From contig NZ_ATUW01000005.1 in the NCBI RefSeq assembly GCF_000420405.1, forward strand, positions 1 through 64,000: a stretch of DNA of 64,000 nucleotides. Direction: 5' to 3'. A program made the translations under genes and the position numbers. Every line of letters starts with the position of its first letter. Within the stretch, counting starts at the first letter, position 1. The notes beneath the pieces were generated by a model that saw only the letters and a list, made by a program, of their open reading frames with translations, had not been told where the DNA came from and made no database searches. The stretch is from Winkia neuii subsp. neuii DSM 8576. GTDB lineage: Bacteria; Actinomycetota; Actinomycetes; Actinomycetales; Actinomycetaceae. Of this stretch, positions 1-64,000 are shown piece by piece.

Positions 1-375
1 GGTTGCGCCCTGGTTATGTTTGCGTCCCTCGCAACATGATTTTTTGCCGCCCTTGTGCGGGCCAGCAGCAATTAGGCGTCCCTTTTTGTCCTTGCGGCCT
101 TCACAACATGATTTTTTCTTATGTTTAGAGGTCGAAGCAGAGTTCTTCTCGCCCGATTTCTTAGCGTTTGCCTCCGTCTCATGCGCCTTGCCTTTTTCTG
201 TACCCTGAGATTTATCTGGAGCAGCTGATTTGGAATCTGTGCTCTGCTGTGACGCTGTGGCTGTGTGCCCGGCTGGACCGGAAGATGAGTCAGAAATTGA
301 GCAGCCCGTCAGAGGCAGCACGGAAAGCAAGGCGATAGCTGCAGTTGAGGCTATCAGGCAGCGGTTAGTTTTCAT
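1..375 (-). CDS. Lipoprotein with repeated Cys-Cys motif, 3' end outside window
   Basis: This frame stays open from an ATG at 375 (minus strand) to the window edge, giving 125 residues without a stop, so the C-terminus is missing. An AGGA stands 8 bases before the ATG. The product starts with a signal peptide ending in a lipobox (LTGC, lipidated Cys25), so it should be anchored on the outer face of the membrane. Residues 26-86 form a low-complexity Ser/Thr/Ala/Lys linker. The motif KKSCCEGRK then occurs at 87-95 and again at 111-119, a 24-residue period, and more copies may follow outside the window. I recognise no family. Paired cysteines among basic residues could bind metal or form disulfides, but that is conjecture. 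Confidence 0.75.
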   Translation of the reverse strand, partial: MKTNRCLIASTAAIALLSVLPLTGCSISDSSSGPAGHTATASQQSTDSKSAAPDKSQGTEKGKAHETEANAKKSGEKNSASTSKHKKKSCCEGRKDKKGRLIAAGPHKGGKKSCCEGRKHNQGAT

Positions 376-920
376 GGGGATTGTCCTTTTGTAATGAGAT
401 TAGGTAGATGACAGACAAATTGAAACTGCGTCAATAGTCTCCACGTAGATTTCGAAAATGTCCGCCTTGCGAAATTAGCAGCTACAGAATTACCACAGTT
501 ATTGCCCCATTTCCAGATTAGAGGTTAAATAGGCGAAAATGTATGAGATTCGCAGGTGAATTAATAAGAAATATTTATCACTGCGTAAATATGGTAGTAG
601 ACACAATTATATCGGTTTGCAGGTAATTTCTTGAAATATATAAAAGATTTGGATCTCGGTGATTGGAAGGCGAGAGGACGCGTCGGAGCGTAGCTAAAGG
701 CAGGCTTAATTTTTCGGAATGCGGCTGGTGCGAAGAGCGAAACTAGCTCTGGGATGTACGCCAAGATGTTCATAAGTTGAGATTGCGAAAGCTTGAGTCT
801 GCGCGACAATCGTCACATAGGGGCTAGGGTTTCCGGCCAGACGGCAGCGCCGGATGGTTGGGGGAGGCTCGACAACGGGCGGGTGAGACAACCGAAAACG
901 CGGCAAGGGGCCAAACAGAG
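376..920. other. Long AT-rich intergenic region
   Basis: These 545 bases separate the lipoprotein start from the 3' end of the tRNA gene. The part from about 400 to 650 is clearly richer in A and T than the neighbouring genes. Short frames on both strands have no convincing ribosome binding site or recognisable product. The stretch must hold the lipoprotein promoter and the end of the tRNA transcript, but I can point to no clear hairpin terminator or consensus promoter. Confidence 0.5.
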
Positions 921-994
921 TAGCTCAGGTGGGATTCGAACCCACAACATGCCGATTTTGAGTCGACCGCCTCTGCCAATTGGGCCACTGAGCC
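921..994 (-). tRNA. tRNA-Leu (anticodon CAA), short variable loop
   Basis: The minus strand folds into a complete cloverleaf of 74 bases. The acceptor stem is 7 bp with a terminal G-U pair, the D stem is GCC/GGC, and the anticodon stem is 5 bp around loop CTCAAAA with anticodon CAA (958-960), which reads the leucine codon UUG. The T arm is GTGGG-TTCGAAT-CCCAC, the discriminator base is A, and no CCA is encoded. The variable loop is only 5 bases (ATGTT), whereas bacterial tRNA-Leu usually carries a long variable arm. I recall a short tRNA-Leu(CAA) of similar length near the same regulator gene in mycobacteria, so the form may be conserved in actinobacteria, but I cannot check this. Confidence 0.93.
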
Positions 995-1021
995 GTGGAA
1001 GAAAACTTCCTAGGAACATAT

Positions 1022-1027
1022 TAGAGT
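1022..1027 (+). promoter_or_regulatory. -10 element TAGAGT, leaderless start of the ANTAR regulator
   Basis: TAGAGT fits the actinobacterial TANNNT pattern and ends 6 bases before the GTG at 1034, so transcription should begin at or next to the start codon. There is no well-spaced Shine-Dalgarno sequence. Confidence 0.5.
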
Positions 1028-1033
1028 ATAAGG

Positions 1034-1645
1034 GTGAGTGAATCTAAATTGAAATCGGAATCTGGTAAGTCCAATGGCCGCCGCGTGCTGGTTGTTGAGG
1101 ACGAGGCGCTCATTCGCCTAGATATTGTCGAGACACTGACTGACGCTGGCTACGAGGTTGTAGGCGAGGCGGCAGACGGTGAAGAGGCAGTTCAGAAGGC
1201 TTTTGAACTGGAACCTGACCTGTGCGTCATGGATGTAAAAATGCCCAAGATGGACGGCATTACGGCAGCAGAAAAGATAATGGCCGAACTTAGTTGTGCA
1301 GTGGTAATGCTCACAGCATTTTCGCAGACTGAGTTGGTTGAACGTGCGCGTGACGCTGGAGCTATGGCGTACGTTGTGAAGCCGTTCACCCCGGCTGAAT
1401 TACTGCCCGCTGTCGAGATCGCATTCTCTAGGCACTCAGAGATGATGTCACTCGAAGAGGAAATCGCCGATATGAGTGAGCGTTTCGAGACTCGCAAGGC
1501 CGTGGATCGAGCTAAAGGTCTTCTGATGGACCGCATGGGCATGACTGAGCCTGAATCGTTCCGATGGATACAAAAGACCTCGATGGATAGGCGCCTGTCC
1601 ATGCGCGAGGTTGCAGACGCGGTAATCGACCAGGTAGGCGAATAA
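1034..1645 (+). CDS. pdtaR: ANTAR-domain response regulator (PdtaR-like)
   Basis: This 203-residue protein has an N-terminal receiver domain with the acidic pair in VVEDEA, the phospho-accepting Asp in VMDVKMP and the conserved Lys in VVKPF. A C-terminal ANTAR domain follows (about 145-200, AKGLLMDRMGM). ANTAR proteins bind paired RNA hairpins when phosphorylated and relieve transcription termination; the mycobacterial homologue Rv1626 answers the kinase PdtaS. No sensor kinase gene lies in this window. The GTG start fits the residue context and the upstream -10 element. The gene converges on the thioesterase gene with a shared terminator, and the polA and rpsA neighbourhood matches Rv1626-Rv1630. 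Confidence 0.92.
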   Translation: MSESKLKSESGKSNGRRVLVVEDEALIRLDIVETLTDAGYEVVGEAADGEEAVQKAFELEPDLCVMDVKMPKMDGITAAEKIMAELSCAVVMLTAFSQTELVERARDAGAMAYVVKPFTPAELLPAVEIAFSRHSEMMSLEEEIADMSERFETRKAVDRAKGLLMDRMGMTEPESFRWIQKTSMDRRLSMREVADAVIDQVGE

Positions 1646-1647
1646 CT

Positions 1648-1681
1648 CAAAATGGGGTAGGCGGTGGCCTACCCCATTTTG
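1648..1681. terminator. Bidirectional terminator between regulator and thioesterase genes
   Basis: A 15-bp stem (1648-1662 with 1667-1681) closes a 4-base loop. The outer bases are AAAA on one side and TTTT on the other, so the hairpin reads as an intrinsic terminator from both directions and can serve both convergent genes. Confidence 0.88.
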
Positions 1682-2080
1682 TTAGTTAGGCTCAGGTATA
1701 AAGTGGCCCGTCATTCTGCCGCAGGCCGTTAAAGAGCCTTTTCCGTCGTAGACCCGCACTTGGTAAACGGCTTGGGAGCGTCCAATCCTAAGCGCCTCAG
1801 CTACTGCGCTTACTGTCTTCGTGCGAGCGGGTTTTAGATGCGAGACAGACAGCTCTGATCCCACCGCTACCATACCTTCCGGCGCTGCATAGGTTGCAGC
1901 CAAGGAGGCTGCTGTTTCGACGAGCACTGCGTTGGCTCCTCCGTGGAGGATGCCCATGGGCTGGGTGTTTCCAGCAACCTCCATTTGAATTTCGGCTCGC
2001 TCAGCAGAAAAACTTACGGCACGAATCCCCATCCGTTCCATCAAAGTTCCGCCCCAGTTGGGTTCGTCTAAATCGCTCAT
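1682..2080 (-). CDS. PaaI-family hotdog thioesterase
   Basis: This 132-residue protein matches the acyl-CoA thioesterase hotdog fold: NTQPMGILHGGANAVLVET carries the conserved HGG of PaaI/YdiI enzymes, and the Glu within AVLVET lies on the central helix. It probably hydrolyses an aromatic or short acyl-CoA; the substrate cannot be told from sequence. The frame extends upstream into polA, but the start at 2080 (MSDLDEPNWGG) is the only one matching the family's length. It is divergent from polA with only 19 bases between start codons, so its promoter must lie inside the 5' end of polA. No clear Shine-Dalgarno sequence is present. Confidence 0.85.
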   Translation of the reverse strand: MSDLDEPNWGGTLMERMGIRAVSFSAERAEIQMEVAGNTQPMGILHGGANAVLVETAASLAATYAAPEGMVAVGSELSVSHLKPARTKTVSAVAEALRIGRSQAVYQVRVYDGKGSLTACGRMTGHFIPEPN

Positions 2081-2086
2081 ACCTAA

Positions 2087-2092
2087 TAGGCT
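2087..2092 (+). promoter_or_regulatory. -10 element TAGGCT of polA
   Basis: TAGGCT ends 7 bases before the GTG start at 2100. The same hexamer at the same position occurs before three other genes in the window (at 29452, 30869 and 58418). It predicts a leaderless or near-leaderless polA mRNA. Confidence 0.5.
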
Positions 2093-2099
2093 TTCATAT

Positions 2100-4775
2100 G
2101 TGACCAAGCAACGCCTACTTCTTCTAGATGGACATTCAGTAGCATTTCGCGCCTTTTTTGCCTTGCCGGCCGAAAATTTCCAAACCGACACGGGACAATA
2201 CACGAATGCGATATTCGGCTTCACCTCGATGCTGGTACGCATGCTCGAGGAAATCCAACCCGACTTTGTGGCCGTAGCCTTTGATGTTTCTCGCACGTCC
2301 TTTAGGACCCGCAAATATAAAGATTACAAAGCGGGGAGGGCAAAGACTCCCGAAGAGTTCAAGAACCAGATTCCCCTGATTAAGGAGGTTCTCGACGCGA
2401 TTGGTGTCCGCTGGTTCGAAAAAGAAGATTACGAGGCCGATGACATTGTTGCTACTTTGGCCCGTATGGGCCGTGAAAACGGGCTGCAAGTACTCATATC
2501 CTCGGGTGACCGCGATGCCTTTCAGTTGATCACTGATTCGGTCACCGTGCTCTATCCAGGCAAGTCGATGTCGGACCTGCGACGCATGACTCCAGAGGCG
2601 GTCGAAGAAAAGTATGGTTTGCCGCCTCAGCGATACCCGCATCTGGCCGCGTTAGTTGGCGAAAGCGCCGACCATCTTCCCGGAGTTCCTGGAGTGGGGC
2701 CTAAGACAGCTGCCGGATGGATCAATAAGTACGATGGTCTAGAAGGAGTGCTGGCGAACGCCGACAAGATCGGTGGAAAGCGCGGCCAGGCCCTCCGCGA
2801 GCATGTCGAGGACGTGCGGCGAAATCGAGAACTCAACCAGCTCGTTGACGATTTGGATCTGCACATCGAACTATCTGAGCTGAAGCTGTCTCCAGCCAAC
2901 ACTGAGGAAATCGCGCGGCTGTTCGATTCTCTAGAGTTCAACCGTCTACGGCTACGTGTACTTGAGGCGATAAATGCGTCTGGGGGTAGCGCAGCTAGGG
3001 AGGCCGAAGTTGTCGCTCCTACGCAGATGCAAATCTCTACCCCCTCTGAGCTAAAGGGTGGGGTAGGGGCATGGCTTGCTGAGCTCAACGAGCGTGAACC
3101 TGTGGGCATCGCGGTGCGAGGAAGCATGCGTCCTGGCATGGGGGAGGCCGAAGAGATTAGTCTGTATCAAAGCGGGCGTGCTCTGTATTTAGAGCCAGTC
3201 GATTTGAACGAGGAAGATGCCCGTGCGCTTGCGCAGTGGTTGGAATCTCCAACTGCTCCTCTAGTCGCATCGGATGGAAAGGCGCTGGCGCACGCGCTGA
3301 AGGGCGCCGGGTTCGCCCTCGGCAGGCTTGCTTCAGACGTACAACTGGCCGCTTACCTGTGCAAACCTGATTCGCGTTCATATGAAACGTCGTTGCTCGT
3401 GGATCTGTATCTAAATCGCGAAGGGGCTGAGACTACTTCGGGGCAGGGAACTCTTCCACTACCCGGCCAGGGCGACACCTTGGCGAAGGTAGCGCGCGAT
3501 ATAGCTGATTTGCACCTTCCTTTGAAGGGTCAGCTTGAACAACGCAATGCACGCGAACTGATGGAGCAGATGGAGTTGCCGGTACAGCGCCTTTTGGCGC
3601 AGATGGAAGATGCTGGCATTGCAGTAGACAAGGGGGAACTGTCAACTCAGTACGAATCGCTTTCTGCTGAAGTCGAGCAGTTGGCGAACGACGCCTACAC
3701 AGCTATAGGCCATGAAGTAAACCTGTCTTCCCCGAAGCAGCTTCAGGTGGTCTTATTCGACGAATTAAAAATGCCAAAGACTCGCAAGACTAAGACTGGC
3801 TACACAACAAATGCTGAGGCGTTGGCTGAGCTTTTCGCCAAAACTCAGCATCCGTTCCTAGAGGCGCTGCTTGCCCACCGCGATCGCATCAAACTCAGGC
3901 AAACCGTTGAAGGGCTCCGTAAAGCTATTCAAGATGACGGGCGGATTCACACTACGTTCCAACAGACAGTCGCGGCTACTGGCCGCCTTTCCTCAACGGA
4001 TCCGAATCTGCAAAATGTGCCTGCCCGCACTCAGATGGGCATGGCAATCAGGGGCGCGTTCGTGCCAGGGGAAGAATATGACAGCCTATTAACGGCCGAC
4101 TACTCGCAGATTGAGATGAGACTTATGGCTCATATGTCGGGCGACGAGGCGCTCTTGGAAGCGTTCGCAGAAGGGGAGGACATCCACGCTACGATGGCCG
4201 CGATGGTATTCGGAGTTAGCCAAGACGCGGTTACTCATTCGCAACGCTCTCAGGTGAAGGCTACTTCCTATGGGCTTGCTTACGGGCTTTCTGCATATGG
4301 GCTTTCGAGGCAACTTGGCATCCCTGTTCCTGAGGCAACGAAGTTGCGTGATCGCTATTTTGAGCGCTTTGGGGGTATTCACGATTACCTGGAATCGCTC
4401 GTGCGGGCCGCGCGCAAGGATGGGTACACTCAGACGATTATGGGCAGGCGGCGGTATCTGCCGGACCTGACTTCTTCTAATAGGCAACGCCGTGAAATGG
4501 CGGAGCGGGCGGCACTAAACGCCCCTATTCAGGGTTCCGCAGCAGACATCATAAAACTTGCAATGTTGAAGGTACACACTGCACTCGCAGCGGAAAAACT
4601 TTGTTCGCGCGTCTTATTGCAAGTTCACGACGAATTAGTAGTTGAAGTGGCAGCCGGTGAGGGCGACACAGTAGCTGAGCTGATTCGCCAGGCTATGGCT
4701 GATCCGATCAAACTTGACGTGGCCCTTGAGGTGTCTGAGGGAAGAGGAAAAAACTGGCGAGACGCAGCTCACTAG
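2100..4775 (+). CDS. polA: DNA polymerase I
   Basis: Family A polymerase of 891 residues used in repair and Okazaki-fragment processing. The N-terminal 5' nuclease domain (about 1-290) keeps DGHSVAFRAFF, the DDIVA acidic cluster and SSGDRDAFQL. The central 3'-5' exonuclease-like domain lacks the catalytic DxE motif (VGIAVRGS stands there), so proofreading is probably absent, as in mycobacterial and Thermus enzymes. The polymerase domain keeps motif A (DYSQIEMRL, about 667), the O helix (KATSYGLAYG, about 717) and motif C (VHDE, about 842). I chose the GTG at 2100; an in-frame ATG at 2058 would overlap the divergent thioesterase gene. rpsA follows from its own promoter. Confidence 0.96.
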   Translation: MTKQRLLLLDGHSVAFRAFFALPAENFQTDTGQYTNAIFGFTSMLVRMLEEIQPDFVAVAFDVSRTSFRTRKYKDYKAGRAKTPEEFKNQIPLIKEVLDAIGVRWFEKEDYEADDIVATLARMGRENGLQVLISSGDRDAFQLITDSVTVLYPGKSMSDLRRMTPEAVEEKYGLPPQRYPHLAALVGESADHLPGVPGVGPKTAAGWINKYDGLEGVLANADKIGGKRGQALREHVEDVRRNRELNQLVDDLDLHIELSELKLSPANTEEIARLFDSLEFNRLRLRVLEAINASGGSAAREAEVVAPTQMQISTPSELKGGVGAWLAELNEREPVGIAVRGSMRPGMGEAEEISLYQSGRALYLEPVDLNEEDARALAQWLESPTAPLVASDGKALAHALKGAGFALGRLASDVQLAAYLCKPDSRSYETSLLVDLYLNREGAETTSGQGTLPLPGQGDTLAKVARDIADLHLPLKGQLEQRNARELMEQMELPVQRLLAQMEDAGIAVDKGELSTQYESLSAEVEQLANDAYTAIGHEVNLSSPKQLQVVLFDELKMPKTRKTKTGYTTNAEALAELFAKTQHPFLEALLAHRDRIKLRQTVEGLRKAIQDDGRIHTTFQQTVAATGRLSSTDPNLQNVPARTQMGMAIRGAFVPGEEYDSLLTADYSQIEMRLMAHMSGDEALLEAFAEGEDIHATMAAMVFGVSQDAVTHSQRSQVKATSYGLAYGLSAYGLSRQLGIPVPEATKLRDRYFERFGGIHDYLESLVRAARKDGYTQTIMGRRRYLPDLTSSNRQRREMAERAALNAPIQGSAADIIKLAMLKVHTALAAEKLCSRVLLQVHDELVVEVAAGEGDTVAELIRQAMADPIKLDVALEVSEGRGKNWRDAAH

Positions 4776-4784
4776 CGCGCGAGA

Positions 4785-4812
4785 TTGACGGTGGTGCGGT
4801 AAAACATGTTAC
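4785..4812 (+). promoter_or_regulatory. Predicted promoter of rpsA
   Basis: TTGACG (4785-4790) is followed 16 bases later by TGTTAC (4807-4812), a good -35 with a weak -10. Transcription would begin near 4819-4821, which places the hairpin at 4821-4840 at the very 5' end of the mRNA. Confidence 0.45.
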
Positions 4813-4820
4813 CCTGTCAA

Positions 4821-4840
4821 ATGGTGTGTTTTCGCACCAT
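4821..4840 (+). promoter_or_regulatory. Hairpin at the 5' end of the rpsA leader
   Basis: ATGGTGTG and CGCACCAT pair over 8 bp, with one G-U pair, around a TTTT loop. No U-run follows, so it is not an intrinsic terminator. It sits 42 bases before the rpsA start and could stabilise the mRNA or be a target for autoregulation by S1. That role is inferred from position alone. Confidence 0.5.
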
Positions 4841-4882
4841 GTCCATATTGTCAATCTGTCCATTTCGGAGTCTATAAACCAT

Positions 4883-6355
4883 ATGACTACCCCTAGCAAG
4901 CCGCAGATCGAACAGGTCGCGGTAAACGACATCGGGTCTGAAGAAGACCTACTCGCCGCTATCGACGAGACGATCAAGTACTTCAATGATGGCGATATTG
5001 TTGAAGGTACTGTTGTAAAGGTCGACCGAGACGAGGTCCTCCTCGACATCGGTTACAAGACTGAAGGCGTGATCCTTTCGCGCGAACTATCAATCAAGCA
5101 TGACGTTGATCCCGATGACGTCGTTGCTGTGGGGGACCAGATTGAGGCCCTTGTTCTTCAGAAAGAAGACAAGGAAGGGCGCCTGCTTCTGTCCAAGAAG
5201 CGTGCACAGTACGAGCGTGCCTGGGGCTCCATCGAAAAGGTCAAGCAGGAAGATGGCGTGGTTACTGGCACCGTCATCGAAGTGGTCAAGGGCGGCTTGA
5301 TCGTCGACATCGGTCTGCGTGGCTTCCTACCTGCTTCCTTGGTTGAAATGCGTCGTGTTCGCGATCTGCAGCCCTACGTGGGGCGCGAGATCGAGGCCAA
5401 GATCATTGAGCTAGACAAGAACCGCAACAACGTGGTGCTCTCGCGCCGCGCTTGGCTCGAGCAAACTCAGTCCGAGGTTCGTTCCTCGTTCCTGCAGACT
5501 CTGCAGAAGGGGCAGATTCGCAGCGGTGTGGTCTCCTCGATCGTCAACTTCGGTGCGTTCGTGGATCTTGGCGGCGTTGACGGCCTCGTCCACGTTTCCG
5601 AACTATCTTGGAAGCACATCGACCACCCGTCCGAAGTTGTCGAAGTTGGTCAGCAGGTCACCGTCGAGGTGCTAGACGTCGACATGGATCGCGAGCGCGT
5701 TTCCCTGTCCCTCAAGGCAACCCAGGAAGATCCGTGGCAGGCATTCGCTCGCACGCACGCGATCGGCCAGGTTGTTCCGGGCAAGGTTACCAAGCTGGTT
5801 CCGTTCGGTGCGTTCGTTCGTGTCGAGGACGGTATTGAGGGGCTTGTCCACATTTCGGAGCTTGCTGTGCGCCACGTCGACTTGCCCGATCAGGTTGTCA
5901 AGGTTGGCGAAGAGATCTTCGTCAAGGTTATCGATATCGATCTGGATCGTCGTCGTATTTCCCTGTCGCTCAAGCAGGCGAACGAGGGCGTCGACCCCAA
6001 CTCTGAAGATTTCGATCCGTCGCTTTATGGCATGGCTGCCGAGTACGACGAGGAAGGCAACTACAAGTATCCCGAGGGCTTCGATCCCGAGACCAACGAG
6101 TGGCTTGAAGGTTACGAGGCTCAGCGTGAAGCTTGGGAAAACGAGTACGCTGCTGCCCAGTCCCGTTGGGAGGCCCACAAGGCACAGGTTGCCAGGGCCA
6201 TCGAGGCCGATCGTGAGGCTGCCGCAGAGGCTCCGATCGAAGAGACCGCTTCCTATTCGTCCAATGCTGACGATGCGGAGCCGGCGCAGTCTGGTGGCAC
6301 CTTAGCCTCCGACGAGGCGCTTGCAGCTCTCCGCGAGAAGCTGACCAATAACTAG
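4883..6355 (+). CDS. rpsA: 30S ribosomal protein S1
   Basis: This 490-residue protein contains four S1 RNA-binding repeats (first residues about 37, 122, 207 and 292), each recognisable by its opening (for example GDIVEGTVVKVD, KGQIRSGVVSSI) and the FGAFVDLG or GLVHVSELS strands. Four repeats and an acidic, Ala/Glu-rich tail are usual for actinobacterial S1, shorter than the six-repeat E. coli form. The protein helps mRNA bind the 30S subunit. The ATG at 4883 (MTTPSKPQ) is preceded by GGAG at 12 bases, slightly far. An in-frame ATG at 4826 would start within the leader hairpin and is less likely. A strong terminator follows. Confidence 0.95.
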   Translation: MTTPSKPQIEQVAVNDIGSEEDLLAAIDETIKYFNDGDIVEGTVVKVDRDEVLLDIGYKTEGVILSRELSIKHDVDPDDVVAVGDQIEALVLQKEDKEGRLLLSKKRAQYERAWGSIEKVKQEDGVVTGTVIEVVKGGLIVDIGLRGFLPASLVEMRRVRDLQPYVGREIEAKIIELDKNRNNVVLSRRAWLEQTQSEVRSSFLQTLQKGQIRSGVVSSIVNFGAFVDLGGVDGLVHVSELSWKHIDHPSEVVEVGQQVTVEVLDVDMDRERVSLSLKATQEDPWQAFARTHAIGQVVPGKVTKLVPFGAFVRVEDGIEGLVHISELAVRHVDLPDQVVKVGEEIFVKVIDIDLDRRRISLSLKQANEGVDPNSEDFDPSLYGMAAEYDEEGNYKYPEGFDPETNEWLEGYEAQREAWENEYAAAQSRWEAHKAQVARAIEADREAAAEAPIEETASYSSNADDAEPAQSGGTLASDEALAALREKLTNN

Positions 6356-6365
6356 TCATTAGTTG

Positions 6366-6399
6366 AAATGGCCCCGAACTTTGGTTCGGGGCCATTTTT
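6366..6399 (+). terminator. Intrinsic terminator of rpsA
   Basis: A 14-bp stem, AAATGGCCCCGAAC with its complement at 6384-6397, closes a TTTG loop and ends in a T run. It lies 11 bases after the rpsA stop. Confidence 0.93.
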
Positions 6400-6688
6400 G
6401 TACCATTACCTGAGACGATACGAATTCAATATTGAGAAGTATCTTCGGCAATAAAGGAGTTGCTGAATAAGGTTCGAAAACGGCAGAATTATGCAAAAAA
6501 TATGCCGTTTTGCCGATCTCTGGACAGGGCTAGAGGAAGTTCCCTAAACGTCCTCCAGGTGATCTGTAGGTAATGCTCCTATCTTTCACTGTGTAAACTT
6601 ATCGAAAAGTTATAGGCACATAAAGGTCAATACTTTTTAAAGCTGACTCGAATAGAGTTGGCTAGCCCCATATCTGATAGGACTGGAC
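6400..6688. other. Intergenic region before the subtilase pair
   Basis: These 289 bases contain no gene. They hold a 9-bp inverted repeat (AAAACGGCA at 6477-6485, TGCCGTTTT at 6503-6511) with a 17-base spacer and no U-run, which may be an operator or an RNA hairpin. The region is more AT-rich than the genes. AGGA at 6677-6680 lies 8 bases before the subtilase ATG and serves as its ribosome binding site. I cannot assign a confident -35/-10 pair. Confidence 0.45.
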
Positions 6689-8890
6689 ATGACCAGAACA
6701 TCTGCTTTTAGGCCGGTGCAAGTAGTTGCGGGCGGCATCGCCGCAGTATCTATCTCACTGACTGGCTTAGGGGTTGCAGCCCCCGCCGTTGCTGCTGACC
6801 AGCCGATAGTCGCTGCTGCTCAAAAGGCCGAGATAGTGATGAACTATGCGGTCAATCTCGTTTCCGGAGCTAGTGCAGCCCAATTCGAGGCTGCTGCTAG
6901 CCTAGCCGGTAAACACGGTAAAGTACTCGCCAAATATCCCCAGATCGACACGTTCTTTGTGCAGTCCGCTGCAAAGGACTTTTCTGAACAATATGCGAAG
7001 GAAATTAGTGCCAAAGGAATTGGGCTGCACTCCGTTGGTCCGACCAGAACTAAGCCTGTAGAGGGCAAAGAACTCCTTGTGCATGCTTCAAGTGCAGATA
7101 GGAGCAACAGGTCGGCCTATTATTCAGCTGGAGTTGAAAACCAGCTGAATAAAGAACGAAATTTAGGGAGCGATCCCGACACGGCAAAAGCGTGGGGAAT
7201 TGCTGCAACGGGGGCCGATGAGGCCGCCAAAGTTGACGTAAAGCTTGCTCCAGTTACCGTAGGTGTGATCGACTCTGGCGTAGAAGGCAACCACGAGGAC
7301 CTAAAGGGGCAGATTGACCCCAGCAAGTCCGTTGGATGCGATGTTAATGGCATTGCTGACAATTCCTACGCCGCTTGGCAGCCTGACGACACCGAGGGCT
7401 CCGATCACGGTACGCACGTTGCTGGCACTATCGCAGCGGCCACTAACGGTATTGGTGTAGAAGGAGTTGCCCCGAAAGCCCGGTTGGCTGCGGTTAAAGC
7501 TGGTAATCGAGACGGCTATTTTTATCCGGAATACGTAGCTTGCGGCTTCATGTGGGCAGCCAAGCAGGGTTTCGATGTAACTAACAACTCGTACTACGTA
7601 GATCCCTGGGAATACTGGATGCCCACGGAGGGCAACCAGGCTGCTGGTCTCGAGGCTGTACGCCGTGCCGTTGAATTCGCTTCTTCTCAAGGCGTACTCA
7701 ACATTTCTGCGGCGGGCAATTCCGACCAGGACCTAGACAATGTGAGCACGGATAGCTCGAGCCCTAATGACAACGGCGACGAAAATATCATTGAAAACCG
7801 GCCCGTGGCTGGGGGCGTTGACATTCCCACAATGCTTCCTGGCGTGGTAAGGGTATCCGCAGTCGGACTGGCACCGGAACCAGGCAGGCAGCGTGTAGAT
7901 CTAAAGCAGGTGGATCCCAAAACCGACAAATTGAGGAGAGCCGATTTTTCTAACTATGGAAGAAAATGGGTAGATATTGCTGCTCCCGGCGTAGACATTT
8001 ACTCTTCGGTCTCGTTGAAAGCCTCGGGCGGTAAAAAGTACGACGTATTTTCGGGAACTTCGATGGCCTCGCCTCACGTGGCCGGGGTGGCAGCTTTATT
8101 GCGCGCAGTCAACCCGCAACTCACTCCTGCTGAAACGACTGCTCTCTTAGAAAAGCATGCCGCGAAGCAGTTCTCGCGGCTAGAAACTCCTGCCGAGGAG
8201 CTGGCTCGCGTAAAGGCTCGCAAGCCTGGTGCTGCGACTCTCCTACAGGTTGGCCAAGAGCCGAAAGAAAAGGAGTACCGAGGCCACGGGTTCGTCAATG
8301 CGTTAGCGGCAGTGCTGGAAGACCAGCCTACTCCTACAGTAAAAGAAATCGAGTATTCCACCGATGGGAAAACTTGGGTTCCACTTGCTGGGGCGAAGAT
8401 TCAGGGGGACTTTAAAGTTCGCGCACATGTAACTGGTCCCGCAACGAAGATCACAATTGGGATAGCCGGCGACAAACAGTCCACCAGTGCCGACAAAGAT
8501 GGTTCTTTCGAGGGAAACTACTGGATTGACTCGGGAACCTATTCGGCTGACAGGCTGGGTCTAAAAGGGGCACGAAACGCCAAGATTCAGGTTGAGGCTT
8601 TTGGTCGGAACAACGACAAGCGCGCCGGGGACGACGTGTCCACTGAGGTTGACTTTGCCTTATTGCCGCCGGCGGAGGGGAAGCATACCGAAAAACCCGC
8701 GGGTACTTCGACACAAGTACACCCTGAGAGAAAACTGCAGACAACTCTGCGGGCACCTAACAAAAAGCAGCTAGTCTCTAAGGAACTAGGGGCAACTGGT
8801 TCTAGTGCTGAGCTGATAGGGTTCGTTTCCGCCGTAATATTATTGGTTGGTGCAAGCATATATGCAACCCGCAAGAGGCAAACAAAATAG
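6689..8890 (+). CDS. Secreted, wall-anchored subtilisin-like serine protease (first of pair)
   Basis: An S8-family endopeptidase of 733 residues. A Sec signal peptide (about 1-36, ending AVAA) is followed by a prodomain-like region (about 44-160). The catalytic domain has Asp195 (VIDSG), His240 (DHGTHVAGT), oxyanion Asn344 (AAGNS) and Ser458 (SGTSMASPHVAG). Cys217 and Cys285 may form a disulfide. The C-terminal part (about 555-660) looks like an all-beta domain (EIEYSTDGKTW), followed by a charged linker and a sorting signal: LGATG, a hydrophobic segment, then RKRQTK. The motif resembles the LAxTG class used by class E sortases, so the protein is probably joined to the cell wall. No sortase lies nearby. 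It is the tandem paralogue of the next gene; the target is unknown. Confidence 0.9.
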   Translation: MTRTSAFRPVQVVAGGIAAVSISLTGLGVAAPAVAADQPIVAAAQKAEIVMNYAVNLVSGASAAQFEAAASLAGKHGKVLAKYPQIDTFFVQSAAKDFSEQYAKEISAKGIGLHSVGPTRTKPVEGKELLVHASSADRSNRSAYYSAGVENQLNKERNLGSDPDTAKAWGIAATGADEAAKVDVKLAPVTVGVIDSGVEGNHEDLKGQIDPSKSVGCDVNGIADNSYAAWQPDDTEGSDHGTHVAGTIAAATNGIGVEGVAPKARLAAVKAGNRDGYFYPEYVACGFMWAAKQGFDVTNNSYYVDPWEYWMPTEGNQAAGLEAVRRAVEFASSQGVLNISAAGNSDQDLDNVSTDSSSPNDNGDENIIENRPVAGGVDIPTMLPGVVRVSAVGLAPEPGRQRVDLKQVDPKTDKLRRADFSNYGRKWVDIAAPGVDIYSSVSLKASGGKKYDVFSGTSMASPHVAGVAALLRAVNPQLTPAETTALLEKHAAKQFSRLETPAEELARVKARKPGAATLLQVGQEPKEKEYRGHGFVNALAAVLEDQPTPTVKEIEYSTDGKTWVPLAGAKIQGDFKVRAHVTGPATKITIGIAGDKQSTSADKDGSFEGNYWIDSGTYSADRLGLKGARNAKIQVEAFGRNNDKRAGDDVSTEVDFALLPPAEGKHTEKPAGTSTQVHPERKLQTTLRAPNKKQLVSKELGATGSSAELIGFVSAVILLVGASIYATRKRQTK

Positions 8891-8923
8891 GTAGGTGTAT
8901 TTCCGGCCTACCGTTGCACCTAC
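8890..8923 (+). other. Overlapping alternative hairpins after the first subtilase gene
   Basis: GGTAGG (8890-8895) can pair with CCTACC (8907-8912), while the overlapping GTAGGTG (8891-8897) can pair with CACCTAC (8917-8923); the two cannot form together. No T-run follows directly, so it is at best a weak terminator. The remaining bases up to 9068 hold the promoter and ribosome binding site of the second subtilase gene. Confidence 0.3.
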
Positions 8924-9068
8924 TAATTTGGCAATTTTTGCTAGCGGAACTAATTGTTTCGACGCTTTTGCCAATTACGCAATCAATCTATAGCAGAACC
9001 CGTGCGCTTTTGCTCGAAATAACTAAATAGTTTTATTATCACTTTTCATAGAGATTCAAGAGGAAAAT

Positions 9069-11234
9069 ATGGGTAAAAATACCGCGTCTAGATCGCTCAG
9101 TGTACTGGGCGGATCGATGGTGGCAATAAGTTTGTCCTTTGCCGCCTTAGCTCTCCCAACTTCGGCAGTAGCGGCCGAAAACCCCTCCATAGCTGCAGCT
9201 CAAAAAGCCGATATAGTCATGAACTATGCGGTAAATCTGGGCGAGCAAGCCAGTGCAGACCAATTTGCACAGGCAGTCTCCCTAGCTGGCGAAGAGGGAA
9301 AAGTTCTAAGCAAGTACCCTAATTTGAATACCTTCTTTGTGCAATCACCAAGAAAGGATTTTGCGAACGAACTGGGAGCAAAAATTCTTGGGAAAAATAT
9401 CCCCCTGCATTCTCTCGGCCCTACCCGCACTAAGAATGTTAGGGACAACGAAAACCTTTTCGGTAAAATCGCTTCTGCGCGTTCTGCTCAAAGCTACAGA
9501 GGCGCTACCGAAAGTCAGTTTGGTGCCGAAAGTAATTTCGAGTCAGATCCGGATACTCCCAAGACTTGGGGAATACTTGCCCTAGGGGCAGATCAGGCTG
9601 CAAATGTCGACGTAAAACTTGCTCCGGTAACTGTTGGCGTTTTGGACTCGGGCATCGATGGAAGCCACCCAGATCTGAAGGATCAAATCGATCAGACAAA
9701 ATCGGTAGGATGTGATGTCAACGGCATCCCCCATACCGGCTATAAGGACTGGCAGCCTACACATGCCCACGGTACCCACGTTGCTGGTACCATCGCCGCT
9801 GCACTGAACAACCAAGCCATACAGGGCGTTGCTCCGAAGGCAAGGCTTGCGGCTGTGCGAGTTGTAAACGAGGGCGATAACTCTATTTATCCCGAATACG
9901 CAACCTGCGGTTTCATGTGGGCTGCAGAGAAGGGATTTGAGGTTACTAACAACTCGTACTTTGTAGATCCCTGGCAGTTCTGGGTTCCAGGTGAAACCAA
10001 CCAGGCTGCTGGTCTGGAGGCTGTAACCCGGGCAGTAAAGTACTCGCAGAAAGCCGGCGTCTTGAATGTTGTGGCAGCTGGCAACTCGAACCAAGATCTA
10101 GACAATCTGAAAGTTGATTCAGAAAGCCCCAACGATTCAACCTCCCCAATCCAGGATCGTAACGTCGAAACTGGCATTGAGATTCCGGCAATGGTTCCTG
10201 GCACGGTCCGAGTCTCTGCCGTAGGCCTACCAAAGACCGGCAAGCAAGTAGATCCACGGACCAGCCCACTGCAACGTGCCTACTTCTCTAACTACGGAGC
10301 TACCACGATTGACGTGGCCGCACCGGGGGTGGGTATCTACTCGACAATGCCAGGGGGAGGATACGGAAAGATGTCCGGTACCTCTATGGCAAGCCCGCAT
10401 GCTGCCGGAGTTGCTGCGTTGCTACGAGCTGTCCATCCCAACCTTCCCCCTGACCAAATTCGCGAACTATTGAAAAAGCAAGCAGAAAAGGGCTTCAAGC
10501 GCCTTGAAACTCCTGAGGCCGAATTGGCTAGGGTTGAAAAACAAAATTCTGGTGCTGCTCCCTTGCTTACTGCAGGAAGCAAACCCACTGCGAGTGAATA
10601 TCGGGGAAGTGGGTTTGTAAATGCTCTTAGTGCAGTTCTCGAAGATCAGCAAAGCCCGACCATAGGTGAAGCTAGCTACTCGACCGATGACGGGAAGACT
10701 TGGGAGCCCTTGCGCGGGGCGAAAATCAATTCGGATTTCAAGTTGCGCGTGCACGTTAGCGGTCCGGCCACAGCGGTTGTCGGCACAATTGGTGCAGACA
10801 AGAAAGTGCTCTCCGGACAGTATGACGGGTCCTTCGACGGCGACTATTTCGTAACATCCGGCGTGCTGAAAGTTGCAGATCTTCAAGGGCACCAGTCGCT
10901 GAAGGTACAGGCATTTGGACGCAACAATGACGCACGTGCGAAGGATGATTCGAATGACGGAATTTCCTTCGAAGTCGTTGTCAAGGCTGTCTCCGCTCCA
11001 GATCTGAACCAGAATCCCAAGCCTTCGGCTACGCAGGAACAGAGCCCCAAGCCTTCGACTACGCAGAAACAGAACCCTGTGCAAAAGAAGGTGACGACGA
11101 GCCGAACTACTAAGAATGAGGGGTCTGTCGCTGGAAATCTGGCGGCTACTGGTTCTAGTGCAGGCGAATACCTGGTATTAGGACTACTGGTAGTTGGCAT
11201 TGGTGGAACCTTGCTAGCTAAAAGACAAAACTAG
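9069..11234 (+). CDS. Secreted, wall-anchored subtilisin-like serine protease (second of pair)
   Basis: S8-family protease of 721 residues, closely similar to its upstream neighbour over its whole length (for example MNYAVNL, SVGCDVNGI, GFMWAA, VTNNSY). It has a signal peptide (about 1-36), Asp193 (VLDSG), His234 (HAHGTH), Asn339 (AAGNS) and Ser439 (SGTSMASPH). Cys215 and Cys280 mirror the possible disulfide of the first enzyme. Before the sorting signal there is a short duplicated PKPSATQEQ/PKPSTTQKQ stretch that probably spans the peptidoglycan. LAATG, a hydrophobic segment and AKRQN form a clear LAxTG sortase signal. AGAGG precedes the ATG. The gene has its own 178-base upstream region, so it may be expressed separately from the first. 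Confidence 0.9.
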   Translation: MGKNTASRSLSVLGGSMVAISLSFAALALPTSAVAAENPSIAAAQKADIVMNYAVNLGEQASADQFAQAVSLAGEEGKVLSKYPNLNTFFVQSPRKDFANELGAKILGKNIPLHSLGPTRTKNVRDNENLFGKIASARSAQSYRGATESQFGAESNFESDPDTPKTWGILALGADQAANVDVKLAPVTVGVLDSGIDGSHPDLKDQIDQTKSVGCDVNGIPHTGYKDWQPTHAHGTHVAGTIAAALNNQAIQGVAPKARLAAVRVVNEGDNSIYPEYATCGFMWAAEKGFEVTNNSYFVDPWQFWVPGETNQAAGLEAVTRAVKYSQKAGVLNVVAAGNSNQDLDNLKVDSESPNDSTSPIQDRNVETGIEIPAMVPGTVRVSAVGLPKTGKQVDPRTSPLQRAYFSNYGATTIDVAAPGVGIYSTMPGGGYGKMSGTSMASPHAAGVAALLRAVHPNLPPDQIRELLKKQAEKGFKRLETPEAELARVEKQNSGAAPLLTAGSKPTASEYRGSGFVNALSAVLEDQQSPTIGEASYSTDDGKTWEPLRGAKINSDFKLRVHVSGPATAVVGTIGADKKVLSGQYDGSFDGDYFVTSGVLKVADLQGHQSLKVQAFGRNNDARAKDDSNDGISFEVVVKAVSAPDLNQNPKPSATQEQSPKPSTTQKQNPVQKKVTTSRTTKNEGSVAGNLAATGSSAGEYLVLGLLVVGIGGTLLAKRQN

Positions 11235-11261
11235 CGCAGTTAGAAAACTCTTCTAACCTGT

Positions 11262-11292
11262 GGTTGTGCCCCGGTTTTGCCGGGGCACAACC
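11262..11292 (+). terminator. Terminator of the second subtilase gene
   Basis: A perfect 13-bp GC-rich stem (GGTTGTGCCCCGG with its complement) closes a TTTTG loop 27 bases after the stop. The T-tract after it is short, but the stem is very stable. Confidence 0.8.
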
Positions 11293-11484
11293 GATTTAAC
11301 TGCCCGAACTGCTCTAGGAAATTGAATGGCTACAGTAGATTTCTCTTAGTTCCCCATTGCCTGAAACGTGCAGTTCCTCTTCAATTGCGAAGACAGCGCA
11401 TAAGAGACCGTGGTAGTTTCGACTCTGGCCTTAGTTGGCTTTGGCTCGCTGCCGGAGTCTAAAACTATCTGGAAAGCAGGAACA

Positions 11485-12234
11485 ATGCGCCTTGTTGCGT
11501 TCGACTTAGATGACACGTTAGCCCCCTCCAAATCTCCACTTCCCGATTTCATGGCTGCAGCGCTCACCGAGCTACTTGACCGGGTCGAAGTAGCTGTTAT
11601 CTCGGGAGGACGATTTGAACAATTTCAAAAACAAGTGCTGTCTCGGCTGTCCACGAATCTAGAAAAACTGCACATACTGCCTACCTGTGGTACTAGGTAT
11701 TACCGCTATGAAGGTGAGTGGAGAATGCTATATGCCAACGATCTTTCTACCGACCAGAGGCAAAGAGTATTTGTAGCAATTGAAAAACAGGCAAAAAAAC
11801 TCGGTCTTTGGGAGGAAAAAACTTGGGGCAAGAAGATAGAGGACCGCGGTTCTCAAGTGACTTTTTCTGCCTTAGGGCAGCTAGCCCCTATAGAGGCTAA
11901 GCGAGCGTGGGACCCGAGTGGGCAGAAAAAAGCAAGATTGGCAGCTGCACTCGCTCCGGAACTGCCGGATTTGGAAGTACGCTCGGGTGGGTCCACCAGC
12001 GTCGACATCACTCTAAAGGGGGTTGACAAGGCCTACGGAATGAATCGGCTAGTACAAATGAGTGGGATCGGCAAAGAACAGATGGTATTTGTTGGCGATC
12101 GTCTAGACGAGGGCGGCAACGACTATCCGGTGGTATCGACCGGCATACCCTGCGTATCTGTGGCGAGTCCTGAGGAAACTGCAAAATGGATTAGTGAGTT
12201 TATTTCATCCTTCGACGCAGAGCCCACATACTGA
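11485..12234 (+). CDS. HAD-IIB family phosphatase, phosphomannomutase-like
   Basis: This 249-residue hydrolase has the HAD nucleophile motif FDLDDTL near its N-terminus (Asp7 and Asp9), motif II VISGG, LPTCGTRYY in the cap region, and motif IV GDRLDEGGNDYPVV. The last is typical of the HAD-IIB branch that includes eukaryotic-type phosphomannomutase and sugar phosphatases. A sugar phosphate is the likely substrate, but phosphatase and mutase cannot be separated by reading alone. The ATG at 11485 follows GGAAAGCAGG, and the aspartate motif sits where the family expects it; the frame opens earlier without matching sequence. Its 3' end overlaps the convergent methyltransferase gene by 35 bp. Confidence 0.82.
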   Translation: MRLVAFDLDDTLAPSKSPLPDFMAAALTELLDRVEVAVISGGRFEQFQKQVLSRLSTNLEKLHILPTCGTRYYRYEGEWRMLYANDLSTDQRQRVFVAIEKQAKKLGLWEEKTWGKKIEDRGSQVTFSALGQLAPIEAKRAWDPSGQKKARLAAALAPELPDLEVRSGGSTSVDITLKGVDKAYGMNRLVQMSGIGKEQMVFVGDRLDEGGNDYPVVSTGIPCVSVASPEETAKWISEFISSFDAEPTY

Positions 12235-13042
12235 CAGCCGATGCTGCAGCGACGTTTAGCGAGTCAACTCCGTGCCCCATCGGAATACGGCACACAGTAT
12301 CAGCATTTTCGATGGCCTTGCAGGTTAGACCCGTTCCTTCTGTGCCGAGTAGGATGGCCAATTTAGAATTTGGGTCTTGCACTAACTGCGAATGTTCAAG
12401 CTCGTCCAGGGGCACGGATTCATTGCTCAAAGCCATTGCTATTACGTGAAACCCGGCCTCCTTAACTTCTGCAGGGTCAGGCCAGGCCTGCCATCTGGTC
12501 CAGGGCACCTGAAAGACCGTTCCCATAGAAACTCGAACGCTACGACGGTAATAGGGGTCGGCACACGAGGGGGTAACTAAAATTGCATCTACGTTTAGAG
12601 CTGCTGCCGACCGAAACGCAGCACCTACATTGGTGTGATCTACGAGGTTTTCTAGTATTGCTATTCGGTGTGCGCCTGAGATCGTTTCCGAGACCGTCTT
12701 TAAGCTCGGGCGCCACATGGCTGCCAGGGCTCCCCGGTGGAGCCGAAAACCTGTGAGCTTGGAGGAGGTCTCTTCATCGGCTATAAAGACTGGCACGTTA
12801 CCCCCATCTGCAAAACCAGTCGCTTCCTCAATAAGAGGGGTCATTGAATCTAGCCATTTTTCGGCCATTAGGAAAGAACGAGGACGGTGTCCGGTCTCGA
12901 TCGCCCGAGCAATAACATTTTTGGATTCGGCCATAAATAGACCGCGCTCAGGTTCAACTTTGGAGCGCAAAGCCACGTCGGTCATGTTGGTGTAGTCGTT
13001 CAGGCGGGGGTCAGCTAGGTTCTCAACCGGAATAAACACCAT
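12200..13042 (-). CDS. SpoU (TrmH)-family RNA 2'-O-methyltransferase
   Basis: This 280-residue protein transfers methyl from S-adenosylmethionine to a ribose in rRNA or tRNA. The three SPOUT knot motifs are clear: NVGAAFRSA (motif 1), LGTEGTGL (motif 2) and IPMGHGVDSLNVAAASA (motif 3). The N-terminal substrate-binding part holds LADPRLNDY and GLFMAESKNVIARAI, as in actinobacterial homologues. The target nucleotide is unknown. The start is uncertain: the ATG at 13042 fits the family N-terminus but lacks a strong ribosome binding site, and a GTG 21 bases upstream has GGTGGAA close by. It is divergent from the unknown gene at 13163. Confidence 0.87.
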   Translation of the reverse strand: MVFIPVENLADPRLNDYTNMTDVALRSKVEPERGLFMAESKNVIARAIETGHRPRSFLMAEKWLDSMTPLIEEATGFADGGNVPVFIADEETSSKLTGFRLHRGALAAMWRPSLKTVSETISGAHRIAILENLVDHTNVGAAFRSAAALNVDAILVTPSCADPYYRRSVRVSMGTVFQVPWTRWQAWPDPAEVKEAGFHVIAMALSNESVPLDELEHSQLVQDPNSKLAILLGTEGTGLTCKAIENADTVCRIPMGHGVDSLNVAAASAVSMWALRRRMK

Positions 13043-13162
13043 ACAATTCTGCCACTTATCCACAATTCCACCTATTTCGACTTTCCACATGTGTCCTCGA
13101 CGGCAGTGGTACTAGGGCCTTTCGGGTGCGAGCCTTTAAAGGCGCTTACTGGAAAGGCACAC

Positions 13163-13660
13163 ATGACAGCAAAAATTGCGAATGAAGAACCTCGGCTCTA
13201 TGGCGAGCGGGGGTGGACCCAGGGGAGGGTAAAGGAGCTTATTGTTGGCCGCACTCGCACGCGCCCATTTTGCATCGGTAGCGACGATTATCTGCCTTTT
13301 TTCGATATGGAGGCTGACACCGCGTACGAATTAGCGCTGGAAGTTCCAAAATCACAGTTTGAAGATAGACAGAACTATTCGCCGACTTTTTTGCAAATGG
13401 TAACGGCGGCACAAGCGCACCCGGAACAGGTGCGCTTGGACGGGTACATGATAGGGCCGGCTCGATCCGATGAGCGCGTGACTATAGAAGCTCTAACGTG
13501 GATTCTTTCTCCGAACGATCCTCCGGTTCGGCCACACGAATCACCGTGGGAATGGTTGAAGGAGGAATTGTTCGGGGACCAGCAGATTACTACCCCCGAC
13601 GAGATCGCTCCCGTTTGTGCGCATAACGGGTTGGGGGGATGGTGGCTTTGGTGGGACTAG
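13163..13660 (+). CDS. Protein of unknown function
   Basis: This 165-residue soluble-looking protein has no signal peptide or membrane segment and I do not recognise it. GGAAAGG ends 5 bases before the ATG, a good ribosome binding site; the frame opens earlier at 13091 with no such signal. It is acidic and rich in Trp and Pro towards the end (ESPWEWLKEELFG, then a Gly/Trp-rich last ten residues). It lies 14 bases upstream of pyrD in the same direction, and codon use resembles the neighbours, so it looks like a real gene that may be read into pyrD. Confidence 0.65.
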   Translation: MTAKIANEEPRLYGERGWTQGRVKELIVGRTRTRPFCIGSDDYLPFFDMEADTAYELALEVPKSQFEDRQNYSPTFLQMVTAAQAHPEQVRLDGYMIGPARSDERVTIEALTWILSPNDPPVRPHESPWEWLKEELFGDQQITTPDEIAPVCAHNGLGGWWLWWD

Positions 13661-13662
13661 TT

Positions 13663-13668
13663 TAAGCT
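13663..13668 (+). promoter_or_regulatory. -10 element TAAGCT of pyrD
   Basis: TAAGCT ends 6 bases before the GTG of pyrD, just after the stop of the upstream gene. It predicts a leaderless pyrD mRNA in addition to any read-through. Confidence 0.4.
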
Positions 13669-13674
13669 GGGAGA

Positions 13675-14688
13675 GTGCTTTACGAACTTCTCTACGACAC
13701 GGTCTTGAAAAGGACCGATCCTGAAAAAATTCACGATCTTTCTGTGATTGCGCTGGGGGTGATTGGTTCCATTGGCCCTGGCAGGGCAGCTCTGTCTATT
13801 TTGGGGCGTGGAATTTCGGGTGGGGGCAAAAGTTTTTTGCCTCGCCCAATTCCGGGCCGGCTCGGGCTGGCTGCTGGAATGGATAAGGATGCCCAGGCGA
13901 TTGAGGGGATGTGTGCACTCGGCTTCGGATTTGTCGAAATTGGGACTATTACGCCTAAGGCACAACCCGGAAACGAGGGTCCTAGGCTCTGGAGAGTCCT
14001 AGAGTCTAGGGCCATCAGGAACAGGATGGGGTTCAATAACGCTGGGGCAAAAGAAGCGGCGAAAAGGCTAAGGAAACTGCGCAGTAAACCATCTGGACGG
14101 GCGTGCATTGTGGGGGCCAATATCGGCAAAAATAAGTGGACTCCACTCGAGGACGCCCCAGAGGACTATCGCTACTGCGCCCGCGAATTGGCCCCATACG
14201 CCGATTTTTTGGTGGTAAATGTGTCGTCCCCAAATACTCCGGGCTTGCGCAGCCTGCAGGCGGTAGATTCGTTGCGTCCTATCTTGACGGCGGCTCGCGA
14301 GGGCGCTCACCAGAGCGACCAGCGAGAGTTGCCGATATTTGTGAAGATTGCGCCGGACCTAGCCGATCAAGACATAGTGGAGGTGGCTCAGCTGGTGCGC
14401 GAGCTTTCGTTGGCTGGGGTAGTTGCCACTAATACCACTATCAACCACTCGCTTGGCGAAGGCGGTCTGTCCGGGCCACCTCTAAAGGAACGTGCTCTCG
14501 AGGTCGTGCGTCTGCTCAGAAGCGAGCTTCCTAGCGATTTCACCATCATTGGTTGCGGCGGGATTTCTTCGGTTGCAGATGCCGAGCAAATGCTTGCTGC
14601 AGGAGCGGATTTTCTTGAGGGCTTCACTGCACTCATATACGGAGGTCCCGCATGGCCGGGGCGCCTTAATAGGGCTCTTAGTAGGTAG
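13675..14688 (+). CDS. pyrD: Dihydroorotate dehydrogenase, quinone type
   Basis: Class 2 DHODH of 337 residues, the fourth step of UMP synthesis, which oxidises dihydroorotate with FMN and passes electrons to quinone at the membrane. Visible motifs are LGLAAGMDKD, GFVEIGTITPKAQPGN, RNRMGFNNAGA, NVSSPNTPGLRSLQ (with the catalytic Ser of class 2), ATNTT and GCGGISSVADA. An N-terminal amphipathic extension (about 1-50) is where class 2 enzymes touch the membrane. The start is a GTG; the GGGAG sequence is too close to act as a normal ribosome binding site. No other pyr gene is nearby. Confidence 0.94.
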   Translation: MLYELLYDTVLKRTDPEKIHDLSVIALGVIGSIGPGRAALSILGRGISGGGKSFLPRPIPGRLGLAAGMDKDAQAIEGMCALGFGFVEIGTITPKAQPGNEGPRLWRVLESRAIRNRMGFNNAGAKEAAKRLRKLRSKPSGRACIVGANIGKNKWTPLEDAPEDYRYCARELAPYADFLVVNVSSPNTPGLRSLQAVDSLRPILTAAREGAHQSDQRELPIFVKIAPDLADQDIVEVAQLVRELSLAGVVATNTTINHSLGEGGLSGPPLKERALEVVRLLRSELPSDFTIIGCGGISSVADAEQMLAAGADFLEGFTALIYGGPAWPGRLNRALSR

Positions 14689-14701
14689 TGGTTGCAGGCG
14701 C

Positions 14702-14737
14702 AGTAGTATTCCCCAGGTGTTTCTGGGGAATACTACT
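14702..14737. terminator. Bidirectional hairpin between pyrD and the DUF3043 gene
   Basis: A perfect 15-bp stem (AGTAGTATTCCCCAG and its complement at 14723-14737) closes a 6-base loop. It begins 13 bases after the pyrD stop and overlaps the first base of the convergent DUF3043 stop codon. There is no long T-run, so termination efficiency is uncertain. Confidence 0.7.
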
Positions 14738-15330
14738 TAGCGTATGTCTTCACCGCGTTTGATTCCTGGTTTCGGCTGTCGCCAGGGGCGCAGCTGCATC
14801 ATGCGGGAGGCAACGTACATACCTTGCCCTGGCGGGATTTGCCGCCCCGGGAAGAGCTCGGCAAGTTTTGTTTTTATTTGCCTGTTAGTAATGAACATTT
14901 CCAGCATGCAGGTAAAGAAAATTGCATAGATGATACCCAGGGGGATGAAGGCTAGTTTTCCCCCGCGTGGCAAAAAGAACGTCGATATAAACGCTACGAA
15001 CATGATAGGTACCAAGAACTCCGACAAACTCCAGCGCGAATCGATAAGGTCGCGGGTAGCTCGACGCAACGGCCCGCGATCCTTTTCTGGGAGGTAGCGT
15101 TCGGGAGCCTTGCCATCCATAGCCAGGCGCTGCTTGGTTATGGCCTCATTGCGCTTTTTCTTGCGCTCTGCCTTTTCCTCTTTGGTCAGCTTCCGCTTCC
15201 CAACTACTAGGGGACGTCCATTGCGCTTCTCGGCGTCGCGGCGCTTGGGCGTGGGCTTCGATTTCTGCCTCGCCTCAGATTTGCCGGCTGGCTCCGATTT
15301 GGATTCATTGTCAATATTTCGCTCACTCAC
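14737..15330 (-). CDS. DUF3043 membrane protein
   Basis: This 197-residue protein has a long, very basic, lysine-rich N-terminal half (about 1-75), then RDLIDSRWSLSEFLVP and two hydrophobic segments (about 100-120 and 125-148), ending in a basic tail. This is the actinobacterial DUF3043 architecture; function is unknown. The start is a GTG at 15330 that overlaps an ATG followed at once by TGA, so the 5' end reads ATGTGAGCG. TATAGT (15340-15345, minus strand) ends 7 bases before that ATG and 9 before the GTG, which suggests a very short leader. Confidence 0.83.
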   Translation of the reverse strand: MSERNIDNESKSEPAGKSEARQKSKPTPKRRDAEKRNGRPLVVGKRKLTKEEKAERKKKRNEAITKQRLAMDGKAPERYLPEKDRGPLRRATRDLIDSRWSLSEFLVPIMFVAFISTFFLPRGGKLAFIPLGIIYAIFFTCMLEMFITNRQIKTKLAELFPGRQIPPGQGMYVASRMMQLRPWRQPKPGIKRGEDIR

Positions 15331-15379
15331 ATACTGAAGACTATAGGAGGAAGGCTTAGAACCAAAAAGCCTTCCGCGC

Positions 15380-15385
15380 TAAGCT
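15380..15385 (+). promoter_or_regulatory. -10 element TAAGCT of the M20 peptidase gene
   Basis: TAAGCT ends 6 bases before the ATG at 15392 and no Shine-Dalgarno sequence is present, so the mRNA is probably leaderless. Confidence 0.5.
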
Positions 15386-15391
15386 TGTGCC

Positions 15392-16741
15392 ATGATCAAG
15401 ACAACTACCGCACGCGAGCGTGTCGACAACATATTTCCTGAGTTGGTCGAAACATTAAAGAAAATTATTTCCATTCCTTCAGTAAGTTCAGATCTGCAGA
15501 AGCAAAATAAGGTCTTAGAAAGTGCAAACTTTGTGAAGGACCAGCTAGAGAAGGCTGGGCTTGAGGCTGAAATTTGTTATGCCAACTACGACGATGGCAC
15601 GCAGGGGCGCCCGGCCGTGCTGGCACACAAGCAGGTTGACGAAAAGGCTCCCACGGTTTTGCTTTATGCCCATCACGACGTTCAGCCTGTAGGCGAGGTA
15701 GACCGCTGGTCGACCGATCCATTCACGCCGGTACAAAAAGGCGATCGTCTGTATGGGCGAGGAGCAGCTGACGATGGGGCTGGCATCATCGCCCATATTG
15801 GTGCTTTGCGCGCCTTGGGCGATGATCTGCCTGTGAACGTCACTGTATATGTTGAGGGCGAAGAAGAAATTGGGTCTGGTTCGTTCCGGAATTTCCTTGA
15901 AAAGTACAAAGATAGGCTGCGCGCCGATCGCATTATTGTGGCTGACTCCGGAAACTGGAAGGTGGGTGTGCCTGCGGTAACTTCTACGCTACGCGGGGTT
16001 ATTCAGTCAGATGTCACCGTGTCCGTGGCTAAACATGCCTCTCATTCCGGGCAATTTGGCGGGCCGATATTGGACGCCGTAACTCTGGCTTCCCTATTGA
16101 TTTCTTCCCTGTTTGACAAGAACGGAGACGTCGCAGTTGAAGGTTTAGGGGGCTCGAACAAGGCTGACGTGGTCTACGAAGAGGATGATTTTAGGTCCGA
16201 TGCCGGACTGCTGGAGGGCGTAAAGCTTGCAGGTACCGGTGATTTGGCTGCCCGCCTTTGGACGAAACCAGCAATTTCTATTATTGGTTGGGATGTTCGT
16301 CCGCTCGAGACTGCCTCAAACACCTTGGCTCCCACCACAACCTTCCGCATTTCTATGCGAACGGTTCCGGGCGTGCCTTCTGAAGAAGCTAATCGGGCCC
16401 TCGAAAAGCATTTGCGCGAACACGCTCCATTCGGTGCTCATATTGAGATCACCCGAAACGAGATGGGGCCGTCTTATAAGGCTGGCCAAACCCAAGCGAT
16501 AAAAGATTTGCACTGGGCACTCGACGAGGCCTGGCAAACCGATTCTGTAAACATTGGGCAGGGTGGATCGATTCCGTTTATCGCGGATTTCGCTACAGTA
16601 TTTCCAGAGGCAGACGTGCTTGTAACTGGGGTTGAAGACCCTGAATCTCACGCCCACTCCGAGGACGAATCAGTACACCTTGGCGATCTACACAATGCCG
16701 TGTTGGCAGAGGCTCTGTTACTAGCCAAAACAGGCAAGTGA
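15392..16741 (+). CDS. M20-family dipeptidase
   Basis: This 449-residue zinc peptidase belongs to the dipeptidase group of M20. The first metal motif is LLYAHHDVQPVG, then LYGRGAADDGAG with the bridging Asp, and EGEEEIGS with the catalytic Glu and a metal-ligand Glu. HASHSGQFGG marks the dimerisation domain, and the last His ligand lies in ESHAHSEDESV. It should cleave dipeptides or short peptides in the cytosol. Its stop overlaps the GTG of the next gene by 4 bases (GTGA), so the two are translationally coupled. Confidence 0.92.
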   Translation: MIKTTTARERVDNIFPELVETLKKIISIPSVSSDLQKQNKVLESANFVKDQLEKAGLEAEICYANYDDGTQGRPAVLAHKQVDEKAPTVLLYAHHDVQPVGEVDRWSTDPFTPVQKGDRLYGRGAADDGAGIIAHIGALRALGDDLPVNVTVYVEGEEEIGSGSFRNFLEKYKDRLRADRIIVADSGNWKVGVPAVTSTLRGVIQSDVTVSVAKHASHSGQFGGPILDAVTLASLLISSLFDKNGDVAVEGLGGSNKADVVYEEDDFRSDAGLLEGVKLAGTGDLAARLWTKPAISIIGWDVRPLETASNTLAPTTTFRISMRTVPGVPSEEANRALEKHLREHAPFGAHIEITRNEMGPSYKAGQTQAIKDLHWALDEAWQTDSVNIGQGGSIPFIADFATVFPEADVLVTGVEDPESHAHSEDESVHLGDLHNAVLAEALLLAKTGK

Positions 16742-17751
16742 AAATAGCTCTTTTTTGCGCTGATTATGAAGGCGACCCGTCTGCAGGATTTACCAGGCGG
16801 GTCGCCTCGGGCTGGCAAGAGTTCGCAAAAACGGATCGGTTTGATTTTTTTGTTGGCGGTCCTAGCGGCGGTCTACTACGCGAAGGTCTTCTCCAGCAGG
16901 GCTGGATGGATGGCGGCGAGCTGGTTGCCACAAATTTTCTGGATAGAGAAGTTGGAGCTCCCTGCTTGGTTAAAAGCGGCGAGCTGTTCGTAGATGCTTC
17001 TGCGATTACCGATCCGGATGGACAGGCCCCAGAAGGGGCGATTTGCGAGGGGCAGGGCTCTAAAGGACTAGGCAGCATCTTGGCACAGGCCCTCGCTAGC
17101 CAACACGAAACGATCTACGTGGCACTCGGAGGTGCCTGTGCGGTCGATTTGGGACAGGCTGCATTCGCGGAGCTAGCTGCATCTGGCATTGATAGCTTCT
17201 CGAAGCGGGTGGTTGTATTGGTGGAAGAGCAACGTCCGCTGCTGGGGCTTTCGGGGACTGCAACTGACTACCGCGGAAGCAGCCGCGAAGAGGCCGCCGC
17301 TTTGCAAAAGCACTTGCTTGAAGGAAGTGCCTTCCTTAGGTCGCTCGAAGCCGAGCGGGAGAGGGCGAAACTCATCTCGACTGTAGGTACTTGTGCCGGG
17401 TCAGGCTCTGGCGGCGGAGCAGGCGAAGTATTTCGTTTGCTAGGAGCAGAGCTAAGAGCTGCTTCCTCGTGGATTATGGAGCGGGCAGGCGCGAGTACGG
17501 GGTTAGCTGAGGCTGATTTGGCAGTGGTTTTTGACGGTAAGATTCATTCGCAGACTATGCGTGATTCTCTGTCGGCTTGGGTAGGTGAGAAGGCTACCGA
17601 GAACGCTATTGCTACGGTGCTAGCACCCCGGGAGTGCTCGCTGTCAAGGGCAGAGGTCGCCCATTTTGGCATTAACGCAATATTCTTTCATCCGGAACTT
17701 TCCCCGGAGCAAATTGGCCTACGCTTAGCGCGTACCTGGTCACATATGTAG
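16738..17751 (+). CDS. Glycerate kinase-family protein
   Basis: This 337-residue protein resembles the GarK/GlxK glycerate kinase family, which phosphorylates glycerate with ATP. Recognisable blocks are GSKGLGSIL, YVALGGACAVDLGQAA, GLSGTATDY and the C-terminal ADLAVVFDGKIHSQTM, which matches the family's ADLVITGEGRLDGQT. Several positions differ from well-studied enzymes, including the loss of the Gly-Glu pair in the last block, so activity is not certain. It sits just upstream of erpA; I recall the same pairing around Rv2204c-Rv2205c of M. tuberculosis. It starts with a GTG that overlaps the M20 peptidase stop. Confidence 0.72.
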   Translation: MKIALFCADYEGDPSAGFTRRVASGWQEFAKTDRFDFFVGGPSGGLLREGLLQQGWMDGGELVATNFLDREVGAPCLVKSGELFVDASAITDPDGQAPEGAICEGQGSKGLGSILAQALASQHETIYVALGGACAVDLGQAAFAELAASGIDSFSKRVVVLVEEQRPLLGLSGTATDYRGSSREEAAALQKHLLEGSAFLRSLEAERERAKLISTVGTCAGSGSGGGAGEVFRLLGAELRAASSWIMERAGASTGLAEADLAVVFDGKIHSQTMRDSLSAWVGEKATENAIATVLAPRECSLSRAEVAHFGINAIFFHPELSPEQIGLRLARTWSHM

Positions 17752-17818
17752 CGACATTCTTGGCGTGAGGCCGTAGGGTAATGGGGTAAGAATGCACAAG
17801 TCGAACGTGGAGGATCAC

Positions 17819-18172
17819 ATGAGCCAGAGCACAACTGAGGCTCCCACTCACGAAGTAACATTGACTGACGCTGCCGCCCAGAAAGTACGCTCTCTCTTGG
17901 AGCAGGAGGGCCGGGATGATCTGAGGCTGCGCGTTGCAGTACAGCCCGGAGGGTGCTCGGGCCTTATCTATCAGCTCTTTTTTGACGAGCGTCTGCTAGA
18001 TGGGGACGCTGTTGCGGACTTTGGGGGAGTAGAGGTAGTAGTCGACAAGATGTCAGTACCATACCTTGCGGGCGCGACTATCGACTTTGCCGACACGATT
18101 GAGCGGCAGGGCTTCACAATTGACAATCCGAATGCAGGGAACTCTTGTGCCTGCGGGCAGTCCTTCCACTAA
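17819..18172 (+). CDS. erpA: Iron-sulfur cluster insertion protein ErpA (HesB/IscA family)
   Basis: This 117-residue A-type carrier delivers Fe-S clusters to apoproteins. The three conserved cysteines are present: one in QPGGCSGLIYQL and two in NSCACGQSF at the C-terminus. The ATG at 17819 follows AGGA with 5 bases between; the frame extends upstream to 17792 without family similarity. Fe-S clients in this window include aconitase. It is followed after 20 bases by the FKBP lipoprotein gene. Confidence 0.93.
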   Translation: MSQSTTEAPTHEVTLTDAAAQKVRSLLEQEGRDDLRLRVAVQPGGCSGLIYQLFFDERLLDGDAVADFGGVEVVVDKMSVPYLAGATIDFADTIERQGFTIDNPNAGNSCACGQSFH

Positions 18173-18192
18173 CCACTAAAAGACTAGGAAAT

Positions 18193-19143
18193 ATGCGCTA
18201 CAAAACCCTCGCCGGCACTAGCCGGCTGCTGGCGATCCTCGCCATTTTTTCGATTATTGTTTTTGCTCTGAGCGCGTGCTCCTCGCAGAGCAGTTCGCAG
18301 TCCGAGAAGGGCTTTCCCGCCGTTAGCGGCAAAGAGGGACAAAAGCCCACTATTGCGAAGGGCGTAGGGACGGCCCCCAAGGAGCTGAAGACCCGAGTGC
18401 TGAAGAAGGGGAGCGGCCACAAAGTTGGCGCAAAAGATACAGTCTTGGCCTCCTACAGCGGGCAATTGTGGAACGGCAAGGTTTTCGACTCCACTTGGGA
18501 AAATAACCGTGGTCCGGCGGCGTTCGGGCTAAATCAGGTAATCCCTGGCTGGAAAGAGGGATTAGCAGGCAAACACGTCGGCGACCGCGTACAGCTGGTT
18601 ATCCCCCCGGACAAGGGGTATGGGGCAAAAGAGAATGGTCCTATTCCTGCCAATTCAACACTGGTGTTCGTAGTAGACATCAAGGATTCGGCGAATATGG
18701 CCGATACCTCAATTTTGAACAAGGCGAAGGCCACTGGGGCATCTTTGCCGGAGGGCCTCTCAGTTGCTGGAAAACCCGGTGCCAAGCCCGAGCTGAAGAT
18801 CGAAAAGAACTTTGCTGCTCCCTCCGAGTTCAAGGCCATAGTTTTGAGCGAAGGTACTGGCGAGCCTGTGCAAGCTGACGACATAGTCGGCTACCACATC
18901 ACTGCCCAGTTGGTGAGCTCTGATGGGCCAAAGGACTCTCCACAATCCTCCTGGGATATGGGCGGCGTACAAACTACTCCGCAGTCGATAGGCTCAAACG
19001 GCGAAGTAATGAAGCTGTTTCTTGGGCAAAAGGTAGGCTCTAGGGTACTTTTGCTGATGCCTGCCTCTAAAGGGGCGAGCGGTAACCCGATTGATGCGAG
19101 GGTCGTGATATTAGATATCACCGGTAAGTTAGCAACCAAGTAG
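18193..19143 (+). CDS. Lipoprotein with two FKBP-type peptidyl-prolyl isomerase domains
   Basis: This 316-residue protein has a signal peptide with lipobox ALSAC (lipidated Cys29), so it works on the outer membrane face. The first FKBP domain (about 75-170) keeps the canonical core: VLASYSGQLWNGKVFDST, VIPGWKEGLAGKHVGDRVQLVIPP, GYGAKE and NSTLVFVVDI. A second FKBP-like domain (about 200-315) is divergent: it has VGYHITAQL and GQKVGSRVLLLMPAS but lacks the full aromatic active-site set, so it may only assist folding or binding. TAGGAA precedes the ATG. A large palindromic terminator follows. Confidence 0.9.
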   Translation: MRYKTLAGTSRLLAILAIFSIIVFALSACSSQSSSQSEKGFPAVSGKEGQKPTIAKGVGTAPKELKTRVLKKGSGHKVGAKDTVLASYSGQLWNGKVFDSTWENNRGPAAFGLNQVIPGWKEGLAGKHVGDRVQLVIPPDKGYGAKENGPIPANSTLVFVVDIKDSANMADTSILNKAKATGASLPEGLSVAGKPGAKPELKIEKNFAAPSEFKAIVLSEGTGEPVQADDIVGYHITAQLVSSDGPKDSPQSSWDMGGVQTTPQSIGSNGEVMKLFLGQKVGSRVLLLMPASKGASGNPIDARVVILDITGKLATK

Positions 19144-19144
19144 C

Positions 19145-19192
19145 GTTAAATAGTTTTGGGAGGCACCTAGGTGCCTCCCAAAACTATTTAAC
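19145..19192. terminator. 48-bp perfect palindrome, bidirectional terminator
   Basis: Both 24-base arms match perfectly about a centre between 19168 and 19169 with no spacer. In RNA it would form a hairpin of about 20 bp with a tiny loop, ending in UAUUUAAC on either strand. It lies between the convergent FKBP and sodA genes, starting 1 base after the first stop and ending 9 before the second. Confidence 0.85.
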
Positions 19193-19201
19193 GAACTGCC
19201 T

Positions 19202-19825
19202 TCAGGCGATCACTAGCCCACCGAAGTTCTGCTTGGCCGACTCGAATCGTTTCGCAACGTTCTGCCAGTTGACTATGTTCCAGAAAGCTTTCACATAGTC
19301 TCCCTTGACATTTTGATAATCGAGGTAGAAGGCGTGTTCCCACATGTCTAGCATCAATAGCGGCACTGTAGCTACAGGCACATTGCCCTGCTGATCGTAG
19401 AGCTGGAAGGTGACTAAGCGCTGGCCGATAGTGTCGAATGCTAGCACTGCCCAGCCAGACCCTTGGATGCCGGTGGCAGCAGCAGTGAACTGTGCCTTGA
19501 ATTTGTCAAAGGAACCAAAAAATTCCTTAATTGCATCTGCCAGCTCACCCTCGGGCTGATCTCCGCCATCTGGGCTTAGGTTGGTCCAGAAGATGGAGTG
19601 GTTGGTGTGTCCACCTAAGTTGAATGCCAGATCCTTTTCGAACTGGTTAATTGCTGCCAGATCGCCTGCCTCACGGGCTTCTGCAAGCTTTTCTAGGGCG
19701 GAGTTTGCGCCTTTTACGTAAGTGGCGTGGTGCTTGTCGTGGTGTAGTTCCATGATCTTGCCTGAAATATGCGGCTCTAAGGCAGCGTAGTCATAGGGAA
19801 GATCCGGCAATGTGTATTCGGCCAT
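19202..19825 (-). CDS. sodA: Superoxide dismutase, Fe/Mn family
   Basis: This 207-residue enzyme removes superoxide. The metal ligands are visible: His28 (MELHHDKHH), His76 ([10 protein letters not shown]), and the Asp and His in [15 protein letters not shown] near residues 160 and 164. The metal cannot be settled by reading; actinobacterial forms use Fe, Mn or both. No signal peptide is present, so it is cytosolic or leaderless-secreted as in mycobacteria. AAGGAGG gives a strong ribosome binding site. The upstream region holds paired CCGGTAC direct repeats that may bind a regulator. Confidence 0.96.
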
Positions 19826-19847
19826 TCTTGCCTCCTTAGTGTTTAGT

Positions 19848-19882
19848 GAAGTACCGGAATGTACCGGTGGGTCAAAAGACCC
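19848..19882 (-). promoter_or_regulatory. sodA upstream region with direct repeats and a small hairpin
   Basis: Reading the minus strand, TTGACC (19870-19875) could be a -35. CCGGTAC occurs twice (19861-19867 and 19851-19857), starting exactly 10 bp apart, one helical turn. GGGTC-AAAA-GACCC (19869-19882) can form a small hairpin. The repeats have the geometry of an operator between -35 and -10, but the binding protein is unknown and the -10 (TACTTC) is poor. Confidence 0.35.
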
Positions 19883-20024
19883 TTGTGTTAAACCTTAGTC
19901 GTGATCAGCACTTTTCGCCTGAGCAGAGGAACAAACTCAGACAGGTGAGCGTTCCCTGGACATTTTTGACTATCATGTTGCTTACGGGCGTCTGCCTGTA
20001 AACGTTGTATTCGAGAGGAAGAAA

Positions 20025-20429
20025 ATGGCTAGCGAACAGAACCCGGTAGAGCTGTTGGTTTACTCCGACGACAAGGAAACCCGCGAAACCATCATCCGGG
20101 CCGTTGGAAATAGACCAGGTAAAGGGCTACCAGAGGTTCGATGGCATGAGGTAGCTACTCCCGCTGCAGCGCTAGAGGCAGTCGAAGAAAAAGTGTTCCC
20201 CTTGGCGGTGCTGGACGGAGAGGCCGCAAAGAGCTCGGGATTGGTCGTTGCTAGAACGATTGCAGATACTATTTCACAGGATCATATTCCGGCCTTTGTC
20301 TTTACGATTGCCCGCCCCCAGGATCAATGGCTGGCGAACTTTTCTAAAGCAGCGGCATGCGTGCCATTTCCAATTGATCCTAAACAGATGCAAGAAGCAA
20401 TAGCAGAAGTACTGAGACAGAAACAATGA
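20025..20429 (+). CDS. Stand-alone receiver-like protein, degenerate
   Basis: This 134-residue protein consists of a single CheY-like fold with no output domain. It keeps the acidic pair (YSDDKE) and a central Asp (AVLDGEAA), but the usual Lys of the KPF loop is missing (CVPFPIDPKQM), so normal phosphorylation-driven switching is doubtful. GAGAGGAAG precedes the ATG. Its stop overlaps the trpD ATG by 4 bases (ATGA), so both are co-translated; the link to tryptophan synthesis is unexplained. Confidence 0.72.
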   Translation: MASEQNPVELLVYSDDKETRETIIRAVGNRPGKGLPEVRWHEVATPAAALEAVEEKVFPLAVLDGEAAKSSGLVVARTIADTISQDHIPAFVFTIARPQDQWLANFSKAAACVPFPIDPKQMQEAIAEVLRQKQ

Positions 20430-21469
20430 ACGTTAACAAATGGCCAGAAATTCTGGCAACTACGGTTGCAGGGAAAGATCTAACTTACGAACAGTCCAGC
20501 TGGGTTATGGACCAGGTGATGACCGGTGAAGCCGGGGATGCTAGGTTAGCTGGATTCTTGACCTCGCTAGCAGCCAAAGGGGCAACTGTCGACGAAATTC
20601 GTGGCCTGGCCGACTCAATGCAGTCCCATGCGGTTTCCTTAGACGTGCCCACCGATGTGCTGGATATTGTGGGTACGGGCGGAGACGGTGCCCATACGGT
20701 AAATATTTCTACGATGGCCTCCTTGATCATTGCGGCCGCCGGCGTTCCCGTTGTAAAACATGGAAACCGGGCGTCTACGTCCTCTTGCGGCGCAGCAGAT
20801 GTAATCGAGGAGTTGGGAGTCAACCTAAACCTTCAACCCGCTAAAGTGGCCGAGGTTTTCCACAAGATCGGGATTACCTTCTGTTTTGCAAATCTATTCC
20901 ATCCATCCATGCGCTTCGCAGCACCGGTACGAAAGGTCCTCGGCATCCCCACGGCGTTTAACGTTCTGGGCCCGTTGACCAACCCGGCTGCACCGGAAGC
21001 TTGTGCAGTGGGCGTGGCTAGCGAAAAGAATGCCCCACTAGTTGCCGGCGTGTTTGTGGCCCGTGGCATGCGCGGTTTGGTGTTTCGTGGAATCCACAGG
21101 GGGCTCGACGAGCTTTCTGCAATCGAGCCAAATCAGATCTGGGACATTCGCGATGGCGAGGTTACCTACCACGAGGTAGACGCCACCCAACTGGGATTGC
21201 CGAAAGCAACGTTAGAGGACCTGCGCGGGGGAGACCCAAGGCACAATGCGCAGGTATTCAGGCGCATCATCGACGGGGAGACAGGGCCCATCCACGATGC
21301 CGTACTGCTCAACGCGGCTGGGGGGATCGTGGCATACGGCAAACATCCCGAGCTCAGCGACGGAAATCTCCTCACCCGGTTGGAGCATGGTCTGCAGATA
21401 GCGAAAGATACGTTGCAGTCGGGCAGGCCAGCCGAGTTACTGCAAAGCTGGATCGAACTTACGAAGTAG
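20426..21469 (+). CDS. trpD: Anthranilate phosphoribosyltransferase
   Basis: This 347-residue enzyme joins anthranilate to PRPP, the second step of tryptophan synthesis. The PRPP-binding GTGGDGAHTVNIS loop, KHGNRASTSSCGAADVIEELG and the metal-binding FRGIHRGLDELSA-type segment are present. No other trp gene lies in the window; the isolated trpD next to a DnaQ/GIY-YIG gene also occurs in mycobacteria (Rv2191-Rv2192c, from memory). It overlaps the convergent nuclease gene by 11 bp. Confidence 0.94.
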   Translation: MNVNKWPEILATTVAGKDLTYEQSSWVMDQVMTGEAGDARLAGFLTSLAAKGATVDEIRGLADSMQSHAVSLDVPTDVLDIVGTGGDGAHTVNISTMASLIIAAAGVPVVKHGNRASTSSCGAADVIEELGVNLNLQPAKVAEVFHKIGITFCFANLFHPSMRFAAPVRKVLGIPTAFNVLGPLTNPAAPEACAVGVASEKNAPLVAGVFVARGMRGLVFRGIHRGLDELSAIEPNQIWDIRDGEVTYHEVDATQLGLPKATLEDLRGGDPRHNAQVFRRIIDGETGPIHDAVLLNAAGGIVAYGKHPELSDGNLLTRLEHGLQIAKDTLQSGRPAELLQSWIELTK

Positions 21470-23207
21470 CCAGTTTGAGCTTGTTGTAGAGATCCAGATA
21501 TCTGCCGACCCCGTCCACATGCCATGCGGCGGGGTCGGTTTGTGTACCCTGCCAAACAATGATTCTTGTGGGTGCACTAAGTAACCATTTGGAATTCGCT
21601 ATGAGCTCCTCCCTAGAAAACGCTCTACAGCTTGGCACATCCGGCCAGCATTCTTCGAGTGTTTCGATGGTAGGAAGAGGACTGGCTGCGGGGGCGCTCT
21701 GTGCAGTTGCAACTACCATTCCGTAGCTCAACCCAAGTATTTCCCAACCTCCCTTTGGTAGCTTTCGAGCCGCAATAATTTTTGGGCAAACGCGCACTGG
21801 GCGAGTCCATAAATCGGCGAAAGCCCCATCCAGAAGTGCTTTCAAATGGTCGCGCTCCAGAGCCGCAGCCTCAAACTCCTCGGCTGCAGAAAGATCACCT
21901 ATTGTTTCTAAACTCGCCTCTACCAAACTAGCGAGATGGCCATTTAGTAGCTCCTTAGCATCAGCACAGGCAATTTCATCGGCCTCGGTAAAGCCATGGC
22001 AGGGTGCACTGCAACCGCCCGTCTGGGCAAGATAACAGTCCTTGTGATAAGGCGTATCTACCTTCCGCAGCGGCAAGGCACACTGCCTTATGCGGGAAGC
22101 TCGACAGATGGCTAAGGCACTCGCACTAGCGCGTTTTTTAGACGAAAATGGGCCGAGCCGAACTCCCTTGGGCACTCGCGTAACTTTGAGGCGTGGAACG
22201 GCCTCTTGCGTAAGTTCTACCCACCAATGACGTTTTTGGTTCCTGGAAGCTCTGTTGTATGGCGGTTTATAGCGATCTATTTCCTCCAGTTCTAGTATTC
22301 GTGCCTGGTGCTCAGAAACGGTTGGGGTGTAGGTGAGTGAAGCCGCGATATCTAGCATCTCGCGTATTCGGCCTCGCCCTTCTGAAGCAGTGAAGTAACT
22401 GCGGGTGCGAGCTCTCAGGTTTTTCGAGGAGCCAATGTACAGCACGTCGCCGTTTTGGGCGCGAAAGTAGTAGACTCCTGCCCTAGCTGGAATGTCCTTG
22501 GTAAGTCTTACTTTGCGCCTGCGTTTTAGTGGAATCGGAGCCGAAAAAGTGGCTATATCTTCTAGGTGAGTAAGACCCGCAGGGGCCGCCTTTTCGAGTA
22601 ATCCGTACAGGACGTCAACGGTAGCACGAGCGTCGGTTAGAGCTCTATGATCCGGGGGAGCAGCTTTAGAAAACAGCCCGGCTAGCGTCGAGAGTTTGTG
22701 GTTTTTTACCTGAGGGCGAGGCAGCAGCATGCGGGCCAGAGCAAGAGTGTCCAAAACTAGCGGGTTTGGCCAAGCGTATCCCAACTGGGCTGCTGCCCTC
22801 TTTAGAAACCCGACGTCGAAAGAAGCATTGTGGGCAACCAACACCGTGGAGCTAGAAAGTCCGGCAAACTCCAGAAACGCCCCAAATGCTTCTGCCAGTC
22901 TTGGTGCACGCGCCACTGCGGCATTAGTAATGCCCGTCAGAGCCGTAATTTTGGGCGGAATGAACTGGGCAGGATTTACCAGCGTGGAAAATTCGCCCTC
23001 GACTGCTCCTGAGAGTACTTTCACGGCCCCTATTTCCGTGATGGCGGCACCGGCTCCCATTCCGGTGGTCTCGAGGTCCACAACAACAAATGTAGCCTCA
23101 CTTAGGGGAGTGCCCATCTGCGCGAAAGAGCTCTGTACGCATTGTGTTCCATCCAGCGAATCTAGCTGACGAACTCTAGCTAGCTTCGCAGCCAAACTAC
23201 TTGCCAT
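21459..23207 (-). CDS. DnaQ-like exonuclease fused to a GIY-YIG (UvrC/Cho-like) nuclease
   Basis: This 582-residue protein joins two nucleases. The N-terminal DEDDh exonuclease (about 30-205) has VVVDLETTG, LVAHNASFDVGFL and HRALTDARATVDV. A GIY-YIG domain follows (about 238-325) with AGVYYFRAQNGDVLYIGSSKNLRAR, then a UvrC-like region with cysteines (CYLAQTGGCSAPC). It resembles Rv2191 and probably incises or trims damaged DNA independently of UvrABC; this is inference from domains. The ATG at 23207 lies inside the last codons of the upstream membrane-protein gene (11-bp overlap), so they form an operon. The frame extends to 23228 without family support. Confidence 0.88.
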   Translation of the reverse strand: MASSLAAKLARVRQLDSLDGTQCVQSSFAQMGTPLSEATFVVVDLETTGMGAGAAITEIGAVKVLSGAVEGEFSTLVNPAQFIPPKITALTGITNAAVARAPRLAEAFGAFLEFAGLSSSTVLVAHNASFDVGFLKRAAAQLGYAWPNPLVLDTLALARMLLPRPQVKNHKLSTLAGLFSKAAPPDHRALTDARATVDVLYGLLEKAAPAGLTHLEDIATFSAPIPLKRRRKVRLTKDIPARAGVYYFRAQNGDVLYIGSSKNLRARTRSYFTASEGRGRIREMLDIAASLTYTPTVSEHQARILELEEIDRYKPPYNRASRNQKRHWWVELTQEAVPRLKVTRVPKGVRLGPFSSKKRASASALAICRASRIRQCALPLRKVDTPYHKDCYLAQTGGCSAPCHGFTEADEIACADAKELLNGHLASLVEASLETIGDLSAAEEFEAAALERDHLKALLDGAFADLWTRPVRVCPKIIAARKLPKGGWEILGLSYGMVVATAQSAPAASPLPTIETLEECWPDVPSCRAFSREELIANSKWLLSAPTRIIVWQGTQTDPAAWHVDGVGRYLDLYNKLKLATS

Positions 23208-23610
23208 TGCGCTCAGAACGCAGCCCAATTGTGAGCGGAATGGGGGTAGCTAAGGCGATAACTATAAGTGCTCCCCCTAGAAGAGGGGGCATGGTGCGGC
23301 CTATAAAAAAGTAAACGCAACTTGTGATAATAACCACAGCCCACATGCAGATAAAAGCCACCATAGGCCACGAAGGCATCAGTTTCCCAGATGGCCTTTC
23401 GGGAACAAAATTCTGCTCGGCCAGTGAGTAGTCGCGCGGCCCTCGGCCGGCCATTGCACCTGGAGAAGGTGTTGCTTTGTCCATGCGCACCCCCATCCCG
23501 GCGGCACTGGACATGTCGACGTCTCCAACAATGTCGGCAAACCTACGATCTATTTCGCTTTTTGACATATCTTCCGGCTCGCCGCGCCCCGAGTTCTGCT
23601 TTCCCGTCAT
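23197..23610 (-). CDS. Small membrane protein of unknown function
   Basis: This 137-residue protein has a soluble, Met/Ser-rich N-terminal part (about 1-80) and two hydrophobic segments near the C-terminus (PMVAFICMWAVVIITSCVYFF and a second rich in Leu and Ile), ending in RSERNGK. I do not recognise a family. The ATG at 23610 is favoured because TAGTCT ends 7 bases before it; an in-frame ATG at 23568 with GGAAG in front is an alternative. It is co-translated with the downstream nuclease. Confidence 0.62.
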   Translation of the reverse strand: MTGKQNSGRGEPEDMSKSEIDRRFADIVGDVDMSSAAGMGVRMDKATPSPGAMAGRGPRDYSLAEQNFVPERPSGKLMPSWPMVAFICMWAVVIITSCVYFFIGRTMPPLLGGALIVIALATPIPLTIGLRSERNGK

Positions 23611-23617
23611 ACGATGA

Positions 23618-23623
23618 AGACTA
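23618..23623 (-). promoter_or_regulatory. -10 element TAGTCT of the small membrane protein gene
   Basis: TAGTCT ends 7 bases before the ATG at 23610 with no Shine-Dalgarno sequence, so a leaderless mRNA is predicted for this two-gene operon. Confidence 0.45.
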
Positions 23624-23677
23624 GCGCCTTGCACCCACAGGTGAAAGCTGGCGCAAGGCAATTTCGAAGGGAAAGAC

Positions 23678-24391
23678 GTGTTTTATCGACTGCTGAAGGC
23701 TATTTTGGGCCCGATTTTGAAGATTGTCTATAAACCGTGGATTGAAGGGGCTCACAACATTCCGCAGGAGGGCCCTGCGATTCTTGCCTCTAATCACCTG
23801 GCAGTTATAGATTCTTTTTTCCTGCCGTTGATGATTGAACGTGAAGTAGTTTTTATGGGCAAAGCCGACTATTTCACCGGCACGGGCATAAAGGGCAAAC
23901 TGGTCGCTAAGTTTATGCGCGCTGTAGGTACAATCCCGGTCGATAGAACCGGCGGTAAGAAGAGTCAGGCGGCTTTGCGCACCGGTCTGCGCCGGCTAGC
24001 GGAGGGCGGTTTATTCGGCATTTACCCCGAGGGGACACGTAGCCCTGACGGAAGGCTCTACAGGGGTAAAACTGGGGTGGCGCGAATGGCTTTAGAGTCT
24101 GGAGCGCCCGTAGTGCCCGTAGCTATGATCGGCACAAACGTCGCCCAACCTATTGGCACCGTTATTCCTCGTCCTCATAGGGTTGGCATCAAAGTGGGTG
24201 CTGCCCTCGACTTCTCGCGTTACCGAGGCCTAGAAAACGACCGCTTCGTCTTGCGTGCCATAACCGACGAGATCATGTACTCGTTGATGTCACTTTCTGA
24301 ACAGGAATATGTCGACAAGTATGCTGCTGACGTGAAGCGTAAGCTTTCTGAGGAGGGCAAGTTTGCCGGTCCTGTCCCAGGTGAGAAGTAA
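23678..24391 (+). CDS. plsC: 1-acyl-glycerol-3-phosphate acyltransferase (PlsC family)
   Basis: This 237-residue membrane-associated enzyme acylates lysophosphatidate or a related lysolipid. Motif I is NHLAVIDSFFLP (NHx4D), motif II lies around the first Arg block (VGTIPVDRTGG), motif III is GIYPEGTRSPDG, and motif IV is VPVAMIGT. An N-terminal hydrophobic helix anchors it. The start is a GTG behind GAAGGGAAA. Acyl preference cannot be told. It is divergent from the small membrane protein gene, and pfp follows 90 bases later. Confidence 0.9.
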   Translation: MFYRLLKAILGPILKIVYKPWIEGAHNIPQEGPAILASNHLAVIDSFFLPLMIEREVVFMGKADYFTGTGIKGKLVAKFMRAVGTIPVDRTGGKKSQAALRTGLRRLAEGGLFGIYPEGTRSPDGRLYRGKTGVARMALESGAPVVPVAMIGTNVAQPIGTVIPRPHRVGIKVGAALDFSRYRGLENDRFVLRAITDEIMYSLMSLSEQEYVDKYAADVKRKLSEEGKFAGPVPGEK

Positions 24392-24481
24392 AGGGTGGGA
24401 AACTGGGGCGGTGTGCGCTAGCCTACACAAAACCCGTACAATGGGCCCTGACATAGAAGATATTTTTCTTGGAAGGAATTG

Positions 24482-25702
24482 ATGACTATGCGTCGCGTGG
24501 CCCTGTTAACTGCCGGTGGTTTCGCACCCTGTCTGTCTGCCTCTGTTGGGTACTTGATCGACAATTACACTAAGTCGGATCCGGACGTCGAGATTATCGC
24601 TTATCAGAATGGCTACCACGGTTTGCTAACGGGTAATTACATCGTGGTGGACGAGGCAGCCCGCAAGAATGCGCTGAACCTGACCGAGTTCGGGGGCTCG
24701 CCCATTGGCAATTCGCGCGTAAAGCTCACTAACAAGGAAGATCTGCTTAAGCGCGGTCTTATTCCAGAGGGCGTAGACCCCTTAGGATATGCGGCCGACA
24801 AGCTCAAAGAGGACCATGTAGACGTCTTGCACACTATCGGTGGCGACGATACGAATACCACTGCTGCGGATCTGGCCCAGTATTTGCACGAGCACAACTA
24901 CGAACTAACGGTGGTGGGGCTCCCCAAAACCATCGACAACGACGTGTACCCCATTCGCCAGTCGCTGGGGGCGTGGACAGCAGCAGAGCAGGGGGCTACC
25001 TTCGCCGCCAACATAATTGGCGAACACAGGGTAAGCCCGCGCATGCTAATTGTCCACGAGGTAATGGGGCGGAACTGTGGTTACCTTACAGCCCAGACTG
25101 CGAAGGTGTACCGGGAACGGCTGAATGAGCGCAACTGGGTTCCTTCAATTGGCCTTTCTAAGGAACGCTGGGATATTCATGCGGTTTACATCCCTGAAGA
25201 GTCCATCGATATCGAGGCTGAATCTAAGCGTTTAAAGGCGATCATGGACGAGCTCGGCAATGTGAACATCTTCCTTTCAGAGGGAGCTGGCGTTGATGAC
25301 ATAGTCCGCGAAATGGAAGAGGCCGGCGAAGAGGTCCAAAAGGATGCTTTCGGTCACGTTAAGCTAGACACTATTAACCCCGGAAATTGGTTCGCTGGCC
25401 AGTTTGCAAAGCGCATTGGTGCCGAGAAGGTTATGGTGCAAAAGTCCGGGTATTTCGCGCGTTCTGCGGCTGCGAATAAGGAAGATTTGGAGCTCATCAA
25501 GTCTATGTGTGATCTGGCGGTAGAATCTGCACACGCAGGGAAGCCTGGCGTCATCGGTCAAGACGAAGATAATGGCGACAAGCTGTCGGTAATCGACTTT
25601 GCCCGCATCAAGGGGGGCAAGCCCTTTGATGTTGACACTGACTGGTTTGCCCAGATGCTCGAGCAGATCGGTCAACCACGCGGGAAGGCTCTCGCGAAAT
25701 AA
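24482..25702 (+). CDS. pfp: 6-phosphofructokinase, pyrophosphate type
   Basis: This 406-residue group II phosphofructokinase interconverts fructose 6-phosphate and fructose 1,6-bisphosphate. The donor-site motif reads GGDDTNTTAADL; Asp in the second GGDD position is the established mark of pyrophosphate-dependent enzymes, where ATP enzymes have Gly. PKTIDNDVYP carries the Lys that goes with it. MGRNCGYLTA and EGAGVDD are further family blocks. The ATG at 24482 follows GGAAGGAA; a TTG one codon upstream and an ATG two codons downstream are alternatives. A pyrophosphate enzyme makes the step reversible and saves ATP. Confidence 0.9.
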   Translation: MTMRRVALLTAGGFAPCLSASVGYLIDNYTKSDPDVEIIAYQNGYHGLLTGNYIVVDEAARKNALNLTEFGGSPIGNSRVKLTNKEDLLKRGLIPEGVDPLGYAADKLKEDHVDVLHTIGGDDTNTTAADLAQYLHEHNYELTVVGLPKTIDNDVYPIRQSLGAWTAAEQGATFAANIIGEHRVSPRMLIVHEVMGRNCGYLTAQTAKVYRERLNERNWVPSIGLSKERWDIHAVYIPEESIDIEAESKRLKAIMDELGNVNIFLSEGAGVDDIVREMEEAGEEVQKDAFGHVKLDTINPGNWFAGQFAKRIGAEKVMVQKSGYFARSAAANKEDLELIKSMCDLAVESAHAGKPGVIGQDEDNGDKLSVIDFARIKGGKPFDVDTDWFAQMLEQIGQPRGKALAK

Positions 25703-25720
25703 TTAGCGAGTATTTGCTCA

Positions 25721-25763
25721 CGCACGCCCGCTTTTCGGAATCCACCGCGAAGATGGGCGTGCG
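25721..25763. other. Inverted repeat between pfp and aroG
   Basis: CGCACGCCC (25721-25729) and GGGCGTGCG (25755-25763) form perfect 9-bp arms separated by 25 bases. The right arm ends 5 bases before the predicted aroG -10. It may be a pfp terminator without a U-run, or an operator over the aroG promoter. Confidence 0.4.
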
Positions 25764-25768
25764 CCCTC

Positions 25769-25774
25769 TATTAT
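25769..25774 (+). promoter_or_regulatory. -10 element TATTAT of aroG
   Basis: TATTAT ends 7 bases before the ATG at 25782. There is no ribosome binding site, so the message should be leaderless. No -35 match is seen at the usual distance. Confidence 0.5.
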
Positions 25775-25781
25775 ATTTTGC

Positions 25782-27110
25782 ATGCTTAGCGAAGATCCCA
25801 GACAGTCGTGGCGGAGGTTTCCTGCCCTCCAGCAGCCTACTTACCCCGATGAGCAGGCCCTGCGTACGGTGGTTGCCGATCTGGAGCAACGTCCTCCGCT
25901 TGTATTTGCCGGGGAAGTCGACAAGCTAAAATCTCAGATAGCCGAAGCCGGGCGCGGAGAGGCTTTCGTGCTAATGGGGGGCGATTGTGCCGAAACGTTC
26001 GCCGAATCTACTGCTGACCATGTGCGTCTAAAAATCCAAACCATCTTGCAGATGGCTATAGTCCTAACCTACGCAGGCGGTATCCCGGTAGTAAAAATTG
26101 GGCGAATGGCGGGCCAATACGCCAAGCCCCGCTCAAGTGACGTGGAAGTCCGCGACGGAATCACGCTGCCCTCTTACAGGGGCGACTCGGTAAATTCTCA
26201 CGAATTTACTGAGTCGGCCCGGGTGCCGGATCCTACCAGGCTTTTGGGAGCGTACACGCGCTCGGGGACCACTTTCAATCTAATACGTGCTTTTACTCAG
26301 GGCGGTTACGCCGATCTTCGCGAGGTACACGCTTGGAACCGTGGCTTTACTTCAAACCCGGCGTACAAGAAGTTTGAGCAGCTAGCTGCTCAAATAGATC
26401 ATGCGCTGCGCTTTATGAAAGCTTGCGGGGTGGATTTCGACGCTTTGCAATACGTTGACTTCTACAGCGCTCATGAGGCACTGTTGCTCGAATACGAGGC
26501 TGCCCTCACGCGGGTTGATTCGCGCACAAACGATCTGTACAACACCTCGGCGCACATGGTGTGGATTGGCGAGCGCACCCGGGATCCAAACGGAGCGCAC
26601 GTGGAACTACTGAGCAAGGTGAAAAATCCAATTGGAATTAAGATCGGGGCTAATGCCCGCCCCGACGACATTTTCGCCCTCCTTGACAAGCTCAATCCCA
26701 ATGGTGAGGAAGGGCGCATAAGCCTTATTACTCGTATGGGGGCAGCAAATATTAGAGAGCGCTTGCCGCATCTGGTTGAAGCTGTAAAGGCTGACGGCCG
26801 GCCGATTACCTGGCTGACTGACCCAATGCACGGCAATACGATTACCTCGGGGGGCTATAAGACCCGTCGCTTTGACACGATTTTGGACGAGGTGCGCGGA
26901 TTCTTTGAAGTTCACCGTGAGGCCGGCACAGTTCCTGGAGGAATTCACGTTGAACTCACTGGCGACGATGTAACCGAGGTAATTGGAGGTTCAGAACCCA
27001 TCTGCGAAGCCGATCTGGGCTCCCGATATGAAACGCTTGTAGATCCCCGCCTAAATCACCAGCAATCGCTCGAAATGGCGTTCCAAGTAGCTTCGTTGCT
27101 AAACGGATAG
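25782..27110 (+). CDS. aroG: 3-deoxy-7-phosphoheptulonate synthase, class II
   Basis: This 442-residue plant-type (class II) DAHP synthase starts the shikimate pathway from phosphoenolpyruvate and erythrose 4-phosphate. Characteristic blocks are LMGGDCAETF (metal-binding Cys), KIGRMAGQYAKPRS, LPSYRGD, DFYSAHEALLLEYE, TRMGAANIRERLPHL, TDPMHGNT and HVELTGDDVTEVIGG. Its neighbours match the aroG-pknL-Rv2175c group of mycobacteria. The chemistry supplies chorismate for trpD. Regulation may come from the inverted repeat upstream. Confidence 0.96.
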   Translation: MLSEDPRQSWRRFPALQQPTYPDEQALRTVVADLEQRPPLVFAGEVDKLKSQIAEAGRGEAFVLMGGDCAETFAESTADHVRLKIQTILQMAIVLTYAGGIPVVKIGRMAGQYAKPRSSDVEVRDGITLPSYRGDSVNSHEFTESARVPDPTRLLGAYTRSGTTFNLIRAFTQGGYADLREVHAWNRGFTSNPAYKKFEQLAAQIDHALRFMKACGVDFDALQYVDFYSAHEALLLEYEAALTRVDSRTNDLYNTSAHMVWIGERTRDPNGAHVELLSKVKNPIGIKIGANARPDDIFALLDKLNPNGEEGRISLITRMGAANIRERLPHLVEAVKADGRPITWLTDPMHGNTITSGGYKTRRFDTILDEVRGFFEVHREAGTVPGGIHVELTGDDVTEVIGGSEPICEADLGSRYETLVDPRLNHQQSLEMAFQVASLLNG

Positions 27111-27385
27111 GGGCGGGTAAGCCATCGCTGCGTATGCGCTTAGCGGAGGTGACGGTTGCCCACACAAAAACCATTTTGGCGAGTGAAGGGGAACCCATAC
27201 CTGCTTTTGCCCAGCTAAAAGAATAATCTGATCTGGGCTTCAATCCGCAGACAGAACCTGAGTATATGCGATTTCGAGGGCGTTACCGCTGTGGTTCCAG
27301 GTAGAGTATTTCGCCACGAACTGAAGAGGCAATCGCTAATTAGAGTAATTGGCAAAAGTAACTCTTTGAGCTCAAATTCCCGGAT
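27111..27385. other. Intergenic region between convergent aroG and kinase genes
   Basis: These 275 bases hold no gene I can support and no obvious hairpin terminator. A 30-codon frame (27134-27226) has no ribosome binding site. Confidence 0.5.
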
Positions 27386-29392
27386 CTAAACATGTATCAA
27401 AATCACAGTAGAGCCCACTTTTGCCTTTTGACCAGCCTTTGGAGTTTGGTCATAAACGTGGTGTGGATCTATGCCTAGAAGCTTACTTTGCACATTCACC
27501 TTGAATCCTAGTTTTTCCAACTCAGCCTTAGCATCTTCCATTTTGCGTCCGCGTAGATTCGGCACCTCTTTCTCTTCTGGCCCGAGCGAAATTACATAGG
27601 AAATTGGGTCACGCCTGAATCCATCGGTCGGACCTTTCGGATCCTGCCGGATGATTTTGTCTTTTTCTACCTCGTTGGAGTATTCTTCCGTCACCGTAGC
27701 GCGTAGCCCTAGATCAGCTGCTATTTTATTGGCCTCGGAGGCAGTTTTCCCAGTGAGGTCGGGAATCTTTACCGGTTCGCGCCCCTTAGAGACCACCAGT
27801 GCGATCTTAGTGTGATGACGCAGAGACTGGGGGGCAGTAGGCGTAGTAGAAACTACCTTATTTTTTGGAATTGAATCCGAATACTCCTCACTTACCTTGC
27901 CTATCGATAGGGGAGCCTTCCTCAAAGTGGCAAGTGCCTGCTCTTTATCCATTCCCACTACATCAGGTAGTGAAACCATATGCACGCCCTTCGAAACTAC
28001 CAGCCGAATCTTTGTGTGCAGTTTCACCTTTTTCTTGGCGGAGGGAGAAGATGAGACTACGATGCCCTTCGGGACCGTGTCCGAATACTCCAGCTTCTTG
28101 TCGAGGGTGAGCTCGGCATCCTGTACCAATTTTTCGGCAGTCTGGGCCTGTAGCCCCACCACGTCGGGTACTGTAACGTGCCTGCCTGGCCCGTATACGA
28201 AATACCAAACACCTCCAATTACCAGGGTGGCCACGATAATTGCTACGCCGATGAGCGCAGGCCAATTCTTGGTGGGGCGGGCCTTCTTAGGTGAGTCGAT
28301 TGCCCCCAGAGGCAACGCGGAAGTTCCTGAGCCGTAGTCTAGCGCGGCGGTTGACGATGACTTAGCGATTTGCGCAGGTTCTACCTCTGCGGGCTCTTCC
28401 GCGGGGGCTACCTCTGCTCGCCGTTCAAGAGTCTTGGGATCCAGGGTGGCAAGTACTTCGCGCACGTAGCGTGCGGCAGAGGCCCCATCTTGAGGACGAT
28501 CGTCGCCTTCACGTGCAGCCATAGCGCAGATTAGGTCGTCTACCTCGGAGGGAATCCATGGAAGCGAGGTGGACAGACGAGGTACATCCTCGTGGACGTG
28601 CGACCAGGCGACCGCTATAGGTGAAGAGGCTTCGTAGGGAGGATGGCCGGCAATCAGTTCATAAGCCATAATGCCGACCGAATAAATGTCGGAGCGGGCA
28701 TCAGCTTCCCCAGAGGTTACGAGCTCAGGCGGGATATATGCCACTGTTCCCAAAACTGAGCCTGTAGTAGCCATCGTAGCGTCGGAGACGGCCCTAGCTA
28801 GACCAAAATCAGCAACTTTCACCCCACCTGCGGCAGGAAGCAGGACATTTTCAGGTTTTACGTCGCGGTGAATGAGACCAGATCTGTGGGCGGGGGCCAG
28901 TGCCTCTAGAACGGACGCGATTATGGAAAGACTTTCCCCAAGAGGTAGTGCGCCTTCTTTGCGTAGGCGTTCGCGGAGGTTTGTGCCGTTGACGAGCTCC
29001 ATAACTAGATAGCCAGCCCCGTTTACAATTCCCTGATCGAAAACTGCCACTACGGAGGGATGATTTATTCGAGCGGTGGCTCGGGCTTCGCGGCGGAAAC
29101 GTGCAACCAAATCTGCCGAACCTGAAAGGTGTGGGTGCATAACCTTCAGGGCGACGGGCCGGTCCAGCCGTTCATCCCGAGCTTTATATACGGTGGCCAT
29201 TCCCCCCGAGGCGATTTTGCTTAGGACCAGGTAGCGCCCGTCAACGAGTTTTCCTAATAACGGATCGACAGTGGTTGTACTAGCCTCAGCACTGTCGGGT
29301 AAGGGTTTCGTGTCGGTGACCTTGGGTTTTTTAAATGGAAAGTGGACTGTGCGGGCCCCCTTGGCCTTCTTTTGCGGCATAGGTCTTTCCAT
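27386..29392 (-). CDS. pknL: PASTA-domain Ser/Thr protein kinase
   Basis: This 668-residue membrane kinase has an N-terminal kinase domain (about 52-315): SGGMATVYKARD glycine loop, VALKVM lysine, HRDVKPENVLL catalytic loop, DFGLAR and the activation segment GTVAYIPPEL. A Pro/Ala/Glu-rich linker leads to one membrane helix (about 380-402), and four PASTA domains follow outside the cell (VTVPDVVGLQ, VSLPDVVGMD, VKIPDLTGK, KEVPNLRGR). PASTA repeats sense muropeptides or lipid II. The position next to an Rv2175c-like gene and aroG points to PknL. The ATG at 29392 has a -10 (TAGAAT) 6 bases away; an ATG at 29380 has GGAAAG in front and is the alternative. Confidence 0.93.
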   Translation of the reverse strand: MERPMPQKKAKGARTVHFPFKKPKVTDTKPLPDSAEASTTTVDPLLGKLVDGRYLVLSKIASGGMATVYKARDERLDRPVALKVMHPHLSGSADLVARFRREARATARINHPSVVAVFDQGIVNGAGYLVMELVNGTNLRERLRKEGALPLGESLSIIASVLEALAPAHRSGLIHRDVKPENVLLPAAGGVKVADFGLARAVSDATMATTGSVLGTVAYIPPELVTSGEADARSDIYSVGIMAYELIAGHPPYEASSPIAVAWSHVHEDVPRLSTSLPWIPSEVDDLICAMAAREGDDRPQDGASAARYVREVLATLDPKTLERRAEVAPAEEPAEVEPAQIAKSSSTAALDYGSGTSALPLGAIDSPKKARPTKNWPALIGVAIIVATLVIGGVWYFVYGPGRHVTVPDVVGLQAQTAEKLVQDAELTLDKKLEYSDTVPKGIVVSSSPSAKKKVKLHTKIRLVVSKGVHMVSLPDVVGMDKEQALATLRKAPLSIGKVSEEYSDSIPKNKVVSTTPTAPQSLRHHTKIALVVSKGREPVKIPDLTGKTASEANKIAADLGLRATVTEEYSNEVEKDKIIRQDPKGPTDGFRRDPISYVISLGPEEKEVPNLRGRKMEDAKAELEKLGFKVNVQSKLLGIDPHHVYDQTPKAGQKAKVGSTVILIHV

Positions 29393-29398
29393 GGTCGT

Positions 29399-29404
29399 AT
29401 TCTA
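29399..29404 (-). promoter_or_regulatory. -10 element TAGAAT of the PASTA kinase gene
   Basis: TAGAAT ends 6 bases before the ATG at 29392, giving a leaderless start. The divergent -10 of the neighbouring gene lies 47 bases away. Confidence 0.5.
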
Positions 29405-29451
29405 TGGCTATAGCGCCTCTGGCTAGTTTACACACGCCAATGCCCTCAATG

Positions 29452-29457
29452 TAGGCT
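29452..29457 (+). promoter_or_regulatory. -10 element TAGGCT of the Rv2175c-like gene
   Basis: TAGGCT ends 7 bases before the ATG at 29465 with no Shine-Dalgarno sequence, the same arrangement as in polA. Confidence 0.5.
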
Positions 29458-29464
29458 TAAGCGC

Positions 29465-29809
29465 ATGAGCGAAAAATTACTTGTTCTTCCAGACGTTGCT
29501 GAGCGTCTTGCAATTCCGTATTCGAAGCTGCGTTCCGCAGTGCGCGAGGGAAAGATTGGATCCCTAAGGAACGCGCAGGGGATTTTGTGTATCCCTGAGG
29601 ATTTTTTAGTGCACGCCGAGGGCGGGTATGCGTTGGTAGACGGTCTTGAAGGGACGATGACTGTGCTGCAGGACTCCGGAATGAGTGCTGCTGAGGCAAC
29701 CTCGTGGCTGTTAGAAGGCGATGACACTTTTGAAGGCCGCCCGATTGACGCGCTCCGCCAGGGTAGGAAGAAGCAGGTCAACTCCTACGCCAGTGCTCTT
29801 GCATTTTAG
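29465..29809 (+). CDS. Rv2175c-like DNA-binding protein, likely kinase substrate
   Basis: This 114-residue protein has an N-terminal winged helix-turn-helix of the excisionase/MerR type (LVLPDVAERLAIPYSKLRSAVREGKI), followed by a compact C-terminal helical region (GLEGTMTVLQDSGMSAAEATSWLL). M. tuberculosis Rv2175c has this layout and is phosphorylated by PknL, which reduces DNA binding; the divergent PASTA kinase here makes the same relation likely. DNA targets are unknown. Its stop overlaps the convergent prenyl synthase stop by 4 bp. Confidence 0.87.
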   Translation: MSEKLLVLPDVAERLAIPYSKLRSAVREGKIGSLRNAQGILCIPEDFLVHAEGGYALVDGLEGTMTVLQDSGMSAAEATSWLLEGDDTFEGRPIDALRQGRKKQVNSYASALAF

Positions 29810-30861
29810 GATTTTCTGTTTATCAACAAATCGCGAAAATCTTCTAATGCCTGCTTGTGCGCCTGGTCGATTTGCAGGTTGCGAAGATGGGCGTTGCCTC
29901 GCTCCAAGAGCTGGGTTATAAGTTCTTCGTGGTCTTCGTAGGCCCCGCACCTTTTTATGGTGGCCTGCATATGTTTAACCTGCTCACTTGTAAGGTCTGT
30001 GCCAAGGTGAGCTAGGAATTCACCGGCTGAATCCTGTAGGCGGCGAATGGTGAGGGCAACTAGAACAGTGCGTTTGCCCTCGCGCAAATCGCCCCCGGTA
30101 ACTTTGCCAGTCAGGGAATCGTCCCCGAACGTGCCGAGTTGGTCGTCGCGCAGTTGGAAGGCACATCCCCACGGCTCGAGGATTTGTTCTAGAACTTGCC
30201 TCACTTGGGGCTGAACCCCTGCTAATTGCGCGCCGAAAACGACCGGAAGACAAACCGAGTATCGGGCCGCCTTATGCTTTATAACTTCGAGCGCGGTTTG
30301 CAGGGCTAGTTCAGGATCGTCCATGAGCGGTGCATCTTCTAAAGCGCAGTCCAAAAACTGTCCCATGGCCACTTCGGCAGTCATCTGCACGAAAGTATCT
30401 CGGGGCTGGTTTGTGGGGGCTAGGTCAGAGGCCTCATTTGCTAGTTCTTGTGAAAGCGAAAGTAGTAGATCCCCGGCTAAGAGAGCCGAATTTTTTCCGA
30501 ATGCCTCGCGGTTGCCGCGGAAGTTGGAGGCGGCATGGAAGTACTCGTAAAAACGGTGTAGGGAAGCGGCTCCGCGGCGCTTATCTGCGTTGTCTACTAT
30601 GTCATCGTGAGCTAAAGCGCTGCCCTGGTATATTTCAACTGCCGCCTGTCCTAGCAGTGAGGCTCGAGCAGGGGTGGTCGAATCGGCCACCAGCGAAAAG
30701 CCAAGTTCGACTCCGCGGGCTCTGAGTCTTTTTCCGCCCTTGGTGTAATGGCGAAGTCCGTCACGGAGGGCATCTAACAGTGCCGAGGACGGCCATTTGG
30801 CCCGCCAGGTGGCCAAATAGTGGTCCAAAAAGGCATCTAATTCTTGGCTGTTAAAAGTCAC
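29806..30861 (-). CDS. Polyprenyl (geranylgeranyl-type) diphosphate synthase
   Basis: This 351-residue trans-prenyltransferase elongates isoprenoid diphosphates with isopentenyl diphosphate. The first Asp-rich motif is AHDDIVDNADKRRG and the second is LRDDQLGTFGD. GSALAHDD and KHKAARYSV are further family blocks. Product length cannot be set by reading. In mycobacteria an idsA-type gene stands in this position. It uses building blocks that dxs, in this same window, starts to make. The start is a GTG with TAGGCT 7 bases upstream. Confidence 0.9.
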   Translation of the reverse strand: MTFNSQELDAFLDHYLATWRAKWPSSALLDALRDGLRHYTKGGKRLRARGVELGFSLVADSTTPARASLLGQAAVEIYQGSALAHDDIVDNADKRRGAASLHRFYEYFHAASNFRGNREAFGKNSALLAGDLLLSLSQELANEASDLAPTNQPRDTFVQMTAEVAMGQFLDCALEDAPLMDDPELALQTALEVIKHKAARYSVCLPVVFGAQLAGVQPQVRQVLEQILEPWGCAFQLRDDQLGTFGDDSLTGKVTGGDLREGKRTVLVALTIRRLQDSAGEFLAHLGTDLTSEQVKHMQATIKRCGAYEDHEELITQLLERGNAHLRNLQIDQAHKQALEDFRDLLINRKS

Positions 30862-30868
30862 AATCCTC

Positions 30869-30874
30869 AGCCTA
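30869..30874 (-). promoter_or_regulatory. -10 element TAGGCT of the prenyl synthase gene
   Basis: TAGGCT ends 7 bases before the GTG at 30861. GAGGA in the spacer is only 2 bases from the GTG, too near to serve as a normal ribosome binding site. Confidence 0.45.
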
Positions 30875-30922
30875 TCGCACCCTCAGCTAGGGTTCTTGGA
30901 GGGACAAAGAGGTTTTCGTTGT

Positions 30923-30928
30923 TATAAT
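30923..30928 (+). promoter_or_regulatory. Consensus -10 element of sigA
   Basis: TATAAT is a perfect -10. The best upstream matches are GGGACA (30901-30906, 16-base spacer) and the more distant TTGGAG. It would give a leader of about 70 bases before the GTG at 31006. Confidence 0.6.
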
Positions 30929-31005
30929 TGTGCTTAGTACGCCGCATGGCGAGACGATAGACGATTTGATCCGCACAGCGGAAACTGGTTTACGAAAGGG
31001 CATTC

Positions 31006-32235
31006 GTGTCAACTTCGCGTTCTAAGAACACCGCTTCCAAGGCAGCAGCCAAAGTAAATGCTACCAGTAAAACTAGCGGAAACAAGGCCTCTTCGGCAAA
31101 AAGTTCCGGAGCAAAGAAGAAGACCGGGGATGTGGCTGAGGCTGCTGAGCTGACTCATTCGACTTCGAGTGGGCGTCGCTCACGTGGAACAGGTACCCAT
31201 CCCAGGGGGAAAGCAGCTTTAAAGGGCCATCACAGGCGCGGACGTCGAAACGAGAAGTCTGGCTTCACAATTTCAGAAAAGGACGAGGCCGACGAGCCGG
31301 CACAGCAGGTAACCGTAGCCGGTGCCACCGCGGATCCGGTAAAGGACTACCTGAAACAGATCGGTAAGGTACCTCTGCTAAATGCGGAAGAAGAGGTGGA
31401 TTTGGCCAGGCGCATCGAGGCCGGTCTTTACGCTGACTACAAGATGAAGCAAGATGCGCAGACCATGACTTCTAAGGAAATGCGTGACCTGCGGGCAATT
31501 AGCATTGATGGCCAGCACGCCAAGAATCACTTACTCGAAGCGAATTTGCGTCTAGTGGTGTCCTTAGCTAAGCGGTACACAGGTAGAGGAATGCTTTTCT
31601 TGGATCTGATTCAGGAGGGCAACCTTGGGCTAATTCGCGCGGTCGAGAAATTCGATTACGCGAAGGGCTACAAGTTCTCAACCTATGCAACCTGGTGGAT
31701 TCGCCAAGCTATAACTAGGGCAATGGCCGACCAGGCTCGTACAATCCGCATTCCGGTACATATGGTCGAGGTCATCAATAAGCTAGCCAGAGTGCAGCGG
31801 CAGATGCTACAGGATCTGGGACGCGAACCCACTCCCGAGGAACTTGCCAAGGAGCTGGATATGACTCCCGAGAAAGTCGTCGAGGTGCAAAAGTACGGTC
31901 GCGAGCCAATCTCGTTGCACACTCCGCTTGGGGAAGACGGAGATTCTGAATTTGGCGACCTGATCGAAGATTCCGAGGCCGTGGTCCCCGCGGACGCGGT
32001 TTCCTTTACGCTTCTGCAGGAACAGTTGCACAGGGTACTGGATACGCTCTCAGAACGTGAGGCCGGGGTGGTGTCGATGCGGTTTGGCCTTGGCGACGGT
32101 CAGCCGAAGACCTTGGACGAGATCGGCAAAGTTTACGGAGTTACGCGCGAGCGCATTCGCCAGATCGAATCTAAAACTATGTCGAAGCTCCGCCATCCCT
32201 CCAGGTCTCAGGTTCTTCGCGACTACTTGGACTGA
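31006..32235 (+). CDS. sigA: Primary RNA polymerase sigma factor
   Basis: This 409-residue group 1 sigma-70 factor has a Lys/Ala/Ser-rich N-terminal extension (about 1-105), region 1.2 ([16 protein letters not shown]), region 2 ([43 protein letters not shown] split over 2.1-2.2, then [16 protein letters not shown] for -10 recognition), region 3 and region 4 ([23 protein letters not shown] for -35 binding). It directs housekeeping transcription. GAAAGG precedes the GTG. The downstream neighbours (a DUF7455 gene, then parE) match the Streptomyces hrdB locus. Confidence 0.97.
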
Positions 32236-32249
32236 GCAGCATTTATAAC

Positions 32250-32282
32250 AGTGCCGGGGCCCGTTGCACGGGCCCCGGCACT
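32250..32282. terminator. GC-rich terminator hairpin after sigA
   Basis: A perfect 14-bp stem (AGTGCCGGGGCCCG with its complement at 32269-32282) closes a TTGCA loop. There is no T-run. It separates sigA from the convergent small zinc-binding protein gene. Confidence 0.8.
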
Positions 32283-32299
32283 AAGTCTGTGTAGCCTAG

Positions 32300-32506
32300 T
32301 TAGGCTTTTAGTAGATGTTCTGGGTCGTCGAGTGAAACCGCCTGCTGGCGCAGCTTCGCCTCGAACTTGCGGGCATGGTGGCCGCAGAAAAGTAGCTGCC
32401 CTGAGATGAGGTTTGCGCGGACTAGGGCCGGGGCGCCACAGGCATCGCAACGATCAGCAGCCGTGAAAGTCTGTGTCTGTTCGGTTCTTTCGATAGTCGT
32501 TTCCAT
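32300..32506 (-). CDS. Small zinc-binding DUF7455-type protein
   Basis: This 68-residue protein has CDACGAP followed by LLFCGHHARKF, a plausible Zn-binding set of three Cys and one His. Small proteins of this kind stand next to sigA in many actinobacteria. Function is unknown. AGGG lies close to the ATG at 32506. Its 3' end faces the sigA terminator, and its promoter must be shared with or close to that of parE. Confidence 0.8.
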   Translation of the reverse strand: METTIERTEQTQTFTAADRCDACGAPALVRANLISGQLLFCGHHARKFEAKLRQQAVSLDDPEHLLKA

Positions 32507-32623
32507 ATCCCTATTGTGGACGTTAAAACGCTCTCTAGGCTATTCTAAGTGGCTATTTACGCCAGGGGCGCAATGGGTTAGGGGCCCGCTCGAGTCGCTA
32601 CGGAAGTTGGAGTGAATTGCTAA

Positions 32624-32629
32624 TAGAAT
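32624..32629 (+). promoter_or_regulatory. -10 element TAGAAT of parE
   Basis: TAGAAT ends 6 bases before the GTG at 32636. The same hexamer at the same distance stands before the PASTA kinase gene. Confidence 0.5.
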
Positions 32630-32635
32630 GTCCAG

Positions 32636-34750
32636 GTGAGTGCCTCCCAGAAGAAGAAACAGGAATATAATGCCCAGCACCTCACGGTGCTGGAAGGCCT
32701 CGATGCGGTACGCAAGCGTCCCGGCATGTACATCGGTTCAACCGACAGGCGTGGGCTTATGCATTGCGTTTGGGAGATCGTGGACAATGCCGTCGACGAG
32801 GCCGTTGAAGGTTACTGCGACAAGATTGTGGTTACTTTACACCCAGATCATTCAGTCTCAGTCAGCGACAACGGTCGAGGTATCCCCGTCGACAATGTGC
32901 GGGGCACCGGTAAAAGCGGCGTCGAGGTGGTTTACACAAAACTGCATGCGGGCGGCAAATTTGATTCTGGGAACTACGCGGCTGCAGGCGGGCTGCACGG
33001 GGTCGGGGCCTCGGTAGTAAACGCCTTGTCTGCCAGATTGGATGTGCAGGTTGACAGGGGCGGTAAAACATATCAAATGTGTTTTAAACGAGGGCAGGCC
33101 GGAATCTTTGACGATTCTAGCGGGCGCACCCCAGAATCTCCTTTCACTCCTTTCGGGGAAAAATCTGAGCTGGCCGTGGTTGGGAAAACCAAAAAAACAC
33201 TGAGTGGCACTCGAGTTAGGTTTTGGGATGATTTTCAAATCTTTCCGCCAACTGAATCATTCGATTGGGAATTGCTGCTTGCTAGAGCTCGACAAACCTG
33301 TTTTTTGGTGCCTACGGTCACGATCGAGTGTCGCGACGAGCGCGGAGCCGATCCTCTCGTAGAGACTTTCCATTTTTCTGGCGGTATTGCTGATTTTGTC
33401 GAATTTAATGCCAAAGATAACGCCGCCAGTGACACTTGGTCGATCGAGGGCGACTACCCCTACAAAGAAATGGTTCAGGAGATCAGTCCCGAAACCGGTC
33501 ATCTTGCTCCCGTGGAACGCGAGCGCAACTGCCACGTTTCTGTAGCCTTACGTTGGGGGACAGGTTACGAAACTGACATCCGAGGTTTCGTAAATATTAT
33601 TGCTACGCCCAAGGGCGGCACCCATATAACTGGTTTTGAGCAGGCTGTGGTGAAGGTGGTGCGCGCCCAGATCGAGAAATCTGCGCGCAAATTGAAGGTA
33701 GGTTCACGCGACGGCAAAATAGAAAAAGATGATGTCCTCGCCGGGCTTACTGCGGTGGTTACCGTCTCGCTGCCTGAACCCCAGTTTGAAGGGCAAACTA
33801 AGGAAATACTTGGCACCGTGCAGGCGCGCCAGGCCGTAAACAAGATAGTTACCGAGGGCCTGAAGAAACGTTTTACGTCAAGTAATCGCGAGGATAAGTC
33901 GCAGACCTTCACGATTCTCGAGAAGGTAGTAGGCGAGATGCGAGCACGCGTTTCTGCCCGCGTCTCAAAAGAGATTTCTCGCCGCAAGAATGCGTTGGAG
34001 ACCTCCTCGCTGCCCGCGAAGTTAGCGGATTGCCGCACTAACGAAGTCTCTCGCTCGGAGCTGTTTATTGTAGAGGGCGATTCCGCCCTAGGAACGGCAA
34101 AGGTAGCTAGAAATAGCGAATTTCAGGCATTATTTCCCATCCGTGGAAAGATCTTAAATGTTCAAAAATCGTCTACCTCCGACATGCTGTCGAATGCCGA
34201 GTGCTCGGCAATTATCCAGGTTGTAGGAGCCGGATCCGGGCGTAGCTTTGACATCGACGCCGCTCGCTATTCAAAAATCGTGATGATGACCGACGCGGAC
34301 GTGGATGGAGCGCACATCAGGACCTTGTTGCTAACGCTTTTCTTCCGTTACATGCGTCCGCTAATCGAGCAGGGGCGGGTCTATGCTGCGGTACCTCCGC
34401 TTCACCGCATTGAGGTAGCCGCCAAGGGACGAAAGCCACGGGAGTACATCTACACCTACTCGGAGGCTGAATTGCATCAAAAATTAGCCGAATTGAAAAA
34501 GGCAGGCAGGACATATAAGGAGCCAATCCAACGCTATAAAGGGCTTGGCGAGATGGATGCTGACCAGCTTGCCGAAACCACTATGGAACCGCAACATCGC
34601 ACGTTGCGTAGGGTTACATTGGAGGACGAGGCGGCCTTGCAAAAGGCCGAGGAAGTATTCGAACTACTCATGGGGTCTACAGTCCCTCCCAGGCGTGATT
34701 TCATCGTGGCAGGGTCGCACGAATTCGACCGCGAGCGCATTGATGCCTAG
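32636..34750 (+). CDS. parE: DNA topoisomerase IV subunit B
   Basis: This 704-residue ATPase subunit of a type IIA topoisomerase has a GHKL ATP-binding domain (EIVDNAVDEAVEG, SDNGRGIPVD, GLHGVGASVVNALS), a transducer domain with the QTKE-like switch loop (FEGQTKEILG), and a TOPRIM domain (IVEGDSALGTAK, FPIRGKILNV, TDADVDGAHIRTLLLT). It partners with parC about 2 kb downstream on the other strand. Length and place next to sigA match Streptomyces parE rather than gyrB, which normally sits near dnaA. Confidence 0.9.
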   Translation: MSASQKKKQEYNAQHLTVLEGLDAVRKRPGMYIGSTDRRGLMHCVWEIVDNAVDEAVEGYCDKIVVTLHPDHSVSVSDNGRGIPVDNVRGTGKSGVEVVYTKLHAGGKFDSGNYAAAGGLHGVGASVVNALSARLDVQVDRGGKTYQMCFKRGQAGIFDDSSGRTPESPFTPFGEKSELAVVGKTKKTLSGTRVRFWDDFQIFPPTESFDWELLLARARQTCFLVPTVTIECRDERGADPLVETFHFSGGIADFVEFNAKDNAASDTWSIEGDYPYKEMVQEISPETGHLAPVERERNCHVSVALRWGTGYETDIRGFVNIIATPKGGTHITGFEQAVVKVVRAQIEKSARKLKVGSRDGKIEKDDVLAGLTAVVTVSLPEPQFEGQTKEILGTVQARQAVNKIVTEGLKKRFTSSNREDKSQTFTILEKVVGEMRARVSARVSKEISRRKNALETSSLPAKLADCRTNEVSRSELFIVEGDSALGTAKVARNSEFQALFPIRGKILNVQKSSTSDMLSNAECSAIIQVVGAGSGRSFDIDAARYSKIVMMTDADVDGAHIRTLLLTLFFRYMRPLIEQGRVYAAVPPLHRIEVAAKGRKPREYIYTYSEAELHQKLAELKKAGRTYKEPIQRYKGLGEMDADQLAETTMEPQHRTLRRVTLEDEAALQKAEEVFELLMGSTVPPRRDFIVAGSHEFDRERIDA

Positions 34751-34785
34751 CTGAGACCAGTTACCGTGAAAGACTAAAGACCTAT

Positions 34786-34791
34786 TACAAT
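34786..34791 (+). promoter_or_regulatory. -10 element TACAAT of the first GNAT gene
   Basis: TACAAT ends 7 bases before the GTG at 34799. It contains the first two bases of an in-frame ATG at 34790, which argues that the GTG is the true start. Confidence 0.45.
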
Positions 34792-34798
34792 GAGAAAC

Positions 34799-35806
34799 GT
34801 GTCCGAACCATTAGTTAACCGTGTGCATCCGCCGTTTCGGGCTGCCTTGCCTGGCCCACACCTGGGATTGACGTGGCGTTTTTCTTCTGCAAGCGACCTG
34901 CCGGCGCTCTCCAGGTTCGTTTACTATTGCGAAAATCACGATAGGGTTGTGCGGCCTACCCCTTCATCCCGCCTGGAACGGTTAGTTGAGCCAGATCAAT
35001 TCCAGGATGCAATAGTCGGGCAAGATGCTCGTGGAGACATTGCTGCCTTCGCAGCCGTAACGCTAATTAACCAGGATCAGCTGCCTGCGCGGGCAGAGCT
35101 GTTTGCAGTTACCTCGCCGACGTGGCGGGGGCGTGGAATTGGCAGGGCCCTGCTCGCATGGCAGGATGCTCGCGCGCGCCAGTTGCTCGTCCAGGTATTT
35201 GGTGACCTATCTGAGGTGCCTGCCTCGATCCTGAACGTAGTAGATGTGAAATTACAAGATCGCAGGCGAATGTATATCGCCGGCGGCTTTTCTGCCAAGT
35301 CGACTCTACTTTGTCTGTCCCGCTCTTTAGCTGACGTCCCCTGTGACTTTGCCCGGTCTCAAGGTAGGGTTGTGCCCGCCTCAGATATAGACCGGGGCGA
35401 ATTGATGGATTTTGTGATCTCTGAACGCACCTCCCTGGGAGCTACTGCAGACCAGGTACGTGGGTGGGCCGAGGACGTTCTTGAGCGTATGGATCCGGAT
35501 CTTTCTTTGGCGCTCTTGCAAGCTGAAAAGTTGAAGGCAGTGGTTTTAGTAACTCGCGAAGAGGGGCTTCGCTTAGGGCAAGAAGATGCCGACGTACAGT
35601 GTCAGGTTACAGCCGCTCGCAAGCCGCATCGTGGCGATGCGCTTGCGCAGCTGCTATCTGTTATCTGTCAAAAGGCTGCCTGCCAGGGCGGCAGGCGCAT
35701 AGCTCTCGAATTGGACGAAGCCTCAAAATGGGCGTTAGACCCGATTTTGCAGGAGTTGGAATTCGAAAAAGTCGGTGCCCGCAAGGTCTATTCAATAGAG
35801 TTGTGA
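34799..35806 (+). CDS. GNAT-family acetyltransferase, two-domain (first of pair)
   Basis: This 335-residue protein is about twice the length of a simple GNAT. The N-terminal half keeps the acetyl-CoA loop (FAVTSPTWRGRGIGRALLAWQ). The C-terminal half has the outline of a second GNAT fold (LEFEKVGARKVYSIEL at its end) but no clear loop and is probably non-catalytic. Substrate is unknown. It is followed after 1 base by a second gene of similar build, so the pair arose by duplication or works together. Confidence 0.75.
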   Translation: MSEPLVNRVHPPFRAALPGPHLGLTWRFSSASDLPALSRFVYYCENHDRVVRPTPSSRLERLVEPDQFQDAIVGQDARGDIAAFAAVTLINQDQLPARAELFAVTSPTWRGRGIGRALLAWQDARARQLLVQVFGDLSEVPASILNVVDVKLQDRRRMYIAGGFSAKSTLLCLSRSLADVPCDFARSQGRVVPASDIDRGELMDFVISERTSLGATADQVRGWAEDVLERMDPDLSLALLQAEKLKAVVLVTREEGLRLGQEDADVQCQVTAARKPHRGDALAQLLSVICQKAACQGGRRIALELDEASKWALDPILQELEFEKVGARKVYSIEL

Positions 35807-35807
35807 C

Positions 35808-36743
35808 ATGAATGTGCAGTGGAGGAAGCTATCTCGCGCAGACTCGGCGCTCGTAGCAGAGCTGACCGAGCGGATACAGCGTGTAGACAATCCCCCTTAC
35901 CGCACATCTAGAGCCGAAATAGAAGCGGATTTTTCTGCTGACCAGCGTTGGCGCTCTTTTGGTGCCTTTGTGCAAGGAAAACTCATTGCGTACGGACATG
36001 CGCTGTTTAGGCCTTCCGATCCTGCCCGAGTTATCTGCATCGGGGGAGTAGATCCCCACTTCCGTCGCCAGAAACTCGGGGGGCACATAGTCGACTTGCA
36101 GGTTCAGGCCGCACAAGAATTGCTAGGTGCTAGCCAGGGTGAGGTCATAATGCACGTAGATGAGGGCATGGCCGAATTGGTAGAAGTGCTGCGTTCTAGA
36201 GGATTTTCCTGGACAAAAACTTACTATGAGTTGAGGGCCCCGCTGCATTCACTTGGCGCTGTTCCCGCCGATCCGTTTATTACGATCGTTCCGTGGAGCG
36301 TGGATCTAGACGACGAGCTGCGCTTAGCGATAAATGCGATAACTGAACAGACCTGGGGATCTACGCCCCTTAGCGCACAGGAGTGGGCTCAGGGGCGACC
36401 GCATTTTTCCGCCCAAAACTCGTTTATTGCTCTGGACAAGTCCACTGATCGCACCCAGATAGCCGGTCTAGCCATGTGTTCACTCTATCGGCAAGACTGG
36501 CAGGCTCTAGGGGTGCGCGAATGCTACATAGATATCTTTGCTGTGGGGGAACCCTGGAGGGAAACTCACGTGGGCAGAAGGCTGCTTGCTGCAGTAATGG
36601 AAAAAGGAGCTGCCGACGGTTTGGAGGCAATCGGAGCCGGGATAAGCTCTCTGAACGATTCAGGGGCACTGGACCTTTACCATTCACTCGGATTTAGAAC
36701 CGTCGCCCGGACTCGCTCGTATTCGATGCAACTACCCAATTGA
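35808..36743 (+). CDS. GNAT-family acetyltransferase, two-domain (second of pair)
   Basis: This 311-residue protein has two GNAT-like halves. The first has GGVDPHFRRQKLGGHIVDLQ; the second has FAVGEPWRETHVGRRLLAAVMEKG and ends in SLGFRTVARTRSYSMQ, typical of the last GNAT strands. Two-domain GNATs include mycothiol synthase MshD, but the catalytic details do not allow that claim. It is co-transcribed with the upstream GNAT gene and overlaps the 3' end of parC by 12 bp on the other strand. Confidence 0.75.
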   Translation: MNVQWRKLSRADSALVAELTERIQRVDNPPYRTSRAEIEADFSADQRWRSFGAFVQGKLIAYGHALFRPSDPARVICIGGVDPHFRRQKLGGHIVDLQVQAAQELLGASQGEVIMHVDEGMAELVEVLRSRGFSWTKTYYELRAPLHSLGAVPADPFITIVPWSVDLDDELRLAINAITEQTWGSTPLSAQEWAQGRPHFSAQNSFIALDKSTDRTQIAGLAMCSLYRQDWQALGVRECYIDIFAVGEPWRETHVGRRLLAAVMEKGAADGLEAIGAGISSLNDSGALDLYHSLGFRTVARTRSYSMQLPN

Positions 36744-39155
36744 GTGAATCTGCCCGGCAACTGGGGTGCCGGAGGCATCGCGTTTCGGATTGGGATCCGG
36801 AAGATCAATGCTGACCCCGCCAGAGTCAACTGCCCGCGGGGAAGGCGCGATACCGGCCACCTCTAGGCGATCCTCTCCCTTTAAGAACCGTTGCGCACGT
36901 ACACCCTGCCCGCCGCGTCCCTTTCGGGGGAACTCTGCTAGAGCGGTAACCTTCACTGACGTCTGTCCCGTGCCCTCCAGAGCGCTAGAGTCGCAAGCGA
37001 CGGTAACTACTTCGTCGGCCTCATTGGCGGTGAAACCGCCTGCCAAAACATGTGCCCCGTCTGGCAGGGACATACCCGCTACGCCGTGTCCTGCGGGGCC
37101 TTGCGGACGAATTTTTCCGGCGGGCGTGCGCAGCAAAGAACCTGCTGAAGAAATTAGTACGGCGTCGGCCTCGTCAGGGGCGGTGCAGAGGCAAACTACC
37201 GCATCGCCTTGGGCAAGCCCCATATAGGTCCACTCATCTTTGCTCACTGGATAGTCAGGGCGAATGCGTTTCACCATGCCCTCTCGAGATATAGCGCCCA
37301 TCACTGGCGAGCCCGGATCCAAGCTGGCAAAGCCAATTACGCGTTCGCCCTGATCTAGAGACACCAGCGCACTTGCCTTAGCGCCCCCCTCAAGGGACGG
37401 GGCATTCTCGGTTCTTGGCAAAGCGGGAACGTCTAGTACGTCGAAGCGCAACATCCGCCCCGCCGAGGTCGCAAGTCCCACCTGCGCTCGAGCGGTAGTT
37501 GCTAGCGAAGCTGCGACGGCGTCGTGGGGGCTGCGCCCGCCGGTTCGCGGGATTTTCTCGGCGCCTCCGAAACGCGCCACCCTGCCGGTAGTAGATAACA
37601 CTAGCTGACAGGGGTCGTCGGCGACCTCTAAATCTAACTTCCCCCTTGCCGAAGCAGTGGGAACTAACGATCCAGCATCCTCTAAAAGAAGCGTGCGTCT
37701 GGGAGTGGAGAGGCGCTCAGAGACTTCCGCTAACTCTTTGGACACCAGGTCCTTGCGCACCTGCTCATCCTCGATTATCTGTAGCAGTTGCCCGATAGTA
37801 CGCGTCAGTTCGTCGCGTTCAGACTCAAGCTCGAGGCGCGAGAACTTGGTAAGACGCCGCAACCGGAGAGCCAGGATGTGATCGGCCTGAGCTTCGTCGA
37901 GGTCAAATGCCGTTTTCAGACGCTCGCGCGCTGTAGCCACGTCCTCGGAAGAACGAATGATGGCAATCACATCGTCTATATCCAGAACTGCCACTAGTAG
38001 GCCCTCCACCAGGTGCAGTCGCTCCTGGGCCTTTTTCAGGCGAAAATTAGAGCGCCGCAAAACCACGTCCATGCGGTGGTCCAAAAAGACCTGCAGCATC
38101 TTCTTTAGTCCCAGCCTCTGCGGCTGACCGTTTACCAAAGCAACCGCATTAATACCAAAGGAGTCTTCCATAGGGGTGTGGCGGAAAAGCTGGGACAATA
38201 CGGCTTCGGGTTTGAACCCGTTCTTCACTTCGATTACCAGTCGGAGACCGTGATTGCGATCGGTAAGATCCGAGACATTAGAAAGACCTTTGAGGCGCCC
38301 GCGTTTGACTCCCTCCTTAATTTTTTCAATGACTCTTTCAGGACCAACCATGTACGGTAGCTCAGTTACAACTATTCCGTGCTTGCGAGCGCTTACACGT
38401 TCTATAGAAGTCTTGGCACGAGTCTTGAATACCCCGCGGCCAGTTTCGTAGGCCTCCTTTATCCCATCGAGCCCTACAATTATGCCCCCGCAAGGTAGGT
38501 CGGGGCCGGGAATAAAGCGCATCAAATCTTCGGTAGTGGCATCGGGATTGGCAAGTAGATACCGAGCTCCGGCGGTTACTTCGCCTAGGTTGTGCGGAGC
38601 AATATTGGTGGCCATGCCGACCGCAATACCGGATGCGCCATTCACCAAGAGGTTGGGAAATCCAGCCGGCAGCACAGTTGGTTGCATAAGAGTGGAGTCG
38701 TAGTTCGGCTCCATCTGGACCGTGTCCTCGTCAATGTTGGCTACCATGTCCAAGGAGCCTTCAGCCATCCGCACCTCGGTATAACGCGAGGCCGCGGGTC
38801 CGTCGTCGAGCGAACCAAAGTTTCCGTGTCCGTCTGCTAAGGGCAAACGCATAGTGAAATCCTGCGCCAAACGTACGATCGCGTCGTAGATTGCAGAATC
38901 TCCATGGGGATGAAGTTTGCCCATTACCTCGCCTACGACGCGTGAAGACTTAACGTGTCCTTTAGAAGGCAGTAGGCCCATATTCGACATGGTGTACAGG
39001 ATTCGCCTCTGCACTGGTTTTAGACCGTCGCGTGCATCCGGCAAAGCACGGGTGTAAATGACCGAGTAGGCATATTCCAGAAATGACGTCTGCATTTCTT
39101 CAGAGACGTCGATATCTACTACGGTGTCGGTGTTTGCGTGCTCGGACGAGGTCAT
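36732..39155 (-). CDS. parC: DNA topoisomerase IV subunit A
   Basis: This 807-residue DNA-cleaving subunit has the winged-helix domain with SSRVVGEVMGKLHPHGDSAIYDA (quinolone-resistance region) and the catalytic Tyr in AASRYTEVRM, then the tower and coiled coil, and a C-terminal beta-pinwheel. The pinwheel holds GRGGQG in place of the QRRGGKG GyrA box, which with the parE partner suggests topoisomerase IV rather than gyrase. With parE it decatenates daughter chromosomes. The ATG at 39155 has GATAAT 6 bases upstream; longer starts would run into the divergent phosphodiesterase gene. Confidence 0.88.
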   Translation of the reverse strand: MTSSEHANTDTVVDIDVSEEMQTSFLEYAYSVIYTRALPDARDGLKPVQRRILYTMSNMGLLPSKGHVKSSRVVGEVMGKLHPHGDSAIYDAIVRLAQDFTMRLPLADGHGNFGSLDDGPAASRYTEVRMAEGSLDMVANIDEDTVQMEPNYDSTLMQPTVLPAGFPNLLVNGASGIAVGMATNIAPHNLGEVTAGARYLLANPDATTEDLMRFIPGPDLPCGGIIVGLDGIKEAYETGRGVFKTRAKTSIERVSARKHGIVVTELPYMVGPERVIEKIKEGVKRGRLKGLSNVSDLTDRNHGLRLVIEVKNGFKPEAVLSQLFRHTPMEDSFGINAVALVNGQPQRLGLKKMLQVFLDHRMDVVLRRSNFRLKKAQERLHLVEGLLVAVLDIDDVIAIIRSSEDVATARERLKTAFDLDEAQADHILALRLRRLTKFSRLELESERDELTRTIGQLLQIIEDEQVRKDLVSKELAEVSERLSTPRRTLLLEDAGSLVPTASARGKLDLEVADDPCQLVLSTTGRVARFGGAEKIPRTGGRSPHDAVAASLATTARAQVGLATSAGRMLRFDVLDVPALPRTENAPSLEGGAKASALVSLDQGERVIGFASLDPGSPVMGAISREGMVKRIRPDYPVSKDEWTYMGLAQGDAVVCLCTAPDEADAVLISSAGSLLRTPAGKIRPQGPAGHGVAGMSLPDGAHVLAGGFTANEADEVVTVACDSSALEGTGQTSVKVTALAEFPRKGRGGQGVRAQRFLKGEDRLEVAGIAPSPRAVDSGGVSIDLPDPNPKRDASGTPVAGQIHSIG

Positions 39156-39161
39156 GGGCTT

Positions 39162-39167
39162 ATTATC
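39162..39167 (-). promoter_or_regulatory. -10 element GATAAT of parC
   Basis: GATAAT differs from the consensus at one base and ends 6 bases before the ATG at 39155. No ribosome binding site is seen. Confidence 0.4.
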
Positions 39168-39216
39168 GGAAATATCTGTAAATTGGGCCCGCTCACACGC
39201 CGGAAAGGACTGCGAA

Positions 39217-40305
39217 ATGACCATTTCCACTTCGGTACAAGGTGCCGCCTGGACTGGAATGCCTCCCCGAAGGCGCATCTACCAGATTTTTCCGGCTCTG
39301 ATGGAGTCCTTGCAAGCTAGTGACAATTGGCTGCTCCCAGGATGCCAACAGGTGTTGGTTTTCCTTGTCGACGGGCTGGGGAAGCTCCAGCTTGACCGTT
39401 ACCGTGCTCATGCGCGCAGATTAGCTTCGCTCGAGCAGATAGAAGGGGTGCAAACTTGTGTCCCTTCCACTACGGCCGCGGCTATAACGTCTTTTGCAAC
39501 AGGACTCTTACCTGGGCAAACGCGAATGGTCGGCTACGAAGTTGCGGGGCGCAATTGGCGTGAAAACCTCATAACTTTTGCCAACGGCACTAGGGCCGAG
39601 AAGTGGCAGGACCAGCCAACTTGTTTCGAGGTACTTGCCGAACGGGAAAAACGAGCCGCCTTCGTAGGGAAGCCTAAATTCGACAATTCTGGCCTTACTC
39701 GCGCCGCCTTGCGAGGTAGCCAGTTCATAGGTGCCCGCTCGCTTTCTGAAACTGCTGCCGAGGCTTTAAAAGCTCTCGAGGATGGTTTTGATTTTGTTTA
39801 CATGTACTGGTCTGAGCTAGACCATGCGGGCCACAGCCACGGGGTGGGTTCAGAACAGTGGATCGGCCAGCTTGAGGAAGTTGACGGGGCAATATCCCAG
39901 CTGCGAGACGGATTGCCACAAGGGGCAGCGCTGGTAGTTACGGCAGACCACGGCATGGTCAACACTGATGAAGAACACGTGTTTGAAGTCGGGGCAGATT
40001 CACTCGAGGGCGTTTACGCGGTCGGGGGTGAACCGCGCGCGTTGCACCTTCACTGCGAAAATGCTGCCGAAGTCGCGAGGCGGTGGCAGCGGATGGTAGG
40101 TGAGCGAGCACTCGTTACCTTAGCTAAGGATTCCCCGCTCGGAGCTGTCCGCGACCAGGCGGCAGGGCAGGTCCAGGTTTGGATGCGCGGGCGCTGGGTT
40201 TGTTATGTCGAGGGCGTGCACTCTGCAGGAGCAAGGTCGTTGGTGGGAGTGCACGGTTCGCTCACGGAGGCAGAGATGTCTATCCCGCTACTGCGAACGT
40301 ACTAG
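39217..40305 (+). CDS. Alkaline phosphatase/nucleotide pyrophosphatase-family phosphodiesterase
   Basis: This 362-residue protein belongs to the alkaline phosphatase superfamily (NPP/type I phosphodiesterase). Metal and catalytic motifs are FLVDGLGK, the nucleophile Thr in PSTTAAAITSFATG, YWSELDHAGHSHG and VVTADHGMVNT. No signal peptide is evident, so it is probably cytosolic. Substrate is unknown. GGAAAGGA stands 8 bases before the ATG; the longer frame from 39124 overlaps parC. It ends 4 bases from the convergent sepH gene; the pairing also occurs near Streptomyces sepH. Confidence 0.85.
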   Translation: MTISTSVQGAAWTGMPPRRRIYQIFPALMESLQASDNWLLPGCQQVLVFLVDGLGKLQLDRYRAHARRLASLEQIEGVQTCVPSTTAAAITSFATGLLPGQTRMVGYEVAGRNWRENLITFANGTRAEKWQDQPTCFEVLAEREKRAAFVGKPKFDNSGLTRAALRGSQFIGARSLSETAAEALKALEDGFDFVYMYWSELDHAGHSHGVGSEQWIGQLEEVDGAISQLRDGLPQGAALVVTADHGMVNTDEEHVFEVGADSLEGVYAVGGEPRALHLHCENAAEVARRWQRMVGERALVTLAKDSPLGAVRDQAAGQVQVWMRGRWVCYVEGVHSAGARSLVGVHGSLTEAEMSIPLLRTY

Positions 40306-40309
40306 CGAG

Positions 40310-41161
40310 TTAGGACTTCGCCCCGAAGACTATTTCGTCCCACGACGGCATGGATTTGCGCCCCTTCTTCTTGGCGGGCTTCGGTTCGGGCTTTTCTATA
40401 GGCTCGATGTGCTCCATTCCTGGCAGCGCATCGGTATCTTCGTCCTCGGTCCCCGTAGCGACTTCAACCCTGTGTCCACGTCTGGCGTTGAGCTCGTCGA
40501 GCAGCGCTTCGGTGCCGGCAGCCTCCCGGGGGCTTTCTTCTTCAGGTTCGGGCGCGGGGTGCAAAGGGATTGCTCCGCGTTCGGGGCCGGCGGGGGTTGT
40601 GGTTTCGGTAAGCCAGGTAGCTTCCTGGTCTATTGCCTCTACGGAATGGGCATTCGCGTCGAGTTTCCACGTTGCAATATGTTCGGTGGCGTCTTGTACA
40701 AAGGTGACGTGTACGTGCCAGTCTTCGCCTGGGCTGCGTGTTGCATCCCATTTGGTGAGTTCGGGATCGACGCCCCGAGCCGCGAGTCGGTTAACCACCA
40801 ATTCGCCCAAGGTGGGGGCAGTGGCGTCCCTGGAAATTCGGGCGTTGCGCCCCTGCTCTGCAGCAAAGTCGCGTTCGGCAACAATTGGGCTTTCGAAGCG
40901 TTGTAAGGATTCAAGGTCCATGTCATGACTGGAAGCAATCTCGGCTGCGGTGGCTCCAGCTCGCATTAGGGTTTGAATTTCCTTTGGGCGAATTTTCTTG
41001 TCGGGCGAAATACCTGCGCCGGCGTTTGCGTCTGCTAGAGGGCGGCGCACAGCTATACGCAAGTCGTCGGTGATCGGTAAGGCGTATCGGGCGCCGTCAC
41101 TGTCGGTTAGAATAACGGCCGTTCCGTCGGGAGTAGCGCCCAAAACTTCCAAATCAACCAT
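40310..41161 (-). CDS. sepH: Septation protein SepH
   Basis: This 283-residue protein (DUF3071) has the N-terminal MVDLEVLG and GARYALPITDDLR blocks, a helix-turn-helix-like segment (RPKEIQTLMRAGATAAEIASSHDM), a Pro/Glu-rich middle and the conserved C-terminal GRKSMPSWDEIVFG. In Streptomyces and mycobacteria SepH binds FtsZ and stimulates its assembly during division. The start at 41161 gives the family's N-terminus; the frame extends upstream to 41221 without similarity. Confidence 0.9.
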   Translation of the reverse strand: MVDLEVLGATPDGTAVILTDSDGARYALPITDDLRIAVRRPLADANAGAGISPDKKIRPKEIQTLMRAGATAAEIASSHDMDLESLQRFESPIVAERDFAAEQGRNARISRDATAPTLGELVVNRLAARGVDPELTKWDATRSPGEDWHVHVTFVQDATEHIATWKLDANAHSVEAIDQEATWLTETTTPAGPERGAIPLHPAPEPEEESPREAAGTEALLDELNARRGHRVEVATGTEDEDTDALPGMEHIEPIEKPEPKPAKKKGRKSMPSWDEIVFGAKS

Positions 41162-41355
41162 TGCCAAATCCGTCCTACTATGTGAGTCCAACCTATGGTC
41201 CGACAACCATGATGTTGCCACAGTTTAGAGGCATTTTTTCCTTAGGGGCCGGCGAGTCTGAAGCCGTATCAAAAAAATGGAGTAGATTAGCTCAACAATA
41301 GGTGCTAATATCCCGGCGCACCCATTAAATTGACGGCGGACCGAAAGGACCCTTC

Positions 41356-41658
41356 ATGGCAACTGACTACGACAGCCCTCGCAAGCGCGATGACGAGAAT
41401 AACGAGGACTCCATTGAGGAGTTGAAAGCGCGCCGCGCTGATGCTGCCGGTTCTTCTGAGGTTGAACAAGACGAGAATGAAGCTGCGGAGTCGTTCGAGC
41501 TTCCTGGTGCAGATCTTTCTGGCGAGGAACTCTCGGTGCGTGTTGTGCCGCGCCAGGACGACGAGTTTACCTGCTCGATTTGCTTTTTGGTTCACCACAC
41601 TTCGCAGCTAGCATATGAAGAGGACGGACAGCCCGTCTGTACTGATTGTGCAGATTAA
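41356..41658 (+). CDS. DUF4193 zinc-ribbon protein
   Basis: This 100-residue acidic protein has a disordered N-terminal half and a C-terminal zinc ribbon (FTCSICFLVHH and PVCTDCAD). DUF4193 is an actinobacteria-specific family of unknown function (Rv2699c in mycobacteria). GAAAGGA precedes the ATG. In mycobacteria dut and a DUF3093 gene lie between this family and DUF3710; here the DUF3710 gene follows after 17 bases. Confidence 0.9.
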   Translation: MATDYDSPRKRDDENNEDSIEELKARRADAAGSSEVEQDENEAAESFELPGADLSGEELSVRVVPRQDDEFTCSICFLVHHTSQLAYEEDGQPVCTDCAD

Positions 41659-41675
41659 CGCGAAGAGAGAAGTAA

Positions 41676-42323
41676 ATGGGCCTTTTTTCTAGAAGGAAAA
41701 AGAAACAGGGACTTGCTGAGGAGCCGGTTGCCGACAAGGCGGCGGAGGCCGAGGCACTATCTGCCGAAGTCGAGCGGCCACACGTGGGCCCGTTTGATAT
41801 TTCGCAGGTCGATGATTCTGTTCAGCTAATAGATTTTGGGCCCATCAAGTTACCCTACGTGCAGGGTATGCAAATTAACCCCTTGCCTCACGAAAACCAA
41901 CTTATTGGCTTGCGCGTAATCTTGGGGACCGCAGCCTTTGAGCTGGGGGCGTTTGCGGCACCCCGATCGGGTGGGGCCTGGGCCGCTTCGGCGCCGGCTA
42001 TGCTTGAAGGTTTTACCCAGATGGGCTGGCATGCCGAAAAAGTCTCGTTGGCTGAGGGGGACGCCGTCCTAGCGCGCCCGCCCAAAGGCGAGGAGCAACT
42101 GCCTTCTCTTACTGTGGGTGTTGAAGGTCCTCGCTGGTTATTACGCGTTTGTTACCTGGGCTCGGCGGCGTTAGAAGAATCTGCCCGGCGTTCTTTAGAT
42201 CCTGTGCTCACTGGAATTGTGATCGACCGGGGTAGTGAGCCCAAGGCACCTGGCGACCGCCTGCTTCTAACCCTGCCTCCCGAATTAGCGGAGCAGATTG
42301 CCGAGCAGAACGAGCAGGCATAG
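41676..42323 (+). CDS. DUF3710 protein
   Basis: This 215-residue protein opens with a basic MGLFSRRKKK stretch and continues with YVQGMQINP and GPRWLLRVCYLGSAALE, hallmarks of the actinobacterial DUF3710 family (Rv2696c). It is probably cytosolic; function is unknown. AGAGAGAAG precedes the ATG. Its TAG shares its last base with the GTG of the next gene, so translation is coupled. Confidence 0.88.
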   Translation: MGLFSRRKKKQGLAEEPVADKAAEAEALSAEVERPHVGPFDISQVDDSVQLIDFGPIKLPYVQGMQINPLPHENQLIGLRVILGTAAFELGAFAAPRSGGAWAASAPAMLEGFTQMGWHAEKVSLAEGDAVLARPPKGEEQLPSLTVGVEGPRWLLRVCYLGSAALEESARRSLDPVLTGIVIDRGSEPKAPGDRLLLTLPPELAEQIAEQNEQA

Positions 42324-42700
42324 TGTCTCGTCTAATACGTCTGGTTCGCACGGCTCTGGCCTCTCTTTGGCTTTCTCGTGGTGACATAGGTGCGGCTGAC
42401 GAAAAAGCTTTTTCTGAACGAGTCGGAACCCAACCAATAAGTCAGGTTAGCGAGCGCAAGGAAATAAAGATTGCAGGCGTAATAACGTCTGTAACCTACC
42501 CTGCGCGTACCGGCCTGGCTGATTTGAGCGCCACCCTCTCTGACGGCAGTGCCACCATTGAATTGGTCTGGATGGGCAGGCACGATATTCCTGGCATAGT
42601 TCCCGGGGCACGTTTGCTGCTCAGCGGAACTGCCAGCCTGCACCGGGATCATCTGCGCGTGGTGAACCCTGACTATTCGCTATTGGCCCACATGCTATGA
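42323..42700 (+). CDS. OB-fold nucleic acid-binding protein
   Basis: This 125-residue protein has a predicted OB fold (about 45-125): IKIAGVITSVTYP, LSATLSDGSATIELVWMGRHDIPGI and GTASLHRDHLRVVNP. It corresponds in position to Rv2694c. The OB fold suggests nucleic-acid binding, but no target is known. It starts with GTG and overlaps the ATG of the next gene by 4 bases. Confidence 0.82.
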   Translation: MSRLIRLVRTALASLWLSRGDIGAADEKAFSERVGTQPISQVSERKEIKIAGVITSVTYPARTGLADLSATLSDGSATIELVWMGRHDIPGIVPGARLLLSGTASLHRDHLRVVNPDYSLLAHML

Positions 42701-43332
42701 GCGCTAAGATTCCCGGCCTTACCCCCGGTGGTTCTTTTTCGATTCTGCAGGCCATGGGCGGTGTTAGGGGAGCGGTAGAGTCTATAGCCCCCGGCCTAGT
42801 GTTTGTTATCGTCTATGTGATCACCTTCTCGCTAAAGCCGCCGCTTCTAGCAGCGGGTATTTGCGCTGGTCTCGCACTAGTTTCGCGCCTAATTCAACGC
42901 CAGTCGGTCAAACAGGCCCTGGTGGGTGTGGCCGGTGTAGCCATCGGACTGATCTGGGCCCTTCTAACAGGTAATCCGAAGGACTTTTTCGCCTTTGGCC
43001 TGTGGCTCAACTTCATTTATGGAGCTATCTTTTTAGGGTCGATTCTAGTTAGGCGGCCGCTCTTTACGATTGCTACATGCCTTTACCGCGGTCAGTCCAT
43101 CTCGGCCGCTTCCGGGCAACTGCGCAAAGCTGGGCTAGCAGCTACTTGGCTCTGGGTGGGGCTTTTTGTATTGCGCCTAGGTGCTGAAGCTCCACTTTAC
43201 TTAGCAAATAGGGTGGCAGCCCTGGGAAGCGTGCGCCTCGCCCTCGGACTGCCACCCTACGTGGCAATTGCTTACGTCAGCTGGCGTCTTCTGGCTCCTC
43301 ATCTGCAACGGGAGAGGCAACCAGAGCGCTAA
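42697..43332 (+). CDS. DUF3159 membrane protein
   Basis: This 211-residue integral membrane protein has about five or six hydrophobic segments, including LVFVIVYVITFSL and GLWLNFIYGAIFLGSIL. GSFSILQAMGGVRGAVES near the N-terminus marks the family (Rv2693c-like). Function is unknown. It is the last gene of the four-gene operon that begins with DUF4193, and its 3' end overlaps the convergent trkA gene by 56 bp, the longest overlap in the window. Confidence 0.87.
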   Translation: MSAKIPGLTPGGSFSILQAMGGVRGAVESIAPGLVFVIVYVITFSLKPPLLAAGICAGLALVSRLIQRQSVKQALVGVAGVAIGLIWALLTGNPKDFFAFGLWLNFIYGAIFLGSILVRRPLFTIATCLYRGQSISAASGQLRKAGLAATWLWVGLFVLRLGAEAPLYLANRVAALGSVRLALGLPPYVAIAYVSWRLLAPHLQRERQPER

Positions 43333-43978
43333 CCTCGGCCAACACGTCCGGGCCCTGCCTGTCGCCGAAGAGTAGGAGCAGTTCGTCCCCGGCTTCCACA
43401 GTGTCGTCGTCAGTCGGATTGAAGGGACGTTCGTCGCGCAAGATAGCAGCTAAGACCACATCGGGGGGGAGTGCTATGCTGCCGCAACGCTTACCGTGAA
43501 TTGGAGCGTCCTTTGGGATAGTGACTGAATACATTGAAGTGGTGGATTCGTGGAACCAAAATATTCTTACTAGTGATCCTACGGCCACAGCCTCTTCTAC
43601 CAGCGCCGTCATCATCCGCGGGGTAGAAACAGACACATCTACGCCCCACGTTTTGTCAAACATCCACTCGTTTTTGGGGTTATTCACCCTAGCGATCGTG
43701 CGGGGCACCCCGAATTCCGATTTTGCAAGCAACGAGATGACCAGGTTTGCCTTGTCGTCTCCGGTCGCTGCAACCATGAAGTCGCATTCGTCAGCCTTAG
43801 CCTGTGCTAGGGCGTCAGGGGAGCAGGCATCTGCCAAAATCCAGTCAGCTTCAGCCACAGAGGCCACTCGCATCTTGTCTGAGGATTTATCCATCAGAGT
43901 GATCTGGTGTCCGTGCGAAAGAAGTTCAGCTGCGATAGAACGTCCGACTGATCCGGCACCAGCAATAACTATCCGCAT
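43277..43978 (-). CDS. TrkA-type K+ uptake regulatory subunit (second)
   Basis: This 233-residue protein has an N-terminal RCK Rossmann domain (MRIVIAGAGSVGRSIAAELLSHGHQITLMDKS, the GxGxxG fold binding NAD(H)) and a C-terminal TrkA-C domain ending in acidic residues. It corresponds to CeoC/CeoB-type proteins, which gate a membrane K+ transporter. GAGGAGAAG within the end of the upstream gene serves as its ribosome binding site, and its ATG touches the upstream stop directly. The membrane partner could be the APC transporter encoded next door. Confidence 0.9.
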   Translation of the reverse strand: MRIVIAGAGSVGRSIAAELLSHGHQITLMDKSSDKMRVASVAEADWILADACSPDALAQAKADECDFMVAATGDDKANLVISLLAKSEFGVPRTIARVNNPKNEWMFDKTWGVDVSVSTPRMMTALVEEAVAVGSLVRIFWFHESTTSMYSVTIPKDAPIHGKRCGSIALPPDVVLAAILRDERPFNPTDDDTVEAGDELLLLFGDRQGPDVLAEVSALVASPVADEEPEDAS

Positions 43979-44644
43979 CTACTTCTCCTCGCTCTGGCCG
44001 TTCGCCAACTGGTGCGAAACATTGGCGAGCTCACTGTGGGGCACCGCTAGAAATAACTCGTCATTTTCCTGAACCACGTACTCCGGACGCGCCAGGATTG
44101 GCTTTCCAAGCCTCGATAGGTAGGCAACTCTAACGCCGAGGGCGTCCTCGAGTTCCGAGAATGGACGGGTTAGCCACATCTTGGCCGGGCGCGCCCTCAA
44201 GAGCTCGATGCCATTAGTTTGATCGGCAAAGATAACCTCGGAATTGTCGGGCAGCATGCGCCGCAACATTGCACGCGTGGTCCACTTTACAGGCCCCACG
44301 GTAGCAATCCCTAGGCGCTGATATAGCTCGGCGCGGCGAGGATCGTAAATCCTTGCAACTACTCGTTTTACTCCAAAGGTCTCGCGAGCTACCCGAGCTG
44401 AAAGAATATTGGAGTTGTCGCCGTTAGAAACAGCCGCAAAGGCATAGGCATCTTCGATACCGGCTTGCCGCAAGGTGTCGCGATCAAAACCGACCCCCTT
44501 TACCTTCTGCCCCGAAAAGTCCTTTTTTAGGCGGCGAAATGCCGCGGGATTTTGGTCTACTACGGCAACGGAGTGACCTTGCCGGTCCAACTCAATCGCC
44601 ATGGCCGCCCCAACACGGCCGGATCCCATGATCACAAAATGCAC
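43979..44644 (-). CDS. TrkA-type K+ uptake regulatory subunit (first)
   Basis: This 221-residue RCK protein begins MHFVIMGSGRVGAAMAIELDRQGHSVAVVD with a clear dinucleotide-binding motif, and its C-terminal half has RPFSELEDALGVRVAYLSRLG, typical of TrkA-C. It is the first gene of a two-gene operon with another TrkA protein, as ceoB/ceoC in mycobacteria. The start is a GTG with TAGGTT 6 bases upstream. It is divergent from the transporter gene at 44731, with 86 bases between. Confidence 0.9.
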   Translation of the reverse strand: MHFVIMGSGRVGAAMAIELDRQGHSVAVVDQNPAAFRRLKKDFSGQKVKGVGFDRDTLRQAGIEDAYAFAAVSNGDNSNILSARVARETFGVKRVVARIYDPRRAELYQRLGIATVGPVKWTTRAMLRRMLPDNSEVIFADQTNGIELLRARPAKMWLTRPFSELEDALGVRVAYLSRLGKPILARPEYVVQENDELFLAVPHSELANVSHQLANGQSEEK

Positions 44645-44650
44645 GGCTCT

Positions 44651-44656
44651 AACCTA
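44651..44656 (-). promoter_or_regulatory. -10 element TAGGTT of the trkA operon
   Basis: TAGGTT ends 6 bases before the GTG at 44644, predicting a leaderless start. Confidence 0.5.
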
Positions 44657-44718
44657 CCGCGGCGCAGAAAAAAACGAAAGCAAGGCGCTGCGTTGTTTCG
44701 CTTCGGCGGCAAAGAGGG

Positions 44719-44724
44719 TAGATT
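44719..44724 (+). promoter_or_regulatory. -10 element TAGATT of the APC transporter gene
   Basis: TAGATT ends 6 bases before the GTG at 44731, with no Shine-Dalgarno sequence. Confidence 0.5.
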
Positions 44725-44730
44725 ATCGGC

Positions 44731-46746
44731 GTGACTGAATACTTAGACGGGATCAAGCGCGTTCTACTTGGCAGGCCAATGCGTTCAGATGCGCTTGGCA
44801 ACACACTTTTGCCAAAACGGATCGCTTTACCCGTATTTGCCTCTGACGCGCTGTCGTCCGTAGCTTACGCCCCCGACGAGATTCTGCTTACGCTTTCGTT
44901 CGCAGGTTTAGCTGTAACTGCACTGTCTCCGTGGGTGGGGCTCGCTGTGGTGGTACTACTAGTTGTAGTTGTAGCAAGCTACAGGCAGACAGTGAAGGCT
45001 TACCCATCAGGAGGCGGCGACTACGAAGTAGCCACTAAGAATTTGGGAGGCACTGCGGGTCTAGTGGTGGCTTCAGCATTGTTAGTCGACTATGTGCTGA
45101 CCGTTGCGGTGTCGATTTCGTCTGGGGCGCAGTACCTTTCTGCTACCTTCCCAGCACTCATTGGAAAAGAAGCTCTCATAGGGGCATCAATCATTGCCAT
45201 ATTGGCGTTGCTGAACCTGCGCGGTATGAGGGAATCAGGGAAGGCTTTCGCTATTCCCACCTACCTTTATTTGATAGCTGTTGGGGCAATGATACTTACC
45301 GGCTTCTACCAGTGGGCGACCGGTTCGCTAGGGCAGGCTCCCACTGCTGCCTACGACGTTGCCGCCAAGGGGCAGTACTCCGCGGGTCTTGTAGGTGTGG
45401 CCGGATTCATATTGATCTTGCGAGCTTTTTCCTCTGGATGTGCAGCACTCACCGGGGTGGAGGCAATTGCTAACGGAGTGCCGGCGTTTCGCAAGCCGAA
45501 ATCAAAAAATGCCGCCACGACGCTAGCCTTGCTTGGTACTATCTCGGCAGTAATGCTTATGTCCATCCTGTTTCTAGCCGGGAGGACAGGAGTCCGCTCT
45601 GTCGAGAATCCAGCTACGGACTTGCTTTTACACGGCAAACCAGTTGGGGGAGCAATTACTGTTGATCCCGTAATCGGACAGCTCGCAGCAACTATTTTTG
45701 CCAACGCAAAACCCATGTTCTACCTAGTGACCATTGTTACTGGGCTGATTCTAGTTCTTGCCGCGAACACGGCTTTTAACGGTTTCCCGCAACTGGCTCA
45801 AGTTCTCGCCCGCGATTCCTTTTTGCCGCACCAGCTTTATAACCGAGGGGATCGTCTCTCTTATTCAAACGGCATCTTGGTATTGGCAATCGGAGCAATA
45901 GTTTTGGTCTTGTCGTTCGACGCGCAGGTGACTAGGTTGATCCAGCTCTACATCGTCGGAGTCTTTATTGCCTTCACCACCTCTCAGCTAGGTATGGTCG
46001 TGCACTGGACCCGTTCGTTAGGGGTATCTACGGACGCCAACGAGCGGCGAGCAATGAAACGTTCGCGCGTGGTAAACGTGATTGGATTTCTAATCTCTGG
46101 ATCCGTGCTGATTATTGTGATGGCTACAAAATTCATCCACGGAGCCTGGATGGCTCTGCTGCTCATGGCGCTGGTATTCGTTGTCATGATGGGAATCCGC
46201 AAGCATTACCGCAGTGCCAAAAAGGAGCTTGAAGTACCCGACTTCCAAAGGGCACTAGCGCTGCCCTCGCGCGTGCACGCGATCGTTTTAGTCTCGAGCT
46301 TGCACCAGCCTGCAATGCGAGCAATTTCCTATGCCCGTGCAACTTCGCCTTCTACTCTCGAACTAGTGACTGTAGACATAGATGCCGACGGCACTCGTGA
46401 CCTCAAGCAACAGTGGCGGCAGTCGGGCGTGCCGGTACCGCTAACCGTCTTAGACTCGCCTTTCCGCGACATCACTGGTCCGGTTGTAAAATACGTACGA
46501 AATCTTCGCAAATCCAGCCCGCGCGATTTGGTTGTGGTCTATATTCCCGAATATTTAGTGGCACATTGGTGGGAGGCCGCACTGCACAACCACTCTGCCA
46601 CTAGGCTGCGCGTTAGACTTCAATTCGTACCCGGCGTGGTTATGGCAACCGTGCCCTGGCAATTAACCGGGGCCTACGACCACGTTGCCAAGCCCGGAGC
46701 AAACGCCAAGATCAAACCTCCAGAACAACCGAAGAAAGAATTCTGA
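44731..46746 (+). CDS. APC-superfamily transporter
   Basis: This 671-residue membrane protein has about 12 hydrophobic helices (residues about 40-490) and a cytosolic C-terminal domain of about 170 residues (from HAIVLVSSLHQPAMRAISYARA). The APC signatures SSVAYAPDEILL, YRQTVKAYPSGGGDYEVA and LTGVEAIANGVPAF are present. The group also includes KimA-like K+/H+ symporters with a similar C-terminal domain, and the divergent trkA genes make a K+ function plausible. Mycobacterial Rv2690c occupies the same place. Its stop overlaps the next gene's ATG by 1 base. Confidence 0.87.
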   Translation: MTEYLDGIKRVLLGRPMRSDALGNTLLPKRIALPVFASDALSSVAYAPDEILLTLSFAGLAVTALSPWVGLAVVVLLVVVVASYRQTVKAYPSGGGDYEVATKNLGGTAGLVVASALLVDYVLTVAVSISSGAQYLSATFPALIGKEALIGASIIAILALLNLRGMRESGKAFAIPTYLYLIAVGAMILTGFYQWATGSLGQAPTAAYDVAAKGQYSAGLVGVAGFILILRAFSSGCAALTGVEAIANGVPAFRKPKSKNAATTLALLGTISAVMLMSILFLAGRTGVRSVENPATDLLLHGKPVGGAITVDPVIGQLAATIFANAKPMFYLVTIVTGLILVLAANTAFNGFPQLAQVLARDSFLPHQLYNRGDRLSYSNGILVLAIGAIVLVLSFDAQVTRLIQLYIVGVFIAFTTSQLGMVVHWTRSLGVSTDANERRAMKRSRVVNVIGFLISGSVLIIVMATKFIHGAWMALLLMALVFVVMMGIRKHYRSAKKELEVPDFQRALALPSRVHAIVLVSSLHQPAMRAISYARATSPSTLELVTVDIDADGTRDLKQQWRQSGVPVPLTVLDSPFRDITGPVVKYVRNLRKSSPRDLVVVYIPEYLVAHWWEAALHNHSATRLRVRLQFVPGVVMATVPWQLTGAYDHVAKPGANAKIKPPEQPKKEF

Positions 46747-47963
46747 TGGGCGAAATCGTCGAACTAAATATTGAAAGCCCAGCTCACGGCGGGGAGTGTA
46801 TCGGGAGGCTGGGCGGCAAGGTTGTGTTGGTCTCGGGCGCTATCCCCGGAGAGACGGTGAAGGCAGAAATATACAAGTCGAAAAAAACCTTGGCGTGGGC
46901 TAAAACTATTGAGGTTCTGCACCCGGCCGGCGAACGCATCGCTCATATTTGGCCTCTAGCTGAAAAAGAAGGTATTGGAGGGGTTGAACTTGGCCACGTT
47001 TCGCTACGGGGTGGCCTAGATTGGAAGCGTGCGGTTATCTTGGATCAGACCAGGCGCATAGGCGGAGGTGAGACTGCTGAGGCTCTCGCCGGCCTCGGCT
47101 TAGAGGTCAAGAGTGGTGCAGAAACTGGTTTGCACCAGCGTATTCGTGTCGAGTTTGAAGTAAATGAACAGGGGCTTGCCTCGATGTATAGGGCAGGTAG
47201 CCACGAGCTGGTCCCTATCGACTCCATGCCACTTGCGTGCGAGCAGATAAATTCTTTGGGGCTGTTTGGAACTAACACGTGGCAATTTACTCCGGGCGAC
47301 CGTGTTCGAGTGGTAGCTTCCGGTAGTGGGGAAACAAAAGTTGTTGTAGCTGGCAAGGCCTTCGATTCCGATCGCCAGCCTGCCTCAAAAACAGTTCACT
47401 ATCCCCTGACCGGCTATATTTTCCCTAATTCACCACAGCAAATAACCCTTGCTGCGAAGGCAACAGATTTTTGGCAGACCCATAAGAATGCGCCAAATAT
47501 CTTGTTTGGCGAAGTGATGGCGGCTCTTGGCGACGACATTGGCAATACAGTTGAGCTGTTTGCGGGCTCGGGGTTATTTAGCGTGGGATTAGCTACCCGC
47601 GCCTCCAGGCTCGAGACATTCGAGGGGGGAACCTCGGCAACAAATTCGGCAAAGAAAAATCTAACCGCCTTAGGCCTAAACGCTAGGGTCCACCAAGGCC
47701 GCATCGGTCCCAAGACCCTAGAGGGAAAAAGATTAGATACGGTGGTGCTGGACCCGCCTCGCTCGGGAGCCGGAAGAAAGCTGGTTGAGTCGATAGCGGC
47801 CACTGGCGCCAATAAAGTGCTACATATAGCTTGCGATATTGCCGCTTTAGCGCGCGACGCCAGCTATTACCTAGCTCAGGGCTATAAGTGGCGCAGAATT
47901 AGGGCTTTCGACCTCTTCCCATACACCTCTCACGTAGAGCAGGTGGCCCTTTTCGAGCGGTGA
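46746..47963 (+). CDS. TRAM-domain RNA (uracil-5-)methyltransferase family protein
   Basis: This 405-residue protein has an N-terminal TRAM RNA-binding domain (about 1-60) and a C-terminal class I methyltransferase domain with FAGSGLFSVGLA, VLDPPRSGAGRK and the HIACDIAAL segment carrying the catalytic Cys. RumA/TrmA enzymes make 5-methyluridine in rRNA or tRNA. I see no four-cysteine Fe-S cluster motif in the N-terminal half, so a cluster-free form is likely. It is co-translated with the APC transporter, as in Rv2689c-Rv2690c. Confidence 0.87.
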   Translation: MGEIVELNIESPAHGGECIGRLGGKVVLVSGAIPGETVKAEIYKSKKTLAWAKTIEVLHPAGERIAHIWPLAEKEGIGGVELGHVSLRGGLDWKRAVILDQTRRIGGGETAEALAGLGLEVKSGAETGLHQRIRVEFEVNEQGLASMYRAGSHELVPIDSMPLACEQINSLGLFGTNTWQFTPGDRVRVVASGSGETKVVVAGKAFDSDRQPASKTVHYPLTGYIFPNSPQQITLAAKATDFWQTHKNAPNILFGEVMAALGDDIGNTVELFAGSGLFSVGLATRASRLETFEGGTSATNSAKKNLTALGLNARVHQGRIGPKTLEGKRLDTVVLDPPRSGAGRKLVESIAATGANKVLHIACDIAALARDASYYLAQGYKWRRIRAFDLFPYTSHVEQVALFER

Positions 47964-48000
47964 GTAATTCCCTTCGACTTGCTGGCCGAGGGCGTTAAAT

Positions 48001-48020
48001 ATATCTTGATATCAAGATAT
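48001..48020. promoter_or_regulatory. 20-bp perfect palindrome upstream of acnA
   Basis: ATATCTTGATATCAAGATAT is fully self-complementary and lies 26 bases before the acnA start, overlapping the probable promoter or transcription start. The shape fits a dimeric repressor operator; CTTGAT-ATCAAG half-sites are common for MarR-family proteins, but the regulator is not in this window. Confidence 0.7.
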
Positions 48021-48046
48021 CAGCGCATCTTTCGAAGGAGGCCGCC

Positions 48047-50719
48047 GTGAAATCTCTAGATAGTTTTCAGGCTAAGCAAGAGCTGAAGGTCGGAGGAAAA
48101 CGTTACCAAATCTTTTCTCTGAATAGTGTCCCTGGCCTCGAAAAGCTGCCGTTTTGTCTGAAAATTCTAGCCGAGAATCTGCTGCGAAACGAAGATGGGG
48201 AAAATGTTAGCGCCGACCAAATTGCTCGCCTGGCAAATTGGCAGCCTGGCGCGGGTGACAAAACCGAGGTTCAATTTACCCCTGCGAGAGTGTTGATGCA
48301 GGATTTCACTGGAGTGCCTTGCATAGTGGATCTGGCGACTATGCGCGAGGCGGTTCAGGAGCTGGGTGGCGATCCTGAGCGTATAAACCCCCAGGTACCT
48401 GCCGAGATGGTGATCGACCACTCAGTCATAATTGATTCTTTTGGAAGCTCGCAGTCGTTCGAACACAACGTTGACGCCGAGTACGAACGCAACCGCGAGC
48501 GCTATCAGTTTTTGCGTTGGGGGCAAGGTGCGTTTGCCAATTTCAAGGTGGTTCCGCCAGGGACCGGCATCGTTCACCAGGTAAATATTGAGTATTTGGC
48601 TAGGGGAGTGTTCACCGACACGGTAGATGGGCAGGTGCTGGCGTATCCGGACACGTGTGTTGGTACCGATTCACACACCACCATGGTTAACGGCCTTGGG
48701 GTGTTGGGCTGGGGAGTTGGCGGTATTGAGGCAGAAGCGGCAATGCTCGGTCAGCCCGTGTCGATGCTGATACCGCCGGTTGTTGGCTTCAAGCTCAAAG
48801 GTGCTATACCGCCCGGGGCTACTGCGACGGATGTGGTCTTGACTATAACGCAGATGTTGCGTGAACACGGCGTGGTGGGGAAGTTTGTCGAGTTTTACGG
48901 AGAGGGGGTAAGTTCTGTGCCCTTAGCAAATAGGGCCACTATAGGCAATATGTCCCCGGAATTTGGCTCTACGGCTGCAATATTCCCAATAGATCGGGTT
49001 ACGGTTGACTACCTGCGGATAACTGGCCGGAGCGAAGAGACAGTCGACTTGGTAGAGGCCTACGCTAAAGCACAGGGGCTTTGGCACGATCCCCAAAGGC
49101 AGGTGCAGTATTCGGAATATTTAGAGTTAGACCTAGCCACCGTAGTCCCTTCGATTGCAGGACCTAAGCGCCCCCAGGATCGAATTGAACTACGTAGGGC
49201 AAAGCAGGCCTTCAAACAAGTTCTAACTCCCACATATACCGCAACGGCCGACCAACCTACTGAAATCGACCTCGGAGGGAAGAAATACACTCTAAATAAC
49301 GGTGCAGTAGCTATAGCCTCGATTACTTCTTGCACAAATACTTCGAATCCGTCAGTTATGGTAGCGGCCGGCCTACTTGCAAAAAATGCAGTCGAAGCAG
49401 GTCTGACTTCTAAGCCGTGGGTAAAAACAACTATGGCTCCGGGCTCAAAGGTAGTTACCGACTACTATCGCGAGGCCGGCTTGTGGAAATATTTGGACGC
49501 TCTTGGATTCAATCTGGTGGGTTACGGTTGCACTACCTGTATTGGGAATTCTGGGCCGCTGCTACCAGAGGTTTCACAGGCTGTTTCCGAACGTGATCTA
49601 GCGGTGGTTTCAGTACTTTCCGGAAACCGTAATTTCGAAGGAAGAATTAACCCCGATGTAAAGATGAACTATTTGGCTTCTCCACCGCTGGTAATTGCCT
49701 ATGCTCTGGCGGGAACCATGGATTTCGACTTCGCTAAAGATCCCCTGGGAACGCGTCCAGACGGTACCAAGATCTTCCTAACTGACATTTGGCCTAGCGC
49801 ATCCCAGGTGGAAAAGGTGGTCGCCACCAGCATTGACAGGTCTATGTATGTCTCCGACTACGCAGACGTTTTTAGTGGGGATGAAAGATGGCGAAACCTT
49901 GAGGTAGAAAGTGGGAAATTATTTTCCTGGGATCCGGAGTCGACCTATATACGCAAGCCCCATTTCTTTGCGGATATGGACCGCCAACCAGCCGACGTCG
50001 AAGACATTGAGGGGGCTCGAGTTTTGCTGAAATTGGGCGATTTTGTGACTACCGATCATATTTCGCCGGCGGGGCAATTTGCGTCTTCCTCCCCAGCGGG
50101 AAAGTATTTGCTTTCGCATGGATTGCGACGGACGGAGTTTAACTCCTACGGTTCGAGGCGCGGCAACCATGAGGTTATGATGCGGGGTACCTTTGCCAAT
50201 ATCCGTATAAAAAATCAGCTTTTAGACGGGGTAGAGGGAGGTTTCACGCGCGACTTTACTCGTCCAGGCGGGCCTCAGGAAAGTATCTTCGAGGCCTCCC
50301 AACACTACCGGGAGGCGGGAGTTCCCTTAGTAATTTTAGGAGGACGAGAATACGGCTCCGGGTCCTCTAGAGACTGGGCGGCAAAGGGCACTTTGCTCCT
50401 TGGTGTAAAGGCTGTGATTGCAGCCTCTTACGAACGCATCCACCGGTCTAATCTGATTGGTATGGGAGTGCTTCCCTTGCAGTTTCCAAGTGGGCAGACT
50501 GCGGACAGCTTGGGCCTAACCGGCAACGAAAGGTTCGATATAACAGGGCTCGAGGCGCTAAATCGGACCATTCCGCGCACAGTTACGGTTACAGCTAATA
50601 GGGGAACGCTAAAGCCAATCACCTTCGAGGCGATTGTTAGAATTGACACTCCCGGGGAAGCCAAATATTACCGCAACGGGGGCATACTGCCCTACGTGCT
50701 TCGGAAGCTCACTAGCTAA
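48047..50719 (+). CDS. acnA: Aconitate hydratase A
   Basis: This 890-residue TCA-cycle enzyme isomerises citrate to isocitrate through a [4Fe-4S] cluster. The three cluster cysteines lie in [10 protein letters not shown] and [10 protein letters not shown]. Other family blocks are [31 protein letters not shown] and the swivel-domain [22 protein letters not shown] 6 bases before the GTG is a strong ribosome binding site. The palindrome upstream suggests control by a repressor. ErpA in this window could supply its cluster. The stop abuts that of the convergent ClC gene. Confidence 0.96.
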
Positions 50720-52531
50720 TCATTTGAAATACCGCTTGGCGCCGGGATGCTTTTCTAGCCATCGAGACCCCCAGGAGGATTGCTTGCCCGCGGCTATTGC
50801 GCGCCGCTGTTCGCGGTACATGCGCGAGACAAGCGCCCTCTGCGATATCCACCCTATGGCCCGCCCATCTTCAATTACAGGCAGGGCATCCATGCGTGAG
50901 CTCAACAGTACGGAGAGAACTTCAGAGGGCAAATCGCCCGCTAAGACGTGGGAAGTATCTAAACTGGCATCCCCGACGTGGGCGTCGCGGTCCAGACCAT
51001 GGACGGCGCTGAGCGCTAGGGGAGTTGCCAGTCCAACGAAACCTCCGTGGTTATCTTCTACCAGGGCAGTAGATTCACCGGTGCGGTGAAGTTGCCTTAG
51101 CGCACTGGTAGCCGAGTCTGCCGCCGCGAGAGTTAGAGGTACCGGTTCCATCAGCTCGCGCGCACTGTGCCTGCCTACGAGCGTGTGATCTACGGGCTCA
51201 TCTAGGGTGTCCCCGCGGCGAATCAGCTTTGCCGTGTAAATCGTTTCTCGGGTCAAAAAGCGCGAGATCCCAACGGCAATAACAACTGCTAACATAACCG
51301 GCAAGATTAGGTCGTATTGGCCAGTCATTTCGACGATTATTAGAGTTGCGGTTATGGGAGCGCGCGCCGCACCCGCGAACGCCGCACCCATGCCGATTAC
51401 CCCCAATGTGCCAATAAATAGCGGATCCTCCGGCGAAATTACCTGGCCCACTATAGCCCCGGTTACTGCGCCGACAAATAGAGAGGGGGCGAACACGCCG
51501 CCCGAACCGCCATTTGCGATGGTATAAGAGGTAAAGAATATGCGTGCCAGCAGCAGCGCAATCAGCAGGGGAATGGTGTACTTGCCAGTTAGGGCGGAAA
51601 CTTGAATGGGATAGCCCGAGCCATACATATAAGGGAAGAAAAATAGCCCAACTCCAAGCAGGATAGAGCCGAGTGCAGGGCGCGCCCATTCAGGACCCCT
51701 GTAGGCCCAATTCACCACGTCCTCAAGAGAGTACAGAATCTTAGAAAAGGCAAGTCCCGCGAGGCCTGCCAGTATCCCCACTACAGCTGCGGGAGCTAGG
51801 GCTATGTCACTTTCCCAAGATAGATTTTGCGGTAACGCAACAACTGGTGCGTTACCAATGAAATAGTGCGAGACGATCGAGGCGGCCACTGAGGCGACTA
51901 CTGCCATCCCAAACGTTTCGGCAGAAAATTTCACCAAAATAACTTCTAGGGCAAACATTGCGCCGGCCAGAGGAGCGTTGAATGTAGCTGCGATGCCCGC
52001 ACCTGCCCCGACTCCTGCCAACAGGATAATGCGCTGTGTGGGAAGCCCGGTAGCAGTGGCGAGTTTCGACCCTATAGCGGCACCTACTTGGGCGATAGGA
52101 CCTTCTCGGCCTACCGAGCCGCCGCCTCCTAACGTCAGCGCTGAGGCCACGATTTTTACTATGGCGACGCGCCCGGGAATTACTCCGCCTTTGCGTCTTA
52201 CCGCAAGCATTATCTCGGGAATACCGTGCCCCCGCGCTGTAGGGGCCCATTTTTGGATGAGTGGCCCGTAGGCTATGGCCGAGATAATTGGAACTAGGAG
52301 CAAGAACCATTTGGATACTCCTAGCAAACCATGCGGCTCACCCAGGTGGGTTGTGTAGTCCGTATAGCCTGTCATTAGGTAGGTCCATCCGGCTATACAC
52401 CAGTGGAATATTATCGAAGCAAGCCCACAGATCAGCCCTACAACGGCCGCCATTAGTGCCAGTGCAAATCTATGATCCCGAATTAGTGTGGAAAGCGAAT
52501 TTCTTACAAACCCAAGACGGGGTGCTTTCAT
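50720..52531 (-). CDS. ClC-family chloride channel/exchanger with CBS domains
   Basis: This 603-residue membrane protein has the ClC core (about 20-430) with GHGIPEIML, GGGGSVGREGPIAQVG including the gating Glu, AGVGAGAGIAATFNAPLAG and GSGGVFAPSLFVGA. The Glu in GREGP is typical of both exchangers and channels. A C-terminal region (about 450-575) forms two CBS domains. It is translationally coupled to the upstream S9 peptidase gene (ATGA overlap), an odd pairing with no clear reason. Confidence 0.92.
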   Translation of the reverse strand: MKAPRLGFVRNSLSTLIRDHRFALALMAAVVGLICGLASIIFHWCIAGWTYLMTGYTDYTTHLGEPHGLLGVSKWFLLLVPIISAIAYGPLIQKWAPTARGHGIPEIMLAVRRKGGVIPGRVAIVKIVASALTLGGGGSVGREGPIAQVGAAIGSKLATATGLPTQRIILLAGVGAGAGIAATFNAPLAGAMFALEVILVKFSAETFGMAVVASVAASIVSHYFIGNAPVVALPQNLSWESDIALAPAAVVGILAGLAGLAFSKILYSLEDVVNWAYRGPEWARPALGSILLGVGLFFFPYMYGSGYPIQVSALTGKYTIPLLIALLLARIFFTSYTIANGGSGGVFAPSLFVGAVTGAIVGQVISPEDPLFIGTLGVIGMGAAFAGAARAPITATLIIVEMTGQYDLILPVMLAVVIAVGISRFLTRETIYTAKLIRRGDTLDEPVDHTLVGRHSARELMEPVPLTLAAADSATSALRQLHRTGESTALVEDNHGGFVGLATPLALSAVHGLDRDAHVGDASLDTSHVLAGDLPSEVLSVLLSSRMDALPVIEDGRAIGWISQRALVSRMYREQRRAIAAGKQSSWGSRWLEKHPGAKRYFK

Positions 52532-54513
52532 GCTTCCTTGACTCCCCAGACTTCGCGGTAGAAGGCGAGCTCGGAATCCAGTGCCTTGCGAATTGCTGCG
52601 GCGGATTTAAGCACATGGCCCTCGTTCTCAAATTCTAGAACCGTAACAGCACCGTTCTTATTCAGTGCCTTTGCCATTGCGTCCGTCTGTTCGGCCGGCA
52701 CGATTTGGTCTGCGCGTCCCTGCACGAAGAAAGCAGGGGCGTGGATTTGTTCAGCGTGGCTCAGGGGAGAACGTTCCTCCCAGCGGGGATCGTTGGTGGA
52801 ATCTGCTCCCAGAAGTCGCCCTAAGTATTCAGACTCGAATTTGTGCAACTTTGTACTTAGTGCCTTTAGATCTGTGATGCCGTGGCGGGAGCACACGGCG
52901 GTAAAAACATCGGACTTAGCGGCCGCCAGCAGAGCTGTCATGCCCCCCGCGCTGGAACCGCGGATAGCAATTTTCTTGGGGTCTACCTTCCCTTGATCAA
53001 TTAGGCTCTTAGCGCCGGCAATACAGTCGTCAACGTCGTATACGCCCCAGTTGCCCAGGAGTGAGTCGCGGTAAGCTCGCCCGTATCCGGTAGAGCCCCG
53101 GTAGTTGACATCGAGGATAGCAAAGCCCCGGTTAGTCCAAAATTGCCTCGCCAAATTTAGGCCTGGCCGGTGGGCACTGGTGGGGCCGTCGTGAACTGTG
53201 ACGATGAGTGGCGGCTTGTCGCGTTTCGGCCCCTTGTAGGTTGCCGAGGTGGGAGCAAAGAAATACCCGTGACACAGTGCTCCGTCGGATGTGGACCAGG
53301 TTAAGGTTTCCGCGCGCGAAATGTCGCCCTTGGGGAGCGGCGACTCGATTGCCCGCCTAATCACTTGGGCTTTCGCATGTCGAATCTGTACGATGGAGGC
53401 CGGCTCGTAGGCGGAGTCTGCCAACATAACTACCCGACCGTTGTCGCAACAGACGTTGCCGGCGGGGCTCCAGCCTGTTTCCCAAGTCTCGAGTTGGCCA
53501 TTGTCGAGGCGTATCGCTCCGAGGGCGAAGTTGCCGTCTTCACTCCACCCAGCTACCAGGTGATCGTGGTCGAGATTGTCGTAAGAGTGCAAGCCTAATC
53601 GCCATTGCGGCGCCGAGAAAGCTTTGGTGGCCGGGTGCAATGCCCTAGTGCGCAGTTGCTCCTTCCAGAGGCCGCGAGAGACATTTTCGCTCGTATTGGC
53701 GCCACGAAATCCCTCGGTGCGGTAGAGGTTGGCCCACCCTGAGGAATCGTCGACGTGGATTAGATCGTCTTTTAGGGACCAGCGCGGCTGCGTTATGGAC
53801 ACCTTAGGATCGTCCAAAAGTACGGTGTGGTCGGCGAAGTCGCCCTCGAAAGTAAGAGGCGCCACATGGAGGGCAGACTGGTTCCAGTTCATTTGCGGGT
53901 GATTCCAGGTGATAAAAGCCAAAAAATCGCCGGCATTTGAAAGGGCAGGGGAGGCCACAAAATCATCCTTGTCCCAGAGCACCTTGATGTTGGAGGCCTC
54001 GCGGGCTGCTGTCCCATCGAGGGGAACTGCAACTAGTTTGTTGGCTACTCTTTGAGAATCAGTGTGATCTTCCATTACTGCAAAAACAATGCCGCGCACG
54101 GGATCTACTGTCATGTCCGCAAAACGGTAGGCCACCTTAGGGGTCAAACGGCGCAGACCGGCAGAGGGGTTTTCCAGATCGTACTTGTAGAGGCAGCCGT
54201 CGCCTCCGTGGGAGGCAACAATCAGATTATCTACAACGGTGTAGGCCTTGCCGCCGTGTTCGTGGACTCGGGTCCGTACATCCATCAGTTCGGAGTCGGC
54301 AGTCATGGGAAGAATTTCTTCGGTTCGCCCATCCAGTTGCCTACGAAGAAGTACATTGCGGCCTTCTTGGGCAGAGCGGGTTTCCACCCAATAAGTGTCA
54401 TTGCCGCAAACTCGCACCTGCGAGAGGCGGAAGGAGCGCCTAGTTAGCACGTCGGTGGTTAGATCAGAGGGCCAAGATCCGTATGGGGCCACTTGCAATG
54501 TTTCTTCGCTCAT
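52528..54513 (-). CDS. S9-family (prolyl oligopeptidase type) peptidase
   Basis: This 661-residue serine peptidase has an N-terminal beta-propeller (about 1-400) and a C-terminal alpha/beta hydrolase domain. The catalytic Ser is in IRGSSAGGMTAL, Asp in QGRADQIVPA and His in ENEGHVLK. NYRGSTGYGRAYRDSLLGNWG is the S9C signature. No signal peptide is seen, so it works in the cytosol on peptides. The ATG at 54513 has TAAACT 6 bases upstream. Confidence 0.92.
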   Translation of the reverse strand: MSEETLQVAPYGSWPSDLTTDVLTRRSFRLSQVRVCGNDTYWVETRSAQEGRNVLLRRQLDGRTEEILPMTADSELMDVRTRVHEHGGKAYTVVDNLIVASHGGDGCLYKYDLENPSAGLRRLTPKVAYRFADMTVDPVRGIVFAVMEDHTDSQRVANKLVAVPLDGTAAREASNIKVLWDKDDFVASPALSNAGDFLAFITWNHPQMNWNQSALHVAPLTFEGDFADHTVLLDDPKVSITQPRWSLKDDLIHVDDSSGWANLYRTEGFRGANTSENVSRGLWKEQLRTRALHPATKAFSAPQWRLGLHSYDNLDHDHLVAGWSEDGNFALGAIRLDNGQLETWETGWSPAGNVCCDNGRVVMLADSAYEPASIVQIRHAKAQVIRRAIESPLPKGDISRAETLTWSTSDGALCHGYFFAPTSATYKGPKRDKPPLIVTVHDGPTSAHRPGLNLARQFWTNRGFAILDVNYRGSTGYGRAYRDSLLGNWGVYDVDDCIAGAKSLIDQGKVDPKKIAIRGSSAGGMTALLAAAKSDVFTAVCSRHGITDLKALSTKLHKFESEYLGRLLGADSTNDPRWEERSPLSHAEQIHAPAFFVQGRADQIVPAEQTDAMAKALNKNGAVTVLEFENEGHVLKSAAAIRKALDSELAFYREVWGVKEA

Positions 54514-54519
54514 ACCACT

Positions 54520-54525
54520 AGTTTA
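54520..54525 (-). promoter_or_regulatory. -10 element TAAACT of the S9 peptidase-ClC operon
   Basis: TAAACT ends 6 bases before the ATG at 54513, with no ribosome binding site. Confidence 0.5.
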
Positions 54526-54662
54526 GAGCTCATTTAGAAATTTTGGCTCGCGAGGTTTACTGCCGCCAAAAGGTGGAAGAAAAATCTACTATTGCATGGG
54601 TGTGCATTTTACGCAGTTAGCGCCTGCGTTTAGACTGGAGTGCCTAGGTAGTCGGAGGAAAC

Positions 54663-56579
54663 GTGAGTGAACATCTAAAACACATCAAGTCTCCCGCAGA
54701 TTTGAAACGCTTGAACTCAGCCCAAGCAGTCGAGCTGGCAGCAGAAATACGGCACTTTTTAGTCCAGTCCGTATCGAAAACTGGCGGGCACCTCGGCCCC
54801 AATTTGGGCGTAGTTGAGCTTACTATCGCTCTGCATCGACAGTTCAATTCCCCGAGCGACCTTATTGTCTTTGACACCGGGCACCAGGCGTACGTGCACA
54901 AGCTGCTCACAGGCAGGCAAGATTTTTCGCACCTGCGCCAACGAGGGGGACTGTCCGGCTACCCGTCCCGCTCGGAGTCTGCTCACGACGTTGTGGAAAA
55001 CTCACATGCCTCCACCGCCCTGTCGTGGGCGGAGGGAATTTCCAGAGCGCGAAAAATTGACGGCAACGCAAACTGGGTTGTGGCTGTTATTGGCGATGGC
55101 GCACTCACGGGGGGAATGGCTTGGGAAGCTCTAGACACTATCGCTGAGGAGGCAGGGGGACGGCTAATTGTCGTTGTAAACGACAATGGCCGCTCTTACG
55201 CCCCTACCATTGGTGGGCTTGCCCACCACCTAGATGCAATTCGCACCAATCCACGCTACGAGAAAGCTCTCAATTGGGGAAAGAAACACCTCCGCTCTAA
55301 GGGCATGCCCGGCGAACTTGCTTACGATGCTTTGCACGGGCTGAAAGCCGGGGTGAAGGATGTACTGGTTCCCGACATGATGTTCGAAAACTTGGGGATC
55401 AAATACACCGGGCCTGTAAATGGGCATGACATTTCTGCTCTCGAATTTGCTTTTGCTAGGGCCAAAGAATACGGCGCTCCGGTTATTGTGCACACGATCA
55501 CCGAAAAGGGACGCGGCTATACTCCGGCCGAACAGGATATTGCCGACCGTTTCCACGCAGTCGGCAAGATACATCCCGAAACAGGTTTGCCAATCGCGCC
55601 GGCTAGATTCGGGTGGACCGCAGTATTTGCCGACGAAATCGTGAAGATCGCTCGCGAAGACGAGAAAATAGTTGGAGTGGTTGCCGCCATGATGCAGCCC
55701 GTCGGACTGCTTCCCATGCACAAAGAGTTTCCCGAGCGAGTCATCGACGTGGGGATTGCCGAGCAGAATGCGCTGACCATGTCCGCCGGTCTGTCATACG
55801 GGGGCAAGCACCCGGTGGTAGCGCTTTACTCCACATTTCTAAATAGGGCCTTCGATCAGCTTTTGATGGACGTGGCGCTACACAAAGAAGCCGTGACGGT
55901 AGTGCTAGATAGAGCTGGTATTACGGGCTCAGACGGGCCTTCGCACAATGGCATGTGGGATCTCTCCATCGGTGCAATTGTGCCCGGTCTGGCCGTGGCA
56001 GCGCCGCGCGACGAAGTGCGCGTACGCCAGTGCCTTCGCGAGGCCACGTCGTGGCAAGACGGCCCTACGCTGCTGCGCTATCCCAAAGGCTCGATTGGTG
56101 CCGACATTGATTCTTTAGGTGATCTGGAGGGGGAAGCGTGCGGAAAGTGGGCGGCTCACGCCAGCGCCCCACAGGTCGTTGCCGAGACAGGCACAAACGG
56201 ACCAAAGATCTTGATCATCGCCCTCGGAGCCTTGGTTGGAACGGGGATTGAGGTTTCCCGCCAGCTCGCCGATATTGCCTCTGTTCGAGTGGTAGATCCA
56301 GTTTGGGCAATGCCCTTGGATACACGACTCGGGGAGGCCACCAGAGACGCTGATCTAGTAGTCACTTTGGAAGACGGGCTTGCCCAATCAGGATTTGCCG
56401 CCGTCTTAGCCTCTTGGATGCAAGAACACAATTGCTTCACACCGGTGAAGAATTTTGGTATCTCGAAGCAGTTCCTGCAGCACGCCTCCCGAGACCAGCT
56501 ACTAGTCGAGCAAGAACTTACCCCACCCCAAGTTGTGAGCGTCATAACCGGGGCGCTCAAGAGTCTAAAGAGTAGCTAA
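54663..56579 (+). CDS. dxs: 1-deoxy-D-xylulose-5-phosphate synthase
   Basis: This 638-residue thiamine-diphosphate enzyme joins pyruvate and glyceraldehyde 3-phosphate in the first step of the MEP isoprenoid pathway. Key blocks are GGHLGPNLGVVELTIALH, DTGHQAYVHKLLTGR, VAVIGDGALTGGMAWEAL (thiamine-diphosphate and Mg binding), VIDVGIAEQNALTMSAGLS and RAGITGSDGPSHNGMWD. GGAGGAAAC leads into the GTG start. It feeds the prenyl synthase encoded earlier. Its 3' end overlaps the RNase D gene by 15 bp. Confidence 0.96.
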   Translation: MSEHLKHIKSPADLKRLNSAQAVELAAEIRHFLVQSVSKTGGHLGPNLGVVELTIALHRQFNSPSDLIVFDTGHQAYVHKLLTGRQDFSHLRQRGGLSGYPSRSESAHDVVENSHASTALSWAEGISRARKIDGNANWVVAVIGDGALTGGMAWEALDTIAEEAGGRLIVVVNDNGRSYAPTIGGLAHHLDAIRTNPRYEKALNWGKKHLRSKGMPGELAYDALHGLKAGVKDVLVPDMMFENLGIKYTGPVNGHDISALEFAFARAKEYGAPVIVHTITEKGRGYTPAEQDIADRFHAVGKIHPETGLPIAPARFGWTAVFADEIVKIAREDEKIVGVVAAMMQPVGLLPMHKEFPERVIDVGIAEQNALTMSAGLSYGGKHPVVALYSTFLNRAFDQLLMDVALHKEAVTVVLDRAGITGSDGPSHNGMWDLSIGAIVPGLAVAAPRDEVRVRQCLREATSWQDGPTLLRYPKGSIGADIDSLGDLEGEACGKWAAHASAPQVVAETGTNGPKILIIALGALVGTGIEVSRQLADIASVRVVDPVWAMPLDTRLGEATRDADLVVTLEDGLAQSGFAAVLASWMQEHNCFTPVKNFGISKQFLQHASRDQLLVEQELTPPQVVSVITGALKSLKSS

Positions 56580-57851
56580 GGCCTCATCTAGCAGGCTCGC
56601 TATGGTTTCGACCTGCCAAGGCCGGGCGCCGGCATGCTCTAAGATCTCGGCAACGTCCTTGCTCTCGTTGTAGGCCCAGGCCAGCTCCTTCTGAGCTGCC
56701 GGCGCGAGCAGTTTTTCCTGCCAGATGTTCAGGTGGTCGGCGAGCGAATGCACACAAAAGCGGACTATCTCGAGCCGTTCTGACGAACCGGGGCGCAACT
56801 TTGCCCACTGCCTGCGTCCTGGAAGCCCCTTACCTGAGCTATGTTTCTTTTTAGGCAGGGCTGATTCTGCCGTGCGCCCAGCCGCCCGCGCCGCCCGCGC
56901 CCAAATGGCTATGCGCGTGCGGGCGCGCTTTTCCCGGAATGCTCCTATAGAAAGGAGCTGCCGCCGGGAGGTCGCTTCAGCCTGGCTGGCAGCCACCATC
57001 GCTTGGTTTCGCAATATCTTGGTAGGGGCGATATTGAGTTCGCGGGCTACCTCGTCGCGCTCGACCCACAGCTGTCGGAGGACCTCCAAACCGCGGGGAG
57101 TGCGCACTTTACCGGCCCCAGGGACCTTCCGCCAAGGCTCCGCCGGGGCTTCTTTTGGGGGAGCAGTACGGATCGCCTCCATCTCTTGGCGGGCCCAATG
57201 AGCCTTGCCAGCAAGTTGGAGTGCCCTCGAGAGTTTGTTGCGCAATGGAATAAGTAGCTCCACGTCGAGGGCGGCGTAGCGCAGCCAGTCTTTGGGGAGG
57301 GGACGCTTCGACCAGTCGTCGGCCTGATGATCTTTGAGCAATGACTTACCTAGAGCGTATTCGCAAACTGCTGCGAGCCCAATATGGTCGAGCCCTAACA
57401 ACTGGGCGGCAACTTCTGTATCGAAGAGCTGATCCGGAAGCATCCCAACTTGGGCCAGACACGGCAAATCTTGGTCGGCCGCATGCAGAATCCATTCAGC
57501 TCCCTGACAGGCCGAATCTATGGGGGAGAGATCCCCAGAGCGAACGGGATCAACCAAAAAAGAGCCCGCGCCCTCGCGCCTAATTTGTACCAGATATGCC
57601 CGTTGAGAATAAGTAAACCCCGAGGCACGTTCGGCGTCAAAGGCAACAGGACCACGCCCCTTTGCCAGCCTTCTGCCCACCTCTTCGATCTGCCAATACT
57701 CCGAGACTACTTCGGGAATGCCCTCGGCCGGAGCGCGTACCAGTTCGACCTCGCTAACACCCTGCCGGGCTGCTTCAATGCCAGCTTGCCCGTCGACCGG
57801 CAACCTTTGGGCGTGGCGTTCGACCAGCTTTTTGGCAGCTTCCTCGTTCAT
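56565..57851 (-). CDS. rnd: Ribonuclease D-family 3'-5' exonuclease with HRDC domain
   Basis: This 428-residue protein has a DEDDy exonuclease domain (about 45-215): FDAERASGF, HAADQDLPCL and YAALDVELLIPL hold the acidic residues and the Tyr. An HRDC domain follows (about 240-320), and a C-terminal helical extension ends in DEALATL. It probably trims stable RNA 3' ends. It is co-translated with the upstream DUF3000 gene (ATGA overlap); dxs, rnd and DUF3000 also lie together in mycobacteria (Rv2680-Rv2682c, from memory). Confidence 0.9.
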   Translation of the reverse strand: MNEEAAKKLVERHAQRLPVDGQAGIEAARQGVSEVELVRAPAEGIPEVVSEYWQIEEVGRRLAKGRGPVAFDAERASGFTYSQRAYLVQIRREGAGSFLVDPVRSGDLSPIDSACQGAEWILHAADQDLPCLAQVGMLPDQLFDTEVAAQLLGLDHIGLAAVCEYALGKSLLKDHQADDWSKRPLPKDWLRYAALDVELLIPLRNKLSRALQLAGKAHWARQEMEAIRTAPPKEAPAEPWRKVPGAGKVRTPRGLEVLRQLWVERDEVARELNIAPTKILRNQAMVAASQAEATSRRQLLSIGAFREKRARTRIAIWARAARAAGRTAESALPKKKHSSGKGLPGRRQWAKLRPGSSERLEIVRFCVHSLADHLNIWQEKLLAPAAQKELAWAYNESKDVAEILEHAGARPWQVETIASLLDEALATL

Positions 57852-58411
57852 ACGACCTCGTGCAATTGAGTTCCGGTTAGCGACATCAATAAGTAATCTA
57901 TCGCCTGCAATTGAGGTCCCAAAATTTGACTATTAGGGCTCCACGACGCCCTCAGTTCAACGTGTAACCGCCCGCCAAGTAACTGCAGTGGCCCAAAAGA
58001 CTGCGATTCGGTGCGGGTTACGGTACCAGTGATGGCGTGCCTGCCGGCTCCAGCCTCGTCTAAAGCTTCGCCGAGCCATGCCCAGACAACGTCAGCGAGC
58101 AGTGGGTCCGAGGCAAACTCGTATTCAATCTCGCTGCGCGCCATTATTGCAATCCTGAAGTGCCCCTCCCAACCCGGTTGCCCCTGAGGGTCGTAAAGCA
58201 CCACGAAGCGGGCGTGAACGCCCTCGCCAGCAAGTGCGAGTGCGGCAGAAAACGGCGCCAAGTTAGCAGGGGCAGGTACCTCTTGGATCTGCCATCTAGA
58301 CTTTTTGCCAGTCTGTCTAAGCGAGAGTAATGCTTCGACAAACTCCTGCGGGGGCTGCTCGTTCACATACCACAATGTAGCCTTCTTTACAGAGGTTTTC
58401 CCCCGTCCCAC
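57848..58411 (-). CDS. DUF3000 protein
   Basis: This 187-residue protein belongs to the actinobacterial DUF3000 family, seen in PPQEFVEALLSLRQTG, EVPAPANLAPFSAALA, DVVWAWLGEAL and the Ser-rich beta strands before LQAIDYLLMSLTG. Function is unknown; the conserved coupling to RNase D hints at RNA metabolism. The start is a GTG with TAGGCT 6 bases upstream and no Shine-Dalgarno sequence. Confidence 0.87.
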   Translation of the reverse strand: MGRGKTSVKKATLWYVNEQPPQEFVEALLSLRQTGKKSRWQIQEVPAPANLAPFSAALALAGEGVHARFVVLYDPQGQPGWEGHFRIAIMARSEIEYEFASDPLLADVVWAWLGEALDEAGAGRHAITGTVTRTESQSFGPLQLLGGRLHVELRASWSPNSQILGPQLQAIDYLLMSLTGTQLHEVV

Positions 58412-58417
58412 GCCGAT

Positions 58418-58423
58418 AGCCTA
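58418..58423 (-). promoter_or_regulatory. -10 element TAGGCT of the DUF3000-rnd operon
   Basis: TAGGCT ends 6 bases before the GTG at 58411, the fourth use of this hexamer in the window. Confidence 0.5.
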
Positions 58424-58480
58424 ATCTTTTGCAGCTCGTACAAATGTGCATAGGATCGTCTAGAGGGCTAGGAGAAGCAC

Positions 58481-59797
58481 ATGAACGTACTTACCCAACT
58501 ATTCCTAGTTGTGGGTGTTGCTATGGCCGCGCCTATTTGCTCGAAGATCCTTTGTCGCGGCGTTATTCCCGAGGTCGTGTTTCTGCTGGCCGGCGGCATG
58601 CTGATAGGCCCTTATGCTTTGGCGCTAGTTGAGGTCGGTCCTGAGCTGTCGTTGCTGCGTGAGCTTGGGGTCGCATTCCTATTTCTGCTCGCCGGCTTCG
58701 AGATCAACCCGCAGGATCTAAAAGAGGGCAAGGGAATTAAGGCTTCCCTGGTGTGGCTAGTTTCGCTGTCGCTGGGGTTCGTAGTGGTTGTTGTTAGGCA
58801 TAAAGTAGACCCGTTCTCGGTTGAGGGAGCTGCGATAGCTATTGCTATGACCTCAACGGCAATAGGCACTTTGCTGCCCGTGCTAAAAGAACGCGGCGCT
58901 ACAGCCCGTCCCGTGGGAAAGCTAGTTTTGGCTCATGGGGCGGTCGGGGAGCTCGGCCCAGTAATCGCCATGGCGCTGCTGCTTGGCTACCGCGCGACTT
59001 GGGTGTCGGCAACGCTTTTAGGGCTATTTTTGACCCTGTCTGTCCTCTTAGCAGTTATTCCGAAACCATTTCAAAAATTTGGAGGACGCATAATTGCAGG
59101 CATTAATTGGGGGGCCGAGACTACAGCCCAAGCTACTGTGCGTATCATGCTTGTCCTCCTGGTAGGTCTGGTGGCCCTTGCTTCCAGCCTTGGCCTAGAC
59201 ATAGTTCTAGGAGCTTTTGCCGCAGGATTCGTGATGCGGCAAGCCCTGCCCAACGGACGCGCCGAATTGGAGCAAAAACTGGACGGATTGGCCTACGGCT
59301 TCTTCATTCCTACCTTCTTTATCGTTTCGGGCATGGAAGTCGATCCGGCAGCTCTTTTAGATTCGCCGGCTGGCGCGGCGACCTTTCTAATTTTCTTAAT
59401 AGGAGTGCGCGGGCTACCAGTATTTTTATCTACGTTCTTGGCACCCTCAGATCTGGAGCGCCAGCTGACGAACCGTCAAAAGGTTACAGTTGGCCTGTAT
59501 TCGACCACTGCATTGCCTATTATCGTTGCTGTGACACACGTGGCCCAGTTAGCCGATGCCATGAGCCAGAAGACTGCTTCTACATTAGTGATTGCAGGAA
59601 CTGCCTCAGTACTACTCATGCCGCTGTTGGCTTATATTACCGACCACGTTCCCGGCGCCGAGATCTTGGCAAAAAACAAGGCTCGAGCTGAAAAATCTAA
59701 ACCGGCCAAGCCTTCGGGCAAGGCAAGTGTAACAATAGGTAAGCAGATTAAAGCTGAGCAAAAATCCGCCTCGCAAAAGCGAAAGAAGGAGCAGTAA
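58481..59797 (+). CDS. CPA2-type cation:proton antiporter
   Basis: This 438-residue membrane protein has about 11-12 hydrophobic helices in its first 390 residues and a basic, Lys-rich cytosolic tail. LLAGGMLIGPYAL, FLFLLAGFEINPQDL and IAIAMTSTAIGTLLP are typical of the KefB/NapA (Na+/H+ or K+/H+ exchanger) family. There is no RCK or TrkA domain, so it is not a full KefB. AGGAGA precedes the ATG by 5 bases. Its TAA overlaps the pepN ATG by 1 base. Confidence 0.88.
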   Translation: MNVLTQLFLVVGVAMAAPICSKILCRGVIPEVVFLLAGGMLIGPYALALVEVGPELSLLRELGVAFLFLLAGFEINPQDLKEGKGIKASLVWLVSLSLGFVVVVVRHKVDPFSVEGAAIAIAMTSTAIGTLLPVLKERGATARPVGKLVLAHGAVGELGPVIAMALLLGYRATWVSATLLGLFLTLSVLLAVIPKPFQKFGGRIIAGINWGAETTAQATVRIMLVLLVGLVALASSLGLDIVLGAFAAGFVMRQALPNGRAELEQKLDGLAYGFFIPTFFIVSGMEVDPAALLDSPAGAATFLIFLIGVRGLPVFLSTFLAPSDLERQLTNRQKVTVGLYSTTALPIIVAVTHVAQLADAMSQKTASTLVIAGTASVLLMPLLAYITDHVPGAEILAKNKARAEKSKPAKPSGKASVTIGKQIKAEQKSASQKRKKEQ

Positions 59798-62241
59798 TGT
59801 CCAAACTCACCCGCGTTCTAGCAGGTAAACGCAGCGCCACCGCGAAAGTGGACACCCAGTCCGTCTACCTGGATTTGACGGGCGCCAAAGAGGCGGACAA
59901 CCACTTCCCAGTAGCCGTATGTCTGCAAGTTGAGCTCACCGAGGACTGGTTGGCCCTAGATGTGCAGGAGGGCATAGTCGAGGCCGTTGAGGTGGATTCA
60001 GTAGAGCCTAATTGGCATCAGGATGAGCACCAGTTGTGGATTACTAATCTAGGCCCAGGCCGCCACCAGGTGCGGGTGCGTGCGAAGATGACATATTCCC
60101 ACACTGGGCAGGGGTTACACCGATATCAGGATGCGCAGGGCGAAACCTACCTGTACACCCAATATGAGCCAGCCGACGCCCGTGCTGTTTATCCGTGCCT
60201 AGACCAGCCCGATCTGAAAGCTCGTTGGAACTTCACAATCGACGGGCCGGCCGACTGGACTATTCTCACGGGCGGGGCAGAGGTGTCGCAGGAGCCTGTA
60301 GCAGGCGGCATCCGGCATGTGTTCAAACAAACGCCCCCGCTGTCTTCCTATCTCACAGCGGTTGTCGCCGGACCTTACGCCCAGATCGATTTGGGTACTT
60401 GGCACGGTGGCAAAGAAAACATCGAAGTGCCACTGCGGGCTTTTTGTAGGCGTGAACTCGCCGATTCTCTGCCAGCTGAAGATATTGAAACCTGGACTAA
60501 AGCCGGGTTGGACTTCTACCACGAGCGGTACCAGTTTGACTACCCGTGGGGCAAATACGACCAGATTTTTGTGCCCGAATACAACCTGGGAGCAATGGAA
60601 AATCCCGGTTGCGTAACCTTTAACGAAAAATATTTGCGTCTTGGCGGTCCAACTGAGGCCGAACGCGAGAAACTCGCCAACACTCTTATGCACGAGATGG
60701 CCCACATGTGGTTTGGGGACCTGGTAACCCCGAAGTGGTGGGATGGTCTGTGGCTCAAGGAATCGTTCGCCGACCACGAGGGATACTCGGCTCTAATAGC
60801 AGCAACCGAATTTAAGGATGCATGGTCTTCCTTTGCGGTCGCCCGCAAAACTTGGGCGCTGCAGGCAGACCAGCTCCCCACTACCCACCCCATCCAAGCC
60901 AGTATTGTCGACGTGGATGAGGCAAAGCAGAACTTTGACGGTATCTCGTACGCAAAAGGCGCCGCCGCCCTCGCGCAGTTGGTCGCCTACGTCGGCCCGG
61001 ATGCGTTCGTCGCCGGGGCGCGCAAGTATTTCTCGGACCATGCCTTTGGCAACACTGAAATGTCGGATCTAACTAAGGCACTGGAGCTAACTAGCGGACG
61101 CGACTTGGATAGCTGGGTGAAAACGTGGCTGACTACCACCGGCCCCTCCTTTTTAGAGGTGCGCGACGGGCAGGTGGTGCGTACGAGTTCTGACACGCGC
61201 CCTCACGTTTTAAATGTGGGCTTTTTTGACAAGACTGGTGCCCGCCTAGCAAAGGAACAGGTTGAGCTCTCGGGAAGTTCAGTAACCCTTGAAAATAAGG
61301 GAGATTGGGTAGTACTGAACCAAGACGATTTAACTTATGCGCACTGCGGTTTGACCAATACTGTTCGCGAGAACTTGGCTGACGTGCTTCGCTCGTTACA
61401 GGAAAACTCTGCCAGGGCTGCTCTCTGGGCCTCTGCCTGGCAAGAAGTCCGCGACGGGGTACTTTCGCCCGCGGCGTTCACCTCGGCAGTGCTGAGTGCA
61501 GGACCTGGCGAGAGAGGAACGGTTCTCGAGACTTTGTTGAGCCAAACTCAAAAAGCTCTCTCCAGTTATACTTCCCCGGCTGAGCGCGAGCAGCTCGCAC
61601 TAAAGGCAGCTCGCAACTGCCTGCAAATCGCAGGCGATGCCCCTCTAGGCCAGGCGAAGGCAGCTTGGGCAAAATGCGCGGCGGAGCTAGCCGCGATTGC
61701 CGGAGACGAGGAAATTATTGCCGAGGTTGCAAGCGGGTACGGGCTCACCGAAGACGACGATTGGCGGCTGCTGGCACTAGCAGCGAAAGTTGGTTCGATA
61801 ACCCGGGAACAGGCACAGATGAAGCTTGCCAGCTCAGACACGGGTCGCTCACGCCAGCGGTTCCTCACGGTACTGGCTGCCTTGGATCCGGCCAAAGCTA
61901 AGAAACGCATTGTTGAGGACGAGCAGGCCACGAACGCGACCATAGACGCCCTTATGGAGGGCGTAGAACTTGCGGGGCGAGCGGTGACCGAGCCGAAACA
62001 GGCAGTTGCCGATCTAAATCTTGCTAAGGAGCTTTGGCCGAGGCGCGTGATTCAGATTGCAACTAGAATTGCCCACACCCTAACCCCGCACAACATCGAT
62101 ACCGATGGCACAGACAATCCTCCTGTGCTCGCGGCCTGGCAGGAATGGGTTGGCGATCTACCCGCAACGCTGGCACGAGTAATGGTTGAAGACCTAGACG
62201 AAGCTCGCAGGCGGGTTCGTATTCAAAACAAATGGGCTTAG
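59797..62241 (+). CDS. pepN: Aminopeptidase N (M1 family)
   Basis: This 814-residue zinc aminopeptidase removes N-terminal residues from peptides in the cytosol. GAMENPGCVTF is the exopeptidase motif, and HEMAHMWFGDLVTPKWWDGLWLKE gives the HExxH-18-E zinc site. A C-terminal helical domain of about 380 residues completes the usual length for actinobacterial PepN. It is co-translated with the antiporter gene. No terminator is evident before garA, which has its own ribosome binding site. Confidence 0.95.
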   Translation: MSKLTRVLAGKRSATAKVDTQSVYLDLTGAKEADNHFPVAVCLQVELTEDWLALDVQEGIVEAVEVDSVEPNWHQDEHQLWITNLGPGRHQVRVRAKMTYSHTGQGLHRYQDAQGETYLYTQYEPADARAVYPCLDQPDLKARWNFTIDGPADWTILTGGAEVSQEPVAGGIRHVFKQTPPLSSYLTAVVAGPYAQIDLGTWHGGKENIEVPLRAFCRRELADSLPAEDIETWTKAGLDFYHERYQFDYPWGKYDQIFVPEYNLGAMENPGCVTFNEKYLRLGGPTEAEREKLANTLMHEMAHMWFGDLVTPKWWDGLWLKESFADHEGYSALIAATEFKDAWSSFAVARKTWALQADQLPTTHPIQASIVDVDEAKQNFDGISYAKGAAALAQLVAYVGPDAFVAGARKYFSDHAFGNTEMSDLTKALELTSGRDLDSWVKTWLTTTGPSFLEVRDGQVVRTSSDTRPHVLNVGFFDKTGARLAKEQVELSGSSVTLENKGDWVVLNQDDLTYAHCGLTNTVRENLADVLRSLQENSARAALWASAWQEVRDGVLSPAAFTSAVLSAGPGERGTVLETLLSQTQKALSSYTSPAEREQLALKAARNCLQIAGDAPLGQAKAAWAKCAAELAAIAGDEEIIAEVASGYGLTEDDDWRLLALAAKVGSITREQAQMKLASSDTGRSRQRFLTVLAALDPAKAKKRIVEDEQATNATIDALMEGVELAGRAVTEPKQAVADLNLAKELWPRRVIQIATRIAHTLTPHNIDTDGTDNPPVLAAWQEWVGDLPATLARVMVEDLDEARRRVRIQNKWA

Positions 62242-62322
62242 TGTTTTGGTCGACTTCCCTCTCGCCGTTATCATTTAGTAACATAGTCGGTATATACATT
62301 GGCACTTAGGAAGCAGGAAAAG

Positions 62323-62754
62323 ATGGGTTTACCATTTGGCGATGAGGATCCTCAGTCAACTGCGATTTTCGGCTCTAAGCCGGCTGACGAAAAGATTGAG
62401 CGAGTCCCGCTTAGCGCTGCCGCACAGGCTGCTGTAGATGCGCTGCCCGAAGGTTCAGCCCTACTGGTTGTGCACCGTGGCCCAAACTCTGGTGCTAGGT
62501 TCTTGCTGGACCATTCCGATACCACTGCTGGTCGCTCCACGAAGTCCGACATCTTTCTAGACGATGTCACTGTCTCGCGTAAACATGCTGTGTTCACGTT
62601 AGAGGGGCAGGAGTGGGCAGTGCGCGATGCAGGTTCGCTGAATGGGACTTACGTAAATCGCGAACGCACTGACTTTGCAGTGCTAAACGCGGGGGACGAG
62701 GTGCAGATTGGCAAATATCGCATGACTTTCCATCCTTCTGGTGTTACTAAGTGA
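62323..62754 (+). CDS. garA: FHA-domain signalling protein GarA/OdhI
   Basis: This 143-residue protein has a phosphoacceptor-type N-terminus and a C-terminal FHA domain (about 55-143; TAGRSTKSDIFLDDVTVSRKHA, GSLNGTYVN, GDEVQIGKYRMTF). GarA/OdhI inhibits 2-oxoglutarate dehydrogenase until Ser/Thr kinases phosphorylate a Thr near the N-terminus; here the candidate is Thr13 in PQSTAIF, a variant of the ETTS motif. The PASTA kinase in this window is a possible upstream kinase, though PknB/PknG act in mycobacteria. AGGAAAAG precedes the ATG. The next gene overlaps by 4 bases. Confidence 0.9.
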   Translation: MGLPFGDEDPQSTAIFGSKPADEKIERVPLSAAAQAAVDALPEGSALLVVHRGPNSGARFLLDHSDTTAGRSTKSDIFLDDVTVSRKHAVFTLEGQEWAVRDAGSLNGTYVNRERTDFAVLNAGDEVQIGKYRMTFHPSGVTK

Positions 62755-63476
62755 GTGCTGTTAGGAAATCTAAGCCTGAACAAATTGAGCCGTGGCCGCG
62801 AGGAGTCGACCGTACCGTCTGCTTTTCTATCGGCCAGGTGGTGAGCAGGCTAAAGAAAGAGTTCCCTTCGCTCAGCGTTTCTAAAGTGCGTTTTTTGGAA
62901 GAGCAGAAAATCGTCTCCCCAACGCGCTCTGGATCGGGGTACCGAAAGTATTCAGAGGCCGACGTGGCACGGATCCGTTATTGTCTTACTGAGCAGCGCG
63001 ACAGGTACAAGCCCATCCGGGTGATTGCCGCCCAGCTAGCCAAAATGGATTCAGGATACGACATTGCTCCAGTGCCCGTTGCTCGCGTGATTTCAGATGG
63101 GGGCGAAGTAGTTGCGCCGGCTCGTGCCGACGGCACTCTTACTGTTGCAGAGCTTAGCTCCCTCACCGGTGTCGACTCCGATTCTCTGGAGGCCATGGTT
63201 TCGGCAGGACTCATAAACTTGCAATTGTGTGGCCGTTTCGACAAGTCGGCTTTAGACATAGTTCGCTCAGTAAAGGCTTTAAACGAGGCTGGTATTTCTA
63301 CGCGTAATTTGCGTTCTGTTCGAGTAGCAGCTGAACGAGCCTGCGAGCTTATCGACCACGTTGTAACGGACAAGGGGGAGGCCGGAGCTGAACAGGCGAT
63401 TGCTTTGTCGTCCCAGATGAGCACCCTATTGAAGCACCTGGTGTGCCGCGGCACGAACCAGTCCAGTTCGTACTAG
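62751..63476 (+). CDS. ftsR: MerR-family regulator FtsR
   Basis: This 241-residue protein has an N-terminal MerR winged helix-turn-helix (SIGQVVSRLKKEFPSLSVSKVRFLEEQKIVSPTRSGSGYRKYSEADVARIRYCL within 20-80) and a longer C-terminal region with a second helical part. FtsR of Corynebacterium (Rv1828 family) activates ftsZ and stands after garA/odhI, as here. The start is a GTG overlapping the garA stop (GTGA). In mycobacteria a bifunctional-nuclease gene lies between it and the next MerR gene; here only 138 bases do. Confidence 0.9.
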   Translation: MSAVRKSKPEQIEPWPRGVDRTVCFSIGQVVSRLKKEFPSLSVSKVRFLEEQKIVSPTRSGSGYRKYSEADVARIRYCLTEQRDRYKPIRVIAAQLAKMDSGYDIAPVPVARVISDGGEVVAPARADGTLTVAELSSLTGVDSDSLEAMVSAGLINLQLCGRFDKSALDIVRSVKALNEAGISTRNLRSVRVAAERACELIDHVVTDKGEAGAEQAIALSSQMSTLLKHLVCRGTNQSSSY

Positions 63477-63503
63477 ATTCCACCTCGCCATGCAACAAAA
63501 GGT

Positions 63504-63515
63504 AACTTTCAAGTT
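63504..63515. promoter_or_regulatory. Small dyad upstream of the second merR gene
   Basis: AACTT-TC-AAGTT is a perfect 5-bp dyad 111 bases before the start codon, upstream of the predicted promoter. It could be a MerR-type operator; it is short enough to be chance. Confidence 0.25.
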
Positions 63516-63541
63516 AAGGTTCAGACTTTGCGCGTGTGTCG

Positions 63542-63571
63542 TTGACCCGTGGTGCCGGGGGCAACTAATCT
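63542..63571 (+). promoter_or_regulatory. Predicted promoter of the second merR gene
   Basis: TTGACC (63542-63547) and TAATCT (63566-63571) are separated by 18 bases, a reasonable -35/-10 pair with a slightly long spacer. The GGAG at 63601 serves as ribosome binding site. Confidence 0.5.
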
Positions 63572-63614
63572 AGAGCTTGTTATCCCCTTATTATTCAGAA
63601 GGAGCCCTACGGCC

Positions 63615-64000
63615 ATGGTCGCATTCCCCGAACGTCGGCAACCACTGTTATTCAACGACGGCCTGCCCGAACTTGATCCCAACGCCGGCTACCGTGGCCC
63701 CACCGCCTGCAAGGCCGCAGGCATCACCTACAGGCAACTTGACTACTGGGCGCGCACAAAGCTCGTGGAACCATCCGTTAGGGGAGCGCGCGGTTCGGGC
63801 TCGCAACGCCTTTATTCGTTCCGCGACATTCTTGTATTAAAAGTTGTAAAGCGGCTGCTGGATACCGGCGTTTCGTTGCAACAAATTCGCCAGGCGATCG
63901 CTGCTCTAAAAGAGTGGGGCGTCGAGGACTTGGCTCAGATTACGCTTATGTCTGATGGGGCTTCGGTCTACGTGTGTACTAATGCCAACGAAGTAATAGA
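63615..64000 (+). CDS. MerR-family transcriptional regulator, 3' end outside window
   Basis: This reading frame runs open from the ATG at 63615 to the window edge (128 codons). The product has a helix-turn-helix with GYRGPTACKAAGITYRQLDYWART, GSQRLYSFRDILVLKVVKRLL and an LDTGVSLQQIRQAI helix, typical of the HspR/Rv1830 type of MerR protein. GGAG lies 10 bases before the ATG. Rv1830-like genes follow garA-ftsR in mycobacteria; their targets include cell-division and stress genes, not proven here. The C-terminal effector part is missing. Confidence 0.88.
   Translation, partial: MVAFPERRQPLLFNDGLPELDPNAGYRGPTACKAAGITYRQLDYWARTKLVEPSVRGARGSGSQRLYSFRDILVLKVVKRLLDTGVSLQQIRQAIAALKEWGVEDLAQITLMSDGASVYVCTNANEVI

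Follow-up and report, generated by a model that had tools for sequence, protein, structure and literature searches.

The gene at the start of the window, by which we mean the whole stretch of DNA analysed (64,000 nucleotides, bases 1-64000 of contig C5 of genome G000, with a G+C content of 54%), appears from its sequence to encode a lipid-anchored envelope protein, which is probably disordered, carries at least six copies of a cysteine-pair motif and is known in this analysis from one genus only. As its likeliest role we tentatively suggest an envelope-tethered array of Cys and His ligands for a soft metal, with disulfide cross-linking as a close rival.

The lipoprotein gene and its probable continuation on a second contig

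The open reading frame covers positions 1..375 of the - strand, encodes 125 amino acids and is open at base 1. Its features are given below, together with those shared with G001, a closed genome of the same genus.

Positions 1..375, - strand: 5' part of the lipoprotein gene, cut by the contig end; 125 codons with signal peptide, LTGC, linker and two Cys-pair motifs
Positions 301..375, - strand: predicted signal peptide and lipobox, residues 1-25, MKTNRCLIASTAAIALLSVLPLTGC; read from sequence, with LTGCS kept in the G001 orthologue
Positions 91..117, - strand: motif copy 1, KKSCCEGRK, residues 87-95
Positions 19..45, - strand: motif copy 2, KKSCCEGRK followed by H, residues 111-119
Positions 376..389, - strand: predicted ribosome-binding region AAAGGACAATCCCC ahead of the ATG, read from sequence
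Positions 472..494, - strand: conserved upstream element GGTAATNCTGTAGCTGCTNATTT, 23 bases, in G000 and G001

The N-terminus has a signal peptide with a lipobox ending in G/A/S-C, which by inspection reads MKTNRCLIASTAAIALLSVLPLTG followed by C, and the LTGCS of the window protein is also present in G001. This agrees with the original prediction of a lipoprotein, and the protein would be lipidated at Cys25 and exported. The signal peptide is followed by a linker rich in S/T/A/K and by the two copies of KKSCCEGRK, the Cys pairs of which lie 24 residues apart. The repeat of these nine residues at 87-95 and 111-119 had been pointed out before and holds up against chance: the longest exact repeat in 20,000 shuffles of the window protein was 7 residues and a repeated 9-mer never occurred. 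The upstream element GGTAATNCTGTAGCTGCTNATTT occurs once each in G000 and G001 (G001:C1:1035298-1035320, L093), both times 5' of the lipoprotein gene. It was found nowhere else in the three genus genomes with up to 3 mismatches, which gives no sign of a wider regulon, and it is a possible promoter or regulatory site.

The frame had been noted to be open at the edge; the reason is that contig C5 itself starts at base 1, where the assembly breaks. Another contig of the same genome, C14, starts inside a further copy of the motif (EGRKH), encodes EGRKHTAAPTHAMPTHRPQTSHPQPTRKPCCEGKEH... and contains three more copies (RKPCCEGKEH) with a 33-residue (99-bp) period, and the frame then ends at a stop codon that follows residue 111. 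In the window, the last copy has the codons TGC GAG GGA CGC AAA CAT, and C14 starts with GAG GGA CGC AAA CAC. The two contig ends have 14 bases in common inside the motif and diverge after these, which indicates that C14 opens in another copy, the first part of which was lost in the gap. Together with the copies in the window, those on C14 make a gene with at least six copies, and the gap may hold more. An extension past the window start had been proposed as a check on the repeat; a stop adjacent to base 1, an absence of further copies and an existing family were the three outcomes that would have spoken against the prediction, and none of them was found.

The gene order around both contig ends was compared within the genus, using gene names read from the sequences and not taken from annotation. 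Past the stop, C14 encodes a DMT-family transporter, pyk (about 1.3 kb past the lipoprotein stop), lgt and trp genes. The neighbours on C5 are tRNA-Leu and an ANTAR response regulator, about 0.6 kb upstream of the gene start, a thioesterase and polA. G001 contains a continuous 650-aa open reading frame (L027:4256-6208, - strand) between pyk and the ANTAR regulator, which is 50% identical to the window protein over 125 aa (E 7.5e-22). Both the sequence match and the shared pyk/ANTAR flanks identify it as the orthologue, and this synteny supports the joining of C5 and C14. In G002, the third genome of the genus, no convincing gene was found in the slot from pyk to tRNA-Leu (about 1 kb, L069:4848-5906).

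It is very improbable that the two contigs are not joined here and that the gene is limited to the two copies of the window. Their ends have no direct suffix-prefix overlap and match over only 14 bp inside the motif, but both lie within the same motif, the gene order agrees with that of G001, and the frame is continuous there with four copies. C14 thus very probably carries the other end of the gene, although the contig gap is unclosed. The most likely cause of the break at base 1 is that the repeat array failed to assemble; draft assemblies break in such arrays, which conceals their copy number.

The surroundings of the gene differ within the genus. The pair of tRNA-Leu(caa) and ANTAR regulator is inverted in G001 compared to G000 and G002 (window 920-1645; L027:6611-7338; L069:5906-6636), and the DMT transporter flanks the slot on one side or the other depending on the genome. 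Since transporter and tRNA/ANTAR pair are placed or oriented differently in G001, the slot has been rearranged, and this slot beside a tRNA gene is a small rearrangement hot spot.

Conservation, spacing and distribution of the motif

The orthologue in G001 resembles the window gene in its pyk/ANTAR slot, signal peptide, LTGC lipobox and KKSCC[ED]GK repeats. A comparison of repeat number among relatives had been proposed earlier, and copy number does differ: at least six in G000, four plus a terminal SCCG in G001, and no gene in the slot of G002. In G000 the CC array extends to the C-terminus, whereas in G001 it is followed by three CPHHGPIY units that are absent from the assembled G000 sequence. 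These units read NMV[DN]CPHHGPIYxKAKADNAxL (x3), each within a Lys/Ala/Glu-rich and probably helical stretch. The NMV[DN]CPHHGPIY units had no Pfam match above cut-off. The CPHHGPIY unit occurred in none of 396 genomes drawn from the order, but G001, which served as positive control, fell outside that draw, so this number shows little beyond the absence from the G000 assembly.

The 24-residue period of the original prediction did not survive the additional copies. Successive Cys pairs are 24, then 33 and 33 residues apart in G000 and 26, 25 and 34 in G001; the spacing thus ranges from 24 to 34 residues without a single period. What is conserved is the unit [KR]x-C-C-[ED]-G-[KR]-x-(H), embedded in low-complexity linkers. 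The two copies in the window differ by 4 synonymous and 0 non-synonymous changes, and over the eight-codon core of nine complete copies pS was 0.81 and pN 0.125, a comparison in which the three C-terminal copies weigh little as they are recent duplicates. This synonymous excess implies that the motif is kept under selection as a peptide and not as DNA, for which there is good evidence. The residue at +6, counted from the first Cys, is His in 7 of 10 copies (post hoc test with duplicates and orthologous pairs collapsed, P about 3e-4). In both species the first copy has Asp in place of this His.

CC is present in every complete copy, though Cys is scarce in the genome. In a sample of G000 of about 476 kb, in which a crude call gave 370 open reading frames of at least 100 aa, Cys made up 1.0% of residues and 20 CC pairs were counted. 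Four of the 370 frames had at least two CC pairs, and the window gene was the only one that combined a clear lipobox with a repeated lysine-rich CC motif.

Two of the three genus genomes have clustered copies of the motif, and 210 other genomes of the family have none; among these 213 genomes the pattern formed clusters only in G000 (five hits, in the gene and its C14 part) and G001 (three hits, in the same gene). Isolated matches in other genera were about as frequent as in the reversed control. Clustered CC motifs were also absent from 395 other genomes drawn from the phylum, and two wider scans of genome contigs, which may omit near relatives, gave no confirmed relatives. A phage or plasmid origin was rejected, as no protein match was obtained in phages, plasmids or viral contigs. 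None of the papers searched contained the string KSCCEG, or 'vicinal cysteine' together with lipoprotein, repeat and Actinobacteria.

Possible roles of the cysteine pairs

A metal- or thiol-related role, suggested at first from the two window copies, is possible and gains a little from the His at +6 and from the three CPHH in the orthologue. In the ligand array that we tentatively prefer, the motif copies would be displayed at the envelope on a tether rich in Lys, Ser, Pro and His. Each Cys pair could form, with a nearby His, a small site for a soft metal (Zn, Cu or similar), and the protein as a whole would bind metals in an array at the membrane's outer face. The Cys pairs with His, and the CPHH of the orthologue, would suit soft-metal binding. 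Against this reading stand the Asp in place of His in the first copy and the absence of a match to any metal-protein family. In addition, no metal-transport or metal-regulated genes were seen beside the lipoprotein gene, and its neighbours are housekeeping genes (pyk, lgt, trp genes, ANTAR regulator, polA, rpsA), which also counts against a metal role.

Alternatively, but somewhat less probably, the protein could be a disulfide tether or cross-linker, in which a putative oxidation of the Cys pairs by MdbA/VKOR links molecules of this protein with one another or with other surface proteins in a wall-proximal mesh. VKOR scored over cut-off in G000, G001 and G002. Exported thiols are therefore probably oxidised, which favours disulfides over metal binding, and cross-linking would suit a disordered tether from which Cys pairs are exposed at intervals. 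It is established for Actinomyces oris that exported pilus proteins are folded oxidatively through MdbA (PMC5478893). However, VKOR is unspecific, since it is also encoded in G002, which is without the protein, and cross-linking would not need the recurrent His.

We regard it as unlikely that the protein is a lineage-specific, low-complexity surface spacer, with a Cys motif that tandem duplication has multiplied and that is without specific chemistry. The gene is confined to two of the three genus genomes and missing from its slot in the third species, divergence among the linkers is unconstrained, and a 99-bp tandem duplication has recently produced the C-terminal array, all of which would fit a spacer. 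Such a protein would hardly explain the strong synonymous bias between the motif copies, nor the retention of CC in all complete copies at the low Cys content of the genome sample.

Returning to the ligand array, its most elaborate form is doubtful when taken as a whole: an undescribed kind of envelope protein, consisting of a lipid-tethered disordered chain in which a metal-site motif under selection, C-C-[ED]-G-x-x-H, recurs in differing copy numbers and to which one species adds an accessory helical CPHH module. Such a protein would be a surface array that buffers or acquires metal. Should the motif bind metal, it would represent a small and portable metal site outside the cell, evolving through the expansion of repeats, and a peptide that is easily tested. 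If it does not, the protein would be another lineage-specific low-complexity lipoprotein.

Relation to known protein families

The original prediction knew of no family with this repeat, and this still stands: no Pfam or NCBIfam family exceeded its curated cut-off for the window protein or the orthologue, and no PDB chain matched the G001 orthologue. The best profiles below threshold were PF21827 New_glue (18.9 of 31 bits), PF08614 ATG16 (22.3 of 33.7 bits) and NF040598 Ala_zip_lipo (16.4 of 43 bits), which resemble the protein in composition only; the ATG16 and Ala_zip matches fall on the coiled-coil part of the G001 orthologue. Two PHROG matches (E about 1e-3) fell on the signal/linker stretch and on the coiled-coil part, covered no defining feature and were attributed to composition. 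A single-sequence AlphaFold2 model had a mean pLDDT of 53.6 and no helix or strand of at least 3 residues. Such a model is weak evidence, but, taken with the composition, it agrees with a disordered protein.

In Pfam and NCBIfam, no metallothionein family was matched at E values up to 10. Metallothioneins, like other Cys-rich metal-binding peptides, have repeated short Cys motifs and lack a hydrophobic core. The protein described here resembles them in these two respects, a likeness that is mechanistic only. It differs from them in that it is predicted to be lipid-anchored and exported, in its Cys content of about 5%, and in having its Cys pairs 24-34 residues apart.
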